Shown here: positions 1 to 64,000 of the stretch, one piece after another | Layout of the letters: each line of letters starts with the position of its first letter | Position numbering within the stretch: the stretch's first letter is position 1 | Assembly (NCBI RefSeq): GCF_001905145.1 | Contig: NZ_LWLB01000001.1 | Location: forward strand, 558,001-622,000 | Length of the DNA stretch: 64,000 bases | Source: Nocardiopsis sp. TSRI0078 | GTDB lineage: Bacteria; Actinomycetota; Actinomycetes; Streptosporangiales; Streptosporangiaceae | Direction of reading: 5' to 3' | The notes under the pieces: generated by a model | Told to the model about the DNA's origin: nothing | What the model saw: the letters and a program-made list of their open reading frames with translations, nothing else | Database searches by the model: none | Position numbers and translations under genes: made by a program

Positions 1-224
1 ATGCCGAAGGGCAGTTCGACGTCGGGCCGGATCTGGATGATCTGGCCCCGCAGGTGCAGGTAGGGCCGGTAGTTCTGGTCGACGCCGTGGTGCAGGATCG
101 TCACCGCCTCCATGTGCACGGCGATGTCGCAGGGCACAGCGCTCAGGGTCCGCACGTCGGCCTTGTCGTCCCGCACCAGGCGGTGGAACCAGGGGTCGGT
201 GATCCGTAGGGGTGCGATCCTCAT
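1..224 (-). CDS. Partial CDS (N-terminal 74 residues), unknown; last visible gene of the T4SS-like operon
   Basis: The gene starts at the ATG at 224 and runs off the left edge, so only the first 74 residues are visible. The product begins MRIAPLRITDPWFHRLV and carries no signal peptide or membrane segment in the visible part, so it looks cytoplasmic. It lies 39 bp downstream of the two-TM protein gene and on the same strand, so it is very probably co-transcribed with the secretion-like operon. In related loci an FtsK/TraG-type coupling ATPase would be expected nearby, but nothing in these 74 residues proves that. No function is assigned. Confidence 0.6.
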   Translation of the reverse strand, partial: MRIAPLRITDPWFHRLVRDDKADVRTLSAVPCDIAVHMEAVTILHHGVDQNYRPYLHLRGQIIQIRPDVELPFG

Positions 225-263
225 GGGAGCGTCTCGCTTCCGTGTCGGGGGGCGGCCGGCCGG

Positions 264-758
264 TCAGCGACCGGCGCTGTCGGTGTCGGTGGCCTGGGCG
301 GCGTCCGCCTGCTCGCCCAGCAGCGCGCGACGGGCCCGTTCAGCCAGACGGAGCTGGGCGCGCCACAGCGCGCGCATCGCGACCAGCACCAGGACGAAGA
401 CGAGGCCGATGAGGAAGACCGACGGCGCAAGCCAGTGCGCCAACTGCATCTCCAACGACGAGGTGGGACCGACGCCGGTCCCCGCCGCCACCATGACGAA
501 CAGGTTGGGCACCACGGTCACCGCCGCGAACATCGCCAGGACGTACCCGACCAGACCGGAACCGACCACCAGGCCCGCGCGTACGAGGGCCAGCAGCGAG
601 CGCGCCCCCGACTCCCCCAGACGCGCGCGCAGGCGAGCGCCCAGCGGCGTCGCCGCCCTGTCCGCGTCGGCCTGCTTGGCCTCGGCGGCCCGCTGCGCGG
701 CGCTCTTCCTCTCACGTGGCTTGCGCTTGTTCCTGGACCCGGTGGCGGCGGGGCTCAT
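264..758 (-). CDS. Two-TM membrane protein of the T4SS-like operon
   Basis: 164 residues. The start ATG at 758 is preceded by a strong CAGGAGGACC ribosome site. The N-terminus (about residues 1-60) is very basic and rich in Arg, Lys and Ala; two hydrophobic segments follow at about residues 60-95 (LVVGSGLVGYVLAMFAAV) and 115-135 (PSVFLIGLVFVLVLVAMRAL); the C-terminus is a short charged tail. This is an integral membrane protein, probably with both ends in the cytoplasm. It lies between a VirB8-like gene and a partial downstream gene with short spacers, so it is part of the operon. I do not recognise the family; a small accessory channel subunit is an inference from context only. Confidence 0.75.
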   Translation of the reverse strand: MSPAATGSRNKRKPRERKSAAQRAAEAKQADADRAATPLGARLRARLGESGARSLLALVRAGLVVGSGLVGYVLAMFAAVTVVPNLFVMVAAGTGVGPTSSLEMQLAHWLAPSVFLIGLVFVLVLVAMRALWRAQLRLAERARRALLGEQADAAQATDTDSAGR

Positions 759-797
759 CGGTCCTCCTGTCGTGGACTGGCGTTGCGGACGTGCGTG

Positions 798-1451
798 CTA
801 GGAGTGTTCGGGGACCCCTTCGGTCCAGTGGGCGTCGATCTCGGTGATCGCGCCCTCGGCGTCGGTGGACCACTCCACCGACAGCGCCGCGACCGGGCGC
901 TCCTCCTCGTCATCGGCGTCATAGATCTCGACGAAGGCGAAGTAGGCGTAGTCCACGCCTTCGATGCCGGTCAGCACCGGCTCGAACGGCCCCAGACGCG
1001 CCCGCGAGGCGGCTTCCAGACCGGGGACACCGTCGCGGCCCAGCTCCTCGAACAGGGCCGGGGGTTCCTCGTCACCGGTCCCGACCAGTTCCGCCGACAC
1101 GTCCTCTCCCTCCTCCACCGCCTCGCTCAGTAGGATGCGCATCGCCTCGCCATCGTTCTCCAGACGTTCGACACGGACCGCCGACGAGCGCGCCAGTGCG
1201 TCGGACCAGGCGGCGTGCAACTCGTCCTCGGCTTCCCGGGCCTCGGTCTGGCGTTCTTCCACCAGGGCCGCGACCTCGGCGCGGTCGGCGTCGTGGCCGG
1301 AGGAGGCCGACCACACGGACAGCCCGCCCACGGCCAGCATCAGGGCGGCCACCCCCAGCGGGGTCCAGAACAGGACGCGCCGGATCATCTGGCGGCGGCG
1401 CTCGCGCTCGCGCTCGTAGGCTTCGATCTCGGCCAGGCTCACGTCACTCAC
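798..1451 (-). CDS. Single-pass membrane protein, VirB8/NTF2-like (copy B')
   Basis: 217 residues from the GTG at 1451, which overlaps the stop of the upstream gene by 8 bases and has GAGGA just before it; an upstream in-frame start would read through an implausible Arg/Pro stretch. A basic coiled-coil-like N-terminus (AYERERERRRQM) precedes one TM segment at about residues 25-45, then a long acidic helical region and a small C-terminal alpha+beta domain containing VDYAYFAFVEIYD. The YxYxxxVE pattern is also in the 216-residue protein at 2621-3271, marking the two as paralogues. The TM plus soluble outer-domain layout is that of VirB8/TcpC-type channel scaffolds, but the assignment rests on architecture and context, not on a clear motif. 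Confidence 0.72.
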   Translation of the reverse strand: MSDVSLAEIEAYERERERRRQMIRRVLFWTPLGVAALMLAVGGLSVWSASSGHDADRAEVAALVEERQTEAREAEDELHAAWSDALARSSAVRVERLENDGEAMRILLSEAVEEGEDVSAELVGTGDEEPPALFEELGRDGVPGLEAASRARLGPFEPVLTGIEGVDYAYFAFVEIYDADDEEERPVAALSVEWSTDAEGAITEIDAHWTEGVPEHS

Positions 1452-2490
1452 CGTCCTCGGGCTCGTCGCCCTGCTCGTCCGCGCCATCGCCCGCAGCGGT
1501 GTCACCGTCGTTGGCGGAGTCCTCGTCGGCGCCGTCCTCGGCGGCCTCCCCGCCCTCGGCGGCCTCCTCACCCTCGTCGGCGACGGTACCGAGCACCATG
1601 TCGTCGAACTTGCTGACCAACGGGTCGAACCGACCGCTGAGCCAGGCGACGGTCCGCCCCGTCTCGTCCTCGGTCAGGATCCAGACCATGCGGATCGCCA
1701 GGTCCTGCTCGAAGGCCTGCGCCTCATGGGCGGTCCAGGTGTAACCGGACAGCGGGGCGTCGTCGTCGAGGGTGGGTATCGCCGAGTGCCACTGGCTCAC
1801 GGCGTTGAAGCCGTCGGAGTCACGGGCGCTCGCGGTGAAGTGCGGCGTCAGCGCCCGCTCCAGACCGCCGATGGCGCTCTGGCGCAGCCCTTCGGCGCAG
1901 GCGGTGAGCTCCTCCTCGGTGTAGTCGCGCGTGGTGGTCGGCGGGTCGTCGAGGTAGGGATGGCACTCGTCGCGCCCGCCCGGTCCCGGTGTCTGCTCGG
2001 GCAGGTCGTCGGTGGTGATCGGCCCGGTGTGGTCCAGGTAGGTGTTCTGCGCTTCGGCGAGGTCCTCGCCCACGGTCGTGGCCCGGGCCAGCCAACGCCC
2101 GGCCTCGGTCTGGCTGGGCAGGTCCTCAAGGCCCTGCTCGGCGGCGGTGACGCGCTCCTGGGCGTCGAAGCCGTCCTGAGCCTGTTCCTCCAACCCGGCC
2201 TGGTGGTGGGCATTGATCGAGCCCGCCATGGCGAAGAGCACCAGCGCACCCAGCGTGACCAGGCCGGTGGCCGACCAGTACCCGATACGGACCAGGAGTA
2301 CTCGGCGGCGCCCAGCGGTCGAACGCCGCGGCGCGGGGTCCTCCCCCCGCTGCTCCTGCTGTCGTTCCTGTTCCCGCTGCTCCTCCACCTGCTGCACGGA
2401 AGAGGCCAGGCCCAGGCGTCGGGCCAGTCGGCCGCCCTGGTCCTGGTCCGGGGCCGGGGGTCCGCCAGGGCTGTCCGATTCATCGGCCAC
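1444..2490 (-). CDS. Single-pass membrane protein, VirB8-like (copy A')
   Basis: 348 residues from a GTG at 2490 behind GGAAGGGGGAAG. Order: Pro/Asp-rich and then Gln/Arg/Glu-rich cytoplasmic N-terminus (about 1-70), a TM helix at about 75-95 (YWSATGLVTLGALVLFAMAG), a coiled-coil-like stalk with AEAQNTYLD, a soluble domain ending GRTVAWLSGRFDPLV, and a very acidic Gly/Asp/Glu C-tail of about 60 residues. The AEAQNTY and AWLSGRFD motifs match AELQNTY and AWARGTYD in the 336-residue protein at 3271-4281, so these are diverged paralogues. Probably an extracytoplasmic scaffold of the secretion-like channel. The acidic tail is not seen in the partner copy. Confidence 0.75.
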   Translation of the reverse strand: MADESDSPGGPPAPDQDQGGRLARRLGLASSVQQVEEQREQERQQEQRGEDPAPRRSTAGRRRVLLVRIGYWSATGLVTLGALVLFAMAGSINAHHQAGLEEQAQDGFDAQERVTAAEQGLEDLPSQTEAGRWLARATTVGEDLAEAQNTYLDHTGPITTDDLPEQTPGPGGRDECHPYLDDPPTTTRDYTEEELTACAEGLRQSAIGGLERALTPHFTASARDSDGFNAVSQWHSAIPTLDDDAPLSGYTWTAHEAQAFEQDLAIRMVWILTEDETGRTVAWLSGRFDPLVSKFDDMVLGTVADEGEEAAEGGEAAEDGADEDSANDGDTAAGDGADEQGDEPEDGE

Positions 2491-2543
2491 GTTGGTCTTC
2501 CCCCTTCCGCGACAGAAGCTGTTTTTCCTCGTATATCAACATA

Positions 2544-2552
2544 ATTCTAGCA
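2544..2552 (-). promoter_or_regulatory. Possible extended -10 promoter inside the operon
   Basis: In the 130-bp gap upstream of the 348-residue gene, the minus strand reads TGCTAGAAT, an extended -10 element, in an AT-rich patch that contrasts with the surrounding DNA. No convincing -35 is seen. It could give separate expression of the A'-B' pair and the genes downstream. Confidence 0.35.
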
Positions 2553-2620
2553 CTGTACGTCGGCGGCCCGTTCGCGCCGAACCACTGGCCGGACCGCTGT
2601 GCCACCAGGTGAGCACCGGG

Positions 2621-3271
2621 TCAGTAGGGGCCCGAGGTGCGTACCCGGGACGTGGAGGCGTAGCCTTCGAGACCCGAGACACCGCCGTCGCCATCGGTGG
2701 TCAGCAGCACCGTCGCCGTACTGTAGGCGCTGGCCTGCCCGTCGTCGGAGGTGGTCCGCAATTCGACCAGGACCAGGTAGGAGTACTCGGTGCCCTGGAC
2801 CGACAACACCTCGCTGCGGAAGTCGTTCACCCGGGAGTCGAGTCCGAGCAGGTCGATGAGCGCGTACTCGTTGCCCTCCCGGTCGACGTTCATAGGCGCC
2901 TCGGGCAGGAACGCGGTCATGAACGCCGAGTCCTCGTCGAGTCCGTAGACGGTCATCATGGCGCTGCGCGCGTCCTCGTACTCGGCGTGGGTCTCCCACG
3001 TCAGCGCGGTGTCCAGCACGTCGCCGATGAGTTCCTCGTCGGTGTCCAGCCGTGCGGTGTTCGTGCCCTGGACCAGGCTGGCGACCTCGTTCTCCCTCTC
3101 GTCCTGTGCTTCCTCGATCTCGGCCGTTCGCTCCCGGAGCTCCGCGATCTGTCGCCCCTGATCGGCGAGGGCCGCCTCCTGCGCACCGCGTGTGACGGCG
3201 AAGGAGCCTACCGACACCAGGAGCAGCGCCGCCGCGGACAGCGGGAAGGCGTTACGGCTGACGAACCCCAT
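2621..3271 (-). CDS. Single-pass membrane protein, VirB8/NTF2-like (copy B)
   Basis: 216 residues. The ATG at 3271 overlaps the stop of the upstream gene (ATGA), showing translational coupling. An N-terminal hydrophobic segment (residues 9-27, FPLSAAALLLVSVGSFAVT) is an uncleaved anchor or signal; a coiled coil rich in Glu/Arg/Ala follows (about 30-70), then a soluble domain whose C-terminal part carries TEYSYLVLVELRTTSDDG. The last motif matches DYAYFAFVEI in the copy at 798-1451. The pairing with the preceding 336-residue gene is repeated by the next two genes, indicating duplication of a two-gene unit. Role inferred: extracytoplasmic domain of a T4SS-like complex. Confidence 0.75.
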   Translation of the reverse strand: MGFVSRNAFPLSAAALLLVSVGSFAVTRGAQEAALADQGRQIAELRERTAEIEEAQDERENEVASLVQGTNTARLDTDEELIGDVLDTALTWETHAEYEDARSAMMTVYGLDEDSAFMTAFLPEAPMNVDREGNEYALIDLLGLDSRVNDFRSEVLSVQGTEYSYLVLVELRTTSDDGQASAYSTATVLLTTDGDGGVSGLEGYASTSRVRTSGPY

Positions 3272-4281
3272 CAGTCCTGGTCCTCCTCGTCCGGGTCCGC
3301 TCCGCCCACGGGCCGGTCACCGATCGTGGTCTGGCCGAAGTACAGACTGTGGAACGCCTCCATGTCGGCGTCGTAGGTGCCCCGGGCCCAGGCCAACAGG
3401 TGGCCGCTGGACTCGTCTCTGTTGAGCCAGGCCACGCTGACGGCCCCCGGGGACTCGACTCGGGGCGTGGCGGAGACCAGCTCCCAGGAGTTCAGCGACG
3501 CCTGGGCGTACTCACTGCGGTCCTCGTCGGCATAGCGGATGTACCAGGGGGCGAGCACGTCGATCTCGCCCGCGCCGAAGGGCACGTCCGCGCCGGGGAC
3601 GTAGGCGTCCTCGTCCTCGACGATCCGGGCCGACTCGTCGAAGTAGTCGACGAGCTCCGCGCGGTGTTCGGCCAAGGGCGCGAACACCTCGCCCCCGTCC
3701 CCGTCCCCCGACAGCTCCGCGTCGTTGAGGTCGGCCAGGATCTCCTGGTAGGTGTTCTGGAGTTCGGCGACCTCCTCGCCCTTCTCCCTGGCCTGATCCA
3801 GGGCCTCGCCCAGCTGCTCTTCGAGCGCGGCGGCGTCCTCCTCGTCCCACGAGGCGGCCTCCAACTCCCGGATCCCGCCTTCGAGCGAGGCGATCTCCAG
3901 CTCATTGGCCCGGCTCTGGGCCTGCGTGGTGTCGGTGCTGGTGGCGGCCAGGGCCCCGGTGCCGATCGCACCGACCATCAGGGCCCCACCCAGGCTCACC
4001 CGCACGACCTGGCCCGTGTCACGCCGCGGCGCCCCGCCGCTGCGCCGTTCCCGGCGCTCACGCCTGCGCTGCCGCCTGTCGGCGCGGCGCTCGCGCAGCA
4101 TCTCCCGCACGTCGTCGCCGGTCATCCGCCTGCGGTTGGCGCGCTGCTTGGCGTGGTAGGCGTCGAAGCGCTCCATCACCTCCTCGCGGCTCATCTCGCG
4201 CCAGGACCGCTTCGGAGCCCTCTCCCGCGAAGCGCCGCCATCACCGTCGCCGCCGCTGTCCGGCGTGCCCTCGTCGACCAT
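3271..4281 (-). CDS. Single-pass membrane protein, VirB8-like (copy A)
   Basis: 336 residues, started at the ATG at 4281 because AGGAAAGGAG lies just upstream; a longer in-frame extension would be out-of-character sequence. Domains: a highly basic N-terminus (residues 20-90, repeated RRERRERR), one TM helix at about 95-120 (VSLGGALMVGAIGTGALA), an acidic coiled coil to about 190 with AELQNTYQEI, and a soluble domain with SPGAVSVAWLNRDESSGH and LLAWARGTYDADMEAF. The same landmarks occur in the 348-residue protein at 1444-2490. The very basic cytoplasmic side and large outer domain suit a channel assembly factor like VirB8/TcpC, but direct homology is an inference. Confidence 0.75.
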   Translation of the reverse strand: MVDEGTPDSGGDGDGGASRERAPKRSWREMSREEVMERFDAYHAKQRANRRRMTGDDVREMLRERRADRRQRRRERRERRSGGAPRRDTGQVVRVSLGGALMVGAIGTGALAATSTDTTQAQSRANELEIASLEGGIRELEAASWDEEDAAALEEQLGEALDQAREKGEEVAELQNTYQEILADLNDAELSGDGDGGEVFAPLAEHRAELVDYFDESARIVEDEDAYVPGADVPFGAGEIDVLAPWYIRYADEDRSEYAQASLNSWELVSATPRVESPGAVSVAWLNRDESSGHLLAWARGTYDADMEAFHSLYFGQTTIGDRPVGGADPDEEDQD

Positions 4282-4381
4282 CGCCGCGCTCCTTTCCTGC
4301 TGGTCTCCGGGTCCCCGCGTGGGGACGGGCCCTGGCCCGGTGGCACCGGCTCTCTCCGTTGAGCGGTGCACCCGGGCCCGG

Positions 4382-6283
4382 CTACATGAACGGGTCGGGT
4401 CCCACGCTGACGTGGACGTGGTCGATGTGGTTCTGCGTGTTGTCCCCGCGCCCACTGGCGTCCCGGGTGACCCCCTCTTCGTGCCACTCCCCGACCGGAT
4501 CGTTGCCGGCCGCCCACTTGCGGCCGTCCCACAGGATGCCGCTCACGTTGAACTCCTCGGCCCGCGGAATGAGGTAGTTGACGAGCGCCGTCCCGTTGTC
4601 GTACATCTCGTCGCTGGGAACCTCGCCGAGTCCCGCCATCATGTAGTCGATGGCCTGGCCGTTGTTGTGGTTGCTGCCCGGCTCGTTGCGCTGACCACCG
4701 GCCGACAGGAAGAAGCCGCCGAACTCCTCCTGGAGGTGTTCGTGCATGGAGCAGGCGTCCGGGTGCATCGCCCCCAGGGAATCGCAGGGGATCTGCTCAC
4801 CGGCCTGGGTCACCCCGCCGCCGCCTCCGTTGACGTTGGCGGTGCGGCACTCCTGCACCGCCGCGGTGCGACGGTTCTGGTTGGCGACGTCGACCGTGGC
4901 CTCGGCCTGCTCCAGGATGGAGTCGGCCCGGTCCTCGTCGGCTTCCCAGCCGTCCAACTTCGCGAACCACACGCCGGCGTCCTCCACACGCTCGGTCAGC
5001 CGCGGCGCGTTCACGTCGGAGTCCAGTGTCAGGCCTTCCCACTCGACCATCCAGGACTCGGTCGCCTCCTCGACCGAGCCGGAGGGGGCCTCGATGAGCT
5101 CCTGGACGAACCTCACGCGAACGGGGTCGTCCTCGGAGAGCATGAAACTCAACTGGGTCTCCAGCTCCCACCACTTTCCACCGGTGCTCTCGGCGTAGTC
5201 GGTGAGCAACGTGTTACGGCCGTTGGTCCACTGCCCCAGACCGATGCCCACCAGGTCGATGGCGGGCCACTGCGCGGCGTAGTCGGCGTCGATCAACTCG
5301 ACCTGGAAACCGTTCTCCTCCGCCTCCCGCGTGCGCGGGCCGATCTCATAGGGCTCGTCGTAGATCGTCTCGACGGTCGTCGGGTCGATCCGCGATTCGT
5401 GCTCGAAGTTGCCCAACACGCCCGCGATGTTCTCGTCCTGCATGCCCATGCCCGCGAGGATCGAGTACACCTCCTCGGCCATCGCCTCCATGTCCTCGGA
5501 GGTGGCCCCCGACTCGGTGTTGTCGTCGATCTCGCGCACGATCTTCTCGGTCTCGGCACGGCAGCTCTCCGGCATGGCGTCGCGCTGGGCGATGGAGTTG
5601 CCCTGCTGGACGACCGCCGTACCGGCGACCACGGCGACCACGCTCAGGAAGGCCGCGCCGAAGGAGGCAACGGCGCCGGCGACCGCACTGATGGCCCCGC
5701 CCACGGCCCCGGCGATCGCTCCGCCGATGGAGAGGAAGAAGCCCACGACGGTCTTGACGACCTGGAGCACCAGCATCCAGATCAGGCTCCACAGGTTCAT
5801 GAGCAGGGCCAGCAGCGCGGCCAGCATGCCCTTGAGCCAGTTGAGGAACATCAGGAGGACCATGAGCTGGGCACCGACACCGATGGCCGGGACGGCGGCG
5901 ACCGCTCCCGCGCCCTTGGCGACGCCCTTCGTGTCGGACTCGGATCCGCCCTTGGCCGCCTCCGAGGTACCGCCCGCGCCGAGCTTCGGGCCGGCGCCTT
6001 CGTCGGAGTCCTCCCCCGGGTCGGAGTCCCCCGCGGAGTCCTTCCCGGGGTCGACCCCTCCCGCGGGGTCCTTCGCCGGATCGGCCCCTCCCGCGGGCTC
6101 CTTCGCCGGGTCGGCCGCCTGGTCCGGCCCCGCCGCACCGTCGCCCTTGGACTCGGCGCCACCGGCCGTGTCACCCGGGTCGGGTAACCCCTTCCCGGCT
6201 GCCTGACCGACCTGGTCCGACGCGCCAGATCCGGGCCCCGGAGGCTGCATGCCTCCCGCCCCGCCACCAGCGAAACCCGCCAT
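4382..6283 (-). CDS. Membrane-anchored dual cell-wall hydrolase (phage-lysozyme-like domain plus M15-like peptidase domain)
   Basis: 633 residues. Order: Gly/Pro/Asp-rich cytoplasmic region with degenerate tandem units of the ADPAKEPAGG type (about 55-95); several hydrophobic segments (about 125-220, MVLLMFLNWLKGMLAALLAL and following); a lysozyme-like domain (about 250-420) with VYSILAGMGM, IAGVLGNFEHES and GIGLGQWTNGR, typical of Phage_lysozyme2 and Tcp/CwlT-type hydrolases; then a C-terminal domain (about 500-633) with NHNNGQAIDYM and HIDHVHVSV, which supply the His/Asp/His zinc ligands of VanY/ARB_07466-like peptidases. It would open peptidoglycan locally for the secretion-like apparatus, the role of VirB1. 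Having both glycan- and peptide-cutting modules in one anchored protein is notable. Confidence 0.85.
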   Translation of the reverse strand: MAGFAGGGAGGMQPPGPGSGASDQVGQAAGKGLPDPGDTAGGAESKGDGAAGPDQAADPAKEPAGGADPAKDPAGGVDPGKDSAGDSDPGEDSDEGAGPKLGAGGTSEAAKGGSESDTKGVAKGAGAVAAVPAIGVGAQLMVLLMFLNWLKGMLAALLALLMNLWSLIWMLVLQVVKTVVGFFLSIGGAIAGAVGGAISAVAGAVASFGAAFLSVVAVVAGTAVVQQGNSIAQRDAMPESCRAETEKIVREIDDNTESGATSEDMEAMAEEVYSILAGMGMQDENIAGVLGNFEHESRIDPTTVETIYDEPYEIGPRTREAEENGFQVELIDADYAAQWPAIDLVGIGLGQWTNGRNTLLTDYAESTGGKWWELETQLSFMLSEDDPVRVRFVQELIEAPSGSVEEATESWMVEWEGLTLDSDVNAPRLTERVEDAGVWFAKLDGWEADEDRADSILEQAEATVDVANQNRRTAAVQECRTANVNGGGGGVTQAGEQIPCDSLGAMHPDACSMHEHLQEEFGGFFLSAGGQRNEPGSNHNNGQAIDYMMAGLGEVPSDEMYDNGTALVNYLIPRAEEFNVSGILWDGRKWAAGNDPVGEWHEEGVTRDASGRGDNTQNHIDHVHVSVGPDPFM

Positions 6284-6353
6284 CGTGTCCTTACCTCCCG
6301 CCTCTCGACGTCCTCGTCCGTGTGATCGGCCCCGCGCTGTGTACCGCTCCGCG

Positions 6354-7655
6354 TCAGTACGTGATCAGGGCCTCCTCGCCCGCGTTGACCGATCCGGCGG
6401 ATTCGACGCTGCGCAGCGCCACCTCCAGCTCCAGCAGGTCGCTCAGGGAGTCGATCTGGTAGTCGGTCTTGAGGCGGTAGTAGTCCTGGTAGGCCTGCGT
6501 GGTGTTGTTCATGATGTCGCGCAGCGGATCCATCGCCTGGCCCGATTCCCGGTACTCCCTCAGGTCGTTGCCGTCGGTCAGGCGCCACTCCATGTCGTTG
6601 GCCGCGAACCGGGAGCTCTCCTCGTCCTCGGCGCGGGCCTTCTCGCCCAGGAACGTGACGTAGGAGGTCTCGTCCTCGGGCATGATCGCGTCCAGGTAGC
6701 CCTCCTCGACCGAGCCCGAACGCCAGTCGAAGTCGTAGCCGCGCGGGTGCACCCAGTCGGTCTCCAGCGCCAGCGTGGACTCGGTGGCGGCGTCGGCCCC
6801 CTCGCCGGTGACGGCGTCGCCATCGACCTGCACCGGCACCTCGGGCGGTTCGATGAACACGCCGTCGACGTTGACCCGGTTCATCTCGCCGTTGTACTCC
6901 TCGATCCGGTTGAGGACGGCGCCCATCTCCATGAGCTGCTCGTCCATCGCCTCGCGGAGCTCTTCCTCCTGTTCGGCGATGACCAGCTCGTAGTACATGG
7001 CGGAGGGGTCGATGCGCGCGCCCGCCAGCGAGGCCGCCTCCTCGGTGCCGGAGGCTCCGGGGTTGAGGAACAGCCGCCACTGGTCGAACTCGGCGAAGGA
7101 GCCGTCGTCCTGCAGGTCCTCACGGAGCGCGCGTCCCGCGTCCTCCTGGTAGACCAGTTCGCTGTTGGCCCGCAGGGTCAGGCTGATGATCTGCTGCTCG
7201 AACGGCGCGTCGGAGTCCAGGACCACCCCGAGGTAGCCGGTGGAGCCGAACACGACGATCGAGCCGGTGATGGTGGTCCGCAGCGGCTGGGTGTCGAGCT
7301 GTTCGTTGGAGCCGGTGAGGAAAGCCTGGTAGTTGATGGCGTCGGTGGAGAACGACCCCGCGTCGGAGTCGCGGAACCGCATGAGGACCAGGGCGCGGGT
7401 GCCCTCCTCGTTGGTGTAGACCCCGTCGACGCTGCCGGACAGCTCGGTCCTGGAAGTGGTGAACGACGCGGTGTACAGCGCGGTCTCGTCCAGCCGGGCC
7501 CGGTTGTTGCCGACGGCCGAGATGATGGTGCTCACCAGCAGGAGCACGAAGGTGGCGGTGATGATGCTGGTGATGACCCCGAACCGCTCGATGGCGTGGT
7601 GGGGTCCCAGCTTCATCCTCGCCGCGAAGGCCTTCGTGGTCTCTTTCATCCCCAT
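6354..7655 (-). CDS. Membrane-anchored T4SS-like component with large outer domain
   Basis: 433 residues from the ATG at 7655 (AAGGG upstream); a TTG three codons earlier is also possible. A short basic cytoplasmic N-terminus is followed by one TM helix at about residues 28-50 (ITSIITATFVLLLVSTIISA) and then about 380 soluble residues with beta-rich segments, an acidic helical hairpin (about 220-260, EQEEELREAMDEQL) and a helical C-terminus. This resembles the bitopic TcpC/VirB8 or PrgK-like scaffold proteins of Gram-positive conjugation systems in layout, but I see no diagnostic motif. It lies between the wall hydrolase gene (70-bp gap) and the VirB2-like gene, from which it is separated by a strong hairpin. 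Confidence 0.75.
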   Translation of the reverse strand: MGMKETTKAFAARMKLGPHHAIERFGVITSIITATFVLLLVSTIISAVGNNRARLDETALYTASFTTSRTELSGSVDGVYTNEEGTRALVLMRFRDSDAGSFSTDAINYQAFLTGSNEQLDTQPLRTTITGSIVVFGSTGYLGVVLDSDAPFEQQIISLTLRANSELVYQEDAGRALREDLQDDGSFAEFDQWRLFLNPGASGTEEAASLAGARIDPSAMYYELVIAEQEEELREAMDEQLMEMGAVLNRIEEYNGEMNRVNVDGVFIEPPEVPVQVDGDAVTGEGADAATESTLALETDWVHPRGYDFDWRSGSVEEGYLDAIMPEDETSYVTFLGEKARAEDEESSRFAANDMEWRLTDGNDLREYRESGQAMDPLRDIMNNTTQAYQDYYRLKTDYQIDSLSDLLELEVALRSVESAGSVNAGEEALITY

Positions 7656-7761
7656 GTGCTGCAAGCCCTTCTGCTGCTCTGCCTTCGGGTGCGCAGGTGC
7701 GCAAGGCCTACCGCGACCGCGGCGGCGCTTTCTCAGCGACGGAGGGCGTCTCCTGGACGTA

Positions 7762-7799
7762 CGAGAGGGTCGGCAGTCCCATGGCCGCCGACCCTCTCG
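7762..7799 (-). terminator. Hairpin after the VirB2-like gene (13-bp perfect stem)
   Basis: CGAGAGGGTCGGC at 7762-7774 pairs perfectly with GCCGACCCTCTCG at 7787-7799, with a 12-base loop. On the transcribed strand it sits 21 bases after the stop of the small VirB2-like gene and before the 433-residue gene. There is no run of T, so it may be a partial terminator or an RNA-processing/stability stem that raises the level of the small protein over downstream products. Confidence 0.7.
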
Positions 7800-7820
7800 C
7801 TTTCCCTGACCGAGGGTCGG

Positions 7821-8156
7821 CTAGGCAGTGGACCCGGGGAACCCCTGGAGGAGGATCATGCCGCCGCCCAGGTCCTCGATGGTGGTCTGGCCGCCCTCGG
7901 CGATGTTGGAGATGAGACTGAACCCGCCGGCCATGAGCGCGCCGCCGACGAAGATCAGGCCGAGGATCTTGATCCAGCTCGTCTGGTCCTGTTGCGACGC
8001 CATCAGCTTCTTGATGAGCAGGACCCCGCCCCAGATGACTCCGACGGTGCCCATGAGCGCGAGGAGGCCACCGCCCGCCGTACCGGCGTATTCGCGAGCG
8101 TTGTCGAAGAAGGAGATGAGGTCCCACTCCGCAGCGGGGAGGTTGGTGATGTTCAT
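7821..8156 (-). CDS. Small two-TM protein, VirB2/TrbC-like (pilin-like subunit)
   Basis: 111 residues; ATG at 8156 with AAGGA 5 bases upstream. Two hydrophobic helices, at about residues 27-48 (GGGLLALMGTVGVIWGGVLL) and 64-85 (ILGLIFVGGALMAGGFSLI), are separated by a short basic loop (KKLMASQQDQTSWIK). Size, two helices and a short polar loop are those of VirB2/TrbC pilins and the small membrane subunits of Gram-positive conjugation systems. There is no long leader peptide, unlike proteobacterial pilins. It is preceded by its own promoter-like sequence and followed by a strong hairpin, which fits a subunit needed in high copy. Confidence 0.75.
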   Translation of the reverse strand: MNITNLPAAEWDLISFFDNAREYAGTAGGGLLALMGTVGVIWGGVLLIKKLMASQQDQTSWIKILGLIFVGGALMAGGFSLISNIAEGGQTTIEDLGGGMILLQGFPGSTA

Positions 8157-8243
8157 GCTTTTCCTTGTCCTGTTCGGATCCGACGCATTGCGCGCGGCGA
8201 TGGAGGGCTCGACGGGTCCGCTGGGGGTATGGGGGCTGAGCCG

Positions 8244-8273
8244 ATTCTAGTTGTCGGGCATATCCGGAAGCAA
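8244..8273 (-). promoter_or_regulatory. Promoter-like sequence upstream of the VirB2-like gene
   Basis: On the minus strand TTGCTT (8273-8268) and TAGAAT (8249-8244) are separated by 18 bases in an AT-rich stretch between the VirB6-like and VirB2-like genes. This would give the small subunit a separate, probably strong, transcript inside the operon. Seen by eye only. Confidence 0.5.
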
Positions 8274-8381
8274 CACTTTTCGATGCCCTTTACCCTGATA
8301 TATGAGGCTAAAGGGAGCACGGATCGCGCCGTTGGCCGCAGGGCGTGAACGGGGGTTCCGCCCTTGCTCCTCCATCGGTTC

Positions 8382-11300
8382 TCACTTCTTCCTGTTGTTG
8401 CCTCGGCTCGGTTTGCGCGAGTTCCCAGTCCGTTCTCCGGTCGGCTTCGGAGCACCGCCGGATTTACCTCCACTGCCGCCGGTGGGCTTCGAACCGCCGC
8501 CACCGGATTTGCCCCCGGTGCCGCCGCTCACCAGGCCCGCGGTGTTGGACACCGTGCGTCCGGTCTGCTGCATTTGTTGGCCCTGGTTCATACGACGCAC
8601 GTTCTTGGGGTTGGGGTTCTGGTTGTCGAGGGACGACTTTCCGGCCCGTTCCTTGTGCTCGTTCGCCTGGGCGTTCTTCGCCGTGGCCGAACCGCCCTTC
8701 TCCATGGCCTTGCCCCCCGACTCGGCCGCACCGGCGGCGTCACCAGCGAAGCCGCGGCCGACGGCGACCCCGGCGTGGACGCCCGCCTCGACACCGTCCT
8801 TACCGGCGCTGAGCCTGGCCGCGTCGGCCTTCCTGTACTCCTCGCCGGACTGCTGAACGGAAGCGACCCCGGCCTCCAGCGGGTCGGCGTCGTCGCCGAC
8901 CCGCGGGTTGTCCGGGTCGGCGCTCCCCGGAGGCAACGACAGCCCGTCGGTCTCGACCCGTCGGCCGAGCGCGGTCTCCCGCTCGGCGTCCCTGCTCTCG
9001 CCGCCGGGGTCCAGACCCGCACCTGACTGGTCGTCGTCACCGTCACCCGAGGTGAGTTCGCCGGGCCCCTCCAGCGTGCCGTCGGTGTCCACGTCGCCAT
9101 CGACTCTGGTGTCGCTGCTGTTTCCCGCCGAAGTGCTGATCCCCTCGGGACCGCCGCCGTTGGTACCGCCCGCGTTCGGTCCCTTGCCGCCCTTGGGGCC
9201 GCCACCGCCCATCATCCGGTTGCCCATCGCCGCCCCGGCACCGGAGGAGGCCCCGGAGGTGAAGGCCGGCACCTTGCCACCGCCGCCACCACCGGGGGGC
9301 GTGACGGAAGAGTCGGTGAGCTTCTCGACCACCTTGGTGGCGGCCTCCTCCACAGCCTTGACCAGCGTCTTGCGCAGGCGCATCGCCATGACCGTGAAGA
9401 GGATGACCAGGATGATCGACACCAGGGTGACGATCATGGTGATGAGACCTCCGGAGGCCAGGAAGGCGAGCATCGCCGACGCCTCGTCACCTTCGGCGCT
9501 CTGGTTGAGGATCCTCGCGAACGGGGTCTCGATGATGGTCGGGAGGCTCAGCAGGAACTCCTGCACGAACTTGTACAGGGCGATCGTGACCAGGACCTCC
9601 ATGACCAGCGCGATCGAGTAGACGATCACTTTCGCGATACCCGAGATCGCGCCCAGTGTCGCGAACGGGATCGCCGCGATCAGCTGGAAACTCCTGCGGA
9701 TGTTCCCGACCAGCATCGCGAGGGCGTACCCGACGCCGATGGTGATGAACGCGCCCAGCAGCACCGCGGCGTTGAACCAGTACACGGCGCTCATCGTCCC
9801 GGTGCCCACCATCGACACCGAGTTGTGGATGGACCGGGTCGCCTCGCTGGTGGTCCTGCCGGAGGAGTAGGCCGTGTAGGACGTCGGCCCGAAGTCGGTG
9901 TTGAGGTAGTTGTACATCGCCAGCGGTGCGAGGTTGCACCGCCTGGGGCTACCGCTGTCCGTGGCCAGCTCCAGCCCGCAGCTCTCGACCCCGTCACCTG
10001 TGCTGAACCTCCTGCCGTGATCAGAGTCGCTGGCAGTCAGGCCCGTACCGCTCACCGAGATCAAGGGGTTGTCGGGAACATCCACCTCCTTTTTGTCGCT
10101 ACCGACGTTCACGACGGCTTCCGGATCGCCGATGTACTGCTTGAACCACTTGCGCGCGCAAACGTTCTCGCACGCGCGGACCTCGTCCGACAGGGTCGAC
10201 TTGGACTCGGACTCGAACGACGAGGCGGACAGGTGGTCGCTGTCCATGTACCGCTTCAGGAGGCTCGAGACCTGGGCGTAGTGCGTCTCCCTGAAATCCT
10301 CTTCGCCACCGCCCAACGCACCACCCCACGGGGCGTCTCCGTCCAGCGAGCTGGTCGCCTCCGACAGGCCCAGGACCTGATAGTTGATCTGCAGCGCCAG
10401 ACTGCGCACGCTCGCCTGGGATCGTCCGGAGGGAGCGTTCTGGCTGTCGTCCCATTCGACGTACACCTCGCCCCCGTCCGGCACCCGCAGGCGGTGCTGC
10501 ATCGCCCAGCCCTCGAAGTCGACGTACGTGGAGAGCACCACGCGCGTGGAGCCCGAGTTCCCCTCGTCAGTGGCCTCGGCCATGGCGTTGAGCATGCCGG
10601 TGTACATCGAGCCCAGCAGCGGCAGGCCCAGACCGATGAAGAGCATGCGGATGAACAGCTTCTTCAGGCCCGAAGCCTTGTCGAACTGTTTGAACAGCAG
10701 AATGCTCATCAGGAAGACACCGATGAACACCGGGACCATGACCTGCCACGCGAGGTCCTCCAGGAACCCGTACCAGTTGTTGATAAAGGTGAGCAGGCCG
10801 CTGAGGGGTATCCGATCCTCCCCTTCATTGGTCAGGCCGCCGGTCATGCCGTCGGCGAACACCTCGTTGCTGATCGCGTCGTAGAACAACCTGAACGGGT
10901 TCAGCCAGATCAGCGCATCGATGAGGATCGACCACAGGGCGTCGACCCCGGCCGAGACCGTGTACAGGAGGAAGATGATCCCGCCGAAGACCGCGTTGAA
11001 GAACCCCAGCGAAAGCCCTGTGCTGGTGGAGTCCAGCCCCAACCCGTTGAGCGTGGCACCGAACAGCGCGAAGTCCCGCGCACCCTCCACCCCGGAGAGT
11101 CCGGAGCTTCCGCTGCCGACCAGAGTCTCGTAGCCGACGCTGTCCGAGGACTGGGCCACGCGCGAGTTGAGCCATCCCGCGATCGGGTTGTAGTCCTCGT
11201 CGGCGTAGCCGAGCATCGATCCGGCGCTGGCCGGCTGTTCCAGGAGGCCGGTCCATTTCTCCTCGTTGAGGCTGATGTCGCTGCCGGGCTCCTGCGCCGT

Positions 11301-11513
11301 GGAGAACAGGGCCGTCATCGACGACGAGAGCCGGTAGAACGACAGGGAGTCGAGCTCCTCGTCGCTGACTTCGTCGGCGTGCGCGGTGCCCGTCAGCAGC
11401 AGGGCCAGCGGGAACGCGAGCACCAGTGCCCGCAGGACCAGGCGCACGAGGACACCGGGCCTGTCCGAGGACAGGCCCCGCCGCCCACCCGGGGGCGCGC
11501 CTTGCTCCAGCAT
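8382..11513 (-). CDS. Polytopic VirB6-like channel protein with signal peptide and long low-complexity tail
   Basis: 1043 residues from the ATG at 11513, chosen because GGGAG lies 7 bases upstream; a GTG at 11540 overlapping the previous stop (GTGA) is the alternative. A signal peptide (ALVLAFPLALLLTGTAHA) precedes an outer N-terminal region, then several TM groups (for example FFNAVFGGIIFLLYTV, MVPVFIGVFLMSILLF, WFNAAVLLGAFITIGVGYAL, VIVYSIALVMEVLVTIALY, LITMIVTLVSIILVILFTVM). Between them is an outer loop of about 200 residues with several Cys (ACENVCARKW, ESCGLELA) that could form disulfides. The last 270 residues are Gly/Ser/Pro/Asp-rich and cytoplasmic. This is the layout of VirB6/TrbL/TcpH-type inner-membrane channel proteins. 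Confidence 0.82.
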   Translation of the reverse strand: MLEQGAPPGGRRGLSSDRPGVLVRLVLRALVLAFPLALLLTGTAHADEVSDEELDSLSFYRLSSSMTALFSTAQEPGSDISLNEEKWTGLLEQPASAGSMLGYADEDYNPIAGWLNSRVAQSSDSVGYETLVGSGSSGLSGVEGARDFALFGATLNGLGLDSTSTGLSLGFFNAVFGGIIFLLYTVSAGVDALWSILIDALIWLNPFRLFYDAISNEVFADGMTGGLTNEGEDRIPLSGLLTFINNWYGFLEDLAWQVMVPVFIGVFLMSILLFKQFDKASGLKKLFIRMLFIGLGLPLLGSMYTGMLNAMAEATDEGNSGSTRVVLSTYVDFEGWAMQHRLRVPDGGEVYVEWDDSQNAPSGRSQASVRSLALQINYQVLGLSEATSSLDGDAPWGGALGGGEEDFRETHYAQVSSLLKRYMDSDHLSASSFESESKSTLSDEVRACENVCARKWFKQYIGDPEAVVNVGSDKKEVDVPDNPLISVSGTGLTASDSDHGRRFSTGDGVESCGLELATDSGSPRRCNLAPLAMYNYLNTDFGPTSYTAYSSGRTTSEATRSIHNSVSMVGTGTMSAVYWFNAAVLLGAFITIGVGYALAMLVGNIRRSFQLIAAIPFATLGAISGIAKVIVYSIALVMEVLVTIALYKFVQEFLLSLPTIIETPFARILNQSAEGDEASAMLAFLASGGLITMIVTLVSIILVILFTVMAMRLRKTLVKAVEEAATKVVEKLTDSSVTPPGGGGGGKVPAFTSGASSGAGAAMGNRMMGGGGPKGGKGPNAGGTNGGGPEGISTSAGNSSDTRVDGDVDTDGTLEGPGELTSGDGDDDQSGAGLDPGGESRDAERETALGRRVETDGLSLPPGSADPDNPRVGDDADPLEAGVASVQQSGEEYRKADAARLSAGKDGVEAGVHAGVAVGRGFAGDAAGAAESGGKAMEKGGSATAKNAQANEHKERAGKSSLDNQNPNPKNVRRMNQGQQMQQTGRTVSNTAGLVSGGTGGKSGGGGSKPTGGSGGKSGGAPKPTGERTGNSRKPSRGNNRKK

Positions 11514-11536
11514 CCGTTCGCTCCCTCTCACCTCGG

Positions 11537-13903
11537 TCACCGGCCGCGTCCCCTGCGGTCGCCCCGCATGGCCCGGCCCTGGTCCCGACCCTGCTGGCCT
11601 GAGGGGCGGGTCGGCTTCGCCCGCGGCCTCATGCGTTCGGCGCGCAGCCGCGCCTCGGCCCCGTTCTCGGCCACGCGCTGCGCCCGCTCCTCGGCCATGT
11701 CACCCTTGGCCGCCACGACGGCCGAGGACTGCTCCCGTTCGGTCCGCCCCCGTCGCCCCGCCCCGATGAGCTGGGCGCGCCGCTCGGCGCGGGCCGGGTT
11801 GACGCCCAGTGCCAGGTCCAGGTGGAAGACGACGTTGGTGTGTCCCCGTCGCAGGTAGGCGAGATTCTCGCCGCGCGTGGTCACCAGGCGTTCCAGGTCG
11901 GGTGGGATGTCCTGGTGCAGCTGGCGCTGGTACTCGGTGACGGTCGCGTCGCGCATCGGACCCAGGACGGTCCAGTCGGCGGCGTCGAAGCGGTTGAACG
12001 CCGAGTCGGCGAGCATCCGGTCGATGTCGTTGTACAGGTAGGCGACCCGCCCGCCGCGCAGGAACAGGTGCCCGAACTGTTCGCTGAGGTAGTCCTTGAC
12101 GCGGTCGTCGATGTTCTCGGCGCCGTGGATGATCACCGTGTCGCCCAGGCCGAGGTTGTCGACCGCGAAGCCGATGACGTTGACCAGCTGGGCCATCGCC
12201 ACCCCCTTGCCGCGCTTGAGCAGCCGCGAGAAGTCGTAGAGCACGCGGCGGGCGTCGGCCACTCCGTCGATCTCGTCGTTGGTGTGGGTGTTGAACAGGT
12301 CGCCGTTGTTGTCCAACAGGTCCTTGAAGACCAGGCGCAGGATGTTGTAGGCGTGCAGCGCCTCGTCGTCGCGGGCGGTGGAGTTGGCCAGCGCCCGGTA
12401 CTGGGTGTCGAAGTAGGTGACGATGTCCTGGAGGCGCGGCACCTGGGTGTGCGGGACTCCCACCACCCGCAGCCGGTCCCGGTTGTGCTTGGCGTTGCGC
12501 GCCCACATGCCCTTGTCGACGTAGAACTGCGTCAACGTCTCCTTGAGCGAACCGCGGATGATGGAGCGGTCCTGGTCGGTCGTCTCGTAGGCCTGCTCGG
12601 CCATGAGCACGACCTTCTCCAGGTGTGCCGGGAAGATGCCGAGCTCGTCCTCCTGGGATCCGAACATCTCGAACATGTTGATATCGCCCGAGTTCATGTC
12701 CAGCCGAGCGGTGAGCGCGTCCAGGCGCGGGCCCAGGTCGTCCAGGCGGGCCCCGTCCAGGATGATGTGCACGGTCCGGGCGTTGGACAGCAGCGCCGCC
12801 TGGGAGATCTTCGACCCCCACATGTCGGGCACGTGCGCCCGGTCCAGCACCGGGTTGACGCCGTTGTCGGCGACGACCACGTGGTGGTCGTAGGCGTTGA
12901 CGTCGAAGAGCACCGCGGAGTTGTTGACGTCGCCGACCATGTACCCGACGTACTCGCCCGCCGGGTCGTTGAGCCCGTTGGTGACCAGCGAATGGGATCC
13001 GGCGAACTCCACGCTGGTGAAGTGGAAGCCCTTGCCGCGCTTGCGTTCGGTCTTGCCGAAGAGGTTGGTCAGCTCCTGACGCTGCTCGCCGGGGTAGGCG
13101 GCGACCGTGAGGGTGCCGAACCGGTCGATGTACAGGCGCCTGATCCGTTCGACGGCGTCGTCCAGGACCTCCAGGCTGGGGGCCTTGACCAGGAGGCGGT
13201 TGTGCACGTGCAGGTAGCTGGCACCGTCCTGGATCTCACCGGCGACGATCTCCATGTCGTCACTGACCTTGGCGGCCTTGCGCCGCGAGGTCATGGTGCC
13301 GGATTGTGCCTGCTCTCCCTCCTCCAGGCGGTCGAGCTTCTCCGCCGTCTTGATGCGGTCCTCGATCCACTTCTCGCCCATGCGGCGGACCTGTTCGAGC
13401 ACCACCACGGTGACGTCCTCGGGCAGTCCGGTCGGGATCCGGTTGATGCCCCAGAACGCGGCGAAGTCGTCGCGGGCACCGTCGTCGTGGAAGAAGCCGA
13501 GGATGCAGGCGTGGTGGCCGTCGATCCGGAAGTAGTCGCTGTGGAAGACGTAGCGCTCGCGCGGTTTGACCGCGAGCAGGTGCGGGTGGTCCTCGAAGGT
13601 ACCGCCGAGCTGGCGTTCCTTCTTCCGCGCGGCACGGCGCTCGGCGGCGCTCATCCCCTCGGAGGCGTCGTCGTCCTGCTCGGCCTCGGCGGCGGCCTGT
13701 TCGGCCGCCCGCCGCTCCCGCTCCTTCAGGTTGGCGAACGAGACGCCGAAGCCCTCAGAGCTCGCGACGATCTGCCCGTCCTTCCTCGTGTCGGCGGCGG
13801 CCTGCTCCGTCCGACCCGTGGCGTGGGTGGTCCCCAGGAGCGCGCCGGGCAGGTCCCTCCGCGAGGTCCCGGTCGCGCTGCCTCGAAAACGTCTACCGGC
13901 CAT
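11537..13903 (-). CDS. VirB4-like (TraC/TcpF family) protein lacking a recognisable P-loop
   Basis: 788 residues. An N-terminal basic/acidic coiled region (about 1-95) leads into a VirB4-type N-domain (YVFHSDYFRIDGHH, YLHVHNRLLVKA, GTLTVAAYPGEQRQELTNLF), then the part that in VirB4 ATPases begins GxPVxFDxxxxxxHxxVxGxxGxGKS. Here it reads SAVLFDVNAYDHHVVVADNG followed by NPVLDRAHVPDMWGSKIS: the glycines of a Walker A (GxxxxGK[ST]) are absent, and the Walker B place reads VHIILDGARLDD. The later VirB4 helical lid and IIHGAENIDD segment are kept. So the fold looks conserved but ATP hydrolysis is doubtful. Its stop overlaps the upstream possible GTG start of the VirB6-like gene. An ATP-binding role by another loop cannot be excluded. 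Confidence 0.8.
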   Translation of the reverse strand: MAGRRFRGSATGTSRRDLPGALLGTTHATGRTEQAAADTRKDGQIVASSEGFGVSFANLKERERRAAEQAAAEAEQDDDASEGMSAAERRAARKKERQLGGTFEDHPHLLAVKPRERYVFHSDYFRIDGHHACILGFFHDDGARDDFAAFWGINRIPTGLPEDVTVVVLEQVRRMGEKWIEDRIKTAEKLDRLEEGEQAQSGTMTSRRKAAKVSDDMEIVAGEIQDGASYLHVHNRLLVKAPSLEVLDDAVERIRRLYIDRFGTLTVAAYPGEQRQELTNLFGKTERKRGKGFHFTSVEFAGSHSLVTNGLNDPAGEYVGYMVGDVNNSAVLFDVNAYDHHVVVADNGVNPVLDRAHVPDMWGSKISQAALLSNARTVHIILDGARLDDLGPRLDALTARLDMNSGDINMFEMFGSQEDELGIFPAHLEKVVLMAEQAYETTDQDRSIIRGSLKETLTQFYVDKGMWARNAKHNRDRLRVVGVPHTQVPRLQDIVTYFDTQYRALANSTARDDEALHAYNILRLVFKDLLDNNGDLFNTHTNDEIDGVADARRVLYDFSRLLKRGKGVAMAQLVNVIGFAVDNLGLGDTVIIHGAENIDDRVKDYLSEQFGHLFLRGGRVAYLYNDIDRMLADSAFNRFDAADWTVLGPMRDATVTEYQRQLHQDIPPDLERLVTTRGENLAYLRRGHTNVVFHLDLALGVNPARAERRAQLIGAGRRGRTEREQSSAVVAAKGDMAEERAQRVAENGAEARLRAERMRPRAKPTRPSGQQGRDQGRAMRGDRRGRGR

Positions 13904-14017
13904 GCGCGCTCTGCACTTTCTCCTCGTAATGTCAGCAGCTGATCGGCTTCTTGGCGTGACCGGCCCCGCGTCCCGGTCACAGAGGTGTCCATCCGTCCGC
14001 GCGGCCGTGGAACCGCC

Positions 14018-14884
14018 CTACCGCCCGGCGGTGTAGACGGCCCGCAGCATGTCGTTGAGATCCTCGGCGTTGAGCATCGTGGCCTGCTTGATCATGAGGC
14101 TGGAGCCCTCGGCCTCGGCCCGCACCAGGGCGTGCGCCCGGCGCAGCGACTCCAGGTTGTCGCCCTTGATCACCAGGTACTGGTGGATGGAGGTGAACTG
14201 CCCGCCCACGTAGTCCTTGAGGATCGAGTACCGCTCGTCGAGCAACTCGAACAGCTCGGGGTCGCGGACTTCGAGGTCGCGGTTGAGTAGTTCCAGGTTG
14301 CCGAGCTGCCGGTAGACCCTCTGGGGCTCCTTGGTCGTGACCCAGATGAACTCGGCGTTGTTGTCGACCTTGCGCCAGAAGGCGTCGACCCGGTTGAGGA
14401 TCGCCTGCTTGTCCTCGTCGAAGACCAGCACCGAGGCGGATCCGACGACCAGGTAGGCCTGGCCGACGGTGCCGTCCAGCCACTCGATGTAGCCGGTCTC
14501 GTCGATGCCCTTGACGCCCAGCACGGAGTAGAAGCCGCTGGGGTTGGATCCGCGCCGGGTGATGACGCGGCGCGCGGACCGGGGCAGGTACTCCAGGAGC
14601 GCCGGCAGCGACGCGAAGCGCATCTCCTTGGTCTTGGAGTACTGGCCGAAGAAGGCGGTGGTCGCCAGCCACCAGATGACGACCAGGAAGATGAGCCACC
14701 CGTCAGCGCTGGAGACGAACGTCGAGGTGGTGACCCAGAACAGCAACAGGATGGAGGCGGCCCAGAACAGGAGCACCTTCATCGGCAGAGGGCGCATCTG
14801 CCATCCGCCGCCCGCCAGCGCGATCTCGTGGTCCAGGAAGGACCGGTCCAGGCTGGTAGGGATCTTGAAGACGCTCTTGGCCAT
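14018..14884 (-). CDS. Two-TM protein with C-terminal VirB4-N-like domain (TcpE/PrgI-like), first gene of the T4SS-like operon
   Basis: 288 residues from the ATG at 14884, with AGGTGA upstream; a GTG directly before it is also possible. Short basic N-terminus (KIPTSLDRSFLDHEIALAGG), two TM helices at about residues 38-80 (VLLFWAASILLLFWVTTSTF and WLIFLVVIWWLATTAFFGQY), then about 200 soluble residues with RSARRVITRRGSNPSGFYSV and TSIHQYLVIKGDNLESLRR. PrgI/TcpE-type proteins have the same N-terminal two-helix unit and are encoded just before VirB4 as here; the extra C-domain resembles the N-domain of VirB4 proteins (paired short beta strands, then a helix after a VIKG-like strand). Likely recruits the VirB4-like protein to the membrane. 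Confidence 0.75.
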   Translation of the reverse strand: MAKSVFKIPTSLDRSFLDHEIALAGGGWQMRPLPMKVLLFWAASILLLFWVTTSTFVSSADGWLIFLVVIWWLATTAFFGQYSKTKEMRFASLPALLEYLPRSARRVITRRGSNPSGFYSVLGVKGIDETGYIEWLDGTVGQAYLVVGSASVLVFDEDKQAILNRVDAFWRKVDNNAEFIWVTTKEPQRVYRQLGNLELLNRDLEVRDPELFELLDERYSILKDYVGGQFTSIHQYLVIKGDNLESLRRAHALVRAEAEGSSLMIKQATMLNAEDLNDMLRAVYTAGR

Positions 14885-14887
14885 CAC

Positions 14888-15449
14888 TCACCTACTCTGT
14901 TTCTGCTCGTCTACGAGCGACACCTTACAGTTACGGTCGGACGGTTCCCGTTGCTCGCCCACCTGTGCGCGGTCGGTTCCGGCGCGCCCGTCACGGGTCG
15001 CTTTCAGGCCGACGGGCCGCTTCTCCGGTTCACGTTCCTGGGAAGGCGCAGGTGACATCTGTGGTGACTGGGGGATCGGGGTGGGGGTTCGGGCCAGGGA
15101 GTCGGGTTGGGGGTCGGGGATTCCGATGGGGAAGATGCCGAAGGTCTCACGATGGTTCGGCTGAGGGGCCGACGCGGAGAACTCGATGGAGACGCGGGGA
15201 TGCTCACGGCCGCGCACCCTTGGTGATATCGGAGAGAGCGCCCGAGGACAAGGGCAGGCCGGGATGGCTGCCTACCGAGAGTGGCGTGAGCAGCAGGGCC
15301 CGGGTCCGATCCCCTCGATCATGCTCCCGCCCGCGCTCATGGCGTTCTCCAGTGGAGACCTGACCTCCGAACGTCTTCGAAGCCCCTCGGACGCCTGTGA
15401 TGACGGCCGCGACCCAATCGATCACCATCGTGCCCACGCCCCGGGGGCA
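14888..15449. other. Intergenic region upstream of the T4SS-like operon
   Basis: No convincing gene on either strand. It should hold the main promoter of the leftward operon, but I find no clear -35/-10 pair. It contains the G-rich tract at 15070-15119. The open frames here have unnatural Arg/Pro/Ser composition and no ribosome sites. Confidence 0.5.
15070..15119 (+). other. G-rich tract with G-quadruplex potential
   Basis: On the plus strand at least seven runs of three to five G follow each other with one- to four-base spacers (GGGGG ATC GGGG T GGGGG TTC GGG CCA GGG and on). This satisfies the usual G3+N1-7 pattern several times over. It lies about 190 bp upstream of the T4SS-like operon start. 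Confidence 0.6.
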
Positions 15450-15640
15450 AGACCCGGCTCGGATGGTGCGGGCAACCAGGTTCAGGATGCGGCGCGGCAA
15501 CGGCAGAGCGACACGGTGGAACAGCATCGGGACCCTTGGTCGGGTGGCGATTCTTGGCCGAAAACTCCTCCACCAGGGTTTCTTGCTGTCAGGGGTGGTT
15601 TCGTCAGACCGCCACAAGGCCGTGACCTGCTCCTTCATGA
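15450..15640. repeat. Diverged about-190-bp direct repeat, left copy flanking the zeta module
   Basis: This stretch matches 17765-17950 imperfectly in the same orientation: both share CCCTTGGTCGGGTGGCG, CCAGGG(G)TTTCTTGCTG, and CAAGGC(C/T)GT with aligned sequence between. Read on the minus strand both give a short shared peptide pattern (ATRPR(V/A)PMLF), so they may be remnants of the same former gene. Together they bracket the antitoxin/toxin genes. Confidence 0.6.
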
Positions 15641-15732
15641 TGAAATAGTGAAAAATGTTCAGCAGATGGAGCCCGGGCGACACAGATTCAGATGTTATCA
15701 TCACGCCATCCGGCACCCGAGGAGATGGCTTC

Positions 15733-16059
15733 CGTGAACAGCGAGAACAAAGCCGAGCAGCGCAGTTCGCCCCCCGAGGACACCTTCCTATTCCGCCGGA
15801 CATGGACCTGATGGAATACCTGAGCCTGAAAAAGAAGGCCAAATCCTATATTAGGATGGTGATGTATCTATACTCCAACCTGGCCTTCAACGAGGAGAAT
15901 CCCGAACAGAAAGAAAAATACGACAATGAGAGCAATAGGCACTCGAAACTACTGAAGTCCATGAAATGGATGAACATGGAGATGGCGAAACCGATCGTCG
16001 CTGAATACCCAGAACTCATCCGCCAGCTTCGCGAGAAGGAAAAGCGGAGTGATGCATGA
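15733..16059 (+). pseudogene. Antitoxin paralogue, copy 1, with N-terminal frameshift
   Basis: From the GTG at 15733 the reading frame closes after 26 codons, because this copy has one base fewer than copy 2 between the start and the GGACACCTTCCTATTCC block. In the other frame the conserved core MDLMEYLSLKKKAKSYIRMV onward to the C-terminus is intact and could still be translated from the ATG at 15802 (86 residues) or from a start further upstream. The core is about 80% identical by eye to copy 2. Function, if any, would be to neutralise the zeta toxin or to act as a decoy. Whether it is expressed cannot be seen. Confidence 0.6.
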
Positions 16060-16127
16060 GCCACTCCAGTGACCCTCGGGACGCTGCTTTGGACATGGAT
16101 GTTGTGATCACGCTATTCGACGCCTGA
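16056..16127 (+). pseudogene. Vestigial 5' end of a zeta-toxin gene
   Basis: Twenty-four codons starting MSHSSDPRDAALD match the intact toxin start MSHSSDPREAAWI at 16464, then the sequence switches into the next duplication unit and stops at TGA 16125-16127. Like the intact pair, its ATG overlaps the antitoxin stop (ATGA). It shows that the duplicated unit once included toxin sequence and that only its first codons remain. Confidence 0.7.
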
Positions 16128-16131
16128 GGAG

Positions 16132-16467
16132 ATGATTTTCGTGAACGACCGGAACAAGGGTGAGCGGAGCGACTCGACTCCCCGAGGGCACCTTCCTATT
16201 CCGCCGGGCATGGACCTGATGGAATACCTGGAGTTGAAAGAGGACGCAAAATCCTATATTCAGACGGTGGGGTATCTCTACGTGGACCTGGCCTTCCACG
16301 AGGAGAACCCCGAACAGAAAGAAAAGTACGAAAATGAGAGCAAGCGGCACTCGAAACTACTGAAGTCCATGAAATGGATGGAGGTGGAGGTGGCGAAGCC
16401 GATCGTCGCTGAATATCCAGAACTCATCCGCCGGCTTCGCGAAAAGGTAAAGCAGAGTGAATCGTGA
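16132..16467 (+). CDS. Antitoxin of the zeta module (copy 2, intact)
   Basis: 111 residues from ATG 16132, or 108 from GTG 16141; the GAGGAG lies directly against the ATG and 9 bases from the GTG, and the GTGAAC is conserved in copy 1, so GTG is the more likely start. The protein is small, charged and predicted helical: an unstructured N-terminus (NKGERSDSTPRGHLPIPPG), then helices MDLMEYLELKEDAKSYIQ, YLYVDLAFHEENPEQKE and a basic/acidic C-terminus. It overlaps the toxin start by 4 bases (ATGA), the coupling normal for antitoxin-toxin pairs. It fills the place of the epsilon antitoxin although I do not see sequence similarity to epsilon. Confidence 0.75.
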   Translation: MIFVNDRNKGERSDSTPRGHLPIPPGMDLMEYLELKEDAKSYIQTVGYLYVDLAFHEENPEQKEKYENESKRHSKLLKSMKWMEVEVAKPIVAEYPELIRRLREKVKQSES

Positions 16468-17705
16468 GCCACTCCAGTGACCCTCGGGAAGCCGCCTGGA
16501 TTGAGCTGCGCAAGAACCAGCGCATCAGCGACCTCATTCCCGAAGATGTTCCCGCTCGTCCGGACGGTGAGAAACCGCAGTTCATCATCATCACGGGTCA
16601 ACAGGCCGCGGGTAAGACAACGACTCAAGAAGCGGTGATCAACGCCCTCGGGGAACAGTCGGTCGCGAGCTACGACGGCGACGACAACGCCGAGATCCAT
16701 CCACGGTACGCGCAGATCATGCGGGCCAACGGCCTGCAGGGCCAGTCCGCCGTTGAGCGGAGGCTGCCCACCGACCTCCACGAGGAGCTGATCGGCCACC
16801 TTCGCGGTGACATGGGCGGCCCCAAGTACGACGTGGTCGCCAGCCACCCCTTCGGACAGCCGGAGCACGCCGACTACTGGCTCGACGCATTCCGCGATCG
16901 GGGGTATGAGACGACCGCGGTGTTCGTCGCGACCCACGAGTCGAACAGCATGCTCGGTATCGCCCACCGCTACCAGAGGGGCCGTGATAAGCCTTCGAGA
17001 GGGTACGGGCGGTGGGTCGACCCTCGTTTGCACGATGCGTCCTACACGAACAACCCCCACATCGCCCACTACCTGGAATCCACGGGCAAGGTCGACCACA
17101 TCTACGTGACCGACCGCAACGGCGAGGTCCTCTACGAGAACCACCGCACCCCGGACGGGTCCATGCAGAACGACCTCGGCGCCCGCGAGGCGATCACCGA
17201 GGAGCGCAACAGAACCCCCACCCCCCAGGAGATCGCGCGCTTCGACTCCACCGTCGCCTACATGCGCAGCACGGATCCCGCGGTGCGTACCGAACCGGTC
17301 GATGACATGGTCACGATGACCGTCGACTACGCGGAGCAGGATCACCGGGACCTGCGGAGTAAGGGAACCACGGTAGCGGCGCCCACGGCGTCCGGGCCGC
17401 GCAGGAGAATCGGTGAGGCGCTCCAGGAGCAACTCCAGGACACGACCGCGGTGCCGGAACCGGCCAAGACCGGTGCGGTGTCCAGAGCCGCGCGCATCGC
17501 CCAAAGCGGACAGCTCCCCTCCGGCACCTCCAGAGCCGCGCGCATCGCTCAGAATGGGCAGCTCCCCTCCGGCACCTCCAGAGCCGCGCGCATCGCTCAA
17601 CGCGGAACTGTCCCGTCCGGCACACGCTCGCAGAACACTGGCAGCACACCGGAACCGAGCAACAGCTCACCAGACAGCGGAGGTGACCGCGGCATCGAGT
17701 TCTGA
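16464..17705 (+). CDS. Zeta toxin family kinase with C-terminal SRAARIAQ repeat tail
   Basis: 413 residues. The kinase domain (about 1-280) has Walker A GQQAAGKTT at residues 45-53, the zeta-type SYDGDDNAEIHPRY at 69-82 and basic residues in HRYQRGRDKPSRGYGRW. Zeta toxins phosphorylate UDP-N-acetylglucosamine and poison wall synthesis. After about residue 310 comes a non-catalytic tail: three 16-residue repeats (SRAARIAQSGQLPSGT, with Asn/Arg variants) and an Ser/Pro/Gly-rich end SQNTGSTPEPSNSSPDSG. The same tail ends the FolD-like protein at 52859-54039. It is co-translated with the antitoxin gene upstream. Confidence 0.9.
   Translation: MSHSSDPREAAWIELRKNQRISDLIPEDVPARPDGEKPQFIIITGQQAAGKTTTQEAVINALGEQSVASYDGDDNAEIHPRYAQIMRANGLQGQSAVERRLPTDLHEELIGHLRGDMGGPKYDVVASHPFGQPEHADYWLDAFRDRGYETTAVFVATHESNSMLGIAHRYQRGRDKPSRGYGRWVDPRLHDASYTNNPHIAHYLESTGKVDHIYVTDRNGEVLYENHRTPDGSMQNDLGAREAITEERNRTPTPQEIARFDSTVAYMRSTDPAVRTEPVDDMVTMTVDYAEQDHRDLRSKGTTVAAPTASGPRRRIGEALQEQLQDTTAVPEPAKTGAVSRAARIAQSGQLPSGTSRAARIAQNGQLPSGTSRAARIAQRGTVPSGTRSQNTGSTPEPSNSSPDSGGDRGIEF
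17481..17624 (+). repeat. Three tandem 48-bp repeats in the zeta-toxin 3' end
   Basis: Units start at 17481, 17529 and 17577, each TCCAGAGCCGCGCGCATCGC plus 28 bases, encoding SRAARIAQxGxxPSGT. Being an exact multiple of three, the repeats can expand or shrink without breaking the frame. The same unit occurs twice at 53869-53964. Confidence 0.9.
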
Positions 17706-17764
17706 GCAGCCCCCCGCGGTGGCTACCCATCGGATCGGGTGGGCGGGGACTTGCTCCCGATGTC

Positions 17765-17950
17765 CTTGCGATGGGTGCGGGTGGTGTGGGCGACCAGTTT
17801 CAGGGTGCGGCGTGACAGAGGCGAAGTGGCGCGGCAGAACAGCATTGGTGCCCTTGGTCGGGTGGCGGTTTTTGTCCGAAAATCCTTACACCAGGGGTTT
17901 CTTGCTGGCAAGGGTGATTTCGCTAGATCGCTACAAGGCTGTAACCAGTA
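17765..17950. repeat. Diverged about-190-bp direct repeat, right copy
   Basis: Partner of 15450-15640, lying just after the toxin gene. Shared blocks include TGCCCTTGGTCGGGTGGCGG and the TTTCTTGCTG stretch. No intact gene is seen in it; it could be the remnant of an element or part of an ancient duplication around the module. Confidence 0.6.
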
Positions 17951-18031
17951 CCAGACCGGGTCAGGCGACCGGGGATACGGCAAGTAACGCCCGACAGGCG
18001 GCACCGCACCTCCCGACGGAGGATGACACCC

Positions 18032-18066
18032 GAGTACCCCCGCGACCTTTCGTCGCGGGGGTACTC
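18032..18066. terminator. Perfect 15-bp hairpin between convergent genes
   Basis: GAGTACCCCCGCGAC at 18032-18046 pairs without mismatch with GTCGCGGGGGTACTC at 18052-18066 across a 5-base CTTTC loop. It lies between the zeta toxin (rightward) and the lipoprotein gene (leftward), 327 bp and 179 bp from their stops. There is no T-run, and it is far from both genes, so besides a bidirectional terminator it could be the end of a separate element. Confidence 0.7.
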
Positions 18067-18244
18067 TCCTCCTACAGAGCAACTGGCCGTGTTTCTTACA
18101 GGGTGCGGTAGAGGCCCTGGCATGCACCGGGCTTCTGCGGATCCGTGTTCCTGGACCGCATACGCCCCCGTTCTCGCGAAAGAGAAAGCTCCGGGAGGTG
18201 GCGGGAGGCATCTCCCGAGGCTGGGAAACCGGTACGGCCACTTC

Positions 18245-18865
18245 CTAATCGTCGACCTGGATCCAGTTGCCGTTGGAGTCGAGCTGCCAGTCGCTACTGA
18301 CCACGGGCTCGTGGACGAACAGCTCGCCACCCTGCATGACGGCGATGTCGGCCCGAACGAAGTTTGGAACCCTGTCCTCATCCTCGAGGATTATCGACAA
18401 GGCCGCCTCCACGGTGTTCTCGTCGTCGGTCGGCGAGACGGCACACCCCAGGGGCACCACCGCGGAGCTGTAGTCCTCGCTGAGCTCGACATCGTCCAGG
18501 CTCTCGTTCGTCAGGATGTCAGCCATGCGCTCTTCCTTGCTGGCGTCGTGGTCATCGGCCGTGTCCTCGATGTGTGCGAGGAGGCGGTCGAGTGCGCCAT
18601 CGGCGTACTCGAACCGGTACTCCACGGCGCACTGCGAAGGGTCGTCGGACTCGACCGCGGTGACGGTGACGGACTCTTGCAGGCGGTTCTCGGCGTAGTC
18701 GTCTTCCAGTTCGATGAGCTCGTCGGGGACACGGAACTCGATACTGGAAACCGGCTCCGTCACCGGCTCGGTGAAGTCGTAGACGACTGAGCTACCGCCG
18801 GAGCACGCGGTCAGGGCGAGTAGGGCGGCAAGACTCACAGCCGCGGGGGTCTTCGCGGTGGTCAC
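18245..18865 (-). CDS. Secreted lipoprotein, unknown function
   Basis: 206 residues from the GTG at 18865, with AAGGAG 9 bases upstream; a longer in-frame extension lacks a ribosome site and would spoil the signal peptide. The N-terminus VTTAKTPAAVSLAALLALTAC ends in a lipobox (LTAC), so the mature protein is tethered to the outer face of the membrane. The rest is acidic and mostly polar, with one conserved-looking pair of Cys (QCAVEYRFEY and PLGCAVSP) that may form a disulfide. Convergent with the toxin module and divergent from the DUF418 gene. The family is not recognised. Confidence 0.8.
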   Translation of the reverse strand: MTTAKTPAAVSLAALLALTACSGGSSVVYDFTEPVTEPVSSIEFRVPDELIELEDDYAENRLQESVTVTAVESDDPSQCAVEYRFEYADGALDRLLAHIEDTADDHDASKEERMADILTNESLDDVELSEDYSSAVVPLGCAVSPTDDENTVEAALSIILEDEDRVPNFVRADIAVMQGGELFVHEPVVSSDWQLDSNGNWIQVDD

Positions 18866-19061
18866 GGTGGGGGTCTCCTTGATTTGACTGGAAAACCAGG
18901 GGGTTCGACGCCTCCTAGTGTGCAGCATCGAGATCGCCCCGGCATGGTCGATATGGCACGTCGCATGTCCCATATCGGCCATGAGAACCTCACCACCGCG
19001 AGCAGCCCCACGAGGAGCCCCACATCGCGGCCCCGGGCCGCGCATCTGGTAATTTCACCTC

Positions 19062-20249
19062 ATGTGCCCTGGTAAACCAGCAGAAACGCCAGCACCAGGC
19101 ACAATGATCGGCTCCGCCGGACGCCTGCTCGTGCCGGACCTGGCGCGAGGAGCGATGCTGCTCCTCATCGCCGCGGCCAACACTCATTACTGGTTCCGAC
19201 AGGACCCGAACGCGTCCGAAATCGCCGAGACACTCGTCTCAGGCCTGCTGCACCTGCTGGTCGACGGACGGGCCTACCCGCTCTTCGCCCTGCTGCTCGG
19301 TTTCGGCCTGGCGACGATCGCGCGCGGGTCCATCCGGGAGAGCCTGGCCACCGGCCTCGACCGCGAGCAGGCGGAACGGCGCGCCACGGCGCTGCTGCGC
19401 GGGCGGGGCCTGTGGCTGCTGGCCTTCGGCGCCGTGCACGCCCTCGTCTTCGCCCAGGGCATCCTCGGCACCTACGGGCTCGTCACCGTACTGGTCGCGG
19501 GCGTCATCGCCGCCCGCCGCCGACGGGTCGCACTGCTGTTGGCCGTCCTTGGCTGTGCGCTGTCGACGTCCTTCCTGGTGGTGGCCGGGCCCGAGGCGGT
19601 GCTGGCCCGCAGCCACGGTCTGGCGGCGCAGGCCCTGTTCGACGAGCATCTCGCCGGGGTCGTGGTCAACCTGGCGATCTGGACCGTCACGACGCCGGCG
19701 ACGGTCCTGACCTCGATGGCGCTGCCCAGTGCACTGCTCGGAGCATGGCTGGCGGGCCAGGGGCTGATCGAGCACCCGCACCGGCACCGAAGAGAACTCG
19801 CCGGTGTGGTCCTGGTCGGACTCGTCGTGCCCGCCGCGGCCTTCCCGATGCTGTGGATGAGCGTGGGCGGCACCGGCGTCCTGGCACACGTCCTGATCGC
19901 CTGGCACCAGGGCCTGGCCGGACTGCTGACTGGGACCGCCTTCCTGGCGCTCGTCGCCCTGGTCGCCTCACACCGCGCGGCGGGCACGGGGGTCCTCGGC
20001 CGGGCGCTGGTGGCCACCGGGAAGCGTTCACTGTCCGTCTACCTGTCGCAGACCGCGCTCCTGGCGCTGGCGGCCGGAGCGCTGCGCGTCCGCGGCGTCG
20101 AAGTACTGGCCTCGGTCTGGCAGCTCACCGTCGCGGCCGTCATCTGGTCGATCTCGGTGCTCGTGTGCTCCCTGATGGAGCGACGAGGGGTTCGGGGGCC
20201 CGCCGAGCAGGCGCTGCGCCGCCTGGTGGCCGCGGGCGTGCGGCGATGA
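19062..20249 (+). CDS. DUF418/YeiB-family polytopic membrane protein
   Basis: 395 residues from ATG 19062; ATG 19104 (MIGSAGRLLVPDLARG) is an equally good start since neither has a clear ribosome site and YeiB proteins begin close to a R(I/L)xxLDxLRG-like motif, here RLLVPDLARGAMLLLI. About nine to ten TM helices follow. Family features seen: YPLFALLLGFGLA, the RRATALLRGRGLWLL loop, GTGVLGRALVATGKRSLSVY (DUF418: GxxxNYxxQ-type segment, here SLSVYLSQTALL) in the C-terminal part. Function of the family is not established; a transport or envelope role is usual speculation. Confidence 0.85.
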   Translation: MCPGKPAETPAPGTMIGSAGRLLVPDLARGAMLLLIAAANTHYWFRQDPNASEIAETLVSGLLHLLVDGRAYPLFALLLGFGLATIARGSIRESLATGLDREQAERRATALLRGRGLWLLAFGAVHALVFAQGILGTYGLVTVLVAGVIAARRRRVALLLAVLGCALSTSFLVVAGPEAVLARSHGLAAQALFDEHLAGVVVNLAIWTVTTPATVLTSMALPSALLGAWLAGQGLIEHPHRHRRELAGVVLVGLVVPAAAFPMLWMSVGGTGVLAHVLIAWHQGLAGLLTGTAFLALVALVASHRAAGTGVLGRALVATGKRSLSVYLSQTALLALAAGALRVRGVEVLASVWQLTVAAVIWSISVLVCSLMERRGVRGPAEQALRRLVAAGVRR

Positions 20250-20280
20250 CGGTCTCCCGAGCCGAGGGGTCGGTACACGG

Positions 20281-21150
20281 TCACCGTGGAGGGGAGGTCC
20301 TCCCGTCGCGGTCGTCATCGCCGCGGGTCGGGTGCAGCACCATCAGGACCCCGGCCGCGCCCAGCAGCACGGCGGCGAACACCGCGGGGGTCGCCATCGC
20401 CTCCACCAGGGGCACGGGCACCACGACCGAGGCGAGGTTGAACAGCGCGTGCAGCGCGACCACCGGCCAGAGCCTGCCCACGTGCTCGTAGACGAAGGCC
20501 AACAGCACCCCCAACGGCAGTGCCACGGCGACCTGCACGAGGTTTCCGTGCAACGCGGCGAACACCACCGAGCTGACCAGCGCCGAAGCCAGCACCGGCA
20601 AGCGGCGCCGCAGCAGCGGGTGGACCAGGCCGCGCATGAGGGCCTCCTCGCCTGCCGGGGCCGCCACGAACAGGGAGAACAGCAGCAGCGCCACCGGCGC
20701 CGCGTTCTGGGCGCTCTGCGCGGTGTCGAAGGCGGACGAGCCGAGCGCGGCGTAGAGCCACACGGCCAGCGACTGGCCCCCGAGGAAGCACAGCAGCAGG
20801 CCGGCGAGGACGAACACCCAGAACCGGGTCTCCTTCGCCTGCTCCGAGACGGGCCGCGACGACCAAGCGCCGAAGGCCCAGCGCCGCCAGACCACGACCG
20901 CGCCGAACACCACGGGACCCGAGACCGCCGCGCCGAGCACCGCCGAACCCGAGAGCAACCCCACCGACAACGACACGGCGACGTAGAGGATGAGTCCGAA
21001 GGCGCACTGGGCGATGATCGCCGTCCAGGAGCGGGATCGGCCACCGCGGGCACTCGCCGAACCCTCGGGGCTCGGGCTCGCGGCGCTGTGGTTCAGGCGT
21101 TCGGCCAGCAGGCGAATCGCGTCACCGACGGGGGGTCTTCGGTTCGCCAC
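20281..21150 (-). CDS. CPBP-family intramembrane glutamic protease
   Basis: 289 residues with about eight TM helices. The CPBP (CAAX protease/Abi) motifs are present in the C-terminal half: EEALMRG near residue 165 (EExxxR), AALHGN near 195 and ALHALFN near 235, which together form the membrane-embedded active site. Family members cleave prenylated or other membrane proteins, or act in bacteriocin self-protection; the substrate here is unknown. It is convergent with the DUF418 gene with only 31 bp between the stops. Confidence 0.88.
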   Translation of the reverse strand: MANRRPPVGDAIRLLAERLNHSAASPSPEGSASARGGRSRSWTAIIAQCAFGLILYVAVSLSVGLLSGSAVLGAAVSGPVVFGAVVVWRRWAFGAWSSRPVSEQAKETRFWVFVLAGLLLCFLGGQSLAVWLYAALGSSAFDTAQSAQNAAPVALLLFSLFVAAPAGEEALMRGLVHPLLRRRLPVLASALVSSVVFAALHGNLVQVAVALPLGVLLAFVYEHVGRLWPVVALHALFNLASVVVPVPLVEAMATPAVFAAVLLGAAGVLMVLHPTRGDDDRDGRTSPPR

Positions 21151-21439
21151 GACAGTTGGTCCTCCACTCGCCGGTACTTCCGTCGGCTGGTCGGGTCACG
21201 CTCGCGCGGCTGGTCGCCACCGGCACGACCGCGCATGGGGGCGCAACACAGCCTGCCATCCCTCAGCCGTGGTCAGGTTCCCGAGACCGCACTCGTCCGC
21301 CCGGGTGCCATGATGGCTCTGTTCGTTCGCTCGCGGGGTGAATGTTCTGGTTTCTTCCTCTCGGTGGGGAGCACACCACGACAGCACGGCGCCCAGCCGT
21401 CCTGTCGCAGCACACGTGGAAGAGCACGAGGGGAAGGCG

Positions 21440-22141
21440 ATGGCGGGCATGGGCGGCGAGACGGGCCGGGGCACGGACCAGGGCTCGCAGGGGAAGGACG
21501 TAGCGGATCCCGGGGACCGTGCGCCCGAGGACGGCACCGGCGACGCCGCGGAGTCGGCCGAGGACCTGGCGCCCACGCGGCTGCCCGCGCTCGCCGTGGT
21601 CCTGGCCTTCCTCGTCCCGCCGGTGGGGGCGGTGCTGGGCCACGTCGCGGTGCGGCGCACCTACTGGCGACGCGGCCTGTCGCGGCTGGCGGTCGCGGCC
21701 GGGTGGACGATGACGGCGTTGAGCGCCAGCGGGGTGCTCCTCTACCTGGGCTACCAGAACGAGGTGGCCCGGGCTGAGGCGCTGGCGGCCGCCGAGGAGC
21801 AGGCCCAGGAGCAGATGCGCCAGGCGATCGCCGACAGCCCCAGCTACGGGCTCGTCGACGAGGAGTTCTGCCAGACGCTGACCGAGGTCGCCGAGATCTC
21901 GCCCCGCACCGAGTTCGTCACCAGCCAGGAGCAGATCAGCGGCGCGATGGTCGAGGGCTACGAGACGCTGGCGGGGACCGACACCCCGAACGCGCAGGTC
22001 TACGGCGACTACGCGCGGTACCTGGTCTCGTTCAGCGACCACGACGTGGACGAACACGTCGCCCGGGCGGAGGCGCTCCAGCAGGCGGTCAACGAGGACG
22101 TGCTGGCGTGCCTGCCCCTCGTGGACGAGACCCTGGAGTAG
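21440..22141 (+). CDS. Membrane protein with DUF4190-like TM pair and outer helical domain
   Basis: 233 residues from ATG 21440 (GAGGGGAAGG upstream). The first 45 residues are polar and disordered; two TM helices follow (PALAVVLAFLVPPVGAVLGH and LAVAAGWTMTALSASGVLLY) joined by the basic loop RRTYWRRGLSRL, a layout seen in DUF4190-like proteins; then an outer Ala/Glu-rich helical domain with single Cys residues near the start (EEFCQTL) and end (EDVLACLP), possibly disulfide-linked. Function unknown. Confidence 0.75.
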   Translation: MAGMGGETGRGTDQGSQGKDVADPGDRAPEDGTGDAAESAEDLAPTRLPALAVVLAFLVPPVGAVLGHVAVRRTYWRRGLSRLAVAAGWTMTALSASGVLLYLGYQNEVARAEALAAAEEQAQEQMRQAIADSPSYGLVDEEFCQTLTEVAEISPRTEFVTSQEQISGAMVEGYETLAGTDTPNAQVYGDYARYLVSFSDHDVDEHVARAEALQQAVNEDVLACLPLVDETLE

Positions 22142-22445
22142 GCCCCGCGAACGAGGAAGCACACGAACAACGCGGTTCACACGCGCACGCCCAGCCCCGA
22201 CGGAACCGTCGCGTCCCGGCACGGACGGCCGAACCGGGCGTCCTGCTCGGCCTGGGGCCGCGTCCCAGGCCTCGTTCGACGGGACGGTAGCCCTCGCCAG
22301 CGAGCCGCCGTCGGGCCCGCCCCAGGGCGCGTTCCTGGCCGAGGATCTTCCACGCGGACAGGTCGCCCTCGGCGGGGTCGGCGTCCAGAACCTCGCCGAG
22401 TGCCTCCAGGTCCACGGGAACGGAGACGAGAGCCGTCACATTCAC
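22089..22445 (-). CDS. Small protein of unknown function, coupled to the gene before it
   Basis: 118 residues from the GTG at 22445, which overlaps the preceding stop (GTGA). The first 60 residues (MNVTALVSVPVDLEALGEVL...) have natural composition; the remainder is Arg/Pro/Gly-rich and overlaps the 3' end of the convergent gene, so the true end may be nearer or the frame may be broken after residue 60. The coupling to the 108-residue gene suggests a two-gene unit such as a toxin-antitoxin pair, but nothing else supports that. Confidence 0.4.
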   Translation of the reverse strand: MNVTALVSVPVDLEALGEVLDADPAEGDLSAWKILGQERALGRARRRLAGEGYRPVERGLGRGPRPSRTPGSAVRAGTRRFRRGWACACEPRCSCASSFAGPTPGSRPRGAGTPARPR

Positions 22446-22768
22446 CTGCTCCCCGGGGCATGGACCAGTTCGTCGGCGAGGAGGTCATCTCCCTCCCAAC
22501 CGCGTTCGCCCAGACCCGCGATACACCGCCGAGCCTGGGCGACCAGTCCGGGCGACCCCGCACACAACCCGCCGAGCGCAGCGGCCCCCGCGTGTTGCAG
22601 CACCGCGTCGAGCGGACGCCCAGCGAGGACGACAGCCAGATCAGCGGTCTCCGCGCGGGTCCGAAGGTACTCCTCGGACGTCCACCCGTCCGGGCCTGTG
22701 AGGCTGTCACCACCAGGCCCAGCCAGATCGAGAAGCTCCACCAGATCAGAGTGGACTCGGCCCGGCAC
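22442..22768 (-). CDS. Small protein of unknown function
   Basis: 108 residues from the GTG at 22768; there is no ribosome site close to it (an AGGAG lies about 40 bases upstream, after an in-frame stop), so the start is uncertain. The sequence has normal amino-acid composition, is acidic and helical, with AETADLAVVLAGRPLDAVLQ and ERGWEGDDLLADELV. It lies on the opposite strand to the next two small genes. Family not recognised. Confidence 0.5.
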   Translation of the reverse strand: MPGRVHSDLVELLDLAGPGGDSLTGPDGWTSEEYLRTRAETADLAVVLAGRPLDAVLQHAGAAALGGLCAGSPGLVAQARRCIAGLGERGWEGDDLLADELVHAPGSR

Positions 22769-22864
22769 AGCGGAGACGATCCCGTAGGCGGCTACCGCGG
22801 AGGAGGATCCTGTCTCCTAGCCTACTGTCAGCGCGACCGGACACACATAGAGCGGGAGACCCCC

Positions 22865-23107
22865 ATGAAGACCACCATGCGTCCAGCCCGCTGGCCGGTC
22901 GTCTTCACCGGTCTCATCACGGGAATCGGAGCGCAATGGGTGGTGCTGGGCTGGCTGACCGAAGGCCGGGTCAGCGGCATGGCACTGGTCTTGACCGTCT
23001 TTTGGTCGTTGTTGCTGGTCAACACCACCAGAACGTACAAGCGTGAACGCCGCGCCCTCCTCACGCATCAGACCGCTTCTCCCACAGAGGAAGAGCCATC
23101 CCCGTAG
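22865..23107 (+). CDS. Small two-TM membrane protein
   Basis: 80 residues, ATG at 22865 after GGGAGACCCCC. A short basic N-terminus, two TM helices (WPVVFTGLITGIGAQWVVLG and GMALVLTVFWSLLLV), then a basic stretch (RTYKRERRALL) and an acidic tail ending TEEEPSP. A degenerate relative appears to follow directly downstream. Function unknown. Confidence 0.65.
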   Translation: MKTTMRPARWPVVFTGLITGIGAQWVVLGWLTEGRVSGMALVLTVFWSLLLVNTTRTYKRERRALLTHQTASPTEEEPSP

Positions 23108-23154
23108 TCCCCTGCCGCCCCAGCCCCACAAGCACAGACCGGGAGCCCCCACTC

Positions 23155-23400
23155 CATGCGGCCCCGCCGAAGCTGTGACACCTGCTGGGCTTGATCGCCG
23201 TACTTGTAGTGCACGTCATCCTCGTGGTGGCACCACCGGTCATCGGCGGCAAGCCGTACGGGGCGACTCTCGCCTGAACGCTCATCGTGGTGTTCGCGAG
23301 CAAGGCGTACCGAGCGCAATGGGCTCATCTCCACGACTGTCAAGAGCGCTCCCCATCCGAGGAAGAGGCCGAGGTCGTAGCCGTTCGCCATCGCTGTGGT
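23155..23400 (+). pseudogene. Possible decayed paralogue of the preceding small membrane protein
   Basis: One frame reads LLGLIAVLVVHVILVVAPPV, continues to YGATLA, hits TGA at 23275-23277 and, in the same frame, resumes TLIVVFASKAYRAQWAHL and ends SPSEEEAE. This lines up with the two helices, basic segment and TEEE tail of the 80-residue protein, with the TGA falling where Trp or a similar residue would sit (one base from TGG). The likely ATG at 23155 is in another frame, so a frameshift is also needed. Similarity is weak and by eye. Confidence 0.35.
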
Positions 23401-23532
23401 GTCCTCGTCCAAGACGTAGGCGGACCGGACACGGACCGGAACCGGAGAGCCTTCCATGCGGGCGTAGGCCACCCCGGGCAGGTGGAAGGAAGGGACGGGG
23501 CCGCCCCGCTCGACCGATGCGAGACTGGGAGG

Positions 23533-24027
23533 ATGTTCGAACGGTTCACCGACCAGGCGCGGGATGTAGTGGTGCGGGCGCAGAGCGAAGCAGTCGCGCT
23601 CAAGCACAGACGTATCGGCGGCGGACATCTGCTGCTGGGACTGGCCCAGGAAGGCAACGGCCTCGCGGCCGACACGTTGACATCCCTCGGGCTGGATCAG
23701 GAGGCCGCCCGGACGGAGGTGGCCCGCCTCGGCGGACGGAGGAGTCGGACCCTCCGGAGCTACCGACGATTCGCCCCTGAGGCCAAGAAGGCCTTGGAGG
23801 GCTCCCTTCACGCCGCTCTGGAGCGAGGGCACAACTTCATCGGGACAGAGCACATCCTTCTCGGGCTGCTGCGTGAGGAGGACAACGTGGCCTCCCACGT
23901 CCTCCAGAACCTCGGCATCCCTCCTGAACACGTCGTCCAGCACGTACACCGAACTCTGGACGAGTTGGCGAAGTACACCCGGGATCCTGACCAGGCCTCC
24001 CTGCTCCGACTGATGCGAGAGCAGTAG
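23533..24027 (+). CDS. Stand-alone Clp N-terminal (ClpC-N-like) domain protein
   Basis: 164 residues starting MFERFTDQARDVVVRAQSEA, the standard start of ClpC N-domains. Two Clp-N repeats are visible: GGGHLLLGLAQEGNGLAADTL and the canonical GTEHILLGLLREEDNVASHV. There is no AAA+ module, so it is not an unfoldase; stand-alone Clp-N proteins in actinomycetes are thought to be adaptor- or decoy-like partners of ClpC. GGGAGG lies immediately before the ATG, closer than usual. The reading frame is open upstream, but that part belongs to the decayed small gene. Confidence 0.85.
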   Translation: MFERFTDQARDVVVRAQSEAVALKHRRIGGGHLLLGLAQEGNGLAADTLTSLGLDQEAARTEVARLGGRRSRTLRSYRRFAPEAKKALEGSLHAALERGHNFIGTEHILLGLLREEDNVASHVLQNLGIPPEHVVQHVHRTLDELAKYTRDPDQASLLRLMREQ

Positions 24028-24128
24028 CCGTGTCCGGCCCGTTCACCGGTACGGACGGAGTGCCCGCTCCCTGCGCCCCGGTGACGGCCGGTGGGTCGGC
24101 GCGCCCCGGACAACTCTCAGGAGGGACC

Positions 24129-24356
24129 GTGTCCGAGGAATGGGGCCGTATCGACGAACTCGTCTTCAGCGGACGTACGATCCAGGCCGCCCGGGCGATC
24201 AGGGAGCGGTTCGGTCCCATGTCCATGCGCGACACCATCGAGGCCCTGGGAGAACGTTTCGAGCATCTGTGTGACAGCCCCCCGCCGGGTTCACGGTGGG
24301 CATCGACGGCTACTGGGATGGCTTCCACTCGTGACCGTTCGTGCCACGCGCGCTGA
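24129..24356 (+). CDS. Small conserved actinobacterial protein, apparently frameshifted near its end
   Basis: 75 residues from GTG 24129 with AGGAGGGACC upstream: VSEEWGRIDELVFSGRTIQA, then REIRERFG-like and EALGERFEHLCDSPP. The type is a short helical actinobacterial protein that usually ends in a xFTVxxxxYWxGxxS motif. That ending exists here in another frame (FTVGIDGYWDGFHS, then TGA), reachable by adding one C to the CCCCCC run near 24276. So either a real one-base deletion or a sequencing indel has replaced the conserved C-terminus with a Ser/Arg-rich one. Function unknown. Confidence 0.6.
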   Translation: MSEEWGRIDELVFSGRTIQAARAIRERFGPMSMRDTIEALGERFEHLCDSPPPGSRWASTATGMASTRDRSCHAR

Positions 24357-24769
24357 CGGCGGGCGTCCTTGAAGGTGGGTCGCCCTCGTCTCCCGCCCCG
24401 GTTCCCCGGGGCGGCGTTCCACCGGTTCCGGGCCACCACGGCGCCGCGGGACTTCCCCGGTCCGCGCGTCGAAGAGCTCCCGTTACCCGTGCGGGGCCTC
24501 GGCACCGACATGTCCTGGACCCCCTGGCTCGTCGACGAGCGGTTCAGGAACCGGACACGCGTTGTACTCGCCGGGGCCGTGACCTCCCCTTTTCCGTGCC
24601 TCCCGGCGCCGCGTGCTCTGACGGCACCGGGCCGGGCTCCCGGGGCGCTCCCCTCACCTACCGACGGGTGCGCGCCGCCGCGTCCTCATCCGACACGCGT
24701 ACCTGGTCAAACCATGGGTGCGTTTTGGGAGGGGCTTTGGGGGCAGGCGCAACCACAGGAGGTGGCCAC
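24357..24769. other. Non-coding stretch, nothing recognised
   Basis: About 410 bp without a supportable gene. A frame reading DMSWTPWLVDERFRNRTRVV around 24510-24570 has fairly natural composition and could be a gene remnant, but it has no start or homologue I recognise. The end carries the strong AGGAGG of the next gene. Confidence 0.4.
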
Positions 24770-25441
24770 ATGGAGACCGGAACCATTGTCATCATCGCCA
24801 TCATCGTGGTAGCGGTGGTCGTCATCGCCGGAGGAATTGCGATCGCTGCGCGGTCCTCCCTCCTTCCGGGTCGGCGCACCACCCGACTGAAGAAGCGTTT
24901 CGGCGCGGAGTACGACCACGCCGTGGAGGCCCACGGCGACGCGGCGGCCGCCGAACGCGATCTGTCCGAGCGGCTCCGCCACCGCAAGAACATGAAGCTC
25001 CGCAAGCTGAGCGACCAGCAGCGTGCGGCGCACACCGACACGTGGGCCGTGGTGCAGCAGGAGTTCGTGGACGACCCCGTCCGCTCCGTCCGCAGCGCCC
25101 GCGGTCTGGTGGAAGCGATCATGATCGATCGCGGCTATCCCGACCGCCCCGCCGACACCGGTGACACCTCGGGCTTCGAGTCGCGCCTCAGGGACCTGTC
25201 GGTGGACCATCCCGCCGCGGTCGCCGAGTTCCGCCGCGTGCACGCCTCCGGACGTCCCGTCGAGGCGGACCAGACCGGCACCGAGCACATGCGCGAGGAG
25301 CTGGTGGCCTACCGCGGACTGGTGGAGGGCCTGCTCGGCGAGCTGCCCGCCGCCGACGGCACGGACCACCGGACCGCGCCGCGGCCGAGGGCCGCGACGG
25401 ACCAGCCCCAGCGGGACCGGGGACCGAAGACACAGCGGTGA
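24770..25441 (+). CDS. Membrane-anchored protein with helical FVDDP domain
   Basis: 223 residues; ATG 24770 is preceded by AGGAGGTGGCCAC. One N-terminal TM helix (TIVIIAIIVVAVVVIAGGIA, residues 4-27), then a charged helical region rich in Arg, Glu and Ala, then WAVVQQEFVDDPVRSVRSA and AYRGLVEGLLGELP, and a basic disordered tail. The FVDDPxxxVR block and the final LxxYRxxVExL helix recur in the next gene, so the two share a domain. Such pairs are common near stress-related genes in actinomycetes, but the function is not known. Confidence 0.75.
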   Translation: METGTIVIIAIIVVAVVVIAGGIAIAARSSLLPGRRTTRLKKRFGAEYDHAVEAHGDAAAAERDLSERLRHRKNMKLRKLSDQQRAAHTDTWAVVQQEFVDDPVRSVRSARGLVEAIMIDRGYPDRPADTGDTSGFESRLRDLSVDHPAAVAEFRRVHASGRPVEADQTGTEHMREELVAYRGLVEGLLGELPAADGTDHRTAPRPRAATDQPQRDRGPKTQR

Positions 25442-25503
25442 CCGGCTCCGACGGCGCCTCAGCGCGCACGGAGCGTAAAGGACACCGACGAGAGGAGGCC
25501 GAG

Positions 25504-25962
25504 ATGGCCGAGCACGCGACACGCTTCGGAGGAAACCGGGGAACGGAACAGGACGTGTACCAGCAGGATGCGGCCGAGGTGCCCGGGCCCCGAACGGATT
25601 CCGGTGCCCCGGATGCGATGGCGGTCGACGCGCAGGTGACCGATCCGGCGCCGGGGCGCTCCACCGCCGACACCGGTCACGGGGCATGGCAGCTCGGACC
25701 GCGCGGTATGGACCCCGAAGCGGTACGCAAGCGCTGGAGCGAGGCGCAGAACAGGTTCGTCGACGATCCCCACCAGGCCGTGCGCGAGTTGGACGCACTG
25801 GCGGCGGAGGTCACCGACGCCGTGGTCGCCGAGATCGAGTCGCGCCGCTCCGCGCTCCGCGCCGCGTGGAACGACGACAGGGGCACGGACACCGAAGCGC
25901 TCCGACTGGCCCTGCGCGACTACCGCTCCTTCGTGGAGCACCTGGTCGGCGGCACCGCCTGA
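25504..25962 (+). CDS. Soluble protein sharing the FVDDP helical domain
   Basis: 152 residues; ATG 25504 with GAGGAGGCCGAG. The N-terminal 80 residues look disordered. From about residue 80: RWSEAQNRFVDDPHQAVREL, then an Arg/Ala helix and LALRDYRSFVEHLVGG. The same landmarks in the same order are in the preceding membrane-anchored protein, which suggests that the two arose by duplication and may form a membrane/cytosol pair. No enzymatic motif. Confidence 0.72.
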   Translation: MAEHATRFGGNRGTEQDVYQQDAAEVPGPRTDSGAPDAMAVDAQVTDPAPGRSTADTGHGAWQLGPRGMDPEAVRKRWSEAQNRFVDDPHQAVRELDALAAEVTDAVVAEIESRRSALRAAWNDDRGTDTEALRLALRDYRSFVEHLVGGTA

Positions 25963-25970
25963 CCGCGAAC

Positions 25971-25988
25971 GTCCGCCGTGAGGCGGAC
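25971..25988 (+). terminator. Short GC hairpin after the FVDDP gene
   Basis: GTCCGCC pairs with GGCGGAC across a GTGA tetraloop, 9 bases after the stop at 25962. Likely terminator of the two-gene unit. Confidence 0.55.
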
Positions 25989-27358
25989 CGGGCCCTCGCG
26001 TCCGGTCGGCCGCGGCCGGGGAACTCCGTTCCCCGCGCCTCGGCGACCGGCGCGGTGGCGGCTGGAGGTCCTGGTCGCATCGGGCCGGGGCCTTCGGCGT
26101 GTCCGGGGACGGGCGCGGGCGGGTCGGTCGCCGTGCGCCGCCCGCTCGGGACGGAGCCCCGGCCGCCCATGGCGCACGGATCTCGGTCTCCTTCTTCGAT
26201 TCCCGCTTTCCACCACGACGCCGTTCACCTGCCTGGTCGGCGATCAGGAATCTCATGGCACACGTCGGCGGCGTGGAAGCGACGATTCGTGTCGTTTTCG
26301 GCTGAGACTGTTCCGCGTACCCCTTGACTTTTTTCCGGTCACTTATACGCCCCTTATTTCGGCCACCGATTCATCCGCCGGATAGGCGACGTGGTCCCGA
26401 ACGAGGCACCGCTGCTCATGGCCGCGGGCCCCGTCCGGGACCGCTCTCGGCGTCGCCCGGGTGGTCGGCTCCCCCCGGACCGCCGCACCGGCCGCCTCGG
26501 GCTCTCCGCCGAGGAGCGCCTCCGCCGGGGGCGCCGGGGAGGCCATGAGGTCCGGACATCGGAGTTTCCTTCCACCGAGAGGGCGGTGCGAATACAGGGG
26601 GAAGGCCAGGAAACAACGGGAGAAATGACGTGATGACCGGGGACCTGCCTCGTCGAGAAAAGGCCCGAAATGACCGTCATCGCCTGACCGGAAATGACGC
26701 TACCACGCTGCATCCCTGCGAACGCAAGCCGTGATCACGCCTTTTTCGATTCCGGCACCGACCCGCCTCCGGAACCGTGACCGCCCCTCTCCTGGAGCAC
26801 CGCCGACCACCTCCGCGAACACGGCCCCGGCCCGTACGCGCACGTGTCCGCGTCAACGCCTGACCAGCCCGCGTTCGCGGCCTCGTGGCCCGACCCGGTC
26901 ACCGGGACCAGCGCGCCCCACCGGCTCAGTGCGTGAGGACCCCCCGGCTCCTCCGCGCGCCTGGAGCATCCGCGTGCCTGGAGCGGTGCCCTGCTGAGGT
27001 CGCCCCCCGAACAACCCCCTGCCCGGCAGGAGCCCGGAAGCGGCGCCGGTCCAGCCCCGGGCATCCCCTGGATCCCCCTCTTCCCGGGCCTCAGGCTCCC
27101 CTTCCCCCAACACCCACGGCCGCCGGCAGCGCTGTGAATCCATGGGAACGCTCCGCGACCCACAGCCGCGTCGACCGCGCCGCCACCCGGACGAACGCCG
27201 AGCGCAACGCCCTGGTAACGGTGCGGTACCGGAGAGGGCCCCGCCCGGACCGGCGACGGTAAAAAATTCCTGGATCCGCGACCGCCCAGAAGCCCTGGGA
27301 CACCGGGGAAACCTCTGGCCTGCGGCGGCGCACCCCCGACCATCCTCCGAACCGGGCG
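25989..27358. other. About 1.4-kb gap with no supportable gene
   Basis: Frames on both strands have Arg/Pro/Gly-biased composition and no ribosome sites, so I call no gene. The part near 26290-26360 is relatively AT-rich (TTGACTTTTTTCC, ACTTATACGCCCCTTATTTC) and could carry a promoter. A 60-bp stretch at 26831-26888 resembles 34010-34070. Confidence 0.5.
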
Positions 27359-27387
27359 TTGACACGCGTCACACTGTGATCCAATGT
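27359..27387 (+). promoter_or_regulatory. Promoter of the GntR/TctCBA operon
   Basis: TTGACA at 27359-27364, a 17-base spacer, then CAATGT at 27382-27387. The -35 is perfect, the -10 weak, as expected for an activated or tightly regulated promoter. Confidence 0.6.
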
Positions 27388-27409
27388 GGTTAACCGTTAA
27401 CAGTTAACC
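27388..27409 (+). promoter_or_regulatory. Palindromic operator, probably for the GntR-family regulator
   Basis: A 22-bp near-perfect palindrome built from three GTTAAC-type blocks (GGTTAAC, GTTAAC, GTTAACC) lies directly after the -10 and 11 bp before the regulator's start codon. It is the only AT-rich inverted repeat in the area, and its position over the transcription start suits autorepression. FCD-type GntR proteins bind short palindromes of this type. Confidence 0.65.
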
Positions 27410-27420
27410 GAAAGGAAACC

Positions 27421-28089
27421 ATGTCGGAGATCCTGCCCATCAAGCAGCAGGCACTGGGCGACAAGGTCGCCGGCGAACTCCGGCGCCTGATCATCACGGG
27501 ACGCTACGCACCCGGGACGTCGCTGGTGGAGGGCCATCTGGCCGAACAGTTCGGGCTGAGCCGGGGGCCGATCCGCGACGCCCTCAAGCTCCTGGCCTCC
27601 GAGGGGCTCATCGACACCAACCGCCGCAGCGCCACGGTCGTGGGGCTGGACGGAGACGACATCGACGAGCTGTTCTCCCTGCGCGGTTCCCTGGAGCGGC
27701 TGGCGCTGGAGATCAGCCTCGACCGCGACCGCGCCGGGCTGAGCGCCGGGCTCCAGGAGCCCCTGCGACAGATGCGCAAGGCCCGCGAGGACCGCGATCC
27801 CGACGCCTTCACCGCCGCCGACGTGCGCTTCCACTCGGTTTTCTACGAAACCGCCGGGCACCGGCGCCTCGCCGACGTGTGGGCCCAGTACCGGCCGACC
27901 ATCGAGGTGCTCCTGCTGGCGTCCAACGAGCGCTACGAGGACCTCGGACCCTCCGTCACCGCACACGAGGTCCTGGCCGGGCTGGTCGAGTCCGGCGGCA
28001 CCGAGGCCGTGTTCGCGGAGCTGCGCGAGCACCTGGACAACGCCCGGCTCCGACTGCGTACGCCCTACACCCGCCCCGGCACCGACTGA
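27421..28089 (+). CDS. GntR-family transcriptional regulator, FCD subfamily
   Basis: 222 residues; ATG 27421 with GAAAGGAAACC. Residues 10-75 form the winged helix (LRRLIITGRYAPGTSLVEGH, then SRGPIRDALKLLASEGLI); the rest is the all-helical FCD effector domain, with the metal/ligand residues typical of the group (Asp and His in AADVRFHSVFYE, and a later His in HEVLAGLVE). It is the first gene of a catabolic operon with its own operator upstream, so it should respond to the transported acid or a breakdown product. Confidence 0.9.
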   Translation: MSEILPIKQQALGDKVAGELRRLIITGRYAPGTSLVEGHLAEQFGLSRGPIRDALKLLASEGLIDTNRRSATVVGLDGDDIDELFSLRGSLERLALEISLDRDRAGLSAGLQEPLRQMRKAREDRDPDAFTAADVRFHSVFYETAGHRRLADVWAQYRPTIEVLLLASNERYEDLGPSVTAHEVLAGLVESGGTEAVFAELREHLDNARLRLRTPYTRPGTD

Positions 28090-28177
28090 GCCGACGGCTC
28101 CGCACCACCATCCCTCGGCTCACGTCCCGCAACCCAAGACACACGGAGCCGAACCACCGAGCGATCCGGAGAACACC

Positions 28178-29149
28178 ATGCGTTCCACCACCTTCCGCCT
28201 GACGGCCGCCGCACTGGCCGTCACAGCGCTCACCGCGGGCTGCGCGGACAGGGGCGGTGTCAGCGAGGACACGACCGACTACCCCAGCCAGGACATCACG
28301 CTCGTCGTGCCCTACGACGCGGGCGGCGCCTCCGACCTGGCGGCGCGCACCCTGGCCGCCGAGATGGAGGAGTCCCTCGGGCAGAGCATCATCGTGGAGA
28401 ACCGCAGCGGCGGCGCCGGATCCGTCGGACTGCAGGACCTCGCCGGCCGCGCCGCCGACGGGTACAGCATCGGGTACCTGCCGGTCGAGACGGTGATGCT
28501 CGGCTACCAGGGCTACGACGTGGACCCGGCCGACTACGACCTCGTGGGGCAGATGGTCTCGGTCCCCGCCACCATCGCCGTCCCCGCGGACAGCCCCCAC
28601 GAGACCCTCGACGACCTGGTGAAAGCCGCCAAGGAGGACCCCGACTCCGTCACGGTCTCCAACTCGGGCGCGGGCTCGATCTGGGAGGCCGCCACCCGCG
28701 AACTCGGCGCGACCGCGGACGCGGAGTTCCGCCCCGTCCCGTTCGACGGCGGCGCGCCCGCCGTCACCGCCGCCGTCGGCGAACAGGTGGACGCGGTCGT
28801 GGCGGGCATCTCCGAGACCGCTCCCGCGCACGAGGAGGGTCAGCTCCGCGTGCTCGCCGTCTTCGACTCCGAGCCCTCCGAGGCGCTGCCCGACGTGGAG
28901 ACGGCCGGCGAGCAGGGAGTCGACGTGGTGATCGGCGGCTGGGGCGGCATCGGCGCTCCGGCGGGTGTGCCCGAGGAGGTGCTGGACAAGCTGGAGGAGG
29001 CCTTCTCGGCCGCCGCGGAATCCGAGGAGTTCCGCACCATCATCAGCGACTCCGGCAACATCCCCGTCAACGTCCCCGCCGGGGAGTTCGCGGAGTTCGT
29101 CGAGTCCGAGCACGCCCGCTTCGAGCAGTTGCTCGGGGACGAGGGCTGA
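28178..29149 (+). CDS. tctC: TctC/Bug-type substrate-binding lipoprotein
   Basis: 323 residues. A signal peptide ends in the lipobox TAGCAD, so the protein is anchored outside the cell. Mature protein: YPSQDITLVVPYDAGGASDL, the usual Bug/TctC N-terminal strand with the AGGxxD carboxylate-binding loop; IIVENRSGGAGSVGLQDLA; and the C-terminal GWGGIGAPAGVPEEVLDKLE. These are family hallmarks of the periplasmic (here lipid-anchored) receptor of tripartite tricarboxylate transporters. Ligand is probably a carboxylate or sugar acid. Followed at once by tctB and tctA. Confidence 0.92.
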   Translation: MRSTTFRLTAAALAVTALTAGCADRGGVSEDTTDYPSQDITLVVPYDAGGASDLAARTLAAEMEESLGQSIIVENRSGGAGSVGLQDLAGRAADGYSIGYLPVETVMLGYQGYDVDPADYDLVGQMVSVPATIAVPADSPHETLDDLVKAAKEDPDSVTVSNSGAGSIWEAATRELGATADAEFRPVPFDGGAPAVTAAVGEQVDAVVAGISETAPAHEEGQLRVLAVFDSEPSEALPDVETAGEQGVDVVIGGWGGIGAPAGVPEEVLDKLEEAFSAAAESEEFRTIISDSGNIPVNVPAGEFAEFVESEHARFEQLLGDEG

Positions 29150-29154
29150 TCGCC

Positions 29155-29658
29155 GTGTCCGATCCCCGGACCGGGCCGGGCGCGCCGCCCGCCGAGGAGG
29201 CGGCGCGCCCCGGGTCCCGCACACGCGAGCTGGTCCCGGCCGCGGCCGGCGCCGTACTCGGCCTCGGCGCGTTCGCACTGGCCCTCCAGATTCCCGAGGG
29301 GGCCCGACTCACCCAGTTCAGCCCGCGCTGGTGGCCCGAGGTCCTCTCCCTGGCGCTGGTCGGGCTGGGCCTCGCCCACGGTGCCGTCTCACTGCTGCGC
29401 CCGCGGGGCGCGGAGGAGGAGGCCCCGGAACCCTCCACCCGCTCGGGGGCCCTGCGGCTGCTCTCCATGCTGGCGGCCGTCGCGGGCTACGGAGTGCTCT
29501 GGTACTTCGTCGACTTCCGGGTGTCCACGGCGATCCTGGTCGCCGCGCTGGCCTTTCTCGGCGGCGGACGCGGCTGGAAGGCGCTCATCGCCTTCCCGGT
29601 CGTGGTCACCGCTGTCCTGTACCTGCTGTTCGGCGTCTTGCTGAGGGTGCCACTATGA
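29155..29658 (+). CDS. tctB: TctB small membrane subunit
   Basis: 167 residues from GTG 29155, 5 bp after the receptor gene. Four TM helices are expected; visible are LVPAAAGAVLGLGAFALALQ, PEVLSLALVGLGLAHGAVSL, LLSMLAAVAGYGVLWYFVDF and AFPVVVTAVLYLLFGVLL. The FSPRWWPEVL-type stretch is usual at the first loop of TctB. It forms the small permease subunit with TctA. Its stop overlaps the tctA start (ATGA). Confidence 0.88.
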   Translation: MSDPRTGPGAPPAEEAARPGSRTRELVPAAAGAVLGLGAFALALQIPEGARLTQFSPRWWPEVLSLALVGLGLAHGAVSLLRPRGAEEEAPEPSTRSGALRLLSMLAAVAGYGVLWYFVDFRVSTAILVAALAFLGGGRGWKALIAFPVVVTAVLYLLFGVLLRVPL

Positions 29659-31166
29659 GTCCGCTCGTCGAGGGCTTCAGCGCGCTGCTGGACCCCACCG
29701 TGCTGCTGTGCATCGCCGCCGGCGCCCTGCTGGGCATGCTGGTCGGCGCCTTCCCCGGTGTCACCGCGACCATGACGGTCGCCCTGGCCAGTGGCTTCAC
29801 CCTCTCGCTGGACCCGCTGCCGGGTCTGGCGGTACTGCTGACGATCTACGTCTCCGCCAACTTCGGCGACCGCGTCCCCGCCATCCTCGTCAACACCCCG
29901 GGGACGCCGGCCTCCATCGCCACCACCTTCGACGGCTACGCGATGGCGCGCCAGGGCCGGGCCGGACTGGCGCTGACCTCGTCCGCCTTCGCCTCGGCCT
30001 GGGGCACGCTGGTCGGCGTCGTCCTGCTGATGGTCGCCGCCATCCCGCTGTCCCGCCTGGCGCTCAACTTCGGTCCCGCCGAGATGTTCGCGCTGGTGGT
30101 GTTCGGCCTGACGATGATGATCGGCGTGTCCGGGGGCAAGGTCCTCAAGGGGCTCGTCGCGGGCGTGCTCGGCCTGCTGCTGGCGACGGTGGGACGCGAT
30201 CCCATCACCGGGACCCCGCGCTTCACCTTCGGGCTCGCGGAGCTGTCGGACGGCATCCCGTTCATCGCGGCCATCATCGGCCTCTTCGGCATCGCCGAGG
30301 TCATGAACCAGATCCTCACCCACCGCCGGGGAGCCGCCTCCAAGCCGATCACCGACTTCGGAAGGTGGTTTCCCCGCCGCTCCGACTGGCGCACCATGCT
30401 CAAGCCGATGGCCATCGGCAGCGGAGTGGGCGGCGTCGTCGGCGTGGTCCCCGCCACCGGCGGCGACATCGCGGGGATCCTCGGCTGGGACCAGGCCCGG
30501 CGCGCGTCCAGGCGGCCGGAGGAGTTCGGCAGGGGCTCACTGGAGGGCATCACCGCCGCCGACACCTCCTCCAACGCCACGCTCGGCGGCTCCGTCACGA
30601 CCACGCTCGCGCTGGGGCTGCCCGGCGACTCGGTGATGGCGGTGATGATCGGCTCGATGGTCGTCTGGGGCATCCAGCCCGGACCGTCCCTGTTCGCCAA
30701 CCAGCCCGACCTGGTGTACAGCATCGCCGGGATCATGCTCGTGGCGACGGTGCTGGCGCTGGTCGTGAGCGTCCTGCGGATGCGGGGCGTGGCCAGGCTC
30801 CTGGAACTGCCCCAGCACTTCCTGTGGGCCGTCATCCTCGTGTTCTGCATGGTCGGCACCTACGCCGTCAACAACAGCGTCTTCGACGTGGCCGTGATGC
30901 TCGTGTTCGGCCTCCTCGGCCTGTTCCTGCGCCGCTTCGGCATCCCCCCGGGGCCGGTCGTCCTCGGCCTGATCCTGGGCTCGCTCGCCGAGGGCAACCT
31001 GCGCCGGGCACTGGAGATCGGCGGTGTCGGCACCATCGCCACCAGCCCGATCGCCGTGGCCCTGCTCGTGGTCAGCGCCGTGGCCCTCGCCGCCCCGCCG
31101 CTGCGCTCCGCCTGGCGCCGCCGCCATCCCCGCGAGGACCGCGGGACCCCCACGCCCACCGCGTGA
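29655..31166 (+). CDS. tctA: TctA large permease subunit
   Basis: 503 residues with about eleven TM helices. Family motifs: GMLVGAFPGVTATMTVAL near residue 30, YVSANFGDRVPAILVNTPGT near 65-90, and the second GxxxGxxPGxGG-like repeat GVGGVVGVVPATGGDIAG near 260. These two glycine/proline loops form the substrate site. The protein drives uptake by cation symport with TctB and TctC. Full length for the family. Confidence 0.93.
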   Translation: MSPLVEGFSALLDPTVLLCIAAGALLGMLVGAFPGVTATMTVALASGFTLSLDPLPGLAVLLTIYVSANFGDRVPAILVNTPGTPASIATTFDGYAMARQGRAGLALTSSAFASAWGTLVGVVLLMVAAIPLSRLALNFGPAEMFALVVFGLTMMIGVSGGKVLKGLVAGVLGLLLATVGRDPITGTPRFTFGLAELSDGIPFIAAIIGLFGIAEVMNQILTHRRGAASKPITDFGRWFPRRSDWRTMLKPMAIGSGVGGVVGVVPATGGDIAGILGWDQARRASRRPEEFGRGSLEGITAADTSSNATLGGSVTTTLALGLPGDSVMAVMIGSMVVWGIQPGPSLFANQPDLVYSIAGIMLVATVLALVVSVLRMRGVARLLELPQHFLWAVILVFCMVGTYAVNNSVFDVAVMLVFGLLGLFLRRFGIPPGPVVLGLILGSLAEGNLRRALEIGGVGTIATSPIAVALLVVSAVALAAPPLRSAWRRRHPREDRGTPTPTA

Positions 31167-31217
31167 CTCCTCCTCCGATTCCCACCGCACGCCCTCTTCC
31201 CTAAGGAGAACCCGCCC

Positions 31218-32087
31218 ATGCCCGCCCATGCACAGGTGATCACCGCCCTGCCCACACCGTTCACCGCGAACGAGGAACTCGACACAGGAGCCGTCCGGGA
31301 CCTGGTCACCGCGGTACGCGACCGGGGCGCGGACGGGGTCTTCGCCGCGGGGACCACCGGCGAGTTCACCGCCCTGGACGACGACGAGCGCCTGCAGGTC
31401 GTGCGGATCGCGCTGGAGGTGTTCGGTCCCGACGGCGTCTACGCGCACGTGGGCGCGGCGGCCCCCCGGCAGGCCGAGCGCCTCGCCCGGGCGGCGGTCT
31501 CCTCCGGTGCCCGCCGCCTGGCGGCCGTCACCCCCTTCTTCCTGCCCGCGCCCGAGGACGCTCTGCTGCGCTACTACGAGCGGATCGTGGCCGCGGCCGG
31601 AGACGCCGAGGTCCACGCCTACCTGTTCCGGGTCCGCTCCACGACCCCCGCTCCCCCGTCGGTGCTGCGGCGCCTGGCGGAGGTGGGCGTACGCGGCGTC
31701 AAGATCAGCGGGGAGAGCGACGATTCCGTCCGCTCCTATCTGGAGGCCGCGCCCGGGGGCTTCTCCGTCCTGTCCGGGAACGACGTCGCCTTCGGGGAAC
31801 TCGTCCGCGCCGGGGGCACGGGCGTGGTGTCCGGCGTCTCCTCGGTCTTCCCCAAGCCGTTCGTCACCCTGCGCGACGCCCTGCGCGCCGGGGACCGGGA
31901 GGGCGCCGCGGCGGCGGGACCGCTCGTGGAGCGCGCGGTCGCCGCGGTCAAGGGGGGCAGCATCCCCCACCTCAAGGCGGGACTGGATGTCCAGGGGCTG
32001 TCCGCCGGCCCCGCCCGCGTGTGCGAGGGGCGTGTGAGCGCCGAGGACCTCGACGTGCTCAGGGAGACCGCGCGAGCCCTGTCCTGA
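31218..32087 (+). CDS. DapA-family aldolase/dehydratase of the sugar-acid operon
   Basis: 289 residues, AAGGAG upstream of ATG 31218. A TIM-barrel enzyme of the DHDPS/N-acetylneuraminate lyase superfamily: GTTGE at 45-49 binds the keto-acid carboxylate, Tyr135 and Arg140 in YLFRVRS match the catalytic Tyr and Arg of the YNxPGR motif, and Lys162 in VKISGES is the Schiff-base lysine. It lacks the YN(V/I)P sequence of true DHDPS, so a lysine-biosynthesis role is unlikely; with TctCBA and a ketose-type kinase a catabolic aldolase or dehydratase acting on a keto-deoxy acid is more likely. Substrate not determined. Confidence 0.88.
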   Translation: MPAHAQVITALPTPFTANEELDTGAVRDLVTAVRDRGADGVFAAGTTGEFTALDDDERLQVVRIALEVFGPDGVYAHVGAAAPRQAERLARAAVSSGARRLAAVTPFFLPAPEDALLRYYERIVAAAGDAEVHAYLFRVRSTTPAPPSVLRRLAEVGVRGVKISGESDDSVRSYLEAAPGGFSVLSGNDVAFGELVRAGGTGVVSGVSSVFPKPFVTLRDALRAGDREGAAAAGPLVERAVAAVKGGSIPHLKAGLDVQGLSAGPARVCEGRVSAEDLDVLRETARALS

Positions 32088-32139
32088 GGCACCGCCCCGG
32101 CGCGGCCGAGCGCCCGTCCGCCCAACGAACGAGAGACGA

Positions 32140-33855
32140 GTGAGTGACGTGGCACCGAAGAAGATCATCAACCGCCCTGAGGACTTCGTCGACGAGGTGA
32201 CGGAGTCCCTGCTGTTGGCACATCCGGACCGGCTGAGGGCGGCGACGGCCGACCGGCGAGCGCTCGTGCGCGCCGACGCGCCCGTTCCCGGGCGGGTCGG
32301 GATCGTCACCGGGGGCGGGTCGGGCCACATGCCCCTGTTCCTCGGATACGTCGGCCAGGGGCTCGCCACGGGTGTCGCGGTGGGCAACGTCTTCTCCTCT
32401 CCGTCCGCGGAGCAGATCGCCGCGGCCACGCGGGCCTGCGACGGCGGTGCCGGGGTGCTGTACCTGTACGGCAACTACGGCGGTGACGTCTACAACTTCG
32501 ACCTCGCCGCGGACGTCGTCGCCGCCGAGGACATCGCGACCGCGACCGTGCTGGGCACCGACGACGTGCTCTCCGCGCCCCGGGGCAGGGAGGAGACCCG
32601 CCGGGGCGTGGCCGGTCTGTTCTTCGCCTACAAGACCGCCGGTGCCGCCGCGGAGCGGGGCGACGCCCTCCCGGACGTGCGCGCCGTCGCCCAGCGCACC
32701 GTCGACGCCACCCGGACGATGGGCGTGGGACTGTCGCCGACCATCCTGCCCACCACCGGCACGCCGACGTTCACGCTGGGCGAGGACGAGATGGAGGTGG
32801 GGATCGGCATCCACGGCGAGCCCGGCAGCCACCGCGGCGCCCTGGAGACCGCCGACGAGATCACCGACCGCTTCCTGGAGGAGATCCTGGGTGAGCTGGA
32901 GCCCTCCGCCGGGGACAGGGTCGCGGTCCTGGTCAACGGCCTGGGCGCCACGCCCCTGGAGGAGCTGTACCTGGTCTACCGCAGGGTGCACCGGGTCCTG
33001 GAGGAGCGCGGGGTCACCATCCACCGGCGCTACGTCGGCGAGTTCGCCACCAGCCTGGAGATGGCCGGCGCCTCGGTGTCCGTCCTGCTGCTCGACGGCG
33101 AGCTCGCCGAGCTGGTCGACGCCCCGGCCGCGTCGCCGTTCTTCTCGCAGGGGAGCACGGAGACCCCGGCCGCTCGGGGCGGCGCCGTGCCGGAGGAGGC
33201 GGCCCCCTCCTCCGGCACGGCGCCCGCCGTCCGGACCACGGGCACGCCCAGCGCCCTGCGGTCGCTGCTCGTCGGGGCGATGGAGCGCATGCCCGCGCAC
33301 GCGGAGGAGCTGCGGGACCTGGACGCCAGGCTCGGGGACGGGGATCTGGGGGTGACCGTCGCCTCCGGTGCCGAGGCGGTGCGCGCGGCGCTGCTGGGCC
33401 TGCCCGAGGACGTGCACCACGCGGACGTACTCCGCACGGCCGGGACCGCGTTCGCCTCGGCCAACCCCTCCACCTTCGCCGCGCTGGTGGGCACGGGTCT
33501 GATCGCGGCCGCCGCCGACACCGAGGACCTTCCGGAGCTCTCCGCGGGAGACGCGGCGCGGATCACGGGGGCCGTGTGCCGGCGCGTGCGGGAACGGGGC
33601 GGTGCCCGGCCGGGCGACAAGACGTTCGTCGACGTGCTCGTTCCGCTGGAGGGAGCCCTCGCCGGGGCCCGGGACCCGGGACGCGCGGCCGACGACGCGG
33701 TCGCCGTCGCCGCACGCGTCGTCGACGAGACCAGCGGCCTGACGTCGGCGAAGGGCCGCGCCGCCTGGGTGGGCGAACGCGGGACCGGTGAGCGGGACCC
33801 GGGCTCGGTCGCCCTGCTGCGTTTCCTGGAGGAGCTGCGCCGCCTGCTCGCCTGA
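32140..33855 (+). CDS. Fused DhaK-DhaL dihydroxyacetone/ketose kinase (ATP type)
   Basis: 571 residues from GTG 32140. N-terminal DhaK part (1-350): GGGSGH at 58-63 and His225 in GIGIHGEPG, the residue that binds the ketone covalently as a hemiaminal. C-terminal DhaL part (about 370-571): DLDARLGDGDLGVTV with the Mg-binding Asp triad, and ANPSTFAALVGTG where other DhaL domains have a GGSSG-like loop. A linker rich in Ser/Pro/Ala joins them. The fused layout is that of ATP-dependent DHA kinases and of tetrulose (erythrulose) kinases. As last gene of the operon it probably phosphorylates a short ketose made from the imported acid. Confidence 0.9.
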   Translation: MSDVAPKKIINRPEDFVDEVTESLLLAHPDRLRAATADRRALVRADAPVPGRVGIVTGGGSGHMPLFLGYVGQGLATGVAVGNVFSSPSAEQIAAATRACDGGAGVLYLYGNYGGDVYNFDLAADVVAAEDIATATVLGTDDVLSAPRGREETRRGVAGLFFAYKTAGAAAERGDALPDVRAVAQRTVDATRTMGVGLSPTILPTTGTPTFTLGEDEMEVGIGIHGEPGSHRGALETADEITDRFLEEILGELEPSAGDRVAVLVNGLGATPLEELYLVYRRVHRVLEERGVTIHRRYVGEFATSLEMAGASVSVLLLDGELAELVDAPAASPFFSQGSTETPAARGGAVPEEAAPSSGTAPAVRTTGTPSALRSLLVGAMERMPAHAEELRDLDARLGDGDLGVTVASGAEAVRAALLGLPEDVHHADVLRTAGTAFASANPSTFAALVGTGLIAAAADTEDLPELSAGDAARITGAVCRRVRERGGARPGDKTFVDVLVPLEGALAGARDPGRAADDAVAVAARVVDETSGLTSAKGRAAWVGERGTGERDPGSVALLRFLEELRRLLA

Positions 33856-34242
33856 CGGGCCCGCACGAACGGGCGGTCGGGTACCGGGCCAGGGGAGGCG
33901 TGCCCGGCCGCCTCCGGTCCGTCCGGGGGCGCACCGGACGACGTCCGGGGCCGGACCGCGCCTCTTTCGGCCGTCGGGGCGGTCCCGTGGAGGACCCACC
34001 GGACCCGACCTGTACGCGCACGTGTGCTGCCCCAACGCCCGTGCGGCCCGCGGCCGCGGCCTCCCGTGGCACCCCCGCGATCGGCGAACCCCCGCGGGCG
34101 GGGGAGCCTGAAGGTGTCCGACCCCTTGGTGAGCTGTACCATCGTGGCCGGATTCTCCCCCTGCCCACGTGCTCCCCGCTCCCCGGAGAAAGCCGTGCGG
34201 CGGGGCCTGCAACACACGGGACACACACGGGAACGGACGTTC
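33856..34242. other. Gap of about 390 bp
   Basis: No gene is supported. It holds a 60-bp stretch (34010-34070) similar to 26831-26888, and CACACGG-type short repeats just before the next start. No clear promoter is seen. Confidence 0.45.
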
Positions 34243-34992
34243 ATGGACGCTGAAGAGACCCAGGTCTTGACCAGGACCGGCGAGTTCACCAGCACCACAC
34301 TGAGCTGGGACACCGCCGTTCACGGCCGTGTCGCCGCGGCGGTCGACCGCCTCACCGGTCCGCTGAACGAGCTCATCGAGCGCGACGCCAACGACGGCGA
34401 CACCCGCATGCTCGTCGCCGACTTCTTCAGCGTCGGGCTGAACTTCAGCAAGTACCAGGACATGACGACCGAGTACCGGACCAGCGGCGACTCGATCGAC
34501 TACGCGATCGTGCTGGACGGCAAGCTGTTCGCGCCCGTGGAGGTGCGAAGGGTCGGCCAGGAGCTCGACCAGCGCAACATCCAGGTGTCCCGGCGCCTGG
34601 CCGTGGAGGAGGGCGCCGAGTGGGTGATCCTCACCAGCGGCCGCCTCTGGAAGGTCTACCACCTGCGCCCCGACGGCGACGGCGGCAATCGGCCCGTTGA
34701 GGTGATCAGCGTCGACCTCACGGACCCGGACGCCTACCACCGCAACATCGACGCCCTGTTCCACATCACCCGCGAGGCCGTCGAGCACGGCCGGCTGGAC
34801 GCGCTGCGCCGCTGGAAGGAGGCCGTCGAGGCGGCCCCGCTCGCGGAGGTCCTGCGCGGTGACGCCGTGGTCGAGGCGGTCCGCGCCGAGGTGCGTGCCG
34901 CCACCGGGCACCAGGGGCACACGGGCGACGCCGACGAGGTGCGCCGTGCCCTGGTCGAGGAGGTCGTCGCCCGGGGCCTGCTCCCGGACTGA
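34243..34992 (+). CDS. HsdR-N-like nuclease-fold protein with altered catalytic motif
   Basis: 249 residues from ATG 34243. The central part follows the N-terminal nuclease domain of type I restriction R subunits: [20 protein letters not shown] at residues 86-105, a helix with Gln ([14 protein letters not shown]), then [15 protein letters not shown] at 128-141 (LTNGxxWxxY in HsdR). The metal-binding D-(15)-ExK reads Asp86...Glu100-Val-Arg102, so the usual Lys is Arg. The last 80 residues are helical. There are no helicase, HsdM or HsdS genes nearby; it is probably a stand-alone nucleic-acid binding or inactive nuclease-fold protein. Confidence 0.75.
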
Positions 34993-35025
34993 TCCCCTCC
35001 CATCGTTCCCGCCTCCCGAGTCGAC

Positions 35026-35063
35026 CACCCCGTGTGCCGGGGGATCCCCTGGCACACGGGGTG
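35026..35063 (+). terminator. Strong terminator after the HsdR-N-like gene
   Basis: CACCCCGTGTGCC (35026-35038) and GGCACACGGGGTG (35051-35063) form a perfect 13-bp stem; the 12-base loop itself contains GGGGATCCCC, which can extend the stem. It is 34 bases after the stop and followed by a T-rich TTCCGTT. Confidence 0.85.
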
Positions 35064-35078
35064 TTCCGTTCGCTCCCA

Positions 35079-35107
35079 TTGACATGTGTGATGGGCGACA
35101 CAACAAT
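35079..35107 (+). promoter_or_regulatory. Promoter of the GH9 cellulase gene
   Basis: TTGACA at 35079-35084 and AACAAT at 35102-35107, spacer 17 bases. It is followed 11 bases later by the CelR-type operator. Confidence 0.6.
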
Positions 35108-35118
35108 AGTCATACTAT

Positions 35119-35132
35119 TGGGAGCGCTCCCA
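35119..35132 (+). promoter_or_regulatory. CelR-type operator TGGGAGCGCTCCCA
   Basis: A perfect 14-bp palindrome identical to the CelR (LacI family) binding site described upstream of Thermobifida fusca cellulase genes, where cellobiose releases the repressor. It lies between the promoter and the TTG start of the GH9 gene, 38 bp before it, the place expected for a roadblock or repressor site. No celR homologue is in this window. Confidence 0.9.
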
Positions 35133-35170
35133 GTGCTTCCGACCGCTCACCCCCCAGCGGAAGGACCCCC

Positions 35171-37765
35171 TTGAGCCCGGCACGAAGGAACACGGCGACG
35201 GCGCTCGGCGCCATGGCCGCACTCAGCGCGAGTCTTCTCGCGGCCTCCCCCGTTCAGGCCGACGACGAACCCGTCGAGCAGATCACCAACGGCGACTTCG
35301 GCGACGGCACCACCGGCTGGTGGGCCACCGAGGGAATCGATCTCGCCGTCAGCGACGACGGGGCCCTGTGCGTCGACGTCCCAGGCGGTACCGGCGACCC
35401 GTGGGACCAGATCGTCGGCCAGAACGACATCCCCCTCCTGGCCGGGGAGTCCTACGCCCTCTCGTTCACCGCCTCCGGCGCCGACGGCCTCCCCGTCCGC
35501 GCCCTGGTCCAGGAGCCCGTCGACCCCTGGCGCACCGAACTGGACGAGCGGCCCGTACTCACGGAGGCGATGACCGGCCACGAGTACGTCTTCACCGCGG
35601 CGGCCGACATGGACGACGCCCAGCTCGCCTTCCAGATCGGCGGAGCCGAGGAGGACTGGACGTTCTGCCTGGACGACGTGTCCCTGGTCGGCGGCGCCGA
35701 ACCCCCGGTCCACGAACCCGACACCGGTCCGCGCGTGCGGGTCAACCAGGTCGGCTACCTTCCGCACGGCCCCAAGAACGCCACCGTGGTCACCGACGCC
35801 GAGGAGGCCCTGCCCTGGGAGCTGGCCGACGCCGGCGGCACGGTCGTGGCCGAGGGCCTCACCTCCCCGTACGGCCTGGACGAGACCTCCGGGCAGAACG
35901 TGCACACCGTCGACTTCGGCGGGTTCACCGAGGCGGGCGAGGGCTACACGCTGACCGCCGACGGGGAGACCAGCCATCCCTTCGGCATCACCGCCGACCC
36001 CTACGCCGCGCTGGCCACGGACGCCCTGGAGTTCTACTACACCCAGCGCAGCGGCATCGAGATCCTCGACGAGATCGCCCCCGGCTACGGCCGTGAGGCC
36101 GGGCACGCCGGGGTCGAGCCCAACCAGGGCGACACCGAGGTCACCTGCCACCCCTCCTCCCCCTGCGACTACACGCTCGACGTGTCCGGCGGATGGTACG
36201 ACGCGGGCGACCACGGCAAGTACGTGGTCAACGGCGGCATCTCCGTCCACCAGCTGATGAGCGTCTACGAGCGCACGCACACCGCGCCGACCGGGGACCC
36301 CGACCGGGTCGCCGACTCCACCCTGGCCGTTCCCGAACGGGACAACGGCGTGCCGGACGTCCTGGACGAGGCCCGCTGGGAGATGGAGTTCCTGCTGTCC
36401 ATGCAGGTCCCCGAGGGCGAGGAGCTCGCGGGGATGGCGCACCACAAGGTCCACGACGAGCGCTGGACCGGCCTGCCCCTGATGCCCGCCGACGACCCCC
36501 AGCCCCGCTACCTGCACCCGCCGTCGACGGCGGCCACGCTGAACCTGGCCGCGACCGCCGCCCAGTGCTCCCGCGTGTTCGCGCCCTATGACGCCGGCTT
36601 CGCCGCCGAGTGCCTGGAGGCGGCCGAGACCGCCTGGGCGGCGGCCGAGGCCGAACCGGAGCGCTACGCGGCCGCGGGCGGCGAGGGCGGCGGCCCCTAC
36701 GACGACGACAACCTGGCCGACGAGTTCTACTGGGCCGCGGCGGAGCTGTACCTGGCCACCGGGGAGGACGCCTACGAGGAGGCCGTGACCTCCTCCGAGC
36801 TGCACACCGGCGACGTGTTCACCGCGTCCGGTTTCGACTGGCGCTGGACCGCCCCGCTGGGCCGCCTCCAGCTGGCCACCGTGCCCAACTCCCTGGACGG
36901 CCGCGACGAGGTCCGCGCCTCCGTCGTCGAGGGGGCCGAGCAGTACCTGGCCAACGTGGAGGAGCACCCGTACGGGCTGGCCTACGACCCCGAGGGCGGC
37001 GTCTTCGCCTGGGGGTCCAACAACCTCGTGCTCAACAACATGGTGGTGGTCGCCAGCGCCTACGACATCAGCGGCGACACGCACTTTCGCGACGCGGTCC
37101 TGGAGGGCATGGACTACCTCCTCGGGCGCAACGCCCTCAACCAGTCGTACGTGACCGGGTACGGCGAGAACGACGCGGTCAACCAGCACAGCCGCTGGTA
37201 CGCCCACCAGCTCGACCCGAGCCTGCCCAACCCGCCCGAGGGCACCCTGTCCGGCGGCCCCAACTCCGACACCGGCACCTGGGACCCCGTGGCCCAGTCC
37301 AACCTGGCCGGGTGCGCCCCCCAGTTCTGCTACATCGACCACATCGACTCGTGGGCGACCAACGAGCTGACCATCAACTGGAACTCCACACTGGCCTGGG
37401 TGTCCGGGTTCGTCGCCGACCAGGGCGACGCCTTCCTGCCGGCCGGTGCCCCCTGCGAGGTCGACTACGTGGTCCACGCCGAGTGGCCGGACCGCTTCAA
37501 CACCCAGGTGACCGTCCGCAACACGGGCGACGAGCCCGTGACGGACTGGGAGCTTGGGTGGTCCTTCACCGGCGCGCAGACCGTGGAGCGCTACTGGAGC
37601 AGCGAGCTGACGCAGTCCGGGCACGCGGTGACCGCCCGGGACCTGGACTGGAACGGCGGCATCGCCCCCGGCGCGGAGGTGACGTTCGGCTTCGTCGGCG
37701 AACTCCCGATCGGCGCCAACCCCGTGCCTGAGAGGTTCACCCTCAACGGCGCCGTCTGCGGCTGA
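35171..37765 (+). CDS. Secreted GH9 cellulase: CBM4 - Ig-like - GH9 - CBM2
   Basis: 864 residues from TTG 35171 (GGAAGGA upstream); this start gives a proper signal peptide ending SPVQA at residue 30. Domains: CBM4-type (36-180, [20 protein letters not shown]); Ig-like CelD_N (about 190-290, [20 protein letters not shown]); GH9 (about 295-755) with [17 protein letters not shown] carrying the catalytic base Asp, [19 protein letters not shown], and [11 protein letters not shown] with the acid Glu; CBM2 (757-864, [20 protein letters not shown]). It is like T. fusca Cel9B but lacks the FnIII module before CBM2. Hydrolyses beta-1,4-glucan outside the cell; regulated by the CelR-type site. Confidence 0.95.
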
Positions 37766-37771
37766 TCCCAC

Positions 37772-37796
37772 GGGCGGGCGCGACGGGCGCCCGCCC
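37772..37796. terminator. Terminator hairpin after the cellulase gene
   Basis: GGGCGGGCGC (37772-37781) pairs perfectly with GCGCCCGCCC (37787-37796), 7 bases after the stop. Confidence 0.8.
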
Positions 37797-37819
37797 CGCA
37801 CGCCCCTCCCCGGGAAAGG

Positions 37820-37855
37820 GGACGGGGTCCCACAGGAGAGCGTGGGGCCCCGTCC
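37820..37855. terminator. Second hairpin between convergent genes
   Basis: GGACGGGGTCCCA and TGGGGCCCCGTCC form a 13-bp stem with one G-U pair and a 10-base loop. With the first hairpin it separates the rightward cellulase from the leftward sugar dehydrogenase gene. Confidence 0.75.
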
Positions 37856-37919
37856 ACCACGTCCACGTCCGGCCCTCGGAGCGGGCCTCCGCGGCGGGTG
37901 CCCCCGCCGGGCGGTCCGC

Positions 37920-39050
37920 CTACTCCAGCGGCACCCGCAGGACGCGGTCGTCCTCCGCGACGGGGTTGCCGAGGGCGTCACGGTTGCTGGTGGTCAGCCA
38001 CAGCCCGTCGTCGCCCGGAGCGGTGGCCACCGTGCGCAGGCGGCCGTACTCCTCCTGGTAGTGCGCCACCGGCTCGCCCAGCCCGTCTTCGGTGAGCGGC
38101 ACCTCCCACAGGCGCTCACCGCGCAGCGCGGCCACCCACAGGGAACCGCCCGCGATCGCGGCGCCGCTGGGCGAGGCCTCCTCGGGACTCCAGGTCACCA
38201 GCGGGTCGACGTACTCGTCCCCGCCGCCGGGGCCCTCCACCTCGGGCCATCCGTAGTTGTTGCCCGCTTCGACCAGGTTGACCTCGTCGAGCTTGTCCGC
38301 GCCGAACTCGGTGGCGTACAGGTTCCCCTCCTCGTCCCAGGCCAGGCCCTGCACGTTGCGGTGCCCGTAGCTGTAGACGCGGTTGTCGAAGGGGTTGCCC
38401 GGCGCCGGCTCCCCCTCGGGGGTGACCCGCAGGATCTTGCCCGCCAGTGAGTCGGTGTTCTGGGCCTGGCGCGACCGGCCCGCGTCCCCGGTGCCCACGT
38501 ACAGCAAGCCGTCCGGGCCGAACGCGATCCGGCCGCCGTCGTGGTGGGAGGAGGAGGGGATGCCGTCGAGGACGACCTCGGCCTCCCCGAGGCTCCCGCC
38601 CTCCCGGTCGTACTCCATCCGGCTGATCCGGTTGTCCGACTCCGAGGTGTGGTAGGCGTACACGTACGGCTCGTCGGGGAAGTCCGGGTGCAGGGCCAGG
38701 CCCAGCAGACCGCCCTCCCCCACCGGGGAGACCTCCTCCACCGTCCCGACGTCCGTGACGGTGCCGTCCCCGGACACGTGGGCGATCCCGGCCGAGTCGC
38801 GCTGGGAGACCAGGGCGGAGCCGTCGGGGAGGAAGACGAGCCCCCACGGCACCTCCAGCCCCGTGGCCACCACCTCGGGCTGTCCGGGCTCGATCTCCGC
38901 GGGGCTCGCGGAGCCTCTCCCGTATCCTCCGCCCCCGTCCTCCGCCGGTCCGCCGTTCGCCCCTCCCCCACCGCATCCGGTGACCAGTACGAGGGCGCCG
39001 AGGACGGCGGACACGAGGACCGCCGTCCTCCTGTTCGCTGCGGGTTCCAT
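37920..39050 (-). CDS. PQQ-type soluble sugar dehydrogenase (GDH-B/HHIP beta-propeller) lipoprotein
   Basis: 376 residues. Signal peptide with lipobox LVTGC; a Gly/Ser linker; then a six-blade propeller: VATGLEVPWGLVFLPDGSAL, VGEGGLLGLALHPDF, SSHHDGGRIAFGPDGLLYVG with the His that acts as base, TGDAG, YSYGHRNVQGLAWDEEGNLY and LVEAGNNYGWPEVEG. These match quinoprotein glucose/aldose dehydrogenases. It would oxidise sugars outside the membrane, which fits a place beside an extracellular cellulase gene, though they are convergently transcribed. Whether the host makes PQQ is not visible here. Confidence 0.9.
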   Translation of the reverse strand: MEPAANRRTAVLVSAVLGALVLVTGCGGGGANGGPAEDGGGGYGRGSASPAEIEPGQPEVVATGLEVPWGLVFLPDGSALVSQRDSAGIAHVSGDGTVTDVGTVEEVSPVGEGGLLGLALHPDFPDEPYVYAYHTSESDNRISRMEYDREGGSLGEAEVVLDGIPSSSHHDGGRIAFGPDGLLYVGTGDAGRSRQAQNTDSLAGKILRVTPEGEPAPGNPFDNRVYSYGHRNVQGLAWDEEGNLYATEFGADKLDEVNLVEAGNNYGWPEVEGPGGGDEYVDPLVTWSPEEASPSGAAIAGGSLWVAALRGERLWEVPLTEDGLGEPVAHYQEEYGRLRTVATAPGDDGLWLTTSNRDALGNPVAEDDRVLRVPLE

Positions 39051-39083
39051 GACCGCTCCCTTCCCCGTCGTGTCCGGGTGCTC

Positions 39084-40256
39084 TCACGTGCCTCCGCGCT
39101 GGCTGCGCTCGGTGTTCTCATGCCCCTCTTGCAACTCCTCGAACAGGCGCTCCATGTCGGTGAGCATCGCGCTGTGCACCGACCACAGTTCCCCGGTCCC
39201 GTACTCGTCGATGCGCTCGCGCATCCGGGCGATCCGCTGGACCGCCTGTTCCAGGCAGGAGGCCAGATCGGGGGAGAACGTCTCACGCTCGGGCTCATCG
39301 GCGTCGTACACGGCCCGGAAGGCGTCGGCGGCCGCGTCCATGACCGGGGCGAACGCGCGCAGGAAGGCCTCGCTCGGCTCGGGGGCTCGGGAGCGGGAGC
39401 TGTGCGCGTAGGACAGGGCGCGGGCGAGGGACTGCAGGTGCCGTGAGGAGCGTCTCAGGGCGGTGATCCAGTCGCGGTAGGCCGCCGGCTTCGCGGCCGA
39501 GGGGGGCCCGCTCACGAGTGTGCGCGGGTTCAGGCGCATGCGGTACTCCTGTTGGGAGACCGTCTCCTGCGCGTTGCGCGCGGTGTTGTCGAAGCCGTCC
39601 GCGGTCCGCTTCCAGTAGCCGACGTCGCCGCGCCCGTCGTCGCCCTCCCGGAACCCGTCCGCCATCTCCTGGGCGAGGCGGCGCAGGCCGTCCGCGAAGT
39701 CGAGCACGGCGTTCTTGGCGTCACGGAAGCGGATCGCGGGGGCGAAGACCGCGTTCGTCACGACGGCGGTCCCCGTTCCCACCAGGACCATGAGCAGCAG
39801 CGTTCCCAGGCTCTCAAGGCTGCCCGCGGTACCTCCGGCGAGCGCGAACGCCGCGACCACCGCGATCTGCTTGCCCTGTTCCCCGAAGACCGAGAGCTGT
39901 CCCACCAGCAATGCGACCAGTACGACCAGCGCGAACAGCCAGATGTGCGCGCCGATGGGGACCCCTCCCGCACCGGCGATCAGCGCGCCGAGGAAGACCG
40001 CGGCCACGTAGCGGCCGGACTGCAGCATCGACCCGTACACACTGGGCGTCACGACCAGGAGGGCGGAGAAGGGCGCGAAGCCGATCTGGGAGGACCCTCC
40101 CACGAGCGATCCCACGATCCAGGCGACCGTCGAGGCGATGACGCTCTTGAGGATGATGACGACGGTCTCGCGCTCGTACCCGCGATACGCGACGGCCCGG
40201 CGCAGCGACCTGAACCACCGACTGCCGGTCACGGCCTCCCTCAGCCGATCGATCAT
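39084..40256 (-). CDS. FUSC/aromatic-acid-exporter-like membrane protein
   Basis: 390 residues from ATG 40256 with GGAGGGACGG. The N-terminal half has six TM helices (VIILKSVIASTVAWIVGSLV, FAPFSALLVVTPSVYGSM, YVAAVFLGALIAGAGGVPIG, LFALVVLVALLVGQLS, IAVVAAFALAGGTAGSLES, LLLMVLVGTGTAVVTNAVF), the ArAE_1/FUSC arrangement; the C-terminal half is a cytoplasmic helical domain (RLREAVT... to LFEELQEGHENTERS). Relatives export aromatic acids or are of unknown function. Short spacing (33 bp) to the sugar dehydrogenase gene suggests co-transcription. Confidence 0.85.
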   Translation of the reverse strand: MIDRLREAVTGSRWFRSLRRAVAYRGYERETVVIILKSVIASTVAWIVGSLVGGSSQIGFAPFSALLVVTPSVYGSMLQSGRYVAAVFLGALIAGAGGVPIGAHIWLFALVVLVALLVGQLSVFGEQGKQIAVVAAFALAGGTAGSLESLGTLLLMVLVGTGTAVVTNAVFAPAIRFRDAKNAVLDFADGLRRLAQEMADGFREGDDGRGDVGYWKRTADGFDNTARNAQETVSQQEYRMRLNPRTLVSGPPSAAKPAAYRDWITALRRSSRHLQSLARALSYAHSSRSRAPEPSEAFLRAFAPVMDAAADAFRAVYDADEPERETFSPDLASCLEQAVQRIARMRERIDEYGTGELWSVHSAMLTDMERLFEELQEGHENTERSQRGGT

Positions 40257-40378
40257 CCGTCCCTCCGCCTTCCTGGTTCCTCTGCCCCCGTCGGTGCGGT
40301 GACCGGGATCCCCCGGACCGCTGCCGGGCGCGTCGCCGAGGAAGCGCCGGACGGACCCGGCCGCCCCGGCGGTCGTCA

Positions 40379-41794
40379 CTAGTCCCTCTCCTTCAGCAGC
40401 TCGACTCCGTCGGCGCCCGCGAGGGACTCCGCGGCCTCCGGCCACCGCATGGGGGGCGGCATGGGCTGCCGCCCGCGTACCCGCGCCAGTTCGCGGTGGA
40501 ACCGGGCGAGGACGGCGAAGTCGCGGGGGAAGGCCGCCGGGTCGGTGCCCAGGAACGAGCCCACCTTGGTGGCCCGGTCCAGTACACGCGCCCACTCCTC
40601 GGCCCGCGCCAGCCCCACCGAGTCCACGCCGTGGGAGAACAGGGCGAGCCGGATCTCCTCGTAGTCGGGCACACGGTCCAGGTACTCCTCCAGGTTCCTC
40701 AGTGACGGCTCCTTGTTGAACACCGTCCAGAAGGGGACCGAACCGGTGCGCAGGGCCCAGTAGGGCTCGACGAGCATGAAGGACTCCACCAGCAGCCGGT
40801 CCGGCGGCAGGCCGCGGCTCCGGTACCAGTCGCGGTACAGCTCCGCGACGGCCGGGCTGGGCGACTCCGGTTCCGCGTAGCGCAACCGCCGCAGCGTCCA
40901 CCCCTCCTCGTCGGCGAGTTCGCGCAGGTCGTCCATGAGCTCGGGGGCGAACCCCCACTCCGCCTCGGGGCTGTCGCCGTCCGGCTCCGGTCCGTCGAAC
41001 TTCGTGTGCTCCGAGCCGTGGGCGCGCAGGAACTCGCGGACGCGCTCGCTGCCGTACCGCAGCTCGTCCGGGTCGGCGCCGCCGAAGCCCCCGTGCTGGA
41101 AGACGTAGCGGTCCGAGACCCGTGTGGTGGGCCAGCGCATGGCGCAGTCCGAGACGACGAGCGTTCCGCCGGGCACCAGCCGTGAGCGCAGGAAGCGGCG
41201 GTAGGCGTCGGGCAGGCGCAGCCACTTGACCCGGAAGTAGCACATGCCCGAGATCATCAGCCGGTCCTGGTTGGGGTCGTGCATGTGGTGCAGCCGCCAG
41301 TCGGGGTTGGCCCGTACCAGCTCCTCCCCGGCGGACCGCATCTTGCGGAGGTCGGCCGACGCGTCGTCGGGGGGCACGCCGCCGCGCCGAACCGGGATGA
41401 GCAGGGTCTGCGGGAGCCACGGTGCCTCCAGCCCGGCGGCCAGGTGGGTGAGCGCCCCGTTGGAGGAGCCCACGAAGGCGACCTCGGCCTGCTTCCGGGG
41501 GTAGTGGCCGGCGATCCAGGAGGCGAGCGCGTCGGAGTCGATCTCACCGATCCGCTGCCGCGGGACCGCCTCCGACCAGCCCGCGGCGGCGTAGACGCGT
41601 TCCTTCAGACGCCGGGGGGCGCGGTTGGCGGCCTCCGCGGCGAGCGCGACGGCCCCCTCCAGCGCGCCGGACGTCTCCCCCGCGAGCGGGACGTCCCCGC
41701 CCGCGTTGTAGGACGACAGCGCGCGCAGCAGGGTGGTGGCCGAGTCGAAGCCCGCCACGGTCCGCTTCGGTGTCATCTGTCTGCGCCATCTCAT
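40379..41794 (-). CDS. Unknown 471-residue protein with a hydrolase-like GSSNG elbow
   Basis: Started at ATG 41794, which overlaps the stop of the alpha/beta hydrolase gene (ATGA); a much longer open frame upstream is only antisense/alternate-frame noise. The protein is soluble. Features: VAFVGSSNGALTHLAAGLEA near residue 105, like a nucleophile elbow without a following triad that I can identify; HHMHDPNQDRLMISGMCYFR; LVPGGTLVVSDCAMRW, which resembles an end-of-Rossmann strand in methyltransferases; VESFMLVEPYWALRTGSVPFW. I do not recognise the family. Translational coupling with the hydrolase suggests the two act together on one substrate. Confidence 0.75.
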   Translation of the reverse strand: MRWRRQMTPKRTVAGFDSATTLLRALSSYNAGGDVPLAGETSGALEGAVALAAEAANRAPRRLKERVYAAAGWSEAVPRQRIGEIDSDALASWIAGHYPRKQAEVAFVGSSNGALTHLAAGLEAPWLPQTLLIPVRRGGVPPDDASADLRKMRSAGEELVRANPDWRLHHMHDPNQDRLMISGMCYFRVKWLRLPDAYRRFLRSRLVPGGTLVVSDCAMRWPTTRVSDRYVFQHGGFGGADPDELRYGSERVREFLRAHGSEHTKFDGPEPDGDSPEAEWGFAPELMDDLRELADEEGWTLRRLRYAEPESPSPAVAELYRDWYRSRGLPPDRLLVESFMLVEPYWALRTGSVPFWTVFNKEPSLRNLEEYLDRVPDYEEIRLALFSHGVDSVGLARAEEWARVLDRATKVGSFLGTDPAAFPRDFAVLARFHRELARVRGRQPMPPPMRWPEAAESLAGADGVELLKERD

Positions 41795-42537
41795 CGGACG
41801 GCCTCCCTGGCGAAGTCGTGGACCAGGCGGGCGACCGGTCCGGGGGCTGTGACGGTGAGCGCGTGGGGCTGTCCGGGAACGGTCACCAGACGTCCCCGGG
41901 GCAGCAGGCGGGTGACCTCCTCGGCCCAGTGCCCGGGACAGAGGGGGTCCCTGCTCCCGCGCAGGACCAGGGCGGGCTGCCCGACCTTCGGCAGGACCCG
42001 CTCGATCCGGTGTTCGCGGCTGGCCAGCCAGCTGCGGACGACCCGGAGCGCTCCCGCCCTGCGGTAGTCGGCGACGCCGGAGACCGCCACGGCGGGGCCC
42101 TCGCGGATGCTGTCGAGCACCAGGTGCGAGGCCAGGACGGGCAGCGCACGCAGCCGCGGGTCCACCGTCGGTCCCGCCAGCACCACCGAGCCCACCTCCT
42201 CGGGCGCGCGCACCGCCGCCTCGGCCACCACCTGGGTTCCCAGCGAGAGGCCCAGCAGGCAGGGCCGTGCGATCCCCCGGGCCCGGAGCCACTCCAGGAG
42301 GGCCTCGGCGAGGCCGGCGACCGTGGGGTCGCGGTCCGGTGCGGTGCTCTCCCCGAACCCCGGCAGGTCCACGGCCCAGGCCTCCAGCCGCCCGGAGAGG
42401 GCCTCGACCAGGGGCAGGGTCTGCTTGGAGGAGACGCCCGCACCGTGCACGCAGACCAGTGGCGGCCCCTGACCCGGCACACACCACGAGGCCATGGTCC
42501 CGTGCGCGAGCTCGTCCGTTCCCCGCCGCGGCTCCAT
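41791..42537 (-). CDS. Alpha/beta-fold hydrolase
   Basis: 248 residues from ATG 42537. Typical small alpha/beta hydrolase: VCVHGAGVSSKQ oxyanion loop (residues 28-39), AVDLPGFGES, nucleophile Ser in LLGLSLGTQ near residue 98, Asp in RGSRDPLCP near 195, and His in PGQPHALT near 225. No lid domain of note. It could be an esterase or C-C hydrolase. Coupled with the 471-residue gene downstream. Confidence 0.9.
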   Translation of the reverse strand: MEPRRGTDELAHGTMASWCVPGQGPPLVCVHGAGVSSKQTLPLVEALSGRLEAWAVDLPGFGESTAPDRDPTVAGLAEALLEWLRARGIARPCLLGLSLGTQVVAEAAVRAPEEVGSVVLAGPTVDPRLRALPVLASHLVLDSIREGPAVAVSGVADYRRAGALRVVRSWLASREHRIERVLPKVGQPALVLRGSRDPLCPGHWAEEVTRLLPRGRLVTVPGQPHALTVTAPGPVARLVHDFAREAVR

Positions 42538-42695
42538 GCGTCCCCCGGTCTGCTCCTCGCGTCTTTCCCGTCGGTGTGGTGCTCACGACTACCCAGGGGC
42601 CCCTCCTTCAACCCACCCCCGCGCCGGGGCGTGTGGGAAGGCGCGTACCGGTCAGAGGGGGTACACGGCAGGTCTTCGTCGAAGGGAGCCGAGAG

Positions 42696-43292
42696 ATGAC
42701 CAGGAAGTCGGATTCCCCGCCCAAGCGCCCCTGGTTCAGGGGCGTCGTGCGGGGGGCCACGGGCGCGATGGCCATGACCGGTATGCGCCAGGCCGAGGTC
42801 GGTATGGGGTTCGTCCAGCGCACACCGCCCGACGCCATCCTGAAGGAGGGCGTGCCCGCCGTCCTCAGGAGCATTCCCGAGAACCGGAGGAAGGCCGCCA
42901 TCGAACTGGCGCACTGGGGGTACGGGGCCACGGCGGGCGCCCTGTTCGCCTTCCTGCCGAGGAGGCTGCGGCGCTCACGGCTCACCGGACCGGTCTACGG
43001 GGTGATGGCCTGGGGTGCGTTCGAGCTGGCCATCGCCCCGGCTCTCGGACTCGCCCACGCCCGCAGGTCCAGGCCCCAGGAGAGGATGGCGCTCCTTCTC
43101 GACCACGTGGTCTTCGGGTTCGTCATCGGGGATCCGCCCGAGACCGAGGTGGCCGGGACGGCGGACTCCGGAAGCGACGGCGGCGAACGGGGCGGCGGAA
43201 GGCACGAGCGCAGCAAGCACAGGGAGCGCCGCGGGAACGGGGACCGCCGGCGCGGGGAGCGCCGTGGACACGGCGACCGCCGACGAGCCTGA
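42696..43292 (+). CDS. Membrane protein of unknown function (DUF1440/DUF6789-like)
   Basis: 198 residues; ATG 42696 with GAAGGGAGCCGAGAG. Basic start, then hydrophobic segments near residues 20-40, 68-88 (WGYGATAGALFAFLPRRL), 95-120 (TGPVYGVMAWGAFELAIAPALG) and 133-150 (LLLDHVVFGFVIGDP); the TGAxAMTxMRxxE and HxxYGxxxGxxF-like pattern is that of small membrane proteins annotated DUF1440 or DUF6789. The last 50 residues are Gly/Arg/Glu-rich. Function unknown. Confidence 0.75.
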   Translation: MTRKSDSPPKRPWFRGVVRGATGAMAMTGMRQAEVGMGFVQRTPPDAILKEGVPAVLRSIPENRRKAAIELAHWGYGATAGALFAFLPRRLRRSRLTGPVYGVMAWGAFELAIAPALGLAHARRSRPQERMALLLDHVVFGFVIGDPPETEVAGTADSGSDGGERGGGRHERSKHRERRGNGDRRRGERRGHGDRRRA

Positions 43293-43397
43293 CGGCGAGG
43301 GTGCCGGGAGGGCACACCGGCCCGGCACGCCCGGACGGCCCTGCGCCTGCGGCCGGGCCCGGCGCCGGGACCCGCCACGAGTACGGGACCGACAGGG

Positions 43398-43425
43398 GCC
43401 GCCCGTCGCGTCGGCGACGGGCGGC
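43398..43425. terminator. Bidirectional terminator
   Basis: GCCGCCCGTCGC and GCGACGGGCGGC form a perfect 12-bp stem with a GTCG loop, between the convergent genes ending at 43292 and 43442. Confidence 0.8.
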
Positions 43426-43441
43426 ACACGACCTCCGCGCC

Positions 43442-43981
43442 CTACTCCTGGGCCTTCTGCAGTCGCACGTACGCCAGCTGGAGCCAGTCGGACACGGCCA
43501 CGGCGCTGAACACGGCCCCGGCTCCCCTGGTGACGCCCGGCGCGAACACCAGGCCGAAGGCGTACGCGGTGGCGACCCACTGCGCGGTGCAGAACGGGCA
43601 GGTGATCAGTTCGCCGACGGCCCGGCGCCCGCCCTGGCCGCGCACCTCCTCGGCCAGCTCGGAGGGCGCCGAGACCCCCTTGAACCGGGTGAAGAAGGCC
43701 CGGAGGGGGCTGGTGACCGGGTCCTTGGCCACCAGTCGGGACAGCTTGTGCGTGGTCAGTCCCATCAGCAGCAGGTCCCACGGACCCACGTCCGCGGCAG
43801 CGGCCGCTGTCGCGCCGCGCCCGCGGTACCTGCGCGCCGCGAGCAGCCCGGCCCCGGCCAGGGCCAGGTAGACCGAGGCCGTGGTGGCGTATCCGAGGAG
43901 GGGCTGGTCGCTGCCGTCCTGGTAGGCCTCCGCCTCCTGTTGGAGCGTCTCCTTGATCTCACCGGTGGTGTCGTCAGCCAT
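43442..43981 (-). CDS. DUF1360 family membrane protein
   Basis: 179 residues. Its ATG at 43981 overlaps the stop of the GH15 gene by 8 bases. Family signature: LLLMGLTTHKLSRLVAKDPV followed by GELITCPFCTAQWVATAYAF with the CPxC pair, then a last helix SAVAVSDWLQLAYVRL. DUF1360 proteins are found in Bacillus spores (YjcA) and widely in actinomycetes; the role is not known, but the CPxC motif suggests metal or thiol chemistry at the membrane. Confidence 0.88.
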   Translation of the reverse strand: MADDTTGEIKETLQQEAEAYQDGSDQPLLGYATTASVYLALAGAGLLAARRYRGRGATAAAAADVGPWDLLLMGLTTHKLSRLVAKDPVTSPLRAFFTRFKGVSAPSELAEEVRGQGGRRAVGELITCPFCTAQWVATAYAFGLVFAPGVTRGAGAVFSAVAVSDWLQLAYVRLQKAQE

Positions 43982-45839
43982 GGTCTTCGTTCCTCCTTCG
44001 TCGCCCTACCCCGCTACCCGACCTGCCGCGCACCCAGTCGTGCAGTGCCTCCCTGTCCGTCGCGCCGTCGAGGTTGACCGCCGCCTCGATCAGCGCCAGA
44101 TGGGTGAAGGCCTGGGGGAAGTTGCCCAGCATGGTGCCGTCGGCGGCCATCTCCTCCGCGTGCAGGCCGAGGTCCCCGGCGCGTCCGCACAACCCCTCGA
44201 ACCGCTCCCTCGCCTCGTCGGTCCGCCCGGCGAGCACCAGGGCGGAGACCATGTCGAAGGAGCAGAGGAGGAAGGCGCCCTCCGGGGTGTTGATCCCGTC
44301 GTCGGTCCGTTCGGGGTCGTATCTGCGGACGAGGCGGCCGTCCACGCCCAACCGGTCGTCCACGCGCTCCAGGGTTTTGAGCACACGCGGATCGGTTCCG
44401 TCGAGGAAGCCCAGGAGGGGGATCCGCAGCAGCGACCCGTCCACGTTCGTGGAGCCGTAGGCCTGCGTGAAGGATCCGGTCGCGGGATCGATGCCGCGGT
44501 CGAGGATCTCCTCGCGGACGGCCTCCCGCTCCCGGCACCACTCCCCCAGGGGCGCGTCGACCCCCTTGCCGGACTCGGAGAAGAGCTGGATCCCCCGGTC
44601 CAGGCACACCCAGGCGTAGACCTTGGAGTGGACCCAGTGCCGGGTTCCCGACCGCACCTCCCATATGCCCTCGTCCGGTTCCCTCCAGAGCTTGCGCACC
44701 GACTCGACCACCGAGGCGAGCTGTTCGAGGTCCTCCCGCCGGAGCCGTCCGGTGGCCGCCTCGTAGGACAGCGCCGCGTCGAGGATGTGCCCGTACACGT
44801 CCAGCTGGTGCTGCGCGTAGGCGCCGTTGCCGACGCGGACCGGGCGCGAGCCGTCGTACCCGTCCAGGTGGTCGAGGGTCTCCTCCCGGGGAGGAGGCGC
44901 CTCGTCGACCGCCTGCACCGGGGGAATCCAGTCGATCGGGCTTTTGCACATGCTCAGCAGGAAGCGCAGGTAGTGCCCGGCCTCCTCGGAGTGGCCGAGC
45001 CGGAGGAAGGCCAGGACCACGAGCGCGGCGTCGCGGTGCCACACGTAGCGGTAGTCCCAGTTCCTGGGGCCGCCCGGCGACTCGGGCAGGGACGTGGTGG
45101 GCGCGGCCACCAGGGCCCCGGTCTCCTCGTACAGCAGGCCTCGCAGGGTGAGGGCACTGCGCCGCACCTGCGCGGCACCGACCCCCTGGTAGCCGATCCG
45201 CCCGGCCCAGTCCCGCCACGCCTCCAGGGTCCGCCGAAGCAGCCGCGACGCCTCTCCCGGCCCCACGCGGTGCTCACCGTCCAGGTAGTCCAGGGCGAAC
45301 ACGGCCGTGTCGCCCTCGGCGAGTTCCACGCGGTACTCCGGTACGCCGTCCTCGGCGAGTTCGGGGGCGTGCGTTCCCGACAGCAGCATCCCGGAGGACT
45401 CCCGCAGGGCTCCGTCGAGGCGCTCCCACCCGGGGGCGGCGCGCCCGAAGTCGGGTCTGGCGTCCAGCCTCGAACGCACGGCCGTGCCGCCGGAGCGGCA
45501 CTCGACGACCCGTAGGAGGACGCCCTCGCGGTACAGGCCGGACCTGCCCCGCCTTCGGACGGCGAGCAGATCGCGGACGGCCACCTCCACGTCCGGCCCG
45601 CGCCAGAGGGTCTCCAGGACGAGGGTGTCGTCCACGTAGGCGCGACCCCTCGGGCTAGCTCCCTCGACCTCCATCGTCCAACCGCCGCCCCGTGCATCCA
45701 GGAGCCCCGAGAAGAGCGCGGCGCCGTCGAACCTGGGCACGCACATCCAGTCGATCGTGCCGTCCGGTGTGATGAGCACGGCCGTGTGGCAGTCCGAGAG
45801 GAAGCCGTGCTCGCCGATGCGTGCTGCGTCGCGACCCAT
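43974..45839 (-). CDS. GH15-family glycosidase (glucoamylase/trehalase type)
   Basis: 621 residues from ATG 45839 with GGAAGGGGG upstream. N-terminal beta-sandwich (about 1-230: IGEHGFLSDCHTAVLITPDG, DWMCVPRFDGAALFSGLLD) and an (alpha/alpha)6 barrel (about 250-605) with NWDYRYVWHRDAALVVLAFL, DWIPPVQAVDE, WEVRSGTRHWVHSKVYAWV, and GINTPEGAFLLCSFDMVSAL with the catalytic Glu region. No signal peptide, so it acts inside the cell, as do actinobacterial GH15 trehalases and oligosaccharide hydrolases. Possible substrates are trehalose or maltodextrins. Confidence 0.9.
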   Translation of the reverse strand: MGRDAARIGEHGFLSDCHTAVLITPDGTIDWMCVPRFDGAALFSGLLDARGGGWTMEVEGASPRGRAYVDDTLVLETLWRGPDVEVAVRDLLAVRRRGRSGLYREGVLLRVVECRSGGTAVRSRLDARPDFGRAAPGWERLDGALRESSGMLLSGTHAPELAEDGVPEYRVELAEGDTAVFALDYLDGEHRVGPGEASRLLRRTLEAWRDWAGRIGYQGVGAAQVRRSALTLRGLLYEETGALVAAPTTSLPESPGGPRNWDYRYVWHRDAALVVLAFLRLGHSEEAGHYLRFLLSMCKSPIDWIPPVQAVDEAPPPREETLDHLDGYDGSRPVRVGNGAYAQHQLDVYGHILDAALSYEAATGRLRREDLEQLASVVESVRKLWREPDEGIWEVRSGTRHWVHSKVYAWVCLDRGIQLFSESGKGVDAPLGEWCREREAVREEILDRGIDPATGSFTQAYGSTNVDGSLLRIPLLGFLDGTDPRVLKTLERVDDRLGVDGRLVRRYDPERTDDGINTPEGAFLLCSFDMVSALVLAGRTDEARERFEGLCGRAGDLGLHAEEMAADGTMLGNFPQAFTHLALIEAAVNLDGATDREALHDWVRGRSGSGVGRRRRNEDHG

Positions 45840-46022
45840 CCGCCCCCTTCCGATCCGCATGCCGCCGGGGGGTTGTCTCCTGCCTAGCGACTGCCCAGGG
45901 GCGTACTCGGCGAAACGGCAGTTCAGAAGCTTGCCGTGGCATGTACATAACGGGCGGTGCTCCCGGGTAGCGGGCAGGGAGTATCCGAGAGGCCGTGTCG
46001 GCCTTGTGGGGAGGTGGCCGAG

Positions 46023-47045
46023 GTGGGCCGAGAAAGGGACGGCCGGGTCGTGGTGGTCAGCGGGGCCAGCGCCGGAGTCGGCCGCGCGACCGCCCGGGAG
46101 TTCGCCCGGAAGGGGTACACCCTGGCCCTCCTGGCGCGGGGACGGGCGGGGCTCGACGCGGCGGTGGAGGAGGCCCGCGACGAGGGGACGTCGGCGATGG
46201 CGGTGCCGGTGGACGTGACCGACGCCGACGCGCTGCGCGAGGCCCTGGCCCGGGTCGAGTCCGAGCTGGGACCGGTGGACGTCTGGGTCAACTGCGCGTT
46301 CGCCACGATCATCGCGCCGTTCATGGAGATCGAGCCGGACGAGTACCACCGGGTCACCGACGTCTGCTACCACGGCTACGTGCACGGCACCCGGGTCGCC
46401 CTGGAGCGCATGCTGCCCCGGGACCGGGGCGTGATCGTGCAGGTCGGATCGGCCCTGGCCTACCGGGGCATCCCCCTGCAGGCGGCGTACTGCGGGGCCA
46501 AGCACGCGATACGCGGATTCACCGACTCGGTGCGCTCCGAACTGATCCACAGGGGCTCGCACATCAAGGTGACGGAGGTGCACCTGCCCGCGGTCAACAC
46601 CCCGCAGTTCACGTGGGCGCGCTCGCGCGTGGAGGGCCGTCCGCGCCCGGTGGCCCCGGTGTACCAGCCGGAGGTGGCGGCCGACGCGATCGTCTGGGCC
46701 GCCGAGCACCCGCGTCGGCGCCGGTACTGGGTGGGGGCCTCGACGGTGGCCACCGCCCTGGGGCAGCGGCTCGCGCCGCGCCTGGTCAGCTGGCAGCAGG
46801 GGCGCAGCGGGTTCAAGGCCCAGATCCGCGACCTCCGTCCGTCCGCGCGCGACAACCTGTTCCATCCCCTGGACGACGAGCGCGACTACGGCGCGCACGG
46901 TGAGTTCGACGAGGAGTCGCACGAGGTCAGTCCTCTCCAGGAGATGAACCAGCGGCGCCGCACCGCGGCCCTGATGGGCGCCGCGGGTTTCGCGGCCGGA
47001 GCCGTGGGCTTCGCGGTCACCCGGGGCATACGCGGACGGGCCTGA
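46023..47045 (+). CDS. Short-chain dehydrogenase/reductase with C-terminal membrane-type tail
   Basis: 340 residues from GTG 46023, 8 bases after GGGGAGG. Rossmann start VVVVSGASAGVGRATA (TGxxxGxG-type cofactor loop, with Ser for Thr), the NAG position reads NCA (VWVNCAFATI), and the catalytic Ser-Tyr-Lys lies in GSALAYRGIPLQAAYCGAKH. After the core come about 80 extra residues ending in a hydrophobic stretch MGAAGFAAGAVGFAVTRGI, so the enzyme may be membrane-associated. Such long SDRs are common in actinomycetes beside GH15 genes; the substrate is unknown. Confidence 0.9.
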   Translation: MGRERDGRVVVVSGASAGVGRATAREFARKGYTLALLARGRAGLDAAVEEARDEGTSAMAVPVDVTDADALREALARVESELGPVDVWVNCAFATIIAPFMEIEPDEYHRVTDVCYHGYVHGTRVALERMLPRDRGVIVQVGSALAYRGIPLQAAYCGAKHAIRGFTDSVRSELIHRGSHIKVTEVHLPAVNTPQFTWARSRVEGRPRPVAPVYQPEVAADAIVWAAEHPRRRRYWVGASTVATALGQRLAPRLVSWQQGRSGFKAQIRDLRPSARDNLFHPLDDERDYGAHGEFDEESHEVSPLQEMNQRRRTAALMGAAGFAAGAVGFAVTRGIRGRA

Positions 47046-47080
47046 CCGCGTGGGATGAAGCCGAAACGAAGGGGGAAGAG

Positions 47081-47449
47081 ATGGCTGAGCACGATCCCGT
47101 CGTCGACGACGTGTGGAACGACTTCCACTCGGTGGTGAACATGACCGGCCAGGAGCTGCGCGAGTGGCTGCTCACGAACGCCTCCGGTGAGAACGCCTTC
47201 GGCGCCGACCCCGCCCATCCGGTGTGGCGGAAGGGCGAGGCGATCGTGAACCTGCTGAACAAGCGCCGGGTGGACGTGACCGACGGGGACGTCGAGCTGA
47301 TGCGCGAGGTCTCGGAGTTCGTCCGCGACCAGTTGGCCGATCCCCGCCGCGAGGACGCGGAGTGGCGGCACCGGCTGATGTCGGTGGGGCACGACCCGCT
47401 CAGCCCGGACTCGGCGCGTCCCGACGAGGAGGAGGACCTCGAGAGGTAG
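47081..47449 (+). CDS. DUF3140 family protein
   Basis: 122 residues; ATG 47081, GGGGGAAGAG upstream. The sequence WNDFHSVVNMTGQELREWLL, then HPVWRKGEAIVNLLNKRRVD and a second helix ending RRLMSVGHDP-like (HRLMSVGHDPL) is the DUF3140 pattern, a small helical protein often considered DNA-binding-like. It follows the SDR gene by 35 bp. Confidence 0.88.
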   Translation: MAEHDPVVDDVWNDFHSVVNMTGQELREWLLTNASGENAFGADPAHPVWRKGEAIVNLLNKRRVDVTDGDVELMREVSEFVRDQLADPRREDAEWRHRLMSVGHDPLSPDSARPDEEEDLER

Positions 47450-47462
47450 CGGAGGCCGTGCC

Positions 47463-47493
47463 GTCGGGGCGGGCGCGGTGCGCCCGCCCCGAC
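47463..47493 (+). terminator. Strong hairpin after the DUF3140 gene
   Basis: GTCGGGGCGGGCGC and GCGCCCGCCCCGAC form a perfect 14-bp stem with a GGT loop, 13 bases after the stop. Confidence 0.85.
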
Positions 47494-47824
47494 GTGTGTG
47501 CGAGCCGCCGGGATCCGCCGGAATCCAGGCTGGTTGGCGGGCTGGCTGGAGACGTGGCGGACGTGGACCACGGGATTCCGGCCGCCAGGCCTTGTCGGGG
47601 CGCTTTTCTGCCCTCCGGAACCGCTGACCGAGCACGTACCGAAAAGCACGGGCCAAGCACAGAACACCTCCTCCCGCGTCCCATCATCACCACCCGGCCC
47701 GGTGGTGGAAGGGCTCCCCACCGCGCCTTGTGACCGCGGGAGAACGTCCTGTACTCTCCTCGCGGTCTCGGCGGCCCCGCGTTCGCCGCCGGCGCCTCCC
47801 ACCCCCCAGACGAGAGTGACGTTC
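47494..47824. other. Intergenic region with possible promoter of the secreted-protein gene
   Basis: No gene supported. TTGTGA at 47728-47733 and TGTACT at 47750-47755 (16-base spacer) could be the promoter of the following gene. Confidence 0.4.
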
Positions 47825-48343
47825 ATGAGACTCGGGAACGTGCCCCTGAAGAGCGCCGCCGCCGTCCTCGCGGCGGCCCTGCTCTGCGCCCCGTCCCCCG
47901 CTTCCGCCCTCGCCCGGGACACCGCCGGGACGACCTCGGTGAGTGAGACCGAGATCCTCATCACCAACGACCACGAGGTCCTGGAGGTGGGCCCGGAGGG
48001 AGACGTCGAGAGCGTCGACGCCTACCTTGAGCAGACCTACTCCGAGGACGAACTCTCCACCCTGGACACCGGATACGGATACCTGACCAACGGAAGGCTG
48101 CGCATCGTCGCCACCGGGTGCAGCAGGGCCACGGTGGACTACACCAAGTACAGCGGCAGCAGCATCACGGTGAACTTCCGGGTGCGGTACGCCAACGGCG
48201 GACAGACCGCCCCCTCCGCGTGGAAGACCGTGAGCAGCAGTGCGAGCGCGTCCTTCAACCTCGCCAGCGTCCAGCACGTGCGCGGCGTCATGAGGCTCGT
48301 CAACGGTGCGGAGTACCACACCGAACTCGTGCGCTGCAACTGA
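47825..48343 (+). CDS. Secreted protein of unknown function
   Basis: 172 residues from ATG 47825. Signal peptide of about 29 residues (SAAAVLAAALLCAPSPASA). The mature part is an acidic segment (EILITNDHEVLEVGPEGDVE), then a beta-rich domain with GRLRIVATGCSRATVDYTKY, SITVNFRVRYANGGQT and YHTELVRCN; the two Cys probably pair. This looks like a small extracellular beta-sandwich. I do not recognise the family. Confidence 0.78.
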   Translation: MRLGNVPLKSAAAVLAAALLCAPSPASALARDTAGTTSVSETEILITNDHEVLEVGPEGDVESVDAYLEQTYSEDELSTLDTGYGYLTNGRLRIVATGCSRATVDYTKYSGSSITVNFRVRYANGGQTAPSAWKTVSSSASASFNLASVQHVRGVMRLVNGAEYHTELVRCN

Positions 48344-48420
48344 GTCCGCTACCGAAATCCCTGGCCGAGCCCGGCCCCGGCCGCCCCCTCCGGCCGGGGC
48401 TCGTCCCTGTTGGAAGCCCC

Positions 48421-49284
48421 ATGTGGATGGTCCTGCTCCACGTGACTCCGCTGACCGTCGCCGCGGTGCTGGTGTCACTCCTGCTGTCGGCCCTGATCCT
48501 CGCCCGGTGGCGTGGGAGGAGCCCGGACACCGCCCGCCGCGCCCTGCGCGGTCTGCTCGCCGCGGCCACGGTGGTCTACCTGGCGATCCTGGCCATGCCG
48601 GTCTTCAGTTGGGAGCTGGTGGGGACCGGGCAGTCGCGCCATGTCGACTGGAACCCCCTCAGCGCCTACGAGGAGCTCCGGTGGCAGCAGGAGCAGGAGG
48701 AGCACGTCGAACCCGAGGAGTTCAGCGTCCTCCTCGAACACGGGGACGCCCTCGCCCACTACACGGCCCGGGAGCTGACCCCCGAACAGGTGGAGGAGGC
48801 CCGCGACGGGCGGGTCGGGCTCGGAGAACAGGCCGGGGGCCGGGAGATCGACTACGTCGTCCACCCCACCACCGGCGGCCGTGAGGTCGTGCTCACCCCC
48901 GAAGGCGGGGAGGTCTCCCCCGAAACGGCCGCCAGGGTCCTCGCGGAGGTACGGCCGGTCATCGACGCCCAGGGACAGCCGGTCCGGTTCCAGACGTTGA
49001 TCGTCGAGGAGAAGCTGGTCAACGCCCTGCTGTTCGTACCCGTGGGCGTCGTCGCCTGCCTGGCCCTGGGCTCGTGGCCCTCGCGCCTGCTCTACGGCCC
49101 GGCCCTGAGCCTGACGATCGAGACCGTCCAGTGGGCCATGGCCGCCGGACGCGGCGCCGGTACCGGCGACCTCCTGGTCAACACCGTCGGATCCGTCGCG
49201 GGGGTGGCCATGGCCGCCGCGGCGGTGGCCCTCGTCCGCCGCACCCTCCTGGACCGGTCCTCCCGCGCTCGGAGCCCGGCCTGA
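48421..49284 (+). CDS. VanZ-like membrane protein with large extracytoplasmic insertion
   Basis: 287 residues from ATG 48421 (GGAAG upstream). TM helices at about 8-25, 42-60, 196-215 (NALLFVPVGVVACLALGSW), 217-240 and 258-275. The C-terminal half has the VanZ pattern: LVNALLFVPVG, SLTIETVQW and GTGDLLVNTVGSVAG. Between helices two and three are about 130 acidic soluble residues (HVDWNPLSAYEELRWQQEQE to QTLIVEEK), far longer than the usual VanZ loop. Function of the family is not settled (VanZ lowers teicoplanin susceptibility). Confidence 0.82.
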   Translation: MWMVLLHVTPLTVAAVLVSLLLSALILARWRGRSPDTARRALRGLLAAATVVYLAILAMPVFSWELVGTGQSRHVDWNPLSAYEELRWQQEQEEHVEPEEFSVLLEHGDALAHYTARELTPEQVEEARDGRVGLGEQAGGREIDYVVHPTTGGREVVLTPEGGEVSPETAARVLAEVRPVIDAQGQPVRFQTLIVEEKLVNALLFVPVGVVACLALGSWPSRLLYGPALSLTIETVQWAMAAGRGAGTGDLLVNTVGSVAGVAMAAAAVALVRRTLLDRSSRARSPA

Positions 49285-49536
49285 GGACGGAGGGGCGAAG
49301 GCGTGCGGGTCGGGGACGCGGTCGGGCCCGGGAGTCCCGCGCGGGCGGGCCCCGGCGCGCGGAGGCGGCCATCCACGCGGGCACGCCTTCCCTGGGTGAG
49401 CCGGTGGCGCACGTGAGGGGACGGCGGGCGGGACGCCGGCCGGGCCTCCGGGCGAACCGGCGGGAGGATGGCCGGGCCGCCCGGTCACTCGACTGCTCCC
49501 CCGGCGGTGCCGGTGCCACGAGAAGCGAGAGGTCCC

Positions 49537-50364
49537 GTGTCCAACATCTTCACGAGCTTCCTGCGCGTCATCCCCCGCCCTGATCGGAGTATCGGCCGCG
49601 ACGAGGCCGAAGGGATCATCGACCGGATGCTCAACGAGCGCGGGTCGTACAACGTCCCGGTGGCGGTCCGGCGGGCGGACGACGGAAGCCTTCTCGACAT
49701 CCAGGCCGGCTGCGGGAAGAACCCGGACTTCTACGGCTTCTGGGAGGACCACCGCGACCAGTACGCCTGCGTGTGGGAGCGGTTCTTCGACGAGGGCGGT
49801 TTCCAGGACACCATCACGCACTTCGGTCAGGAAGGACAGACCAGGCACGGCGCGTTCTGGTACGGGTTCGACGGGGTGCGCGTGCTCGGAGCCGCCGACC
49901 ACCTTCCCGACCTCGGCATGCCGTCCGTCTCCTGGGAGCCGGACGGCGACGGTGCCTGGCGTGCCGGCGTCACCGGCCGCTACCAGACCGGGAACGACCG
50001 GGCCGACATCGAGAAGGCGGGACCGTGCTCGACGGAGGTCGAGTGGAACCCGCCGGTCATGGACGTGGCCCCCGGCGGCCTCGCCACAACGACGACTCCC
50101 AGTTACTGGAACGCGGAGATCGTGAGGATGGAGCCGGACGGGCTGCACGGATTCGTGGAGCGCGGCTACCACGGCACCGCGAGGGAGTCCCGTGTGGAGC
50201 GTGTGGAGCTTCTCTGGCGCGGACGCGTGGTGCACCGGACACAGATGGAGTACGACGCTGACTTCGGTGAATACGAATGGGAGCAGCGCAGCGCCGACGA
50301 CTGGGACAACTGCCTGAGCCCGGACTACCTCGCGAGCATGCGGAGAGTACGGCGACGTCGGTGA
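49537..50364 (+). CDS. Protein of unknown function
   Basis: 275 residues from GTG 49537 with GAGAGGT. A soluble acidic protein without signal peptide or TM segment. Features: IFTSFLRVIPRPDRSIGRDE, a Trp/Phe-rich centre (FYGFWEDHRDQYACVWERFF and GAFWYGFDGV) and SWEPDGDGAWRAGVTGRYQT. No catalytic motif recognised. It stands alone: 252 bp follow the VanZ-like gene, and the downstream neighbour is a truncated gene on the other strand. Confidence 0.65.
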   Translation: MSNIFTSFLRVIPRPDRSIGRDEAEGIIDRMLNERGSYNVPVAVRRADDGSLLDIQAGCGKNPDFYGFWEDHRDQYACVWERFFDEGGFQDTITHFGQEGQTRHGAFWYGFDGVRVLGAADHLPDLGMPSVSWEPDGDGAWRAGVTGRYQTGNDRADIEKAGPCSTEVEWNPPVMDVAPGGLATTTTPSYWNAEIVRMEPDGLHGFVERGYHGTARESRVERVELLWRGRVVHRTQMEYDADFGEYEWEQRSADDWDNCLSPDYLASMRRVRRRR

Positions 50365-50531
50365 CATGCCTGAGGGGACGGTGCCGGACGCGCCATCTCG
50401 GCTGGAGCCCGCTCAGCGCCCCGGAGGAGCCCCGATGGCAGCGGTAGCGGGAGGAGCCGCGTCAGCCCCGAAGGGTTCGGCTTCATGCCCGGACCCGGGG
50501 ACGCCCTGGCCCCGGGACGGATCCCGGCTGT

Positions 50532-51119
50532 TCAGAAACGGAACCCGAAGAGTCCTCCTGTCTCGGAGTCGTCGAGACGGGGCGCGATGACGTGGGGGTC
50601 GGCGTCGAAACCCATCCGCTGGGCCTTGGCGAGGTCATCGGAGTTCATCGTCACGACGTACTGCATGCCCTCCTCCCGCGTGACCCGCGCGGCCAGGTCC
50701 AAGGCGCGGGCGACCTGTCGCTCGTCCACCCCGTCGTAGAGCTTGCTGTCGTGAACGAGGAAGTCGGGGCCGCGTCCCGTCCGATGGGCGATCACCGCCC
50801 AGGTCAGGTCGAAGCAGAACATCTTCATGTTGGAGATGCCCGTGCTGTCGTCGGCTTCGAGCTTGAGTTCGATCTCCAGATGGCTCCTTCTGGCCTGGAA
50901 GGCCAGGTAGGGGGAACGGGCGTCGCCGTACAGGTGCTCGGCGAACCGGTTGAACAGCAGGCTGGCCCGCCGCTCCTGTTCTCTCCTGACCTCGATGTCC
51001 CTTTGGACCTCGTCCTCCAAGGCGGTCTTGTCCTGGTCGATCTGGCGACGGCTCTGCTCCAGGGTCCGCGCGGCGTCGAGCCTGCGCTGGAGGTACTCCC
51101 GATGCGCCTCCAGCTGGAG
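50532..51119 (-). pseudogene. 5'-truncated DUF2326 (SMC/ABC-like ATPase C-terminal) gene fragment
   Basis: About 195 codons in the C-terminal part of a DUF2326 protein: a coiled-coil end (YLQRRLDAARTLEQSRRQI), then RASLLFNRFAEHLYGDARSP, STGISNMKMFCFDLTWAVIA, DFLVHDSKLYDGVDERQVAR and VTMNSDDL. DUF2326 is the distal half of large coiled-coil ATPases of phage-defence and ABC-three-component type systems. The whole N-terminal ATPase lobe and most of the coiled coil are missing; at 51108-51119 the sequence switches into another gene on the other strand. No start codon context; a remnant. Confidence 0.8.
51108..51119. other. Recombination junction between two truncated defence genes
   Basis: The palindrome CTCCAGCTGGAG is where the minus-strand DUF2326 fragment and the plus-strand hsdR fragment meet; LQLE can be read in both. 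Both genes point away from this site and both lack their 5' ends, so one deletion removed everything between. Confidence 0.6.
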
Positions 51120-52127
51120 GTGTCGGGGATGAACCACCGCAACGTCGAGGTCCGCCCCCACCTGGAGACGGTGGAGGCCTACCAGGACCCCGCCGCGTGG
51201 GAGCGCATCACCGAGGACAAGCGCGACCAGCTCGCCGAGACCCTGGCTCCCCTGCCCACCGAGTACAAGGAGGACGAGAGCGGCCAGGAGGCCAAGCGCT
51301 TCGACCTGTTGGCGCTGCGCCTCCAGCTGGGCGTCCTGGAACCCGAGCCCGGGTTCGACAAGCTCCGGCGCCAGGTCCAGGACATCGCCGAGGCCCTGCT
51401 CGACCCCACCACCCTGAACAACCCCGTGGTGGCCAGGCAGCGCGAGCTCCTGGCCGACCTGACCACGGACGCGTGGTGGCAGGACGTCACCCTGCCGATG
51501 CTCGAAGCGATGCGGCGGCGCGTGCGCGGCCTGGTGCGGCTCATCCCCAAGGCCCGGCGCGGGATCGTCTACTCCGACTTCGAGGACGAGCTCGGCGAGC
51601 TCACCCGGACCGAGCTGAACGGCCTGGACGTGGGCGGGGGGTGGACCCGGTTCGAGGTCAAGGTCCGCACCTACGTGCGCAGCCACGCCGACGACCTGTC
51701 CGTGCAGAAGCTGCTGCGCAACAGGCAGCTCACCAGTGCCGACATCGACCACTTCTCCCGGTTGTTCCTCGACAGCGGATTCGGCACCGAGTCCGACATC
51801 GAGCGCGCCGAGGAGCAGCATGGCGGGCTGGGGCTGTTCCTGCGCTCCCTCACCGGTCTGCGGCAGGACGCGGTGACCGAGGCCTTCGACGCCTTCCAGG
51901 CCGGGCGGACGTTCACCTCGGCCCAGTTGCGCCTGCTGAAGCTGATCATCGACTACGTGGCCAAGAACGGCTTCCTGGACGTGGGCGACCTCTACGAGCC
52001 GCCGTTCACCGGTGTCTCCCCGGGCGGCCCCGAAAGCGTGTTCTCCGGCACCGAGGTCGACACCATCGAGGAGGTGCTCAAGGGCATCAAGGAGACCGCG
52101 GTCCCCCAGGAACGGGCCGCCGGCTGA
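51108..52127 (+). pseudogene. 5'-truncated hsdR (type I restriction R subunit) C-terminal fragment
   Basis: About 335 codons of an EcoEI-type HsdR C-terminal region: LETVEAYQDPAAWERITEDK, IPKARRGIVYSDFEDELGEL, LGLFLRSLTGLRQDAVTEAF, KLIIDYVAKNGFLDVGDLYE and PPFTGVSPGGPESVF. The nuclease and helicase domains are missing. The frame is open upstream through the antisense of the DUF2326 fragment, so a chimeric product is possible, but no start is supported. It ends normally at 52127. It cannot act as a restriction enzyme. Confidence 0.82.
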
Positions 52128-52375
52128 GGCCGAGGTGACGGGCGATCCCGACACCATGCCGCGGAGAGCCCGCCGGGTCGGAGCGGGGAGTGTGAGCACG
52201 CTTCCCGTTCCGCTCGCACAGGACCTGTGTACCGTGGACCGGTATCGGCTGGAGAGGCCCCTGGCGGCCGCGGACCACAGCAGCGATTCGTTCGGCGTGC
52301 CGACAAGAACCAGGCGAAGGATTTCGCCGGGGAACCCGAAGGCCGCGACATCTCCCCCTGTTATCGGAGGAAGCC

Positions 52376-52852
52376 TTGATCGTCAGCAGGATCATCGATC
52401 AGGAAACCCGGGACGGAGTCAGGATGAAGGCCTTCATCCTGGGATTCCCCACGTTCTTGGGTGAAGGACGGGGCCTCGTCCAGATCTTCACGGGCAGCGG
52501 TCTGGTACGTGACGTGTACATCCTCACCGAGATCAAGTCGAACCCGATGGAAACGGGCCTGGTCACCCGTGTTCCGGAGTTGGCCGCGATCCTCCAGAAG
52601 GATCTCGCTCTTCCCGGCCCGGAGCCCCTGACCGCTGGTGAGTGGTACGCCCACTACGGCCCCTTCTCCTACTACGACGACATCGGCCCCGCCGGCTTCA
52701 CCACCATCCCCCTCAGATGGGAGGAGGGCCGGTTCACCGACCCGGTCTCAGATCGCAAGGTGGTCCCCGACGACGAGGCCGAGGCACTGCGCAAGCGGCT
52801 GTCCTTGCCACCGGTCGAAGAAGTCCTGGAAGCCCTGGGTGAGAGGGCCTGA
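52376..52852 (+). CDS. Unknown 158-residue protein upstream of the FolD-like gene
   Basis: Started at TTG 52376, 5 bases after GGAGGAA; the ATG at 52424 (MKAFILGFPTFLGEGRGLVQ) is a possible later start. Soluble, mixed alpha/beta: VRDVYILTEIKSNPMETGLV, AGEWYAHYGPFSYYDDIGPA, PLRWEEGRFTDPVSDRKVV and a helical end LPPVEEVLEALGERA. It ends 6 bp before the FolD-like gene, so the two are one operon. In the zeta module a small protein gene holds the same place relative to a toxin with the same tail, so an antitoxin/immunity role is a reasonable but untested idea. Confidence 0.7.
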   Translation: MIVSRIIDQETRDGVRMKAFILGFPTFLGEGRGLVQIFTGSGLVRDVYILTEIKSNPMETGLVTRVPELAAILQKDLALPGPEPLTAGEWYAHYGPFSYYDDIGPAGFTTIPLRWEEGRFTDPVSDRKVVPDDEAEALRKRLSLPPVEEVLEALGERA

Positions 52853-52858
52853 TCCGCA

Positions 52859-54039
52859 GTGGGACCACAGGAGACCAACCGAATCTCGGGGCGTGCGCTG
52901 TTGCGCCAGGTCAAACAGGGGTTGTCCCAGTACCAGGAGCCGGTGCGCCGGACCGGACGGTCGATCTCCGTCATCCGGTTCGAGCCGGTTCGGGGACTCG
53001 ATGCGCAGACCCGGGTGAAGCTGGAGGCCTCACGTGTGTCCGCGAACCAGAAGTTGAAGAACTTCTCCTCCATGGGCTTCGGGACCAAGGACGTCCACCT
53101 ACCTCATAACGTCGACCCCGGGCGCTTTCACGAGGAGATCCTGAAAGCGAACGAGGACCCGAACTCCCTCGGGATCATCGTGCAGTTCCCGCCTCCTCGG
53201 ACCCTTCTTCCGTACGTGCAGGACATCGACCCTCGCAAGGACATCGACGGGCTGCTGGGAGCACGGTCGCAGCAGCGGGCGTGCGCGACGGCCGACGGGA
53301 TCACCCGGGTCGCCCTCCCGTATGCGCGCGATGGTGCGGAGGTGTCCGTGATCGGATCGAAGGGCTTCGTGGGCGGCGGTGTGGTCCGTTTGTTGAACGA
53401 CCAGGGAATCGAGCCGGTCTGCCTGGACTACGGGGACGACCTCTCGCGAGCGCGGCAGTCGGACGTGATCATCAGCGTCACGGGTTCCCCGGGCATCATC
53501 GGACGCGACATCATCGCCGACCACCACCGGGCGGTCATCGACTCCGGCTTCGTTCCGAGGGGGACGGCACCGTCCAGGGCGACGCGCGGCACGATGCCTA
53601 CGACGTTCCTCAGCGCATCACCCCCGTACCAGGCGGAATCGGTCCTGTCGAGATGGCCGTGCTCATCGAACGCGGCGTCCAGGCGGAGGTGGACCCCCGG
53701 CTGAAGAGCTGGAGCTTCGATGGGAACGAGGTGACCGCCGGGCAGCGGGTCGGACGCGGTTCGGAAGAGCAGTCCAGGGAACGCGTCAAAGTGGGTTCCA
53801 GGCTCGGCAGAGACCCCGAGGAGCCGTCCGAGAGCCGGAACACGCAGGGCAAGCCACCGTCCGGCATGTCCAGAGCCGCGCGCATCGCCCAACGTGGACA
53901 GCTCCCGTCCGGCATGTCCAGAGCCGCGCGCATCGCCCAACGTGGACGGCTCCCGTCCGGTACGGAATCGCAGAACACCGGAAGTGCACCGGGACCAAGC
54001 AGTGACTCACCAGGCGGTGACGGCGGCAGGGAACTCTGA
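52859..54039 (+). CDS. FolD-like (methylene-THF dehydrogenase/cyclohydrolase fold) protein with zeta-type SRAARIAQ tail; apparent -1 frameshift
   Basis: From GTG 52859 the first frame (to 53704) gives a FolD-like N-domain (ISGRALLRQVKQGLS, ANQKLKNFSSMGF keeping the catalytic Lys but with Ser for the usual Tyr, LGIIVQFPPPRTLLP, RKDIDGL) and NAD(P) domain (VSVIGSKGFVGGGVVRLL, VIISVTGSPGIIG, AVIDSGFVPRG). The required end ITPVPGGIGPVEMAVLIERG lies in the next frame; the switch is at GAGGGGGAC near 53562 and needs a -1 slip or one extra G. After the fold come about 65 residues and the SRAARIAQ repeats ending SQNTGSAPGPSSDSPGG, as in the zeta toxin. Unlike housekeeping FolD, it has an altered active site and an unrelated tail. 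Confidence 0.7.
53869..53964 (+). repeat. Two tandem 48-bp SRAARIAQ repeats
   Basis: Units at 53869 and 53917 (TCCAGAGCCGCGCGCATCGC plus 28 bases) match those at 17481-17624 with only a few differences per unit, including silent positions, so they share recent DNA ancestry and not just protein-level selection. Confidence 0.9.
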
Positions 54040-54058
54040 GTAGCCCTTCGGTGGCTAC
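54040..54058 (+). terminator. Hairpin shared by both tail genes
   Basis: GTAGCC pairs with GGCTAC across CTTCGGT, starting at the last base of the stop of the FolD-like gene. The equivalent place after the zeta toxin (17707-17727) has GCAGCC/GGCTAC, followed in both by CCATCGG(A/G)TCGGGTGGGCGG. Confidence 0.6.
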
Positions 54059-54247
54059 CCATCGGGTCGGGTGGGCGGCCACCGCGTGACGGTTCCGACG
54101 CGGCTTCGAACAAGTCCGGCCCATGTGAACACAGGGATCTACCGGAGCGGGACTCCCCGTTCCCGACCCTCCCGGGAGCTCGCAACGGGAACCGTCCTGG
54201 GGCCTTGGAGCGCTCGGGTCGCGTTGGACGTGGAGGCCTGAGGGGTG

Positions 54248-55462
54248 ATGGTCGTGGATGATGACGGGCGGGTCGGCGCTGGAGAGATCGCGGAACGGGT
54301 GCGCAGCGGCCAGGTCAGTGCCGTGACGGTGGTCGAGGCGACCCTGGAGGCCGTCGAACGGGTCGACTCCGGGATCAAGGCGTTCCGTGAGGTGTGGTCG
54401 GACACCGCCAGGGAGCACGCGTCAGACGTCGACGAGGCCGTCGCCGGGGGGAAGTACCTTCCCCTCGCCGGAGTCCCGTTGGCCGTGAAGGCGTCCGAGG
54501 GGATCGGATCACTCCAGGCCCGGAAGTTGCTCGAAGCCGGGGCGGTACCCATCGGCCCGACCTCGGTTCCCGGCCCCGGCACGGAGTGGAAGACCTGGGG
54601 TACGACAGACCGGGGAAGGACCGTCAATCCCTGGCGGGCGGACGCCACCCCCGGTGGCTCGTCGGCGGGCTCGGCGGCCGCCGTCGCGGCGGGGATGGTG
54701 CCGTTGGCGACGGCGAGTGACGGGGCCGGATCCACCCGGATACCGGCGGCCTGGTGCGGTGTGGTCGGCTACAAACCCACCACCGGTCTGCTGCCCGCCC
54801 GGGACAGAGCCGGGCTCGGGCTCGGCGGGCCCGTCACCCGGTCCGTTGCCGACGTGGAGCTCTACCGGTCGGTCGTACTGGGATCGGAGCCCGCACCGCC
54901 TCTGTCCCGGCCACTGCGTGCGGCGTGGTCTCCGACGCTCGGCTTCAACGAGGTGGACCCGGAGGTCGCCCGGGTCGTGGACCGCGCCGTGCGGAGGTGG
55001 GCGGATGGTGGCCGAGTGTCGTTGCAGGAGGTGGACCTGATACTGACCGACCCCGCCGCGAGTTGGCTCGCCAAGCGGAGGAAGGGGCCGGACACCACGG
55101 TTCGGGACGACGACGCCGCCAATCGCGCCGCGCTCGACGACCTGTTCGGTTCCGTGGACCTGTTGGTCACCCCGAGCACCCCGAACCTGCCACACGGGCA
55201 CGAAGGCCCTGGGAAGGTGATGAGCGTCGGGTTCACCTGGCTGTTCAACATCACCGGGCACCCGGCGATCAGCCTGCCCGGTGGACTGTCCGCCGGTGGA
55301 CTGCCTGTCGGTGTGCAACTGGTCGCCGGTCACCACCGTGACGACATGCTGTTGGCTGCCGCGGCCGACTACGAGCGCAATGTCCCCTGGCCCTCCCTGC
55401 CCCCGGCGTGTTCTCACCAGTGTTGCATCAGGCAACGTCGCCCTGTCGACGACAGCGCGTAG
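54248..55462 (+). CDS. Amidase-signature family hydrolase
   Basis: 404 residues from ATG 54248 (a GTG directly before it is possible; GAGGGG upstream). Catalytic triad of the family is present: Lys in VPLAVKASEG, cis-Ser in TPGGSSAGSAAAVAAG and the nucleophile Ser in ASDGAGSTRIPAAWCGVVGYKP, where the usual GGSIR is GAGSTR. At 404 residues it is shorter than most (450-500), with the missing part in the middle. Hydrolyses an amide; substrate unknown. The 3' end overlaps a small gene on the other strand. It follows the FolD-like gene by about 200 bp. Confidence 0.85.
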   Translation: MVVDDDGRVGAGEIAERVRSGQVSAVTVVEATLEAVERVDSGIKAFREVWSDTAREHASDVDEAVAGGKYLPLAGVPLAVKASEGIGSLQARKLLEAGAVPIGPTSVPGPGTEWKTWGTTDRGRTVNPWRADATPGGSSAGSAAAVAAGMVPLATASDGAGSTRIPAAWCGVVGYKPTTGLLPARDRAGLGLGGPVTRSVADVELYRSVVLGSEPAPPLSRPLRAAWSPTLGFNEVDPEVARVVDRAVRRWADGGRVSLQEVDLILTDPAASWLAKRRKGPDTTVRDDDAANRAALDDLFGSVDLLVTPSTPNLPHGHEGPGKVMSVGFTWLFNITGHPAISLPGGLSAGGLPVGVQLVAGHHRDDMLLAAAADYERNVPWPSLPPACSHQCCIRQRRPVDDSA

Positions 55463-55665
55463 GCCGCCGATCGTCGGCGTAACGGTCGAGCCAGATGATG
55501 TAGTGGTGGATCATGCCGTCCTTCTCCTCGTGGCCGGCGTGTCTGGAGGCCGCCGGTGTCGCCGTGCCAGTGCAGGCGCAGCTCCGGGTCCACGTTCTGG
55601 AGGGCGTCGACGACCGCCTGCTCGTCGGGCCTCCCGGCGACCAGGGCCACCGCGTCGTAACTCAA
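55428..55665 (-). pseudogene. Small unknown gene with apparent frameshift
   Basis: From TTG 55665 (GGAGAGCCG upstream) the frame reads MSYDAVALVAGRPDEQAVVD, then DPELRLHWHGD with natural composition, and then turns Arg/Pro-rich. From that point the natural sequence continues in another frame (HEEKDGMIHHYIIWLDRYAD, ending at TGA 55428). One base lost around 55560-55575 would explain it. It lies on the strand of, and just upstream in coordinates of, the VWA cassette, convergent with the amidase. Function unknown. Confidence 0.45.
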
Positions 55666-55723
55666 CGGCTCTCCGGTGGCGGCCGGGGACGGGCGGGGAC
55701 CGCCACGGCCCCGCCCGCCCGGA

Positions 55724-56890
55724 TCAGGCGTCCTGGTGCTTTTCCACCCAGGACGTGAGGGGCTGCCCCTGGATGGCCGCCGCCATCAGCTCGGGGAACG
55801 CGTCCGGCGTGCAGGCGAACGCGGGCACCCCCATCTCGGCGAGCGCGGACGCGTTCCGCCGGTCGTAGAACGGCGCTCCCTCGTCCGAGAGGGCCAGCAG
55901 CACCACCACTTGGACGCCGGCCGCCTGCATCGCGGCCACCCTCCTGAGCATCTCCTCTCGGACACCGCCCTCGTACAGGTCGCTGATCAGCACGAAGACC
56001 GAGTCGTTCGGCTTGCTGATCAGCCCCTGGCAGTAGGCGATGGCCTTGTTGATGTGCGTGCCGCCGCCCAACTGGGTGCCGAACAGCACCTCGACCGGGT
56101 CGGTGAGCTGCTCGGTCAGGTCCACCACCGCGGTGTCGAACACGACCAGGGACGTGCGCAGGGTCTTCATCGAGGCCAGGACCGCGCCGAACACGCTCGC
56201 GTAGACCACGGAGGAGGCCATGGAGCCGCTCTGGTCGATCGCCAGCACCACGTCCTTTTGCACCCCGCGGCTGCGGCGCCCGTAGCCCACCAGGGTCTGC
56301 GGCACGATCGTGCCGTGCTCGGGGAGGTAGTGGGCCAGGTTGCGGCGGATGGTCGCGTTCCAGTCGATGTCGGCCGCCCGGCGCGGCCGGTGCGTGCGGG
56401 CCGACCGGTCGATCGCCCCCTGCACCAGGGACCGCGTCTTCTGCGCCACCCGGCGCTCCAGGTCGTCGACCACCCGGCGCACCACGGCGCGGGCGGACTC
56501 GCGGGCCTGGTCGGGCATCACCCGGTTGAGGGAGAGGAGGGTTCCGACGAGGTGCACGTCCGGCTCGACGGCCTCCATCATCTCCGGTTCCAGGAGGAGC
56601 TGGTGCAGGCCCAGCCGGTCCATGGCGTCCTTCTGCATCACCTGCACCACGGAGGACGGGAAGTACTCCCGGATGTCACCCAGCCAGCGCGCCACGCGGG
56701 GCGCCGAACCGCCGAGGCCGGCGGAGCGCTCGCCGCCGGACGGTCCGCCTCCGGAGCCGTCGCCCCGGTTGTACAGCGCCTCCAGGGCCGCGTCCGTCCC
56801 CTGGTCGGCGGTGCTGAGCCCGGAGGGGCACCGCGCCTCCCGGCCCAGCACCAGCCGCCAGCGGCGCTCACGTTCGTCCACGGCGTTCAA
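55724..56890 (-). CDS. VWA-domain protein of the MoxR/DUF5682 cassette
   Basis: 388 residues from TTG 56890, which overlaps the preceding stop (TTGA) and has GGAAGGAG 6 bases upstream. N-terminal helical half (1-190), then a von Willebrand factor A domain with MIDAS VVLAIDQSGSMASS near residue 215, a Thr in GTQLGGGTHINKAI and Asp in VLISDLYEGG. VWA proteins of this type are partners of MoxR AAA+ ATPases and use a bound metal to grip a client. Last gene of a five-gene coupled unit. Confidence 0.92.
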   Translation of the reverse strand: MNAVDERERRWRLVLGREARCPSGLSTADQGTDAALEALYNRGDGSGGGPSGGERSAGLGGSAPRVARWLGDIREYFPSSVVQVMQKDAMDRLGLHQLLLEPEMMEAVEPDVHLVGTLLSLNRVMPDQARESARAVVRRVVDDLERRVAQKTRSLVQGAIDRSARTHRPRRAADIDWNATIRRNLAHYLPEHGTIVPQTLVGYGRRSRGVQKDVVLAIDQSGSMASSVVYASVFGAVLASMKTLRTSLVVFDTAVVDLTEQLTDPVEVLFGTQLGGGTHINKAIAYCQGLISKPNDSVFVLISDLYEGGVREEMLRRVAAMQAAGVQVVVLLALSDEGAPFYDRRNASALAEMGVPAFACTPDAFPELMAAAIQGQPLTSWVEKHQDA

Positions 56891-59298
56891 CCGAGGCTCC
56901 TTCCGTCGGTGAGGATGGCCAGCGCGGTGGCCAGGGCCGGGGCCGCGCGTTCGGTGTCCACGTCCACGCGGACCGGGGCACCGCGGTCGGCGGCGGGCGC
57001 CGAGCCGAGCCGCAGGGCGGCCGCGCCGATCTCCTGGCGCTCGGGGCCGTTGAAGGCCCCGAAGGTGCGCCGCAGCAGCGGGAGCACGGCGGTGAACCGC
57101 TCCTCGGGCAGGGCGAGCAGCCAGGTGTCGATCAGCCCGAGCAGGTGCTCGTCGTGCACCAGGATCAGCCCGCTGCCCTGGAGGAACCCCTCCAGCCACG
57201 CGGCGGCCGAGGAGGGTTCGGCGCCCGGGGACATCGCCAGGCCGAGGCGGCGGCGCAGTTCGTCGGCCTCCAGCAGTCCGGCGTCGGACAGCATCCGGTT
57301 GACCCGTCCGGCGATCCGTCCGGGCAGGGTGTCCCGCTCGGCCAGGGCGACCAGGGCCGCGGTCCAGGCCCGGGCCCCCTCGCCCGCGAGGAGGGTGGCG
57401 GCGGTGTGCGTGGCGTCGATGAGCCCGACGAACTCCGCCGCCGCGTCGTCGTCCAGACCGTGCACGGCCGGGGCGAGTCCGACGCACACGCGCCGCAGGA
57501 TCTGCTCGGCGACCGTGTGCAGGTGGGCGCCGTCGGTACCGCGCACGTCCCCGTACCGGGCCGAGCGGGCCAGCGGGGGCAGCGCCGCCATCAGGTGGGT
57601 GACGTCGCTGTCGGTGGCCGCGCGGTCGGTGAGCAGGGACAGCACCCGGGGCAGGGCACCGCCCAGCTCCGCGAACAGGCACTGCTCGGTGAGGGAGGTC
57701 AGCGCGGGCAGGGCCGCGCTCTCGGCGAGGTCGGCCACCCTGGCCGTGGCCGCCGAGGCCACGGTGGTGCCCCACCGGCTGGCCTCGATCAGCGCCACGT
57801 CCATGTCCGGGTCCCAGCGCAGCCGCCACGACTCCCGGAAGGTGCCCTTCTGCCCGCCCCCGGGCGAGCGGGGAACGCCCCACTCGACGCCGAGCAGCCG
57901 CAGCCGGTGCAGCAGCACGCTGCGTTCGCGCTGGCCGTCCTTGCGCAGGTCCAGGTCGAGGTCGCGGTCGAAGGGCTCGGCCTTGAGCCGCAGGCGCCTG
58001 CGGATCGCGATGAGGTCGCGCTGAAGCGGGACCATGGGCGTGGACGGGGGCACCGAGCCCATCCGCTCGCCGACGGCCATCCGGCGGTGGACGAGGGCGG
58101 CCCGCGTGGGCTCGCCCTCGCAGAGGACGGCGGTGAGCGCCTCGGCCACCTCGTCGAGTCCGGCGAGGGGGCGCCCGCGCAGCACGGCGAGGCTCTCGGC
58201 CAGCCGCACGCCCTCGATGACGTGGGAGGAGGACACCGACAGCCCCTCCTCGCGGAGCATGCGGGCGGCGTCGGTCAGCCACCGGTGCACCGGCAGGTCG
58301 GGCGCGGTGAACAGGTGGTGGTACCAGCCGGGTGCGGCCACGCCGGCGCCGTAGCCGCTGGCGGAGGCCAGGCGCCCGTGGGTCCACGGAACCCAGGTGG
58401 CGGTGACCTTCGCCTTGGGCAGGCCCCTGAGCAGGGCGGTGTCGTCCTTGACGGAGTGGTCGGCCAGGTCGCGCAGCGCGGGGGCGTGCCAGGCGCCGCA
58501 GACCACGGCGATCCGCTCGTGCCCCTCCTTGAGGGTGGCGCGCAGGGTCTGGCGCATGTACGCCTCCCGGCGCGCGTCCCTTCCCCGTTCGGGCCCGGAC
58601 TCGGCGCGGACGGCGGCCATGGCGTCGGCGATCGCGGGGAACGGTGAGGGCTCCCCGTCGCGGCGCTGCTCGATGACGTCGTCCCACCAGCGTTCGGCGT
58701 CGTCGTAGCCCGCGGCCTCGGCGAGTACCCCGAGGGGGTCCAGCCGGACCCGCTCCGACTCGCCCACCTCACCGTTCCCGGTCTCCTCGGCGTCCGTTCC
58801 GTCGGCCGCACCGGTCCCCTCACCGGAATCCGTGCCCGGTCGGCCGTCCTGCTGTTCGGCCCGCTCCCCGGCGGCGCCGGGCCGGCCGTCCTCCTCCTCG
58901 GCCCGGCGCCGCTCCTCGGCCTCGGCGACGCGCTCGGCGAGGGTGTGCGCGGCGGGAAGGTCGCAAAAGCGCACCCGTACGCCGTTCTCCACCGCGTAGC
59001 GCAGCGCCTCCCACTCCGGGGAGAAGCCAGCGAAGGGCCAGAACGCCCAACCCGCGTCCGTCCGCGCTCCGTTCCCTTCCCCCTTGGGCGTGTCGGCGAG
59101 GTAGGCCAGCAGTGCCACGGGCGGCTCCAGCTCGCCCACCAGGGAGGTGAGGGCGTCCGCCTCCGGCGGCCCCTCGATCAGCACGGCGTCGGGCTTGATC
59201 TCCTCCAGGGCCGCCCGGACGGCCCGGGCCGACCCCGGGCCGTGGTGCCGCACGCCCAGGACGTGCAGCCCGCTCGTGTCCAGTCGGGATCGGCCCAT
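56887..59298 (-). CDS. DUF5682 family protein
   Basis: 803 residues. ATG 59298 overlaps the MoxR stop (ATGA). N-terminal part: LHVLGVRHHGPGSARAVRAA and DAVLIEGPPEADALTSLVGE, a start seen in DUF5682 and related to the TraB/PrgY-like fold in which such His and Glu residues are conserved; IAVVCGAWHAPAL follows near residue 290. An acidic linker (about 130-190) and a helical C-terminal half complete it. DUF5682 occurs almost only with the MoxR/VWA/SWIM genes found here. Activity is unknown; a peptidase- or erythromycin-esterase-like role has been guessed for the fold. Confidence 0.88.
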   Translation of the reverse strand: MGRSRLDTSGLHVLGVRHHGPGSARAVRAALEEIKPDAVLIEGPPEADALTSLVGELEPPVALLAYLADTPKGEGNGARTDAGWAFWPFAGFSPEWEALRYAVENGVRVRFCDLPAAHTLAERVAEAEERRRAEEEDGRPGAAGERAEQQDGRPGTDSGEGTGAADGTDAEETGNGEVGESERVRLDPLGVLAEAAGYDDAERWWDDVIEQRRDGEPSPFPAIADAMAAVRAESGPERGRDARREAYMRQTLRATLKEGHERIAVVCGAWHAPALRDLADHSVKDDTALLRGLPKAKVTATWVPWTHGRLASASGYGAGVAAPGWYHHLFTAPDLPVHRWLTDAARMLREEGLSVSSSHVIEGVRLAESLAVLRGRPLAGLDEVAEALTAVLCEGEPTRAALVHRRMAVGERMGSVPPSTPMVPLQRDLIAIRRRLRLKAEPFDRDLDLDLRKDGQRERSVLLHRLRLLGVEWGVPRSPGGGQKGTFRESWRLRWDPDMDVALIEASRWGTTVASAATARVADLAESAALPALTSLTEQCLFAELGGALPRVLSLLTDRAATDSDVTHLMAALPPLARSARYGDVRGTDGAHLHTVAEQILRRVCVGLAPAVHGLDDDAAAEFVGLIDATHTAATLLAGEGARAWTAALVALAERDTLPGRIAGRVNRMLSDAGLLEADELRRRLGLAMSPGAEPSSAAAWLEGFLQGSGLILVHDEHLLGLIDTWLLALPEERFTAVLPLLRRTFGAFNGPERQEIGAAALRLGSAPAADRGAPVRVDVDTERAAPALATALAILTDGRSLG

Positions 59299-60413
59299 CA
59301 GGCGCCCACCTCGCGGCAGGCGCGGTAGAACTCGCCCCAGCCGTCGCGTCCGCGCGCGACGGTCTCCAGGTACTCGCGCCAGACCACGCCGTCGGACACC
59401 CGGTCCTGGACGACGGCGCCCTGGATGCCGGCGGCCACGTCGGCCGGACGCAGCCGCCCGTCACCGAAGTGCGCGGCCAGCGCGATGCCGTTGGTGATCA
59501 CCGAGATCGCCTCGGCGGTGCTCAGCGTGCCGCTGGGCGACTTGACCTTGGTGCCGTTGTCCTCGGTCACCCCCGAGCGCAGCTCGCGAAAGACCGTGAC
59601 CACCCGCTGGATCTCGGTGAGGCTGGTGGGTACCTCGGGCAGTTCCAGGGACCGGCCGAGCTGCTCCACCCGCTGGGTGACGATGCGGACCTCGTCCTCG
59701 GCGCTGTCGGGCACGGGCAGCACCACGGTGTTGAACCGGCGGCGCAGCGCGCTGGACAGGTCGTTGACGCCCCGGTCGCGGTCGTTGGCGGTGGCGATGA
59801 TGTTGAACCCGCGCTGGGCCTGCACCTCGATACCCAGCTCGGCCACGGGCAGGGCCTTCTCCGACAGCACGGTGATGAGTCCGTCCTGGACGTCGGAGGG
59901 CATGCGGGTGAGCTCCTCGATACGGCCGATGGAGCCGCGTGCCATGGCGGTCATGACCGGACTGGGCACCATGGCCGCCTCGGAGGGGCCCTCGGCGAGC
60001 AGCCGCGCGTAGTTCCAGCCGTAGCGGACGGCCTCCTCCGAGGTTCCGGCGGTGCCCTGGACGAGCAGGGTGGAGTCACCGGAGATCGCGGCGGCCAGGT
60101 GCTCGGACAGCCAGGTCTTGGCGGTGCCGGGGACGCCGATGAGCAGCAGCGCCCGGTCGGTGGCCAGGGTCGCCACGGCGACCTCGACGACGCGGCGCGC
60201 GCCGATGTACTTGGGGGTGATCTCGGTGCCGTCGGGCAGGGTGGCTCCCAGCAGGTACTGGGTGACCGCCCACGGGGAGAGCCGCCAGCCCGGGGGCCGC
60301 TGCCGGTCGTCGATCTCGGCCAGCGCCTCGATCTCGGCGGCGTAGGTCTGCTCCGCGTGCGGGCGCAGGGCCTGTGCGGCGTCGGTCCGGATGGAAGGGG
60401 CGGAGGTGGTCAA
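59298..60413 (-). CDS. MoxR-family AAA+ ATPase
   Basis: 371 residues from TTG 60413, which begins right after the TAG of the previous gene, with GGGAG upstream. Walker A GVPGTAKTW near residue 95, a Walker B place reading IGRIEELTRM, sensor 1 NIIATANDRDRG and arginine finger region SSALRRRFN. MoxR ATPases work as chaperones with VWA proteins to remodel client proteins or insert metals. In this cassette the client may be one of the DUF proteins. Confidence 0.93.
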   Translation of the reverse strand: MTTSAPSIRTDAAQALRPHAEQTYAAEIEALAEIDDRQRPPGWRLSPWAVTQYLLGATLPDGTEITPKYIGARRVVEVAVATLATDRALLLIGVPGTAKTWLSEHLAAAISGDSTLLVQGTAGTSEEAVRYGWNYARLLAEGPSEAAMVPSPVMTAMARGSIGRIEELTRMPSDVQDGLITVLSEKALPVAELGIEVQAQRGFNIIATANDRDRGVNDLSSALRRRFNTVVLPVPDSAEDEVRIVTQRVEQLGRSLELPEVPTSLTEIQRVVTVFRELRSGVTEDNGTKVKSPSGTLSTAEAISVITNGIALAAHFGDGRLRPADVAAGIQGAVVQDRVSDGVVWREYLETVARGRDGWGEFYRACREVGA

Positions 60414-61955
60414 CTAGAGCTCCCTGTGCATGTCGAGTCGGAACCGGAGGGTGTCCCGGAGCTGGAGGTAGGCGTCGGCGGAGGTGTCGATCGGGGGTTC
60501 GCCGGGCAGTTCGGCGACGTACTCCGGGGCCATGTGCGCGGCCGCGGCCTCGCAGAGCTCCCGATATCCGTGGTGGTCGTGTTTGCGGCCCTTGGTGAGC
60601 AGGCGTCCGACCACCCGCTCGCCCAGTTCCGGGGTCCAGGGCCCGCGTACGGCGTGCAGCAACTCGCCCCAGCGGACGAGGGGTGCGGCGTCGTCGAGAA
60701 CGCCGGACACGAGCCCGCAGCGCTCCCGCAGCGGCAGCAGTCCCAGCAGGTTCGCCAGCTGGAACAACTCGCCGGTGTTCGGGTGGCGCATGGTCTGGAC
60801 GCCGATCGTCCCGAGGGCGGCCTCGGCCCACTCCGCGTCCTGCTGGACCACCACGGCGTTGACGAGGGCTCCGAACAGCCGGTTGTTCCTGCCGTACCCG
60901 CCGGGCCCCTTCCTCGCCGCGGTGAGGACCCCGGCGGGGTCGGTACCGAGCAGCCCGGGCCACGCGTCCAGCGGTGTGTGGGTGACCAGCGCCCACATCC
61001 GCTCCTGCCTCTGGTTCGCGCTCTCGCTCCGGCCGTCGGATGCGGCCAGGGCGAGGTCACGGCGGACGGCGGGATCGTCGGTGCCGGCCGGGTCCATCCG
61101 AAGGATCCCGTCCGCGTCGAGCGAGGCGCTCCGCCGGACGCAGCCGCGCAGCCGTTCGGCGTGGGCACCGCCGGTCAGCCGTGTGAGCAGGGACAGCGCG
61201 CAGCCGCGCACGTTCGCGCTCCGGTCGTCCAGCGCCCCTTCGAGGAACTCCTCGTCCGCGGGGCCGAGCCCGGTGGCGAGTGTCTCCAGCAGGCGCCGGC
61301 GCAGCTCGGCCTTGGCCAGGCCCGGCCAGGCGGCGGCGAGGAGTGCACGGGCCCGGCCGGGGTCGGCGGCGCGCAGGGCCGCGAGGGCGCGGCGCCGCTC
61401 GCCGGGGGTGCCGCGTTCCCAGTCGCGTTCGCCGAACCGGTCGCCGGGGGCGGACTCGGCCAGCATGTAGGACCAGGAGGGGTTGAACCGGGCCATCCAG
61501 TGGCCGCGCGTACCGATGGCGGTGGCGAGCGCGGGGCGCAGCCGGCTGTCGCGCACGCCCTGGTCGAGGAGGGCGGGGACGCTGGAGTGCGCGGCGCGCC
61601 GTCCTCGGGCGGCCACCAGTTCCAGCCACTCGGGAAGGAGTTCGATCCGTTCCGTGAGGACGCGCTCCAGCCGGTCGGTGGCGGCCCGGCCGACCTCGGG
61701 GCGCTCGTCCTCGGTGTCGGGGGCGAGGGGCGCGGTCCCGGTGGCGGGGACGTATCCGGCCACGCGCCGGACGGCGGCCAGGGCGGCACGGTCCAGGAGG
61801 GCGCCGGCGCCCTCGGCCCCGGGGAGGTCGGGCAGGTCGGGGGTGTCGGGGACGGGGCGCCGGGAGGTGCCGACGAGGGCGGCGGAGACCAGGCGGTCCC
61901 AGGAGTCGGCGGGGGCCGGGGGGTCGGGGGATTCGGGGGCGCGGGTACCGGTCAC
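60414..61955 (-). CDS. DUF5691 family HEAT-like helical protein
   Basis: 513 residues from GTG 61955, overlapping the stop of the SWIM gene (GTGA). The start is WDRLVSAALVGTSRRPVP, the DUF5691 opening; then helical repeats with ARFNPSWSYMLA, RSANVRGCALSLLTRLT and RQERMWALVTHTPLDAWPGL. All-helical, no catalytic motif. It is probably a scaffold between the SWIM protein and the ATPase. Confidence 0.88.
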   Translation of the reverse strand: MTGTRAPESPDPPAPADSWDRLVSAALVGTSRRPVPDTPDLPDLPGAEGAGALLDRAALAAVRRVAGYVPATGTAPLAPDTEDERPEVGRAATDRLERVLTERIELLPEWLELVAARGRRAAHSSVPALLDQGVRDSRLRPALATAIGTRGHWMARFNPSWSYMLAESAPGDRFGERDWERGTPGERRRALAALRAADPGRARALLAAAWPGLAKAELRRRLLETLATGLGPADEEFLEGALDDRSANVRGCALSLLTRLTGGAHAERLRGCVRRSASLDADGILRMDPAGTDDPAVRRDLALAASDGRSESANQRQERMWALVTHTPLDAWPGLLGTDPAGVLTAARKGPGGYGRNNRLFGALVNAVVVQQDAEWAEAALGTIGVQTMRHPNTGELFQLANLLGLLPLRERCGLVSGVLDDAAPLVRWGELLHAVRGPWTPELGERVVGRLLTKGRKHDHHGYRELCEAAAAHMAPEYVAELPGEPPIDTSADAYLQLRDTLRFRLDMHREL

Positions 61956-63298
61956 AGGGAGACCGCCTTTCCGTTCCGGTCCCATACGGCGATGGGGGTG
62001 AGGCCCTCTCCGGGGGACCACTCGGCGGCGACGGTGGCGGGATGGCCGCCGGTGACCGCGAGGAGCCGCCAGGGCTGGGCGTTGGCCAGGGGCAGTGCGG
62101 CGCCGTCGGGGTCGGTGAGGTACCACCGGCCCTCTCGATCGGGCACGGCGCGGGCGGGGGCGGCGCGGTCGAGCACGACCGGCCAGGTGTCGCACCAGGG
62201 GTCCTCCGCGACGGCGGCGGCGAAGGCGTCGAGCGCCTCGGCGACCATGCCGCCCTCGGGTGGGGGCGCGGGGGCGGTGTCGCCGTCGCGGACGGGGACG
62301 ACGCGGTGGCCGTCGGGGTAGAACGCCAGCTCCGCGGTCACGTCGGTGCCGGCCCGGAAGGGGGTGGGGGGTGTCTGTCCGGTGCGGGCGAAGGTCAGCG
62401 ACAGGGCGGTGCGCCCGGTCCCGACGCCGCGCAGCCACAGGCGGCGGGCACGCATGTCGGTCTCGGCGGCGGCGGTGTCGCGCCAGCCCAGGACCCGCCA
62501 GGTGTCGTGGACGCGCTCACCGCCCGCGAGGACGTCCTCGGCCCTGGTGGTGATACCGACGCGGGCGCGGACGGCGCCGCGGGTCCGCTCGCCGAGGGCG
62601 TCCCCGGCGCGGTAGGCGCCGACCAGCAGGTGGAGGAGGCTGAGGCGTTCGAGCAGGCGCTCGGGCCACCCGTCCCCGCGGGCCGCGCCGGGCAGCTGGG
62701 AGACGAGGGCGGACGCGCCGCCCGCCTTGGCGTCGACCAGGCGCTTGGCCATGCGGTCCCAGTGGCCGTAGCCGTACTTGGGGACCTCGGCCAGTCCGGC
62801 GTCGATCTGGTCGTGCAGCCAGAGCCGGAGCTCGTCCATCCCGGCCCCGACCGACTCCTCCCTCTCCCTGAGGGTGGCGGCCGCCCTCTCCGGGTCGGCG
62901 GGCGCGGCGGCGGAGGCGCCGCCCTCCGCGCGCGCCTTGCGGGCGGCCCGGCCGGAGAGCCACTTGGCGACCCACTCGGGCCTCTCCTCGCGGGGTACGA
63001 CCTGTTCCTGGGCCCACAGCGCGAGCAGGGCCAGGGCGTGCTTGCACGGGATCTTCCGGCTGGGGCAGCTGCACTTGTAGGCGGTGCCTCCGTCTCCGTC
63101 CAGGTGGACGGCGGTCAGGTAGGGCTTGGACCCGCTGCCCTTGCACTCACCCCACACGGCGGAGGTGCCGCCCGAGGGCGCGGACACCACCCCGCGCTCG
63201 GGCCAGGACCCCTCCTTGGCCACCTTGAGGGCGGCCTTGCGGGAGGAGGCGTCCGGAGCCAGAGCCCATACGTCGTCGGTACTCCATCGATCGCTCAC
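61952..63298 (-). CDS. SWIM zinc-finger protein, first gene of the cassette
   Basis: 448 residues from GTG 63298. The SWIM finger CSCPSRKIPCKH (CxCx6CxH) lies near residue 75, preceded by YLTAVHLDGDGGTAYK. The rest has Ala-rich helices (APADPERAAATLREREESVG), WLHDQIDAGLAEVPKYGYGH, and a beta-rich C-terminal part. SWIM fingers bind DNA or protein. As the promoter-proximal gene it may be the target-sensing component. Upstream lies a 460-bp AT-richer gap that should carry the promoter. Confidence 0.9.
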   Translation of the reverse strand: MSDRWSTDDVWALAPDASSRKAALKVAKEGSWPERGVVSAPSGGTSAVWGECKGSGSKPYLTAVHLDGDGGTAYKCSCPSRKIPCKHALALLALWAQEQVVPREERPEWVAKWLSGRAARKARAEGGASAAAPADPERAAATLREREESVGAGMDELRLWLHDQIDAGLAEVPKYGYGHWDRMAKRLVDAKAGGASALVSQLPGAARGDGWPERLLERLSLLHLLVGAYRAGDALGERTRGAVRARVGITTRAEDVLAGGERVHDTWRVLGWRDTAAAETDMRARRLWLRGVGTGRTALSLTFARTGQTPPTPFRAGTDVTAELAFYPDGHRVVPVRDGDTAPAPPPEGGMVAEALDAFAAAVAEDPWCDTWPVVLDRAAPARAVPDREGRWYLTDPDGAALPLANAQPWRLLAVTGGHPATVAAEWSPGEGLTPIAVWDRNGKAVSL

Positions 63299-63761
63299 GC
63301 AGAGAACACTACGGACCGGTGGTGACAGAACGGGGACTCGGAAAGCGCCTCCGGAACACCTTTTCCGAACGCCCCGGCGCGCCGTCCGCCGCACTCCGGA
63401 AACTGTCGCACCCGTGTGCCAGACTCAGGCCGAGGAGCGGTATCGGCGGCTCCCGGAGGCCCTGCGCACACCGTGTTTCCGCGCGCCCGCACATCATTTT
63501 GCGTTTTATGCGGCGTTCATCCTCATATCAGGAATGCAGAAGCGCGCATTTCTCCAGGCGTGTTGAAAACATAACTTCCGCACTTCTAGAATGCCACGAC
63601 CGGGAACCGGTCCACCCACCGGTTCGCCCACCGGTCCGTCGACGGTACGCGCTCCGTCCCGCCGACGAGGACGGCCCCGCTTCCCCACCTCCCGCCGCAC
63701 CAGCACGAGATCTTCCCGAAGGGAGGGAAGCGGATCCCGCTCCCCGGGGACCGCACGCCCC
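63299..63761. other. Intergenic region between divergent genes
   Basis: About 460 bp without a supported gene. The part 63490-63600 is AT-rich for this genome (CATCATTTTGCGTTTTATGC, GAAAACATAACTTCC) and probably holds promoters for the leftward SWIM cassette and the rightward P450 gene. No exact elements are assigned. Confidence 0.5.
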
Positions 63762-64000
63762 ATGACGAATGTCCACCCCACCGAGATCATCCGGCTCCAC
63801 GGCACCACGCCCGACACCGGCCGCGACGGTCTGTGGGACGCGCTGCGCGCACACCACGGCCCCGTCGCCCCGGTGGAGTTGGAGCCCGGCGTGCGCGCCT
63901 GGCTGCTGCTGGGCTACCACGAGAACCTCGCCGTGCTGCAGAACCAGCACCTGTTCTCCCGCGACACCCGCCGCTGGCGCGAGGCCGGCGCGGGGCGCGT
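63762..64000 (+). CDS. Cytochrome P450, N-terminal fragment (runs off the window)
   Basis: 79 residues visible from ATG 63762. HGTTPDTGRDGLWDALRAHH, then GPVAPVELEPGVRAWLLLGY and ENLAVLQNQHLFSRDTRRWR match the N-terminal strand region of bacterial class I P450s (GPVxxVELxxGVxAWLVxGY...L...LFSRDxRRW). The heme-binding loop is outside the window, so integrity cannot be judged. Confidence 0.85.
   Translation, partial: MTNVHPTEIIRLHGTTPDTGRDGLWDALRAHHGPVAPVELEPGVRAWLLLGYHENLAVLQNQHLFSRDTRRWREAGAGR

What the first reader, a model, noticed from the sequence alone, without database searches (positions are those of the whole stretch)
11537..13903. VirB4-like motor without a Walker A motif in a T4SS-like operon
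The VirB4 fold is followed through most of the chain, but where GxxxxGK[ST] should be there is VVADNGVNPVLDRAHVPDMW and only GSKIS afterwards. A secretion system built around a pseudo-ATPase would need another motor, perhaps further left. A cluster of membrane proteins and ATP-binding proteins called cmd in Streptomyces coelicolor, known to me as affecting differentiation, may be the chromosomal relative; if so this is a domesticated conjugation machine with a developmental role.
Basis: partly seen in the sequence, partly recalled or inferred. Interest (0 to 1): 0.75.

Follow-up and report, generated by a model that had tools for sequence, protein, structure and literature searches.

The report
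Secretion machine with dead VirB4 motor
A bacterial machine related to the ones that pass DNA between cells has kept the shape of its usual motor protein but lost the motor's ATP site; it comes with a different, Clp-like ATPase, and in this soil bacterium it lacks the usual DNA-nicking enzyme and sits among toxin-like genes, so it may now deliver toxins.

Summary
The minus-strand gene at 11537-13903 has the VirB4 fold (VIA Z 29.2 to solved VirB4) but no Walker A, and Walker B "DE" has become "HG". Both losses mark a clade: 0 of 45 homologues, from actinobacteria and Bacillota plasmids including an E. faecium linear plasmid of the pELF type, keep the P-loop lysine. pLS20-type relatives keep both motifs. 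The operon runs left out of the window, where it encodes a Clp-like double AAA+ ATPase with intact sites and a VirD4 coupling protein. A dedicated AAA+ homologue was found in 33 of 34 genomes and 12 of 12 plasmids.

In the window's Nocardiopsis lineage the operon slot of the MobL relaxase holds no MobL in 8 of 8 genomes; 16 of 17 other genomes have MobL. In one genome a zeta-toxin cassette fills the slot. Unrelated toxin-like modules share a C-terminal domain found in 4 of 60 genomes, all four with this T4SS.

Best reading: a T4SS with a structural VirB4 and other active ATPases, repurposed for toxin delivery. The cmd (SCO4126-4131) link is not supported. Function is untested.

The parts
11537..13903 (-). 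dead VirB4 homologue, 788 aa
   Evidence: hhalign to intact pLS20-type VirB4 prob 99.9, E 3.3e-37; VIA Z 29.2 to 4ag5
12794..12886 (-). residues 340-370, place of the lost Walker A (conserved [ML]WxSKxSQ-like stretch at its end)
   Evidence: 0 of 45 homologues have the lysine; stretch seen in 33 of 36 loci
12110..12142 (-). residues 588-598 DTVIIHGAENI, place of the lost Walker B (DE replaced by HG)
   Evidence: E to G in 45 of 45, D to H in 44 of 45; position checked
14018..14887 (-). conserved upstream gene, hydrophobic N-terminus; VirB3/PrgI-like by position (inference, no convincing family hit)
   Evidence: homologue near VirB4x in 35 of 35 loci L014-L048
8382..11540 (-). 1052-aa membrane protein, VirB6-like by position and size (inference)
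   Evidence: homologue next to VirB4x in 35 of 35 loci L014-L048
7821..8156 (-). 111-aa membrane protein, VirB2-like by size and position (inference)
   Evidence: homologues; no Pfam hit above cut-off
6354..7664 (-). 436-aa conserved T4SS gene, N-terminal hydrophobic segment
   Evidence: homologues in mobile relatives
4382..6283 (-). cell-wall hydrolase, VirB1-like role (Phage_lysozyme2)
   Evidence: PF18013 E 1.5e-29
3271..4455 (-). conserved gene with a hydrophobic segment; VirB8-like candidate (inference); start uncertain
   Evidence: homologues in mobile relatives
2621..3271 (-). 216-aa gene with N-terminal hydrophobic segment; VirB8-like candidate (inference)
   Evidence: homologues in mobile relatives
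1444..2490 (-). 348-aa gene, one hydrophobic segment; found only in window-type Nocardiopsis in this sample
798..1571 (-). 257-aa gene, one hydrophobic segment; true start uncertain
   Evidence: weak homologue in pGKT2, E 1.4e-4
264..758 (-). 164-aa membrane gene
   Evidence: homologues in mobile relatives
1..224 (-). start of a 347-aa conserved gene (g-819) that borders the relaxase slot; it continues left of the window
   Evidence: homologues beside MobL in relatives; slot survey
15655..16059 (+). small gene, antitoxin-like by position (inference)
   Evidence: 71% identical to the next small gene
16132..16467 (+). small gene, antitoxin-like by position (inference), overlaps the toxin start
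16464..17705 (+). zeta-toxin-like protein with C-terminal repeat tail (tail B)
   Evidence: PF06414 E 5.1e-27; same tail on other enzymes
52859..54036 (+). FolD-like gene followed, in another frame, by the same tail B (broken copy)
   Evidence: FolD hits, tail at 53848-54036; an unbroken FolD-plus-tail protein exists in another Nocardiopsis

Best explanation
The gene is a VirB4 that has lost its ATP site, in a Gram-positive type IV secretion system. Shown by sequence and model: VirB4 fold kept, Walker A and B lost across a clade, and a dedicated double-AAA+ Clp-like ATPase with intact sites encoded with it, together with a VirD4 coupling ATPase (an FtsK-type one in some plasmids). [quoted passage not shown] In the window's Nocardiopsis lineage the MobL relaxase is missing from its place in the operon. 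I infer that the machine now exports toxins: variable enzymes (zeta toxin, conflict-type GT4 glycosyltransferase, others) joined to a few shared C-terminal domains that would act as export signals.
For: Dead sites in 45 of 45; fold match; intact cousins form one side of a single branch, 100/100. Clp-like AAA+ with both Walker A/B pairs intact in the 8 aligned; a dedicated homologue in 33 of 34 genomes and 12 of 12 plasmids (the exception, MAG G086, reaches only E 2.7e-34). VirD4 match in 21 of 21 genomes searched (only fragments in G085 and G086). The intact-VirB4 profile finds only the dead gene, or nothing (pELF type), in 9 of 9 plasmids of the dead type. In a published test pELF1 transferred at 10^-3 to 10^-8 per donor and was judged self-transmissible (PMC6863802, passages and its conjugation-assay section read). 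No MobL in 35 stretches from window-type genomes, with 5 of 5 control stretches found. Toxin cargo: one C-domain on unrelated N-terminal modules; 4 of 60 genomes have it, all four among the 7 with this T4SS type (hypergeometric 7e-5). A toxin plus small gene sits in the relaxase slot in G031, a remnant in G060. An immunity-like gene is duplicated around p818.
Against: No ATPase, secretion or killing assay exists. Absence of MobL does not prove absence of a relaxase: the MobL profile also misses four plasmids of the dead type, the pELF type among them. Tail B occurs in 8 of 60 genomes, 3 of them without this T4SS; tail C in 12 of 60, 7 without it; the own genome has no C200 domain. The own genome has a second, intact VirB4-like gene on contig C5 that could act in trans. 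A Clp-like AAA+ also accompanies the intact VirB4 in 3 of 3 such plasmids searched, so it need not be the replacement. The genomes are related, so the probabilities are only indicative.
Confidence: 0.58

Rival explanations
1. The Nocardiopsis cluster is still a conjugation system, with a relaxase family that the MobL searches do not see; the toxin genes are ordinary addiction or defence cargo.
For: Patchy presence, 10 of 60 genomes; the MobL profile also misses W02, W04, W10 and W11; zeta toxins are common on plasmids (recalled).
Against: MobL slot without MobL in 8 of 8 genomes; flanks shared with another species at both ends; shared C-terminal domains on unrelated enzymes are not typical of addiction modules (recalled).
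Confidence: 0.27
2. The only relevant motor is the coupling ATPase (VirD4 or FtsK-type); the Clp-like protein is a substrate unfoldase or chaperone and VirB4x is an inert scaffold.
For: VirD4 keeps a P-loop-like LAITRAGKGQTYIEP and has a match in 21 of 21 genomes; where it is missing, three of four plasmids have an FtsK-type ATPase.
Against: The Clp-like protein is kept in 12 of 12 plasmids, also where the coupling protein changes type.
Confidence: 0.35
3. VirB4x hydrolyses or binds ATP by a non-canonical site, or the intact VirB4-like protein of contig C5 complements it.
For: A conserved stretch with a lysine (MWxSKxSQ) lies just after the lost P-loop; C5 has an intact VirB4-like gene.
Against: Walker B is HG in 44 of 45 and YG in 1; G062, G066 and G067 give only the dead gene with the intact profile.
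Confidence: 0.1
4. Decaying remnant of a dead mobile element.
For: No MobL; broken, remnant or empty toxin cassettes in several genomes.
Against: Core ORFs open; dN/dS 0.10-0.15 for the VirB4x core and 0.056 for AAA+ (one comparison).
Confidence: 0.07

Closest known systems
VirB4 of Thermoanaerobacter pseudethanolicus (4ag5/4ag6) and TrwK of R388
   Same: fold of the C-terminal RecA-like domain (Z 29.2 to 4ag5)
   Different: Walker A and B lost here
pLS20-type conjugation systems (pLS20; Lp16H; pBE15_1)
   Same: homologous VirB4 and VirD4; lysozyme-type hydrolase annotated on Lp16H and pBE15_1; Clp-like ATPase on Lp16H and pBE15_1 (pLS20 not searched for it)
   Different: their VirB4 has intact Walker A and B; pLS20 also has a VirB11-type ATPase
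Gordonia pGKT2 and Rhodococcus fascians pGS01
   Same: dead VirB4, Clp-like AAA+, VirD4, lysozyme and several small core genes
   Different: carry MobL relaxase and DNA topoisomerase genes
Xanthomonadales X-T4SS (bacteria-killing)
   Same: toxins with a shared C-terminal domain, one at the locus and others dispersed (passages of PMC6536674)
   Different: Gram-negative, with P-loop ATPases VirB4, VirB11 and VirD4; the C-domain here has no Pfam match; export not shown
cmdABCDEF (SCO4126-4131) and SLP2 transfer cluster
   Same: actinobacterial membrane cluster with an ATP-binding protein (PMC2782261)
   Different: no profile similarity of the SLP2 protein to the dead VirB4; its P-loop is intact

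Membership tests
VirB4 family (by descent) | VirB4 RecA-like fold | tested here: met
   Z 29.2, 349 residues, rmsd 3.4 to 4ag5
VirB4 family (by descent) | sequence homology to bona fide VirB4 | tested here: met
   hhalign prob 99.9 to intact set, which hits 4ag5 at 3e-29
VirB4 ATPase | Walker A | tested here: not met
   0 of 45
VirB4 ATPase | Walker B | tested here: not met
   DE replaced by HG in 44 of 45 and by YG in 1
VirB4 ATPase | ATP hydrolysis | not testable with these tools
   needs purified protein
Gram-positive T4SS | VirD4 coupling protein | tested here: met
   PF02534 2.1e-20 above its cut-off; CD1115 family 5.1e-44 but below its cut-off
Gram-positive T4SS | VirB1-like cell-wall hydrolase | tested here: met
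   PF18013 1.5e-29
Gram-positive T4SS | VirB3, VirB6, VirB8 | tested here: inconclusive
   candidates by position and hydrophobic segments only; no convincing family hit
Conjugative element | relaxase | tested here: inconclusive
   MobL not found in genomes G000, G060, G062, G064 nor in 35 stretches around the cluster; other relaxase families not searched genome-wide
Effector T4SS (X-T4SS-like) | different toxins sharing a C-terminal domain | tested here: met
Effector T4SS (X-T4SS-like) | C-domain confined to genomes with the system | tested here: inconclusive
   C200: 4 of 4 hit genomes are T4SS+; tails B and C also elsewhere
Effector T4SS (X-T4SS-like) | VirD4-dependent export, killing | not testable with these tools
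   bench work
cmd cluster (SCO4126-4131) | homology of the ATP-binding protein | tested here: not met
   tested with the SLP2 relative of CmdB only: prob 0.2%

The most novel reading that the evidence does not exclude
A Gram-positive type IV secretion system that runs without any ATP-hydrolysing VirB4, driven by a Clp-type AAA+ ATPase with the coupling protein, has been turned in Nocardiopsis into a toxin-delivery machine. Polymorphic toxins carrying shared C-terminal export domains were recruited, in one genome into the very operon slot of the lost relaxase.
Probability: 0.42. Interest if true: 0.92.

Novelty: new variant of a known kind. Interest (0 to 1): 0.8.

Why it matters
VirB4 is treated as the signature ATPase of T4SSs. 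A 2025 review states that Gram-positive VirB4 proteins retain Walker A and B, and calls it a long-standing question whether Gram-positive T4SSs have evolved into effector translocators (PMC12857230, passages and sections 13 and 22 read). A clade of VirB4 without either motif, in plasmids of which one type is published as self-transmissible, would suggest that VirB4 hydrolysis is dispensable where a Clp-like ATPase is present. It would also help to explain why transfer genes of such plasmids go unrecognised: the typing distributed with the plasmid collection of the 191 matching records non-mobilizable (the 191 include relatives with intact VirB4). The toxin link makes the effector question directly testable in a soil genus.

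Tried and rejected
First AlphaFold2 job with 10 close sequences gave pLDDT 37.8 and was not used; the second, with 26 more diverse sequences and trimmed ends, gave 66.2, much of the C-terminal domain at 75-93 with dips to 49. A profile of the 10 close sequences against the PDB found nothing. The viral-contig scan gave one locus. Scans of 395 and 391 genomes drawn from the classes of two Bacillota MAGs found only the MAGs themselves, which suggests that Bacillota members are mainly on plasmids. The cmd hypothesis was tested and not supported (only one SLP2 sequence, S. coelicolor itself not compared). The toxin tails have no match among the ORFs of eight MobL-type loci, so the idea that the export domain derives from the relaxase is unsupported. 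The VirD4 row is an artefact of a frame offset and is dropped. Probabilities used n = 61 by mistake (own genome counted twice); one search repeats them with 60. MobL was not a query, where the slots were judged by gap length and content; one search adds the direct search. Not done: an empty-site test in congeners without the cluster; a genome-wide search for other relaxase families; a check of the published pELF1 record itself (not held).

Paper searches; several lists were capped. In the rows listed none was about a dead VirB4 clade or a Clp-type ATPase as a T4SS component. Passages of PMC8955417, PMC3482391 and PMC12102498 were looked at and gave nothing on point. This covers one open-licence library only.

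Full report
What is there. The window lies on contig C1 of a genome whose near relatives with this gene are Nocardiopsis. The gene named in the finding is on the minus strand. Its operon reads leftwards from 14887, through the window's left end, to about 10 kb beyond (VirD4 ends near G000:C1:548555; window base 1 is 558001). Inside the window are a 289-aa gene, the VirB4-like gene, a 1052-aa membrane protein, a 111-aa membrane protein, a 436-aa gene, a cell-wall hydrolase (Phage_lysozyme2, 1.5e-29) and several small genes with hydrophobic segments. Left of the window lie a 593-aa protein with two AAA+ modules, closest to ClpA/ClpB (best E 9.8e-77, below the family cut-offs), a 762-aa gene and a 1372-aa VirD4-type coupling protein.

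VirB4 by descent, dead as an ATPase. No Pfam or NCBIfam model recognises the protein. Homologues in public plasmids (191 records at E 1e-5) include two kinds. Four relatives (pLS20 and, among the 12 matching plasmids examined, Lp16H, pBE15_1 and an L. argentoratensis plasmid) have full Walker A and B and match VirB4 or TraC models, below the curated cut-offs. The other nine plasmids examined lack both. Profile comparison of the two sets gives probability 99.9 and E 3.3e-37 over 464 columns, and the intact set finds the solved VirB4 4ag5 at 3e-29. An AlphaFold2 model of residues 84-725 (mean pLDDT 66.2; much of the C-terminal domain 75-93) matches 4ag5 at Foldseek E 5.5e-13 and VIA Z 29.2. In the model a strand and a helix lie on either side of the place of the P-loop, with an unlike loop between them.

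One clade, probably one loss. In 45 dead homologues from Nocardiopsis, Streptomyces, Arthrobacter, Kribbella, Gordonia, Rhodococcus, Staphylococcus, Mammaliicoccus, Enterococcus, Lactococcus, several other actinobacteria and MAGs, none has the P-loop lysine. Walker B "DE" reads "HG" in 44 and "YG" in one. A tree of 25 proteins puts the four intact ones on one side of a branch with 100/100 support; long branches are flagged there, and the root is a midpoint only. The dead gene is under purifying selection.

What could power it. The Clp-like protein keeps both Walker A and both Walker B motifs in the 8 aligned sequences. A search of 34 genomes and 12 plasmids found a match in all 46; a dedicated one (E below 1e-97) in 33 of 34 genomes, G086 being the exception with a housekeeping-level match, and one in 12 of 12 plasmids. 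Nine of these plasmids carry a dead VirB4 and three an intact one, so the Clp-like ATPase may have come first. VirD4 matches were found in 30 of 35 genomes and records. The pELF-type plasmid, W04, W10, W11 and SLP2 lack it; an FtsK-type ATPase is encoded on the pELF-type plasmid (PF01580 9.9e-35) and annotated on W10, W11 and SLP2. On the pELF-type plasmid, in the part read (5650-82303), ORFs of 100 aa or more with a canonical P-loop are the Clp-like ATPase, the FtsK-like one and a 214-aa protein. pELF1 was shown to be self-transmissible (PMC6863802: passages and one section read); I could not check the pELF1 record itself, only the related pELF_JHP10.

Mobile relatives and the window's lineage. 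Sixteen of 21 genomes searched have a MobL-type relaxase. The five without are four Nocardiopsis of the window's type and the MAG G086. Four plasmids of the dead type also lack it, so absence of this family does not exclude another relaxase. In MobL-bearing relatives the gene lies between the one called g-819 and the AAA+ gene. In 8 of 8 window-type genomes examined that slot has no MobL: six have only a gap of about 0.2 to 0.6 kb, G031 has a 78-aa gene plus a 543-aa zeta-toxin protein on the operon strand, and G060 has the small gene and a remnant of the same toxin. Four MobL proteins searched against 35 stretches from window-type genomes gave nothing better than E 0.19, while 5 of 5 control stretches were found. 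Both outer flanks of the cluster are collinear with the chromosome of Nocardiopsis sp. NRRL B-16309, and neighbouring genes recur beside it in the other window-type species, rearranged in N. alkaliphila.

Toxin-like cargo. An 842-aa protein of N. algeriensis beside the cluster shares its first 635 residues (72%) with an 818-aa protein beside the own cluster, and its last 204 residues (66%) with a 518-aa protein of NRRL B-16309 whose N-terminus is unrelated. The C-terminal domain also follows a zeta toxin (PF06414 1.1e-39) in G031 and a conflict-type GT4 glycosyltransferase (PF20706, 3.3e-47 and 6.2e-48) on other contigs than the cluster in G009 and G030. In 60 genomes it occurs in 4, all among the 7 with the window-type T4SS (7e-5, or 5e-4 within the genus; relatedness ignored). 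The own genome has no copy of this domain, but two other tails. Tail B (zeta toxin in the window; FolD-like enzyme and an unknown protein elsewhere) occurs in 8 of 60, five of them T4SS-positive. Tail C occurs in 12 of 60, five of them T4SS-positive, with strong hits in two genomes that lack the system. A 191-aa gene flanks the 818-aa gene on both sides, 96% identical, as immunity genes may do (role inferred).

Reading. Shown: a dead VirB4 clade, co-encoded intact AAA+ and coupling ATPases, absence of MobL from its slot, and modular toxin-like proteins associated with the system. Inferred: VirB4x as scaffold, the Clp-like protein as motor or unfoldase, and toxin delivery. The most serious alternatives are an unrecognised relaxase and a passive toxin cargo. 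The cmd comparison fails.

Noticed in passing
L089:6310-9333 and L089:11793-17090 (Lumbricidophila MAG): Intein-like insertions (LAGLIDADG, Hom_end hits) interrupt the Clp-like protein inside its first Walker A and the VirD4 protein; split matches at residues 329/330, the end of the second Walker A, in ten other genomes or records suggest inserts there too.
   Followed up: partly
L064:9839-11047 (pLS20), L052:4907-6640 (L. cremoris pJM4A): VirB11-type ATPases (T2SSE 2e-22 in pLS20; annotated CpaF/VirB11 in pJM4A) in Gram-positive conjugation clusters, against the review statement that such systems universally lack VirB11.
   Followed up: partly
L068:3370-10612 (own contig C5): A second T4SS-like cluster in the own genome with an intact VirB4-like ATPase (GAGKS, VVVDEAW) and a second P-loop ATPase.
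   Followed up: partly
window 52859-54036: FolD-like gene followed in another frame by the same repeat tail as the zeta toxin; an unbroken FolD-plus-tail protein exists in another Nocardiopsis (L112).
   Followed up: partly
L023 and L024 (Streptomyces turgidiscabies Car8, one 717-kb contig): Two copies of the dead VirB4 locus about 218 kb apart on one contig.
   Followed up: no
L011:8614-10422: 602-aa gene downstream of VirD4 found in window-type Nocardiopsis and not in the three MobL-type stretches around VirD4 that were compared; function unknown.
   Followed up: partly
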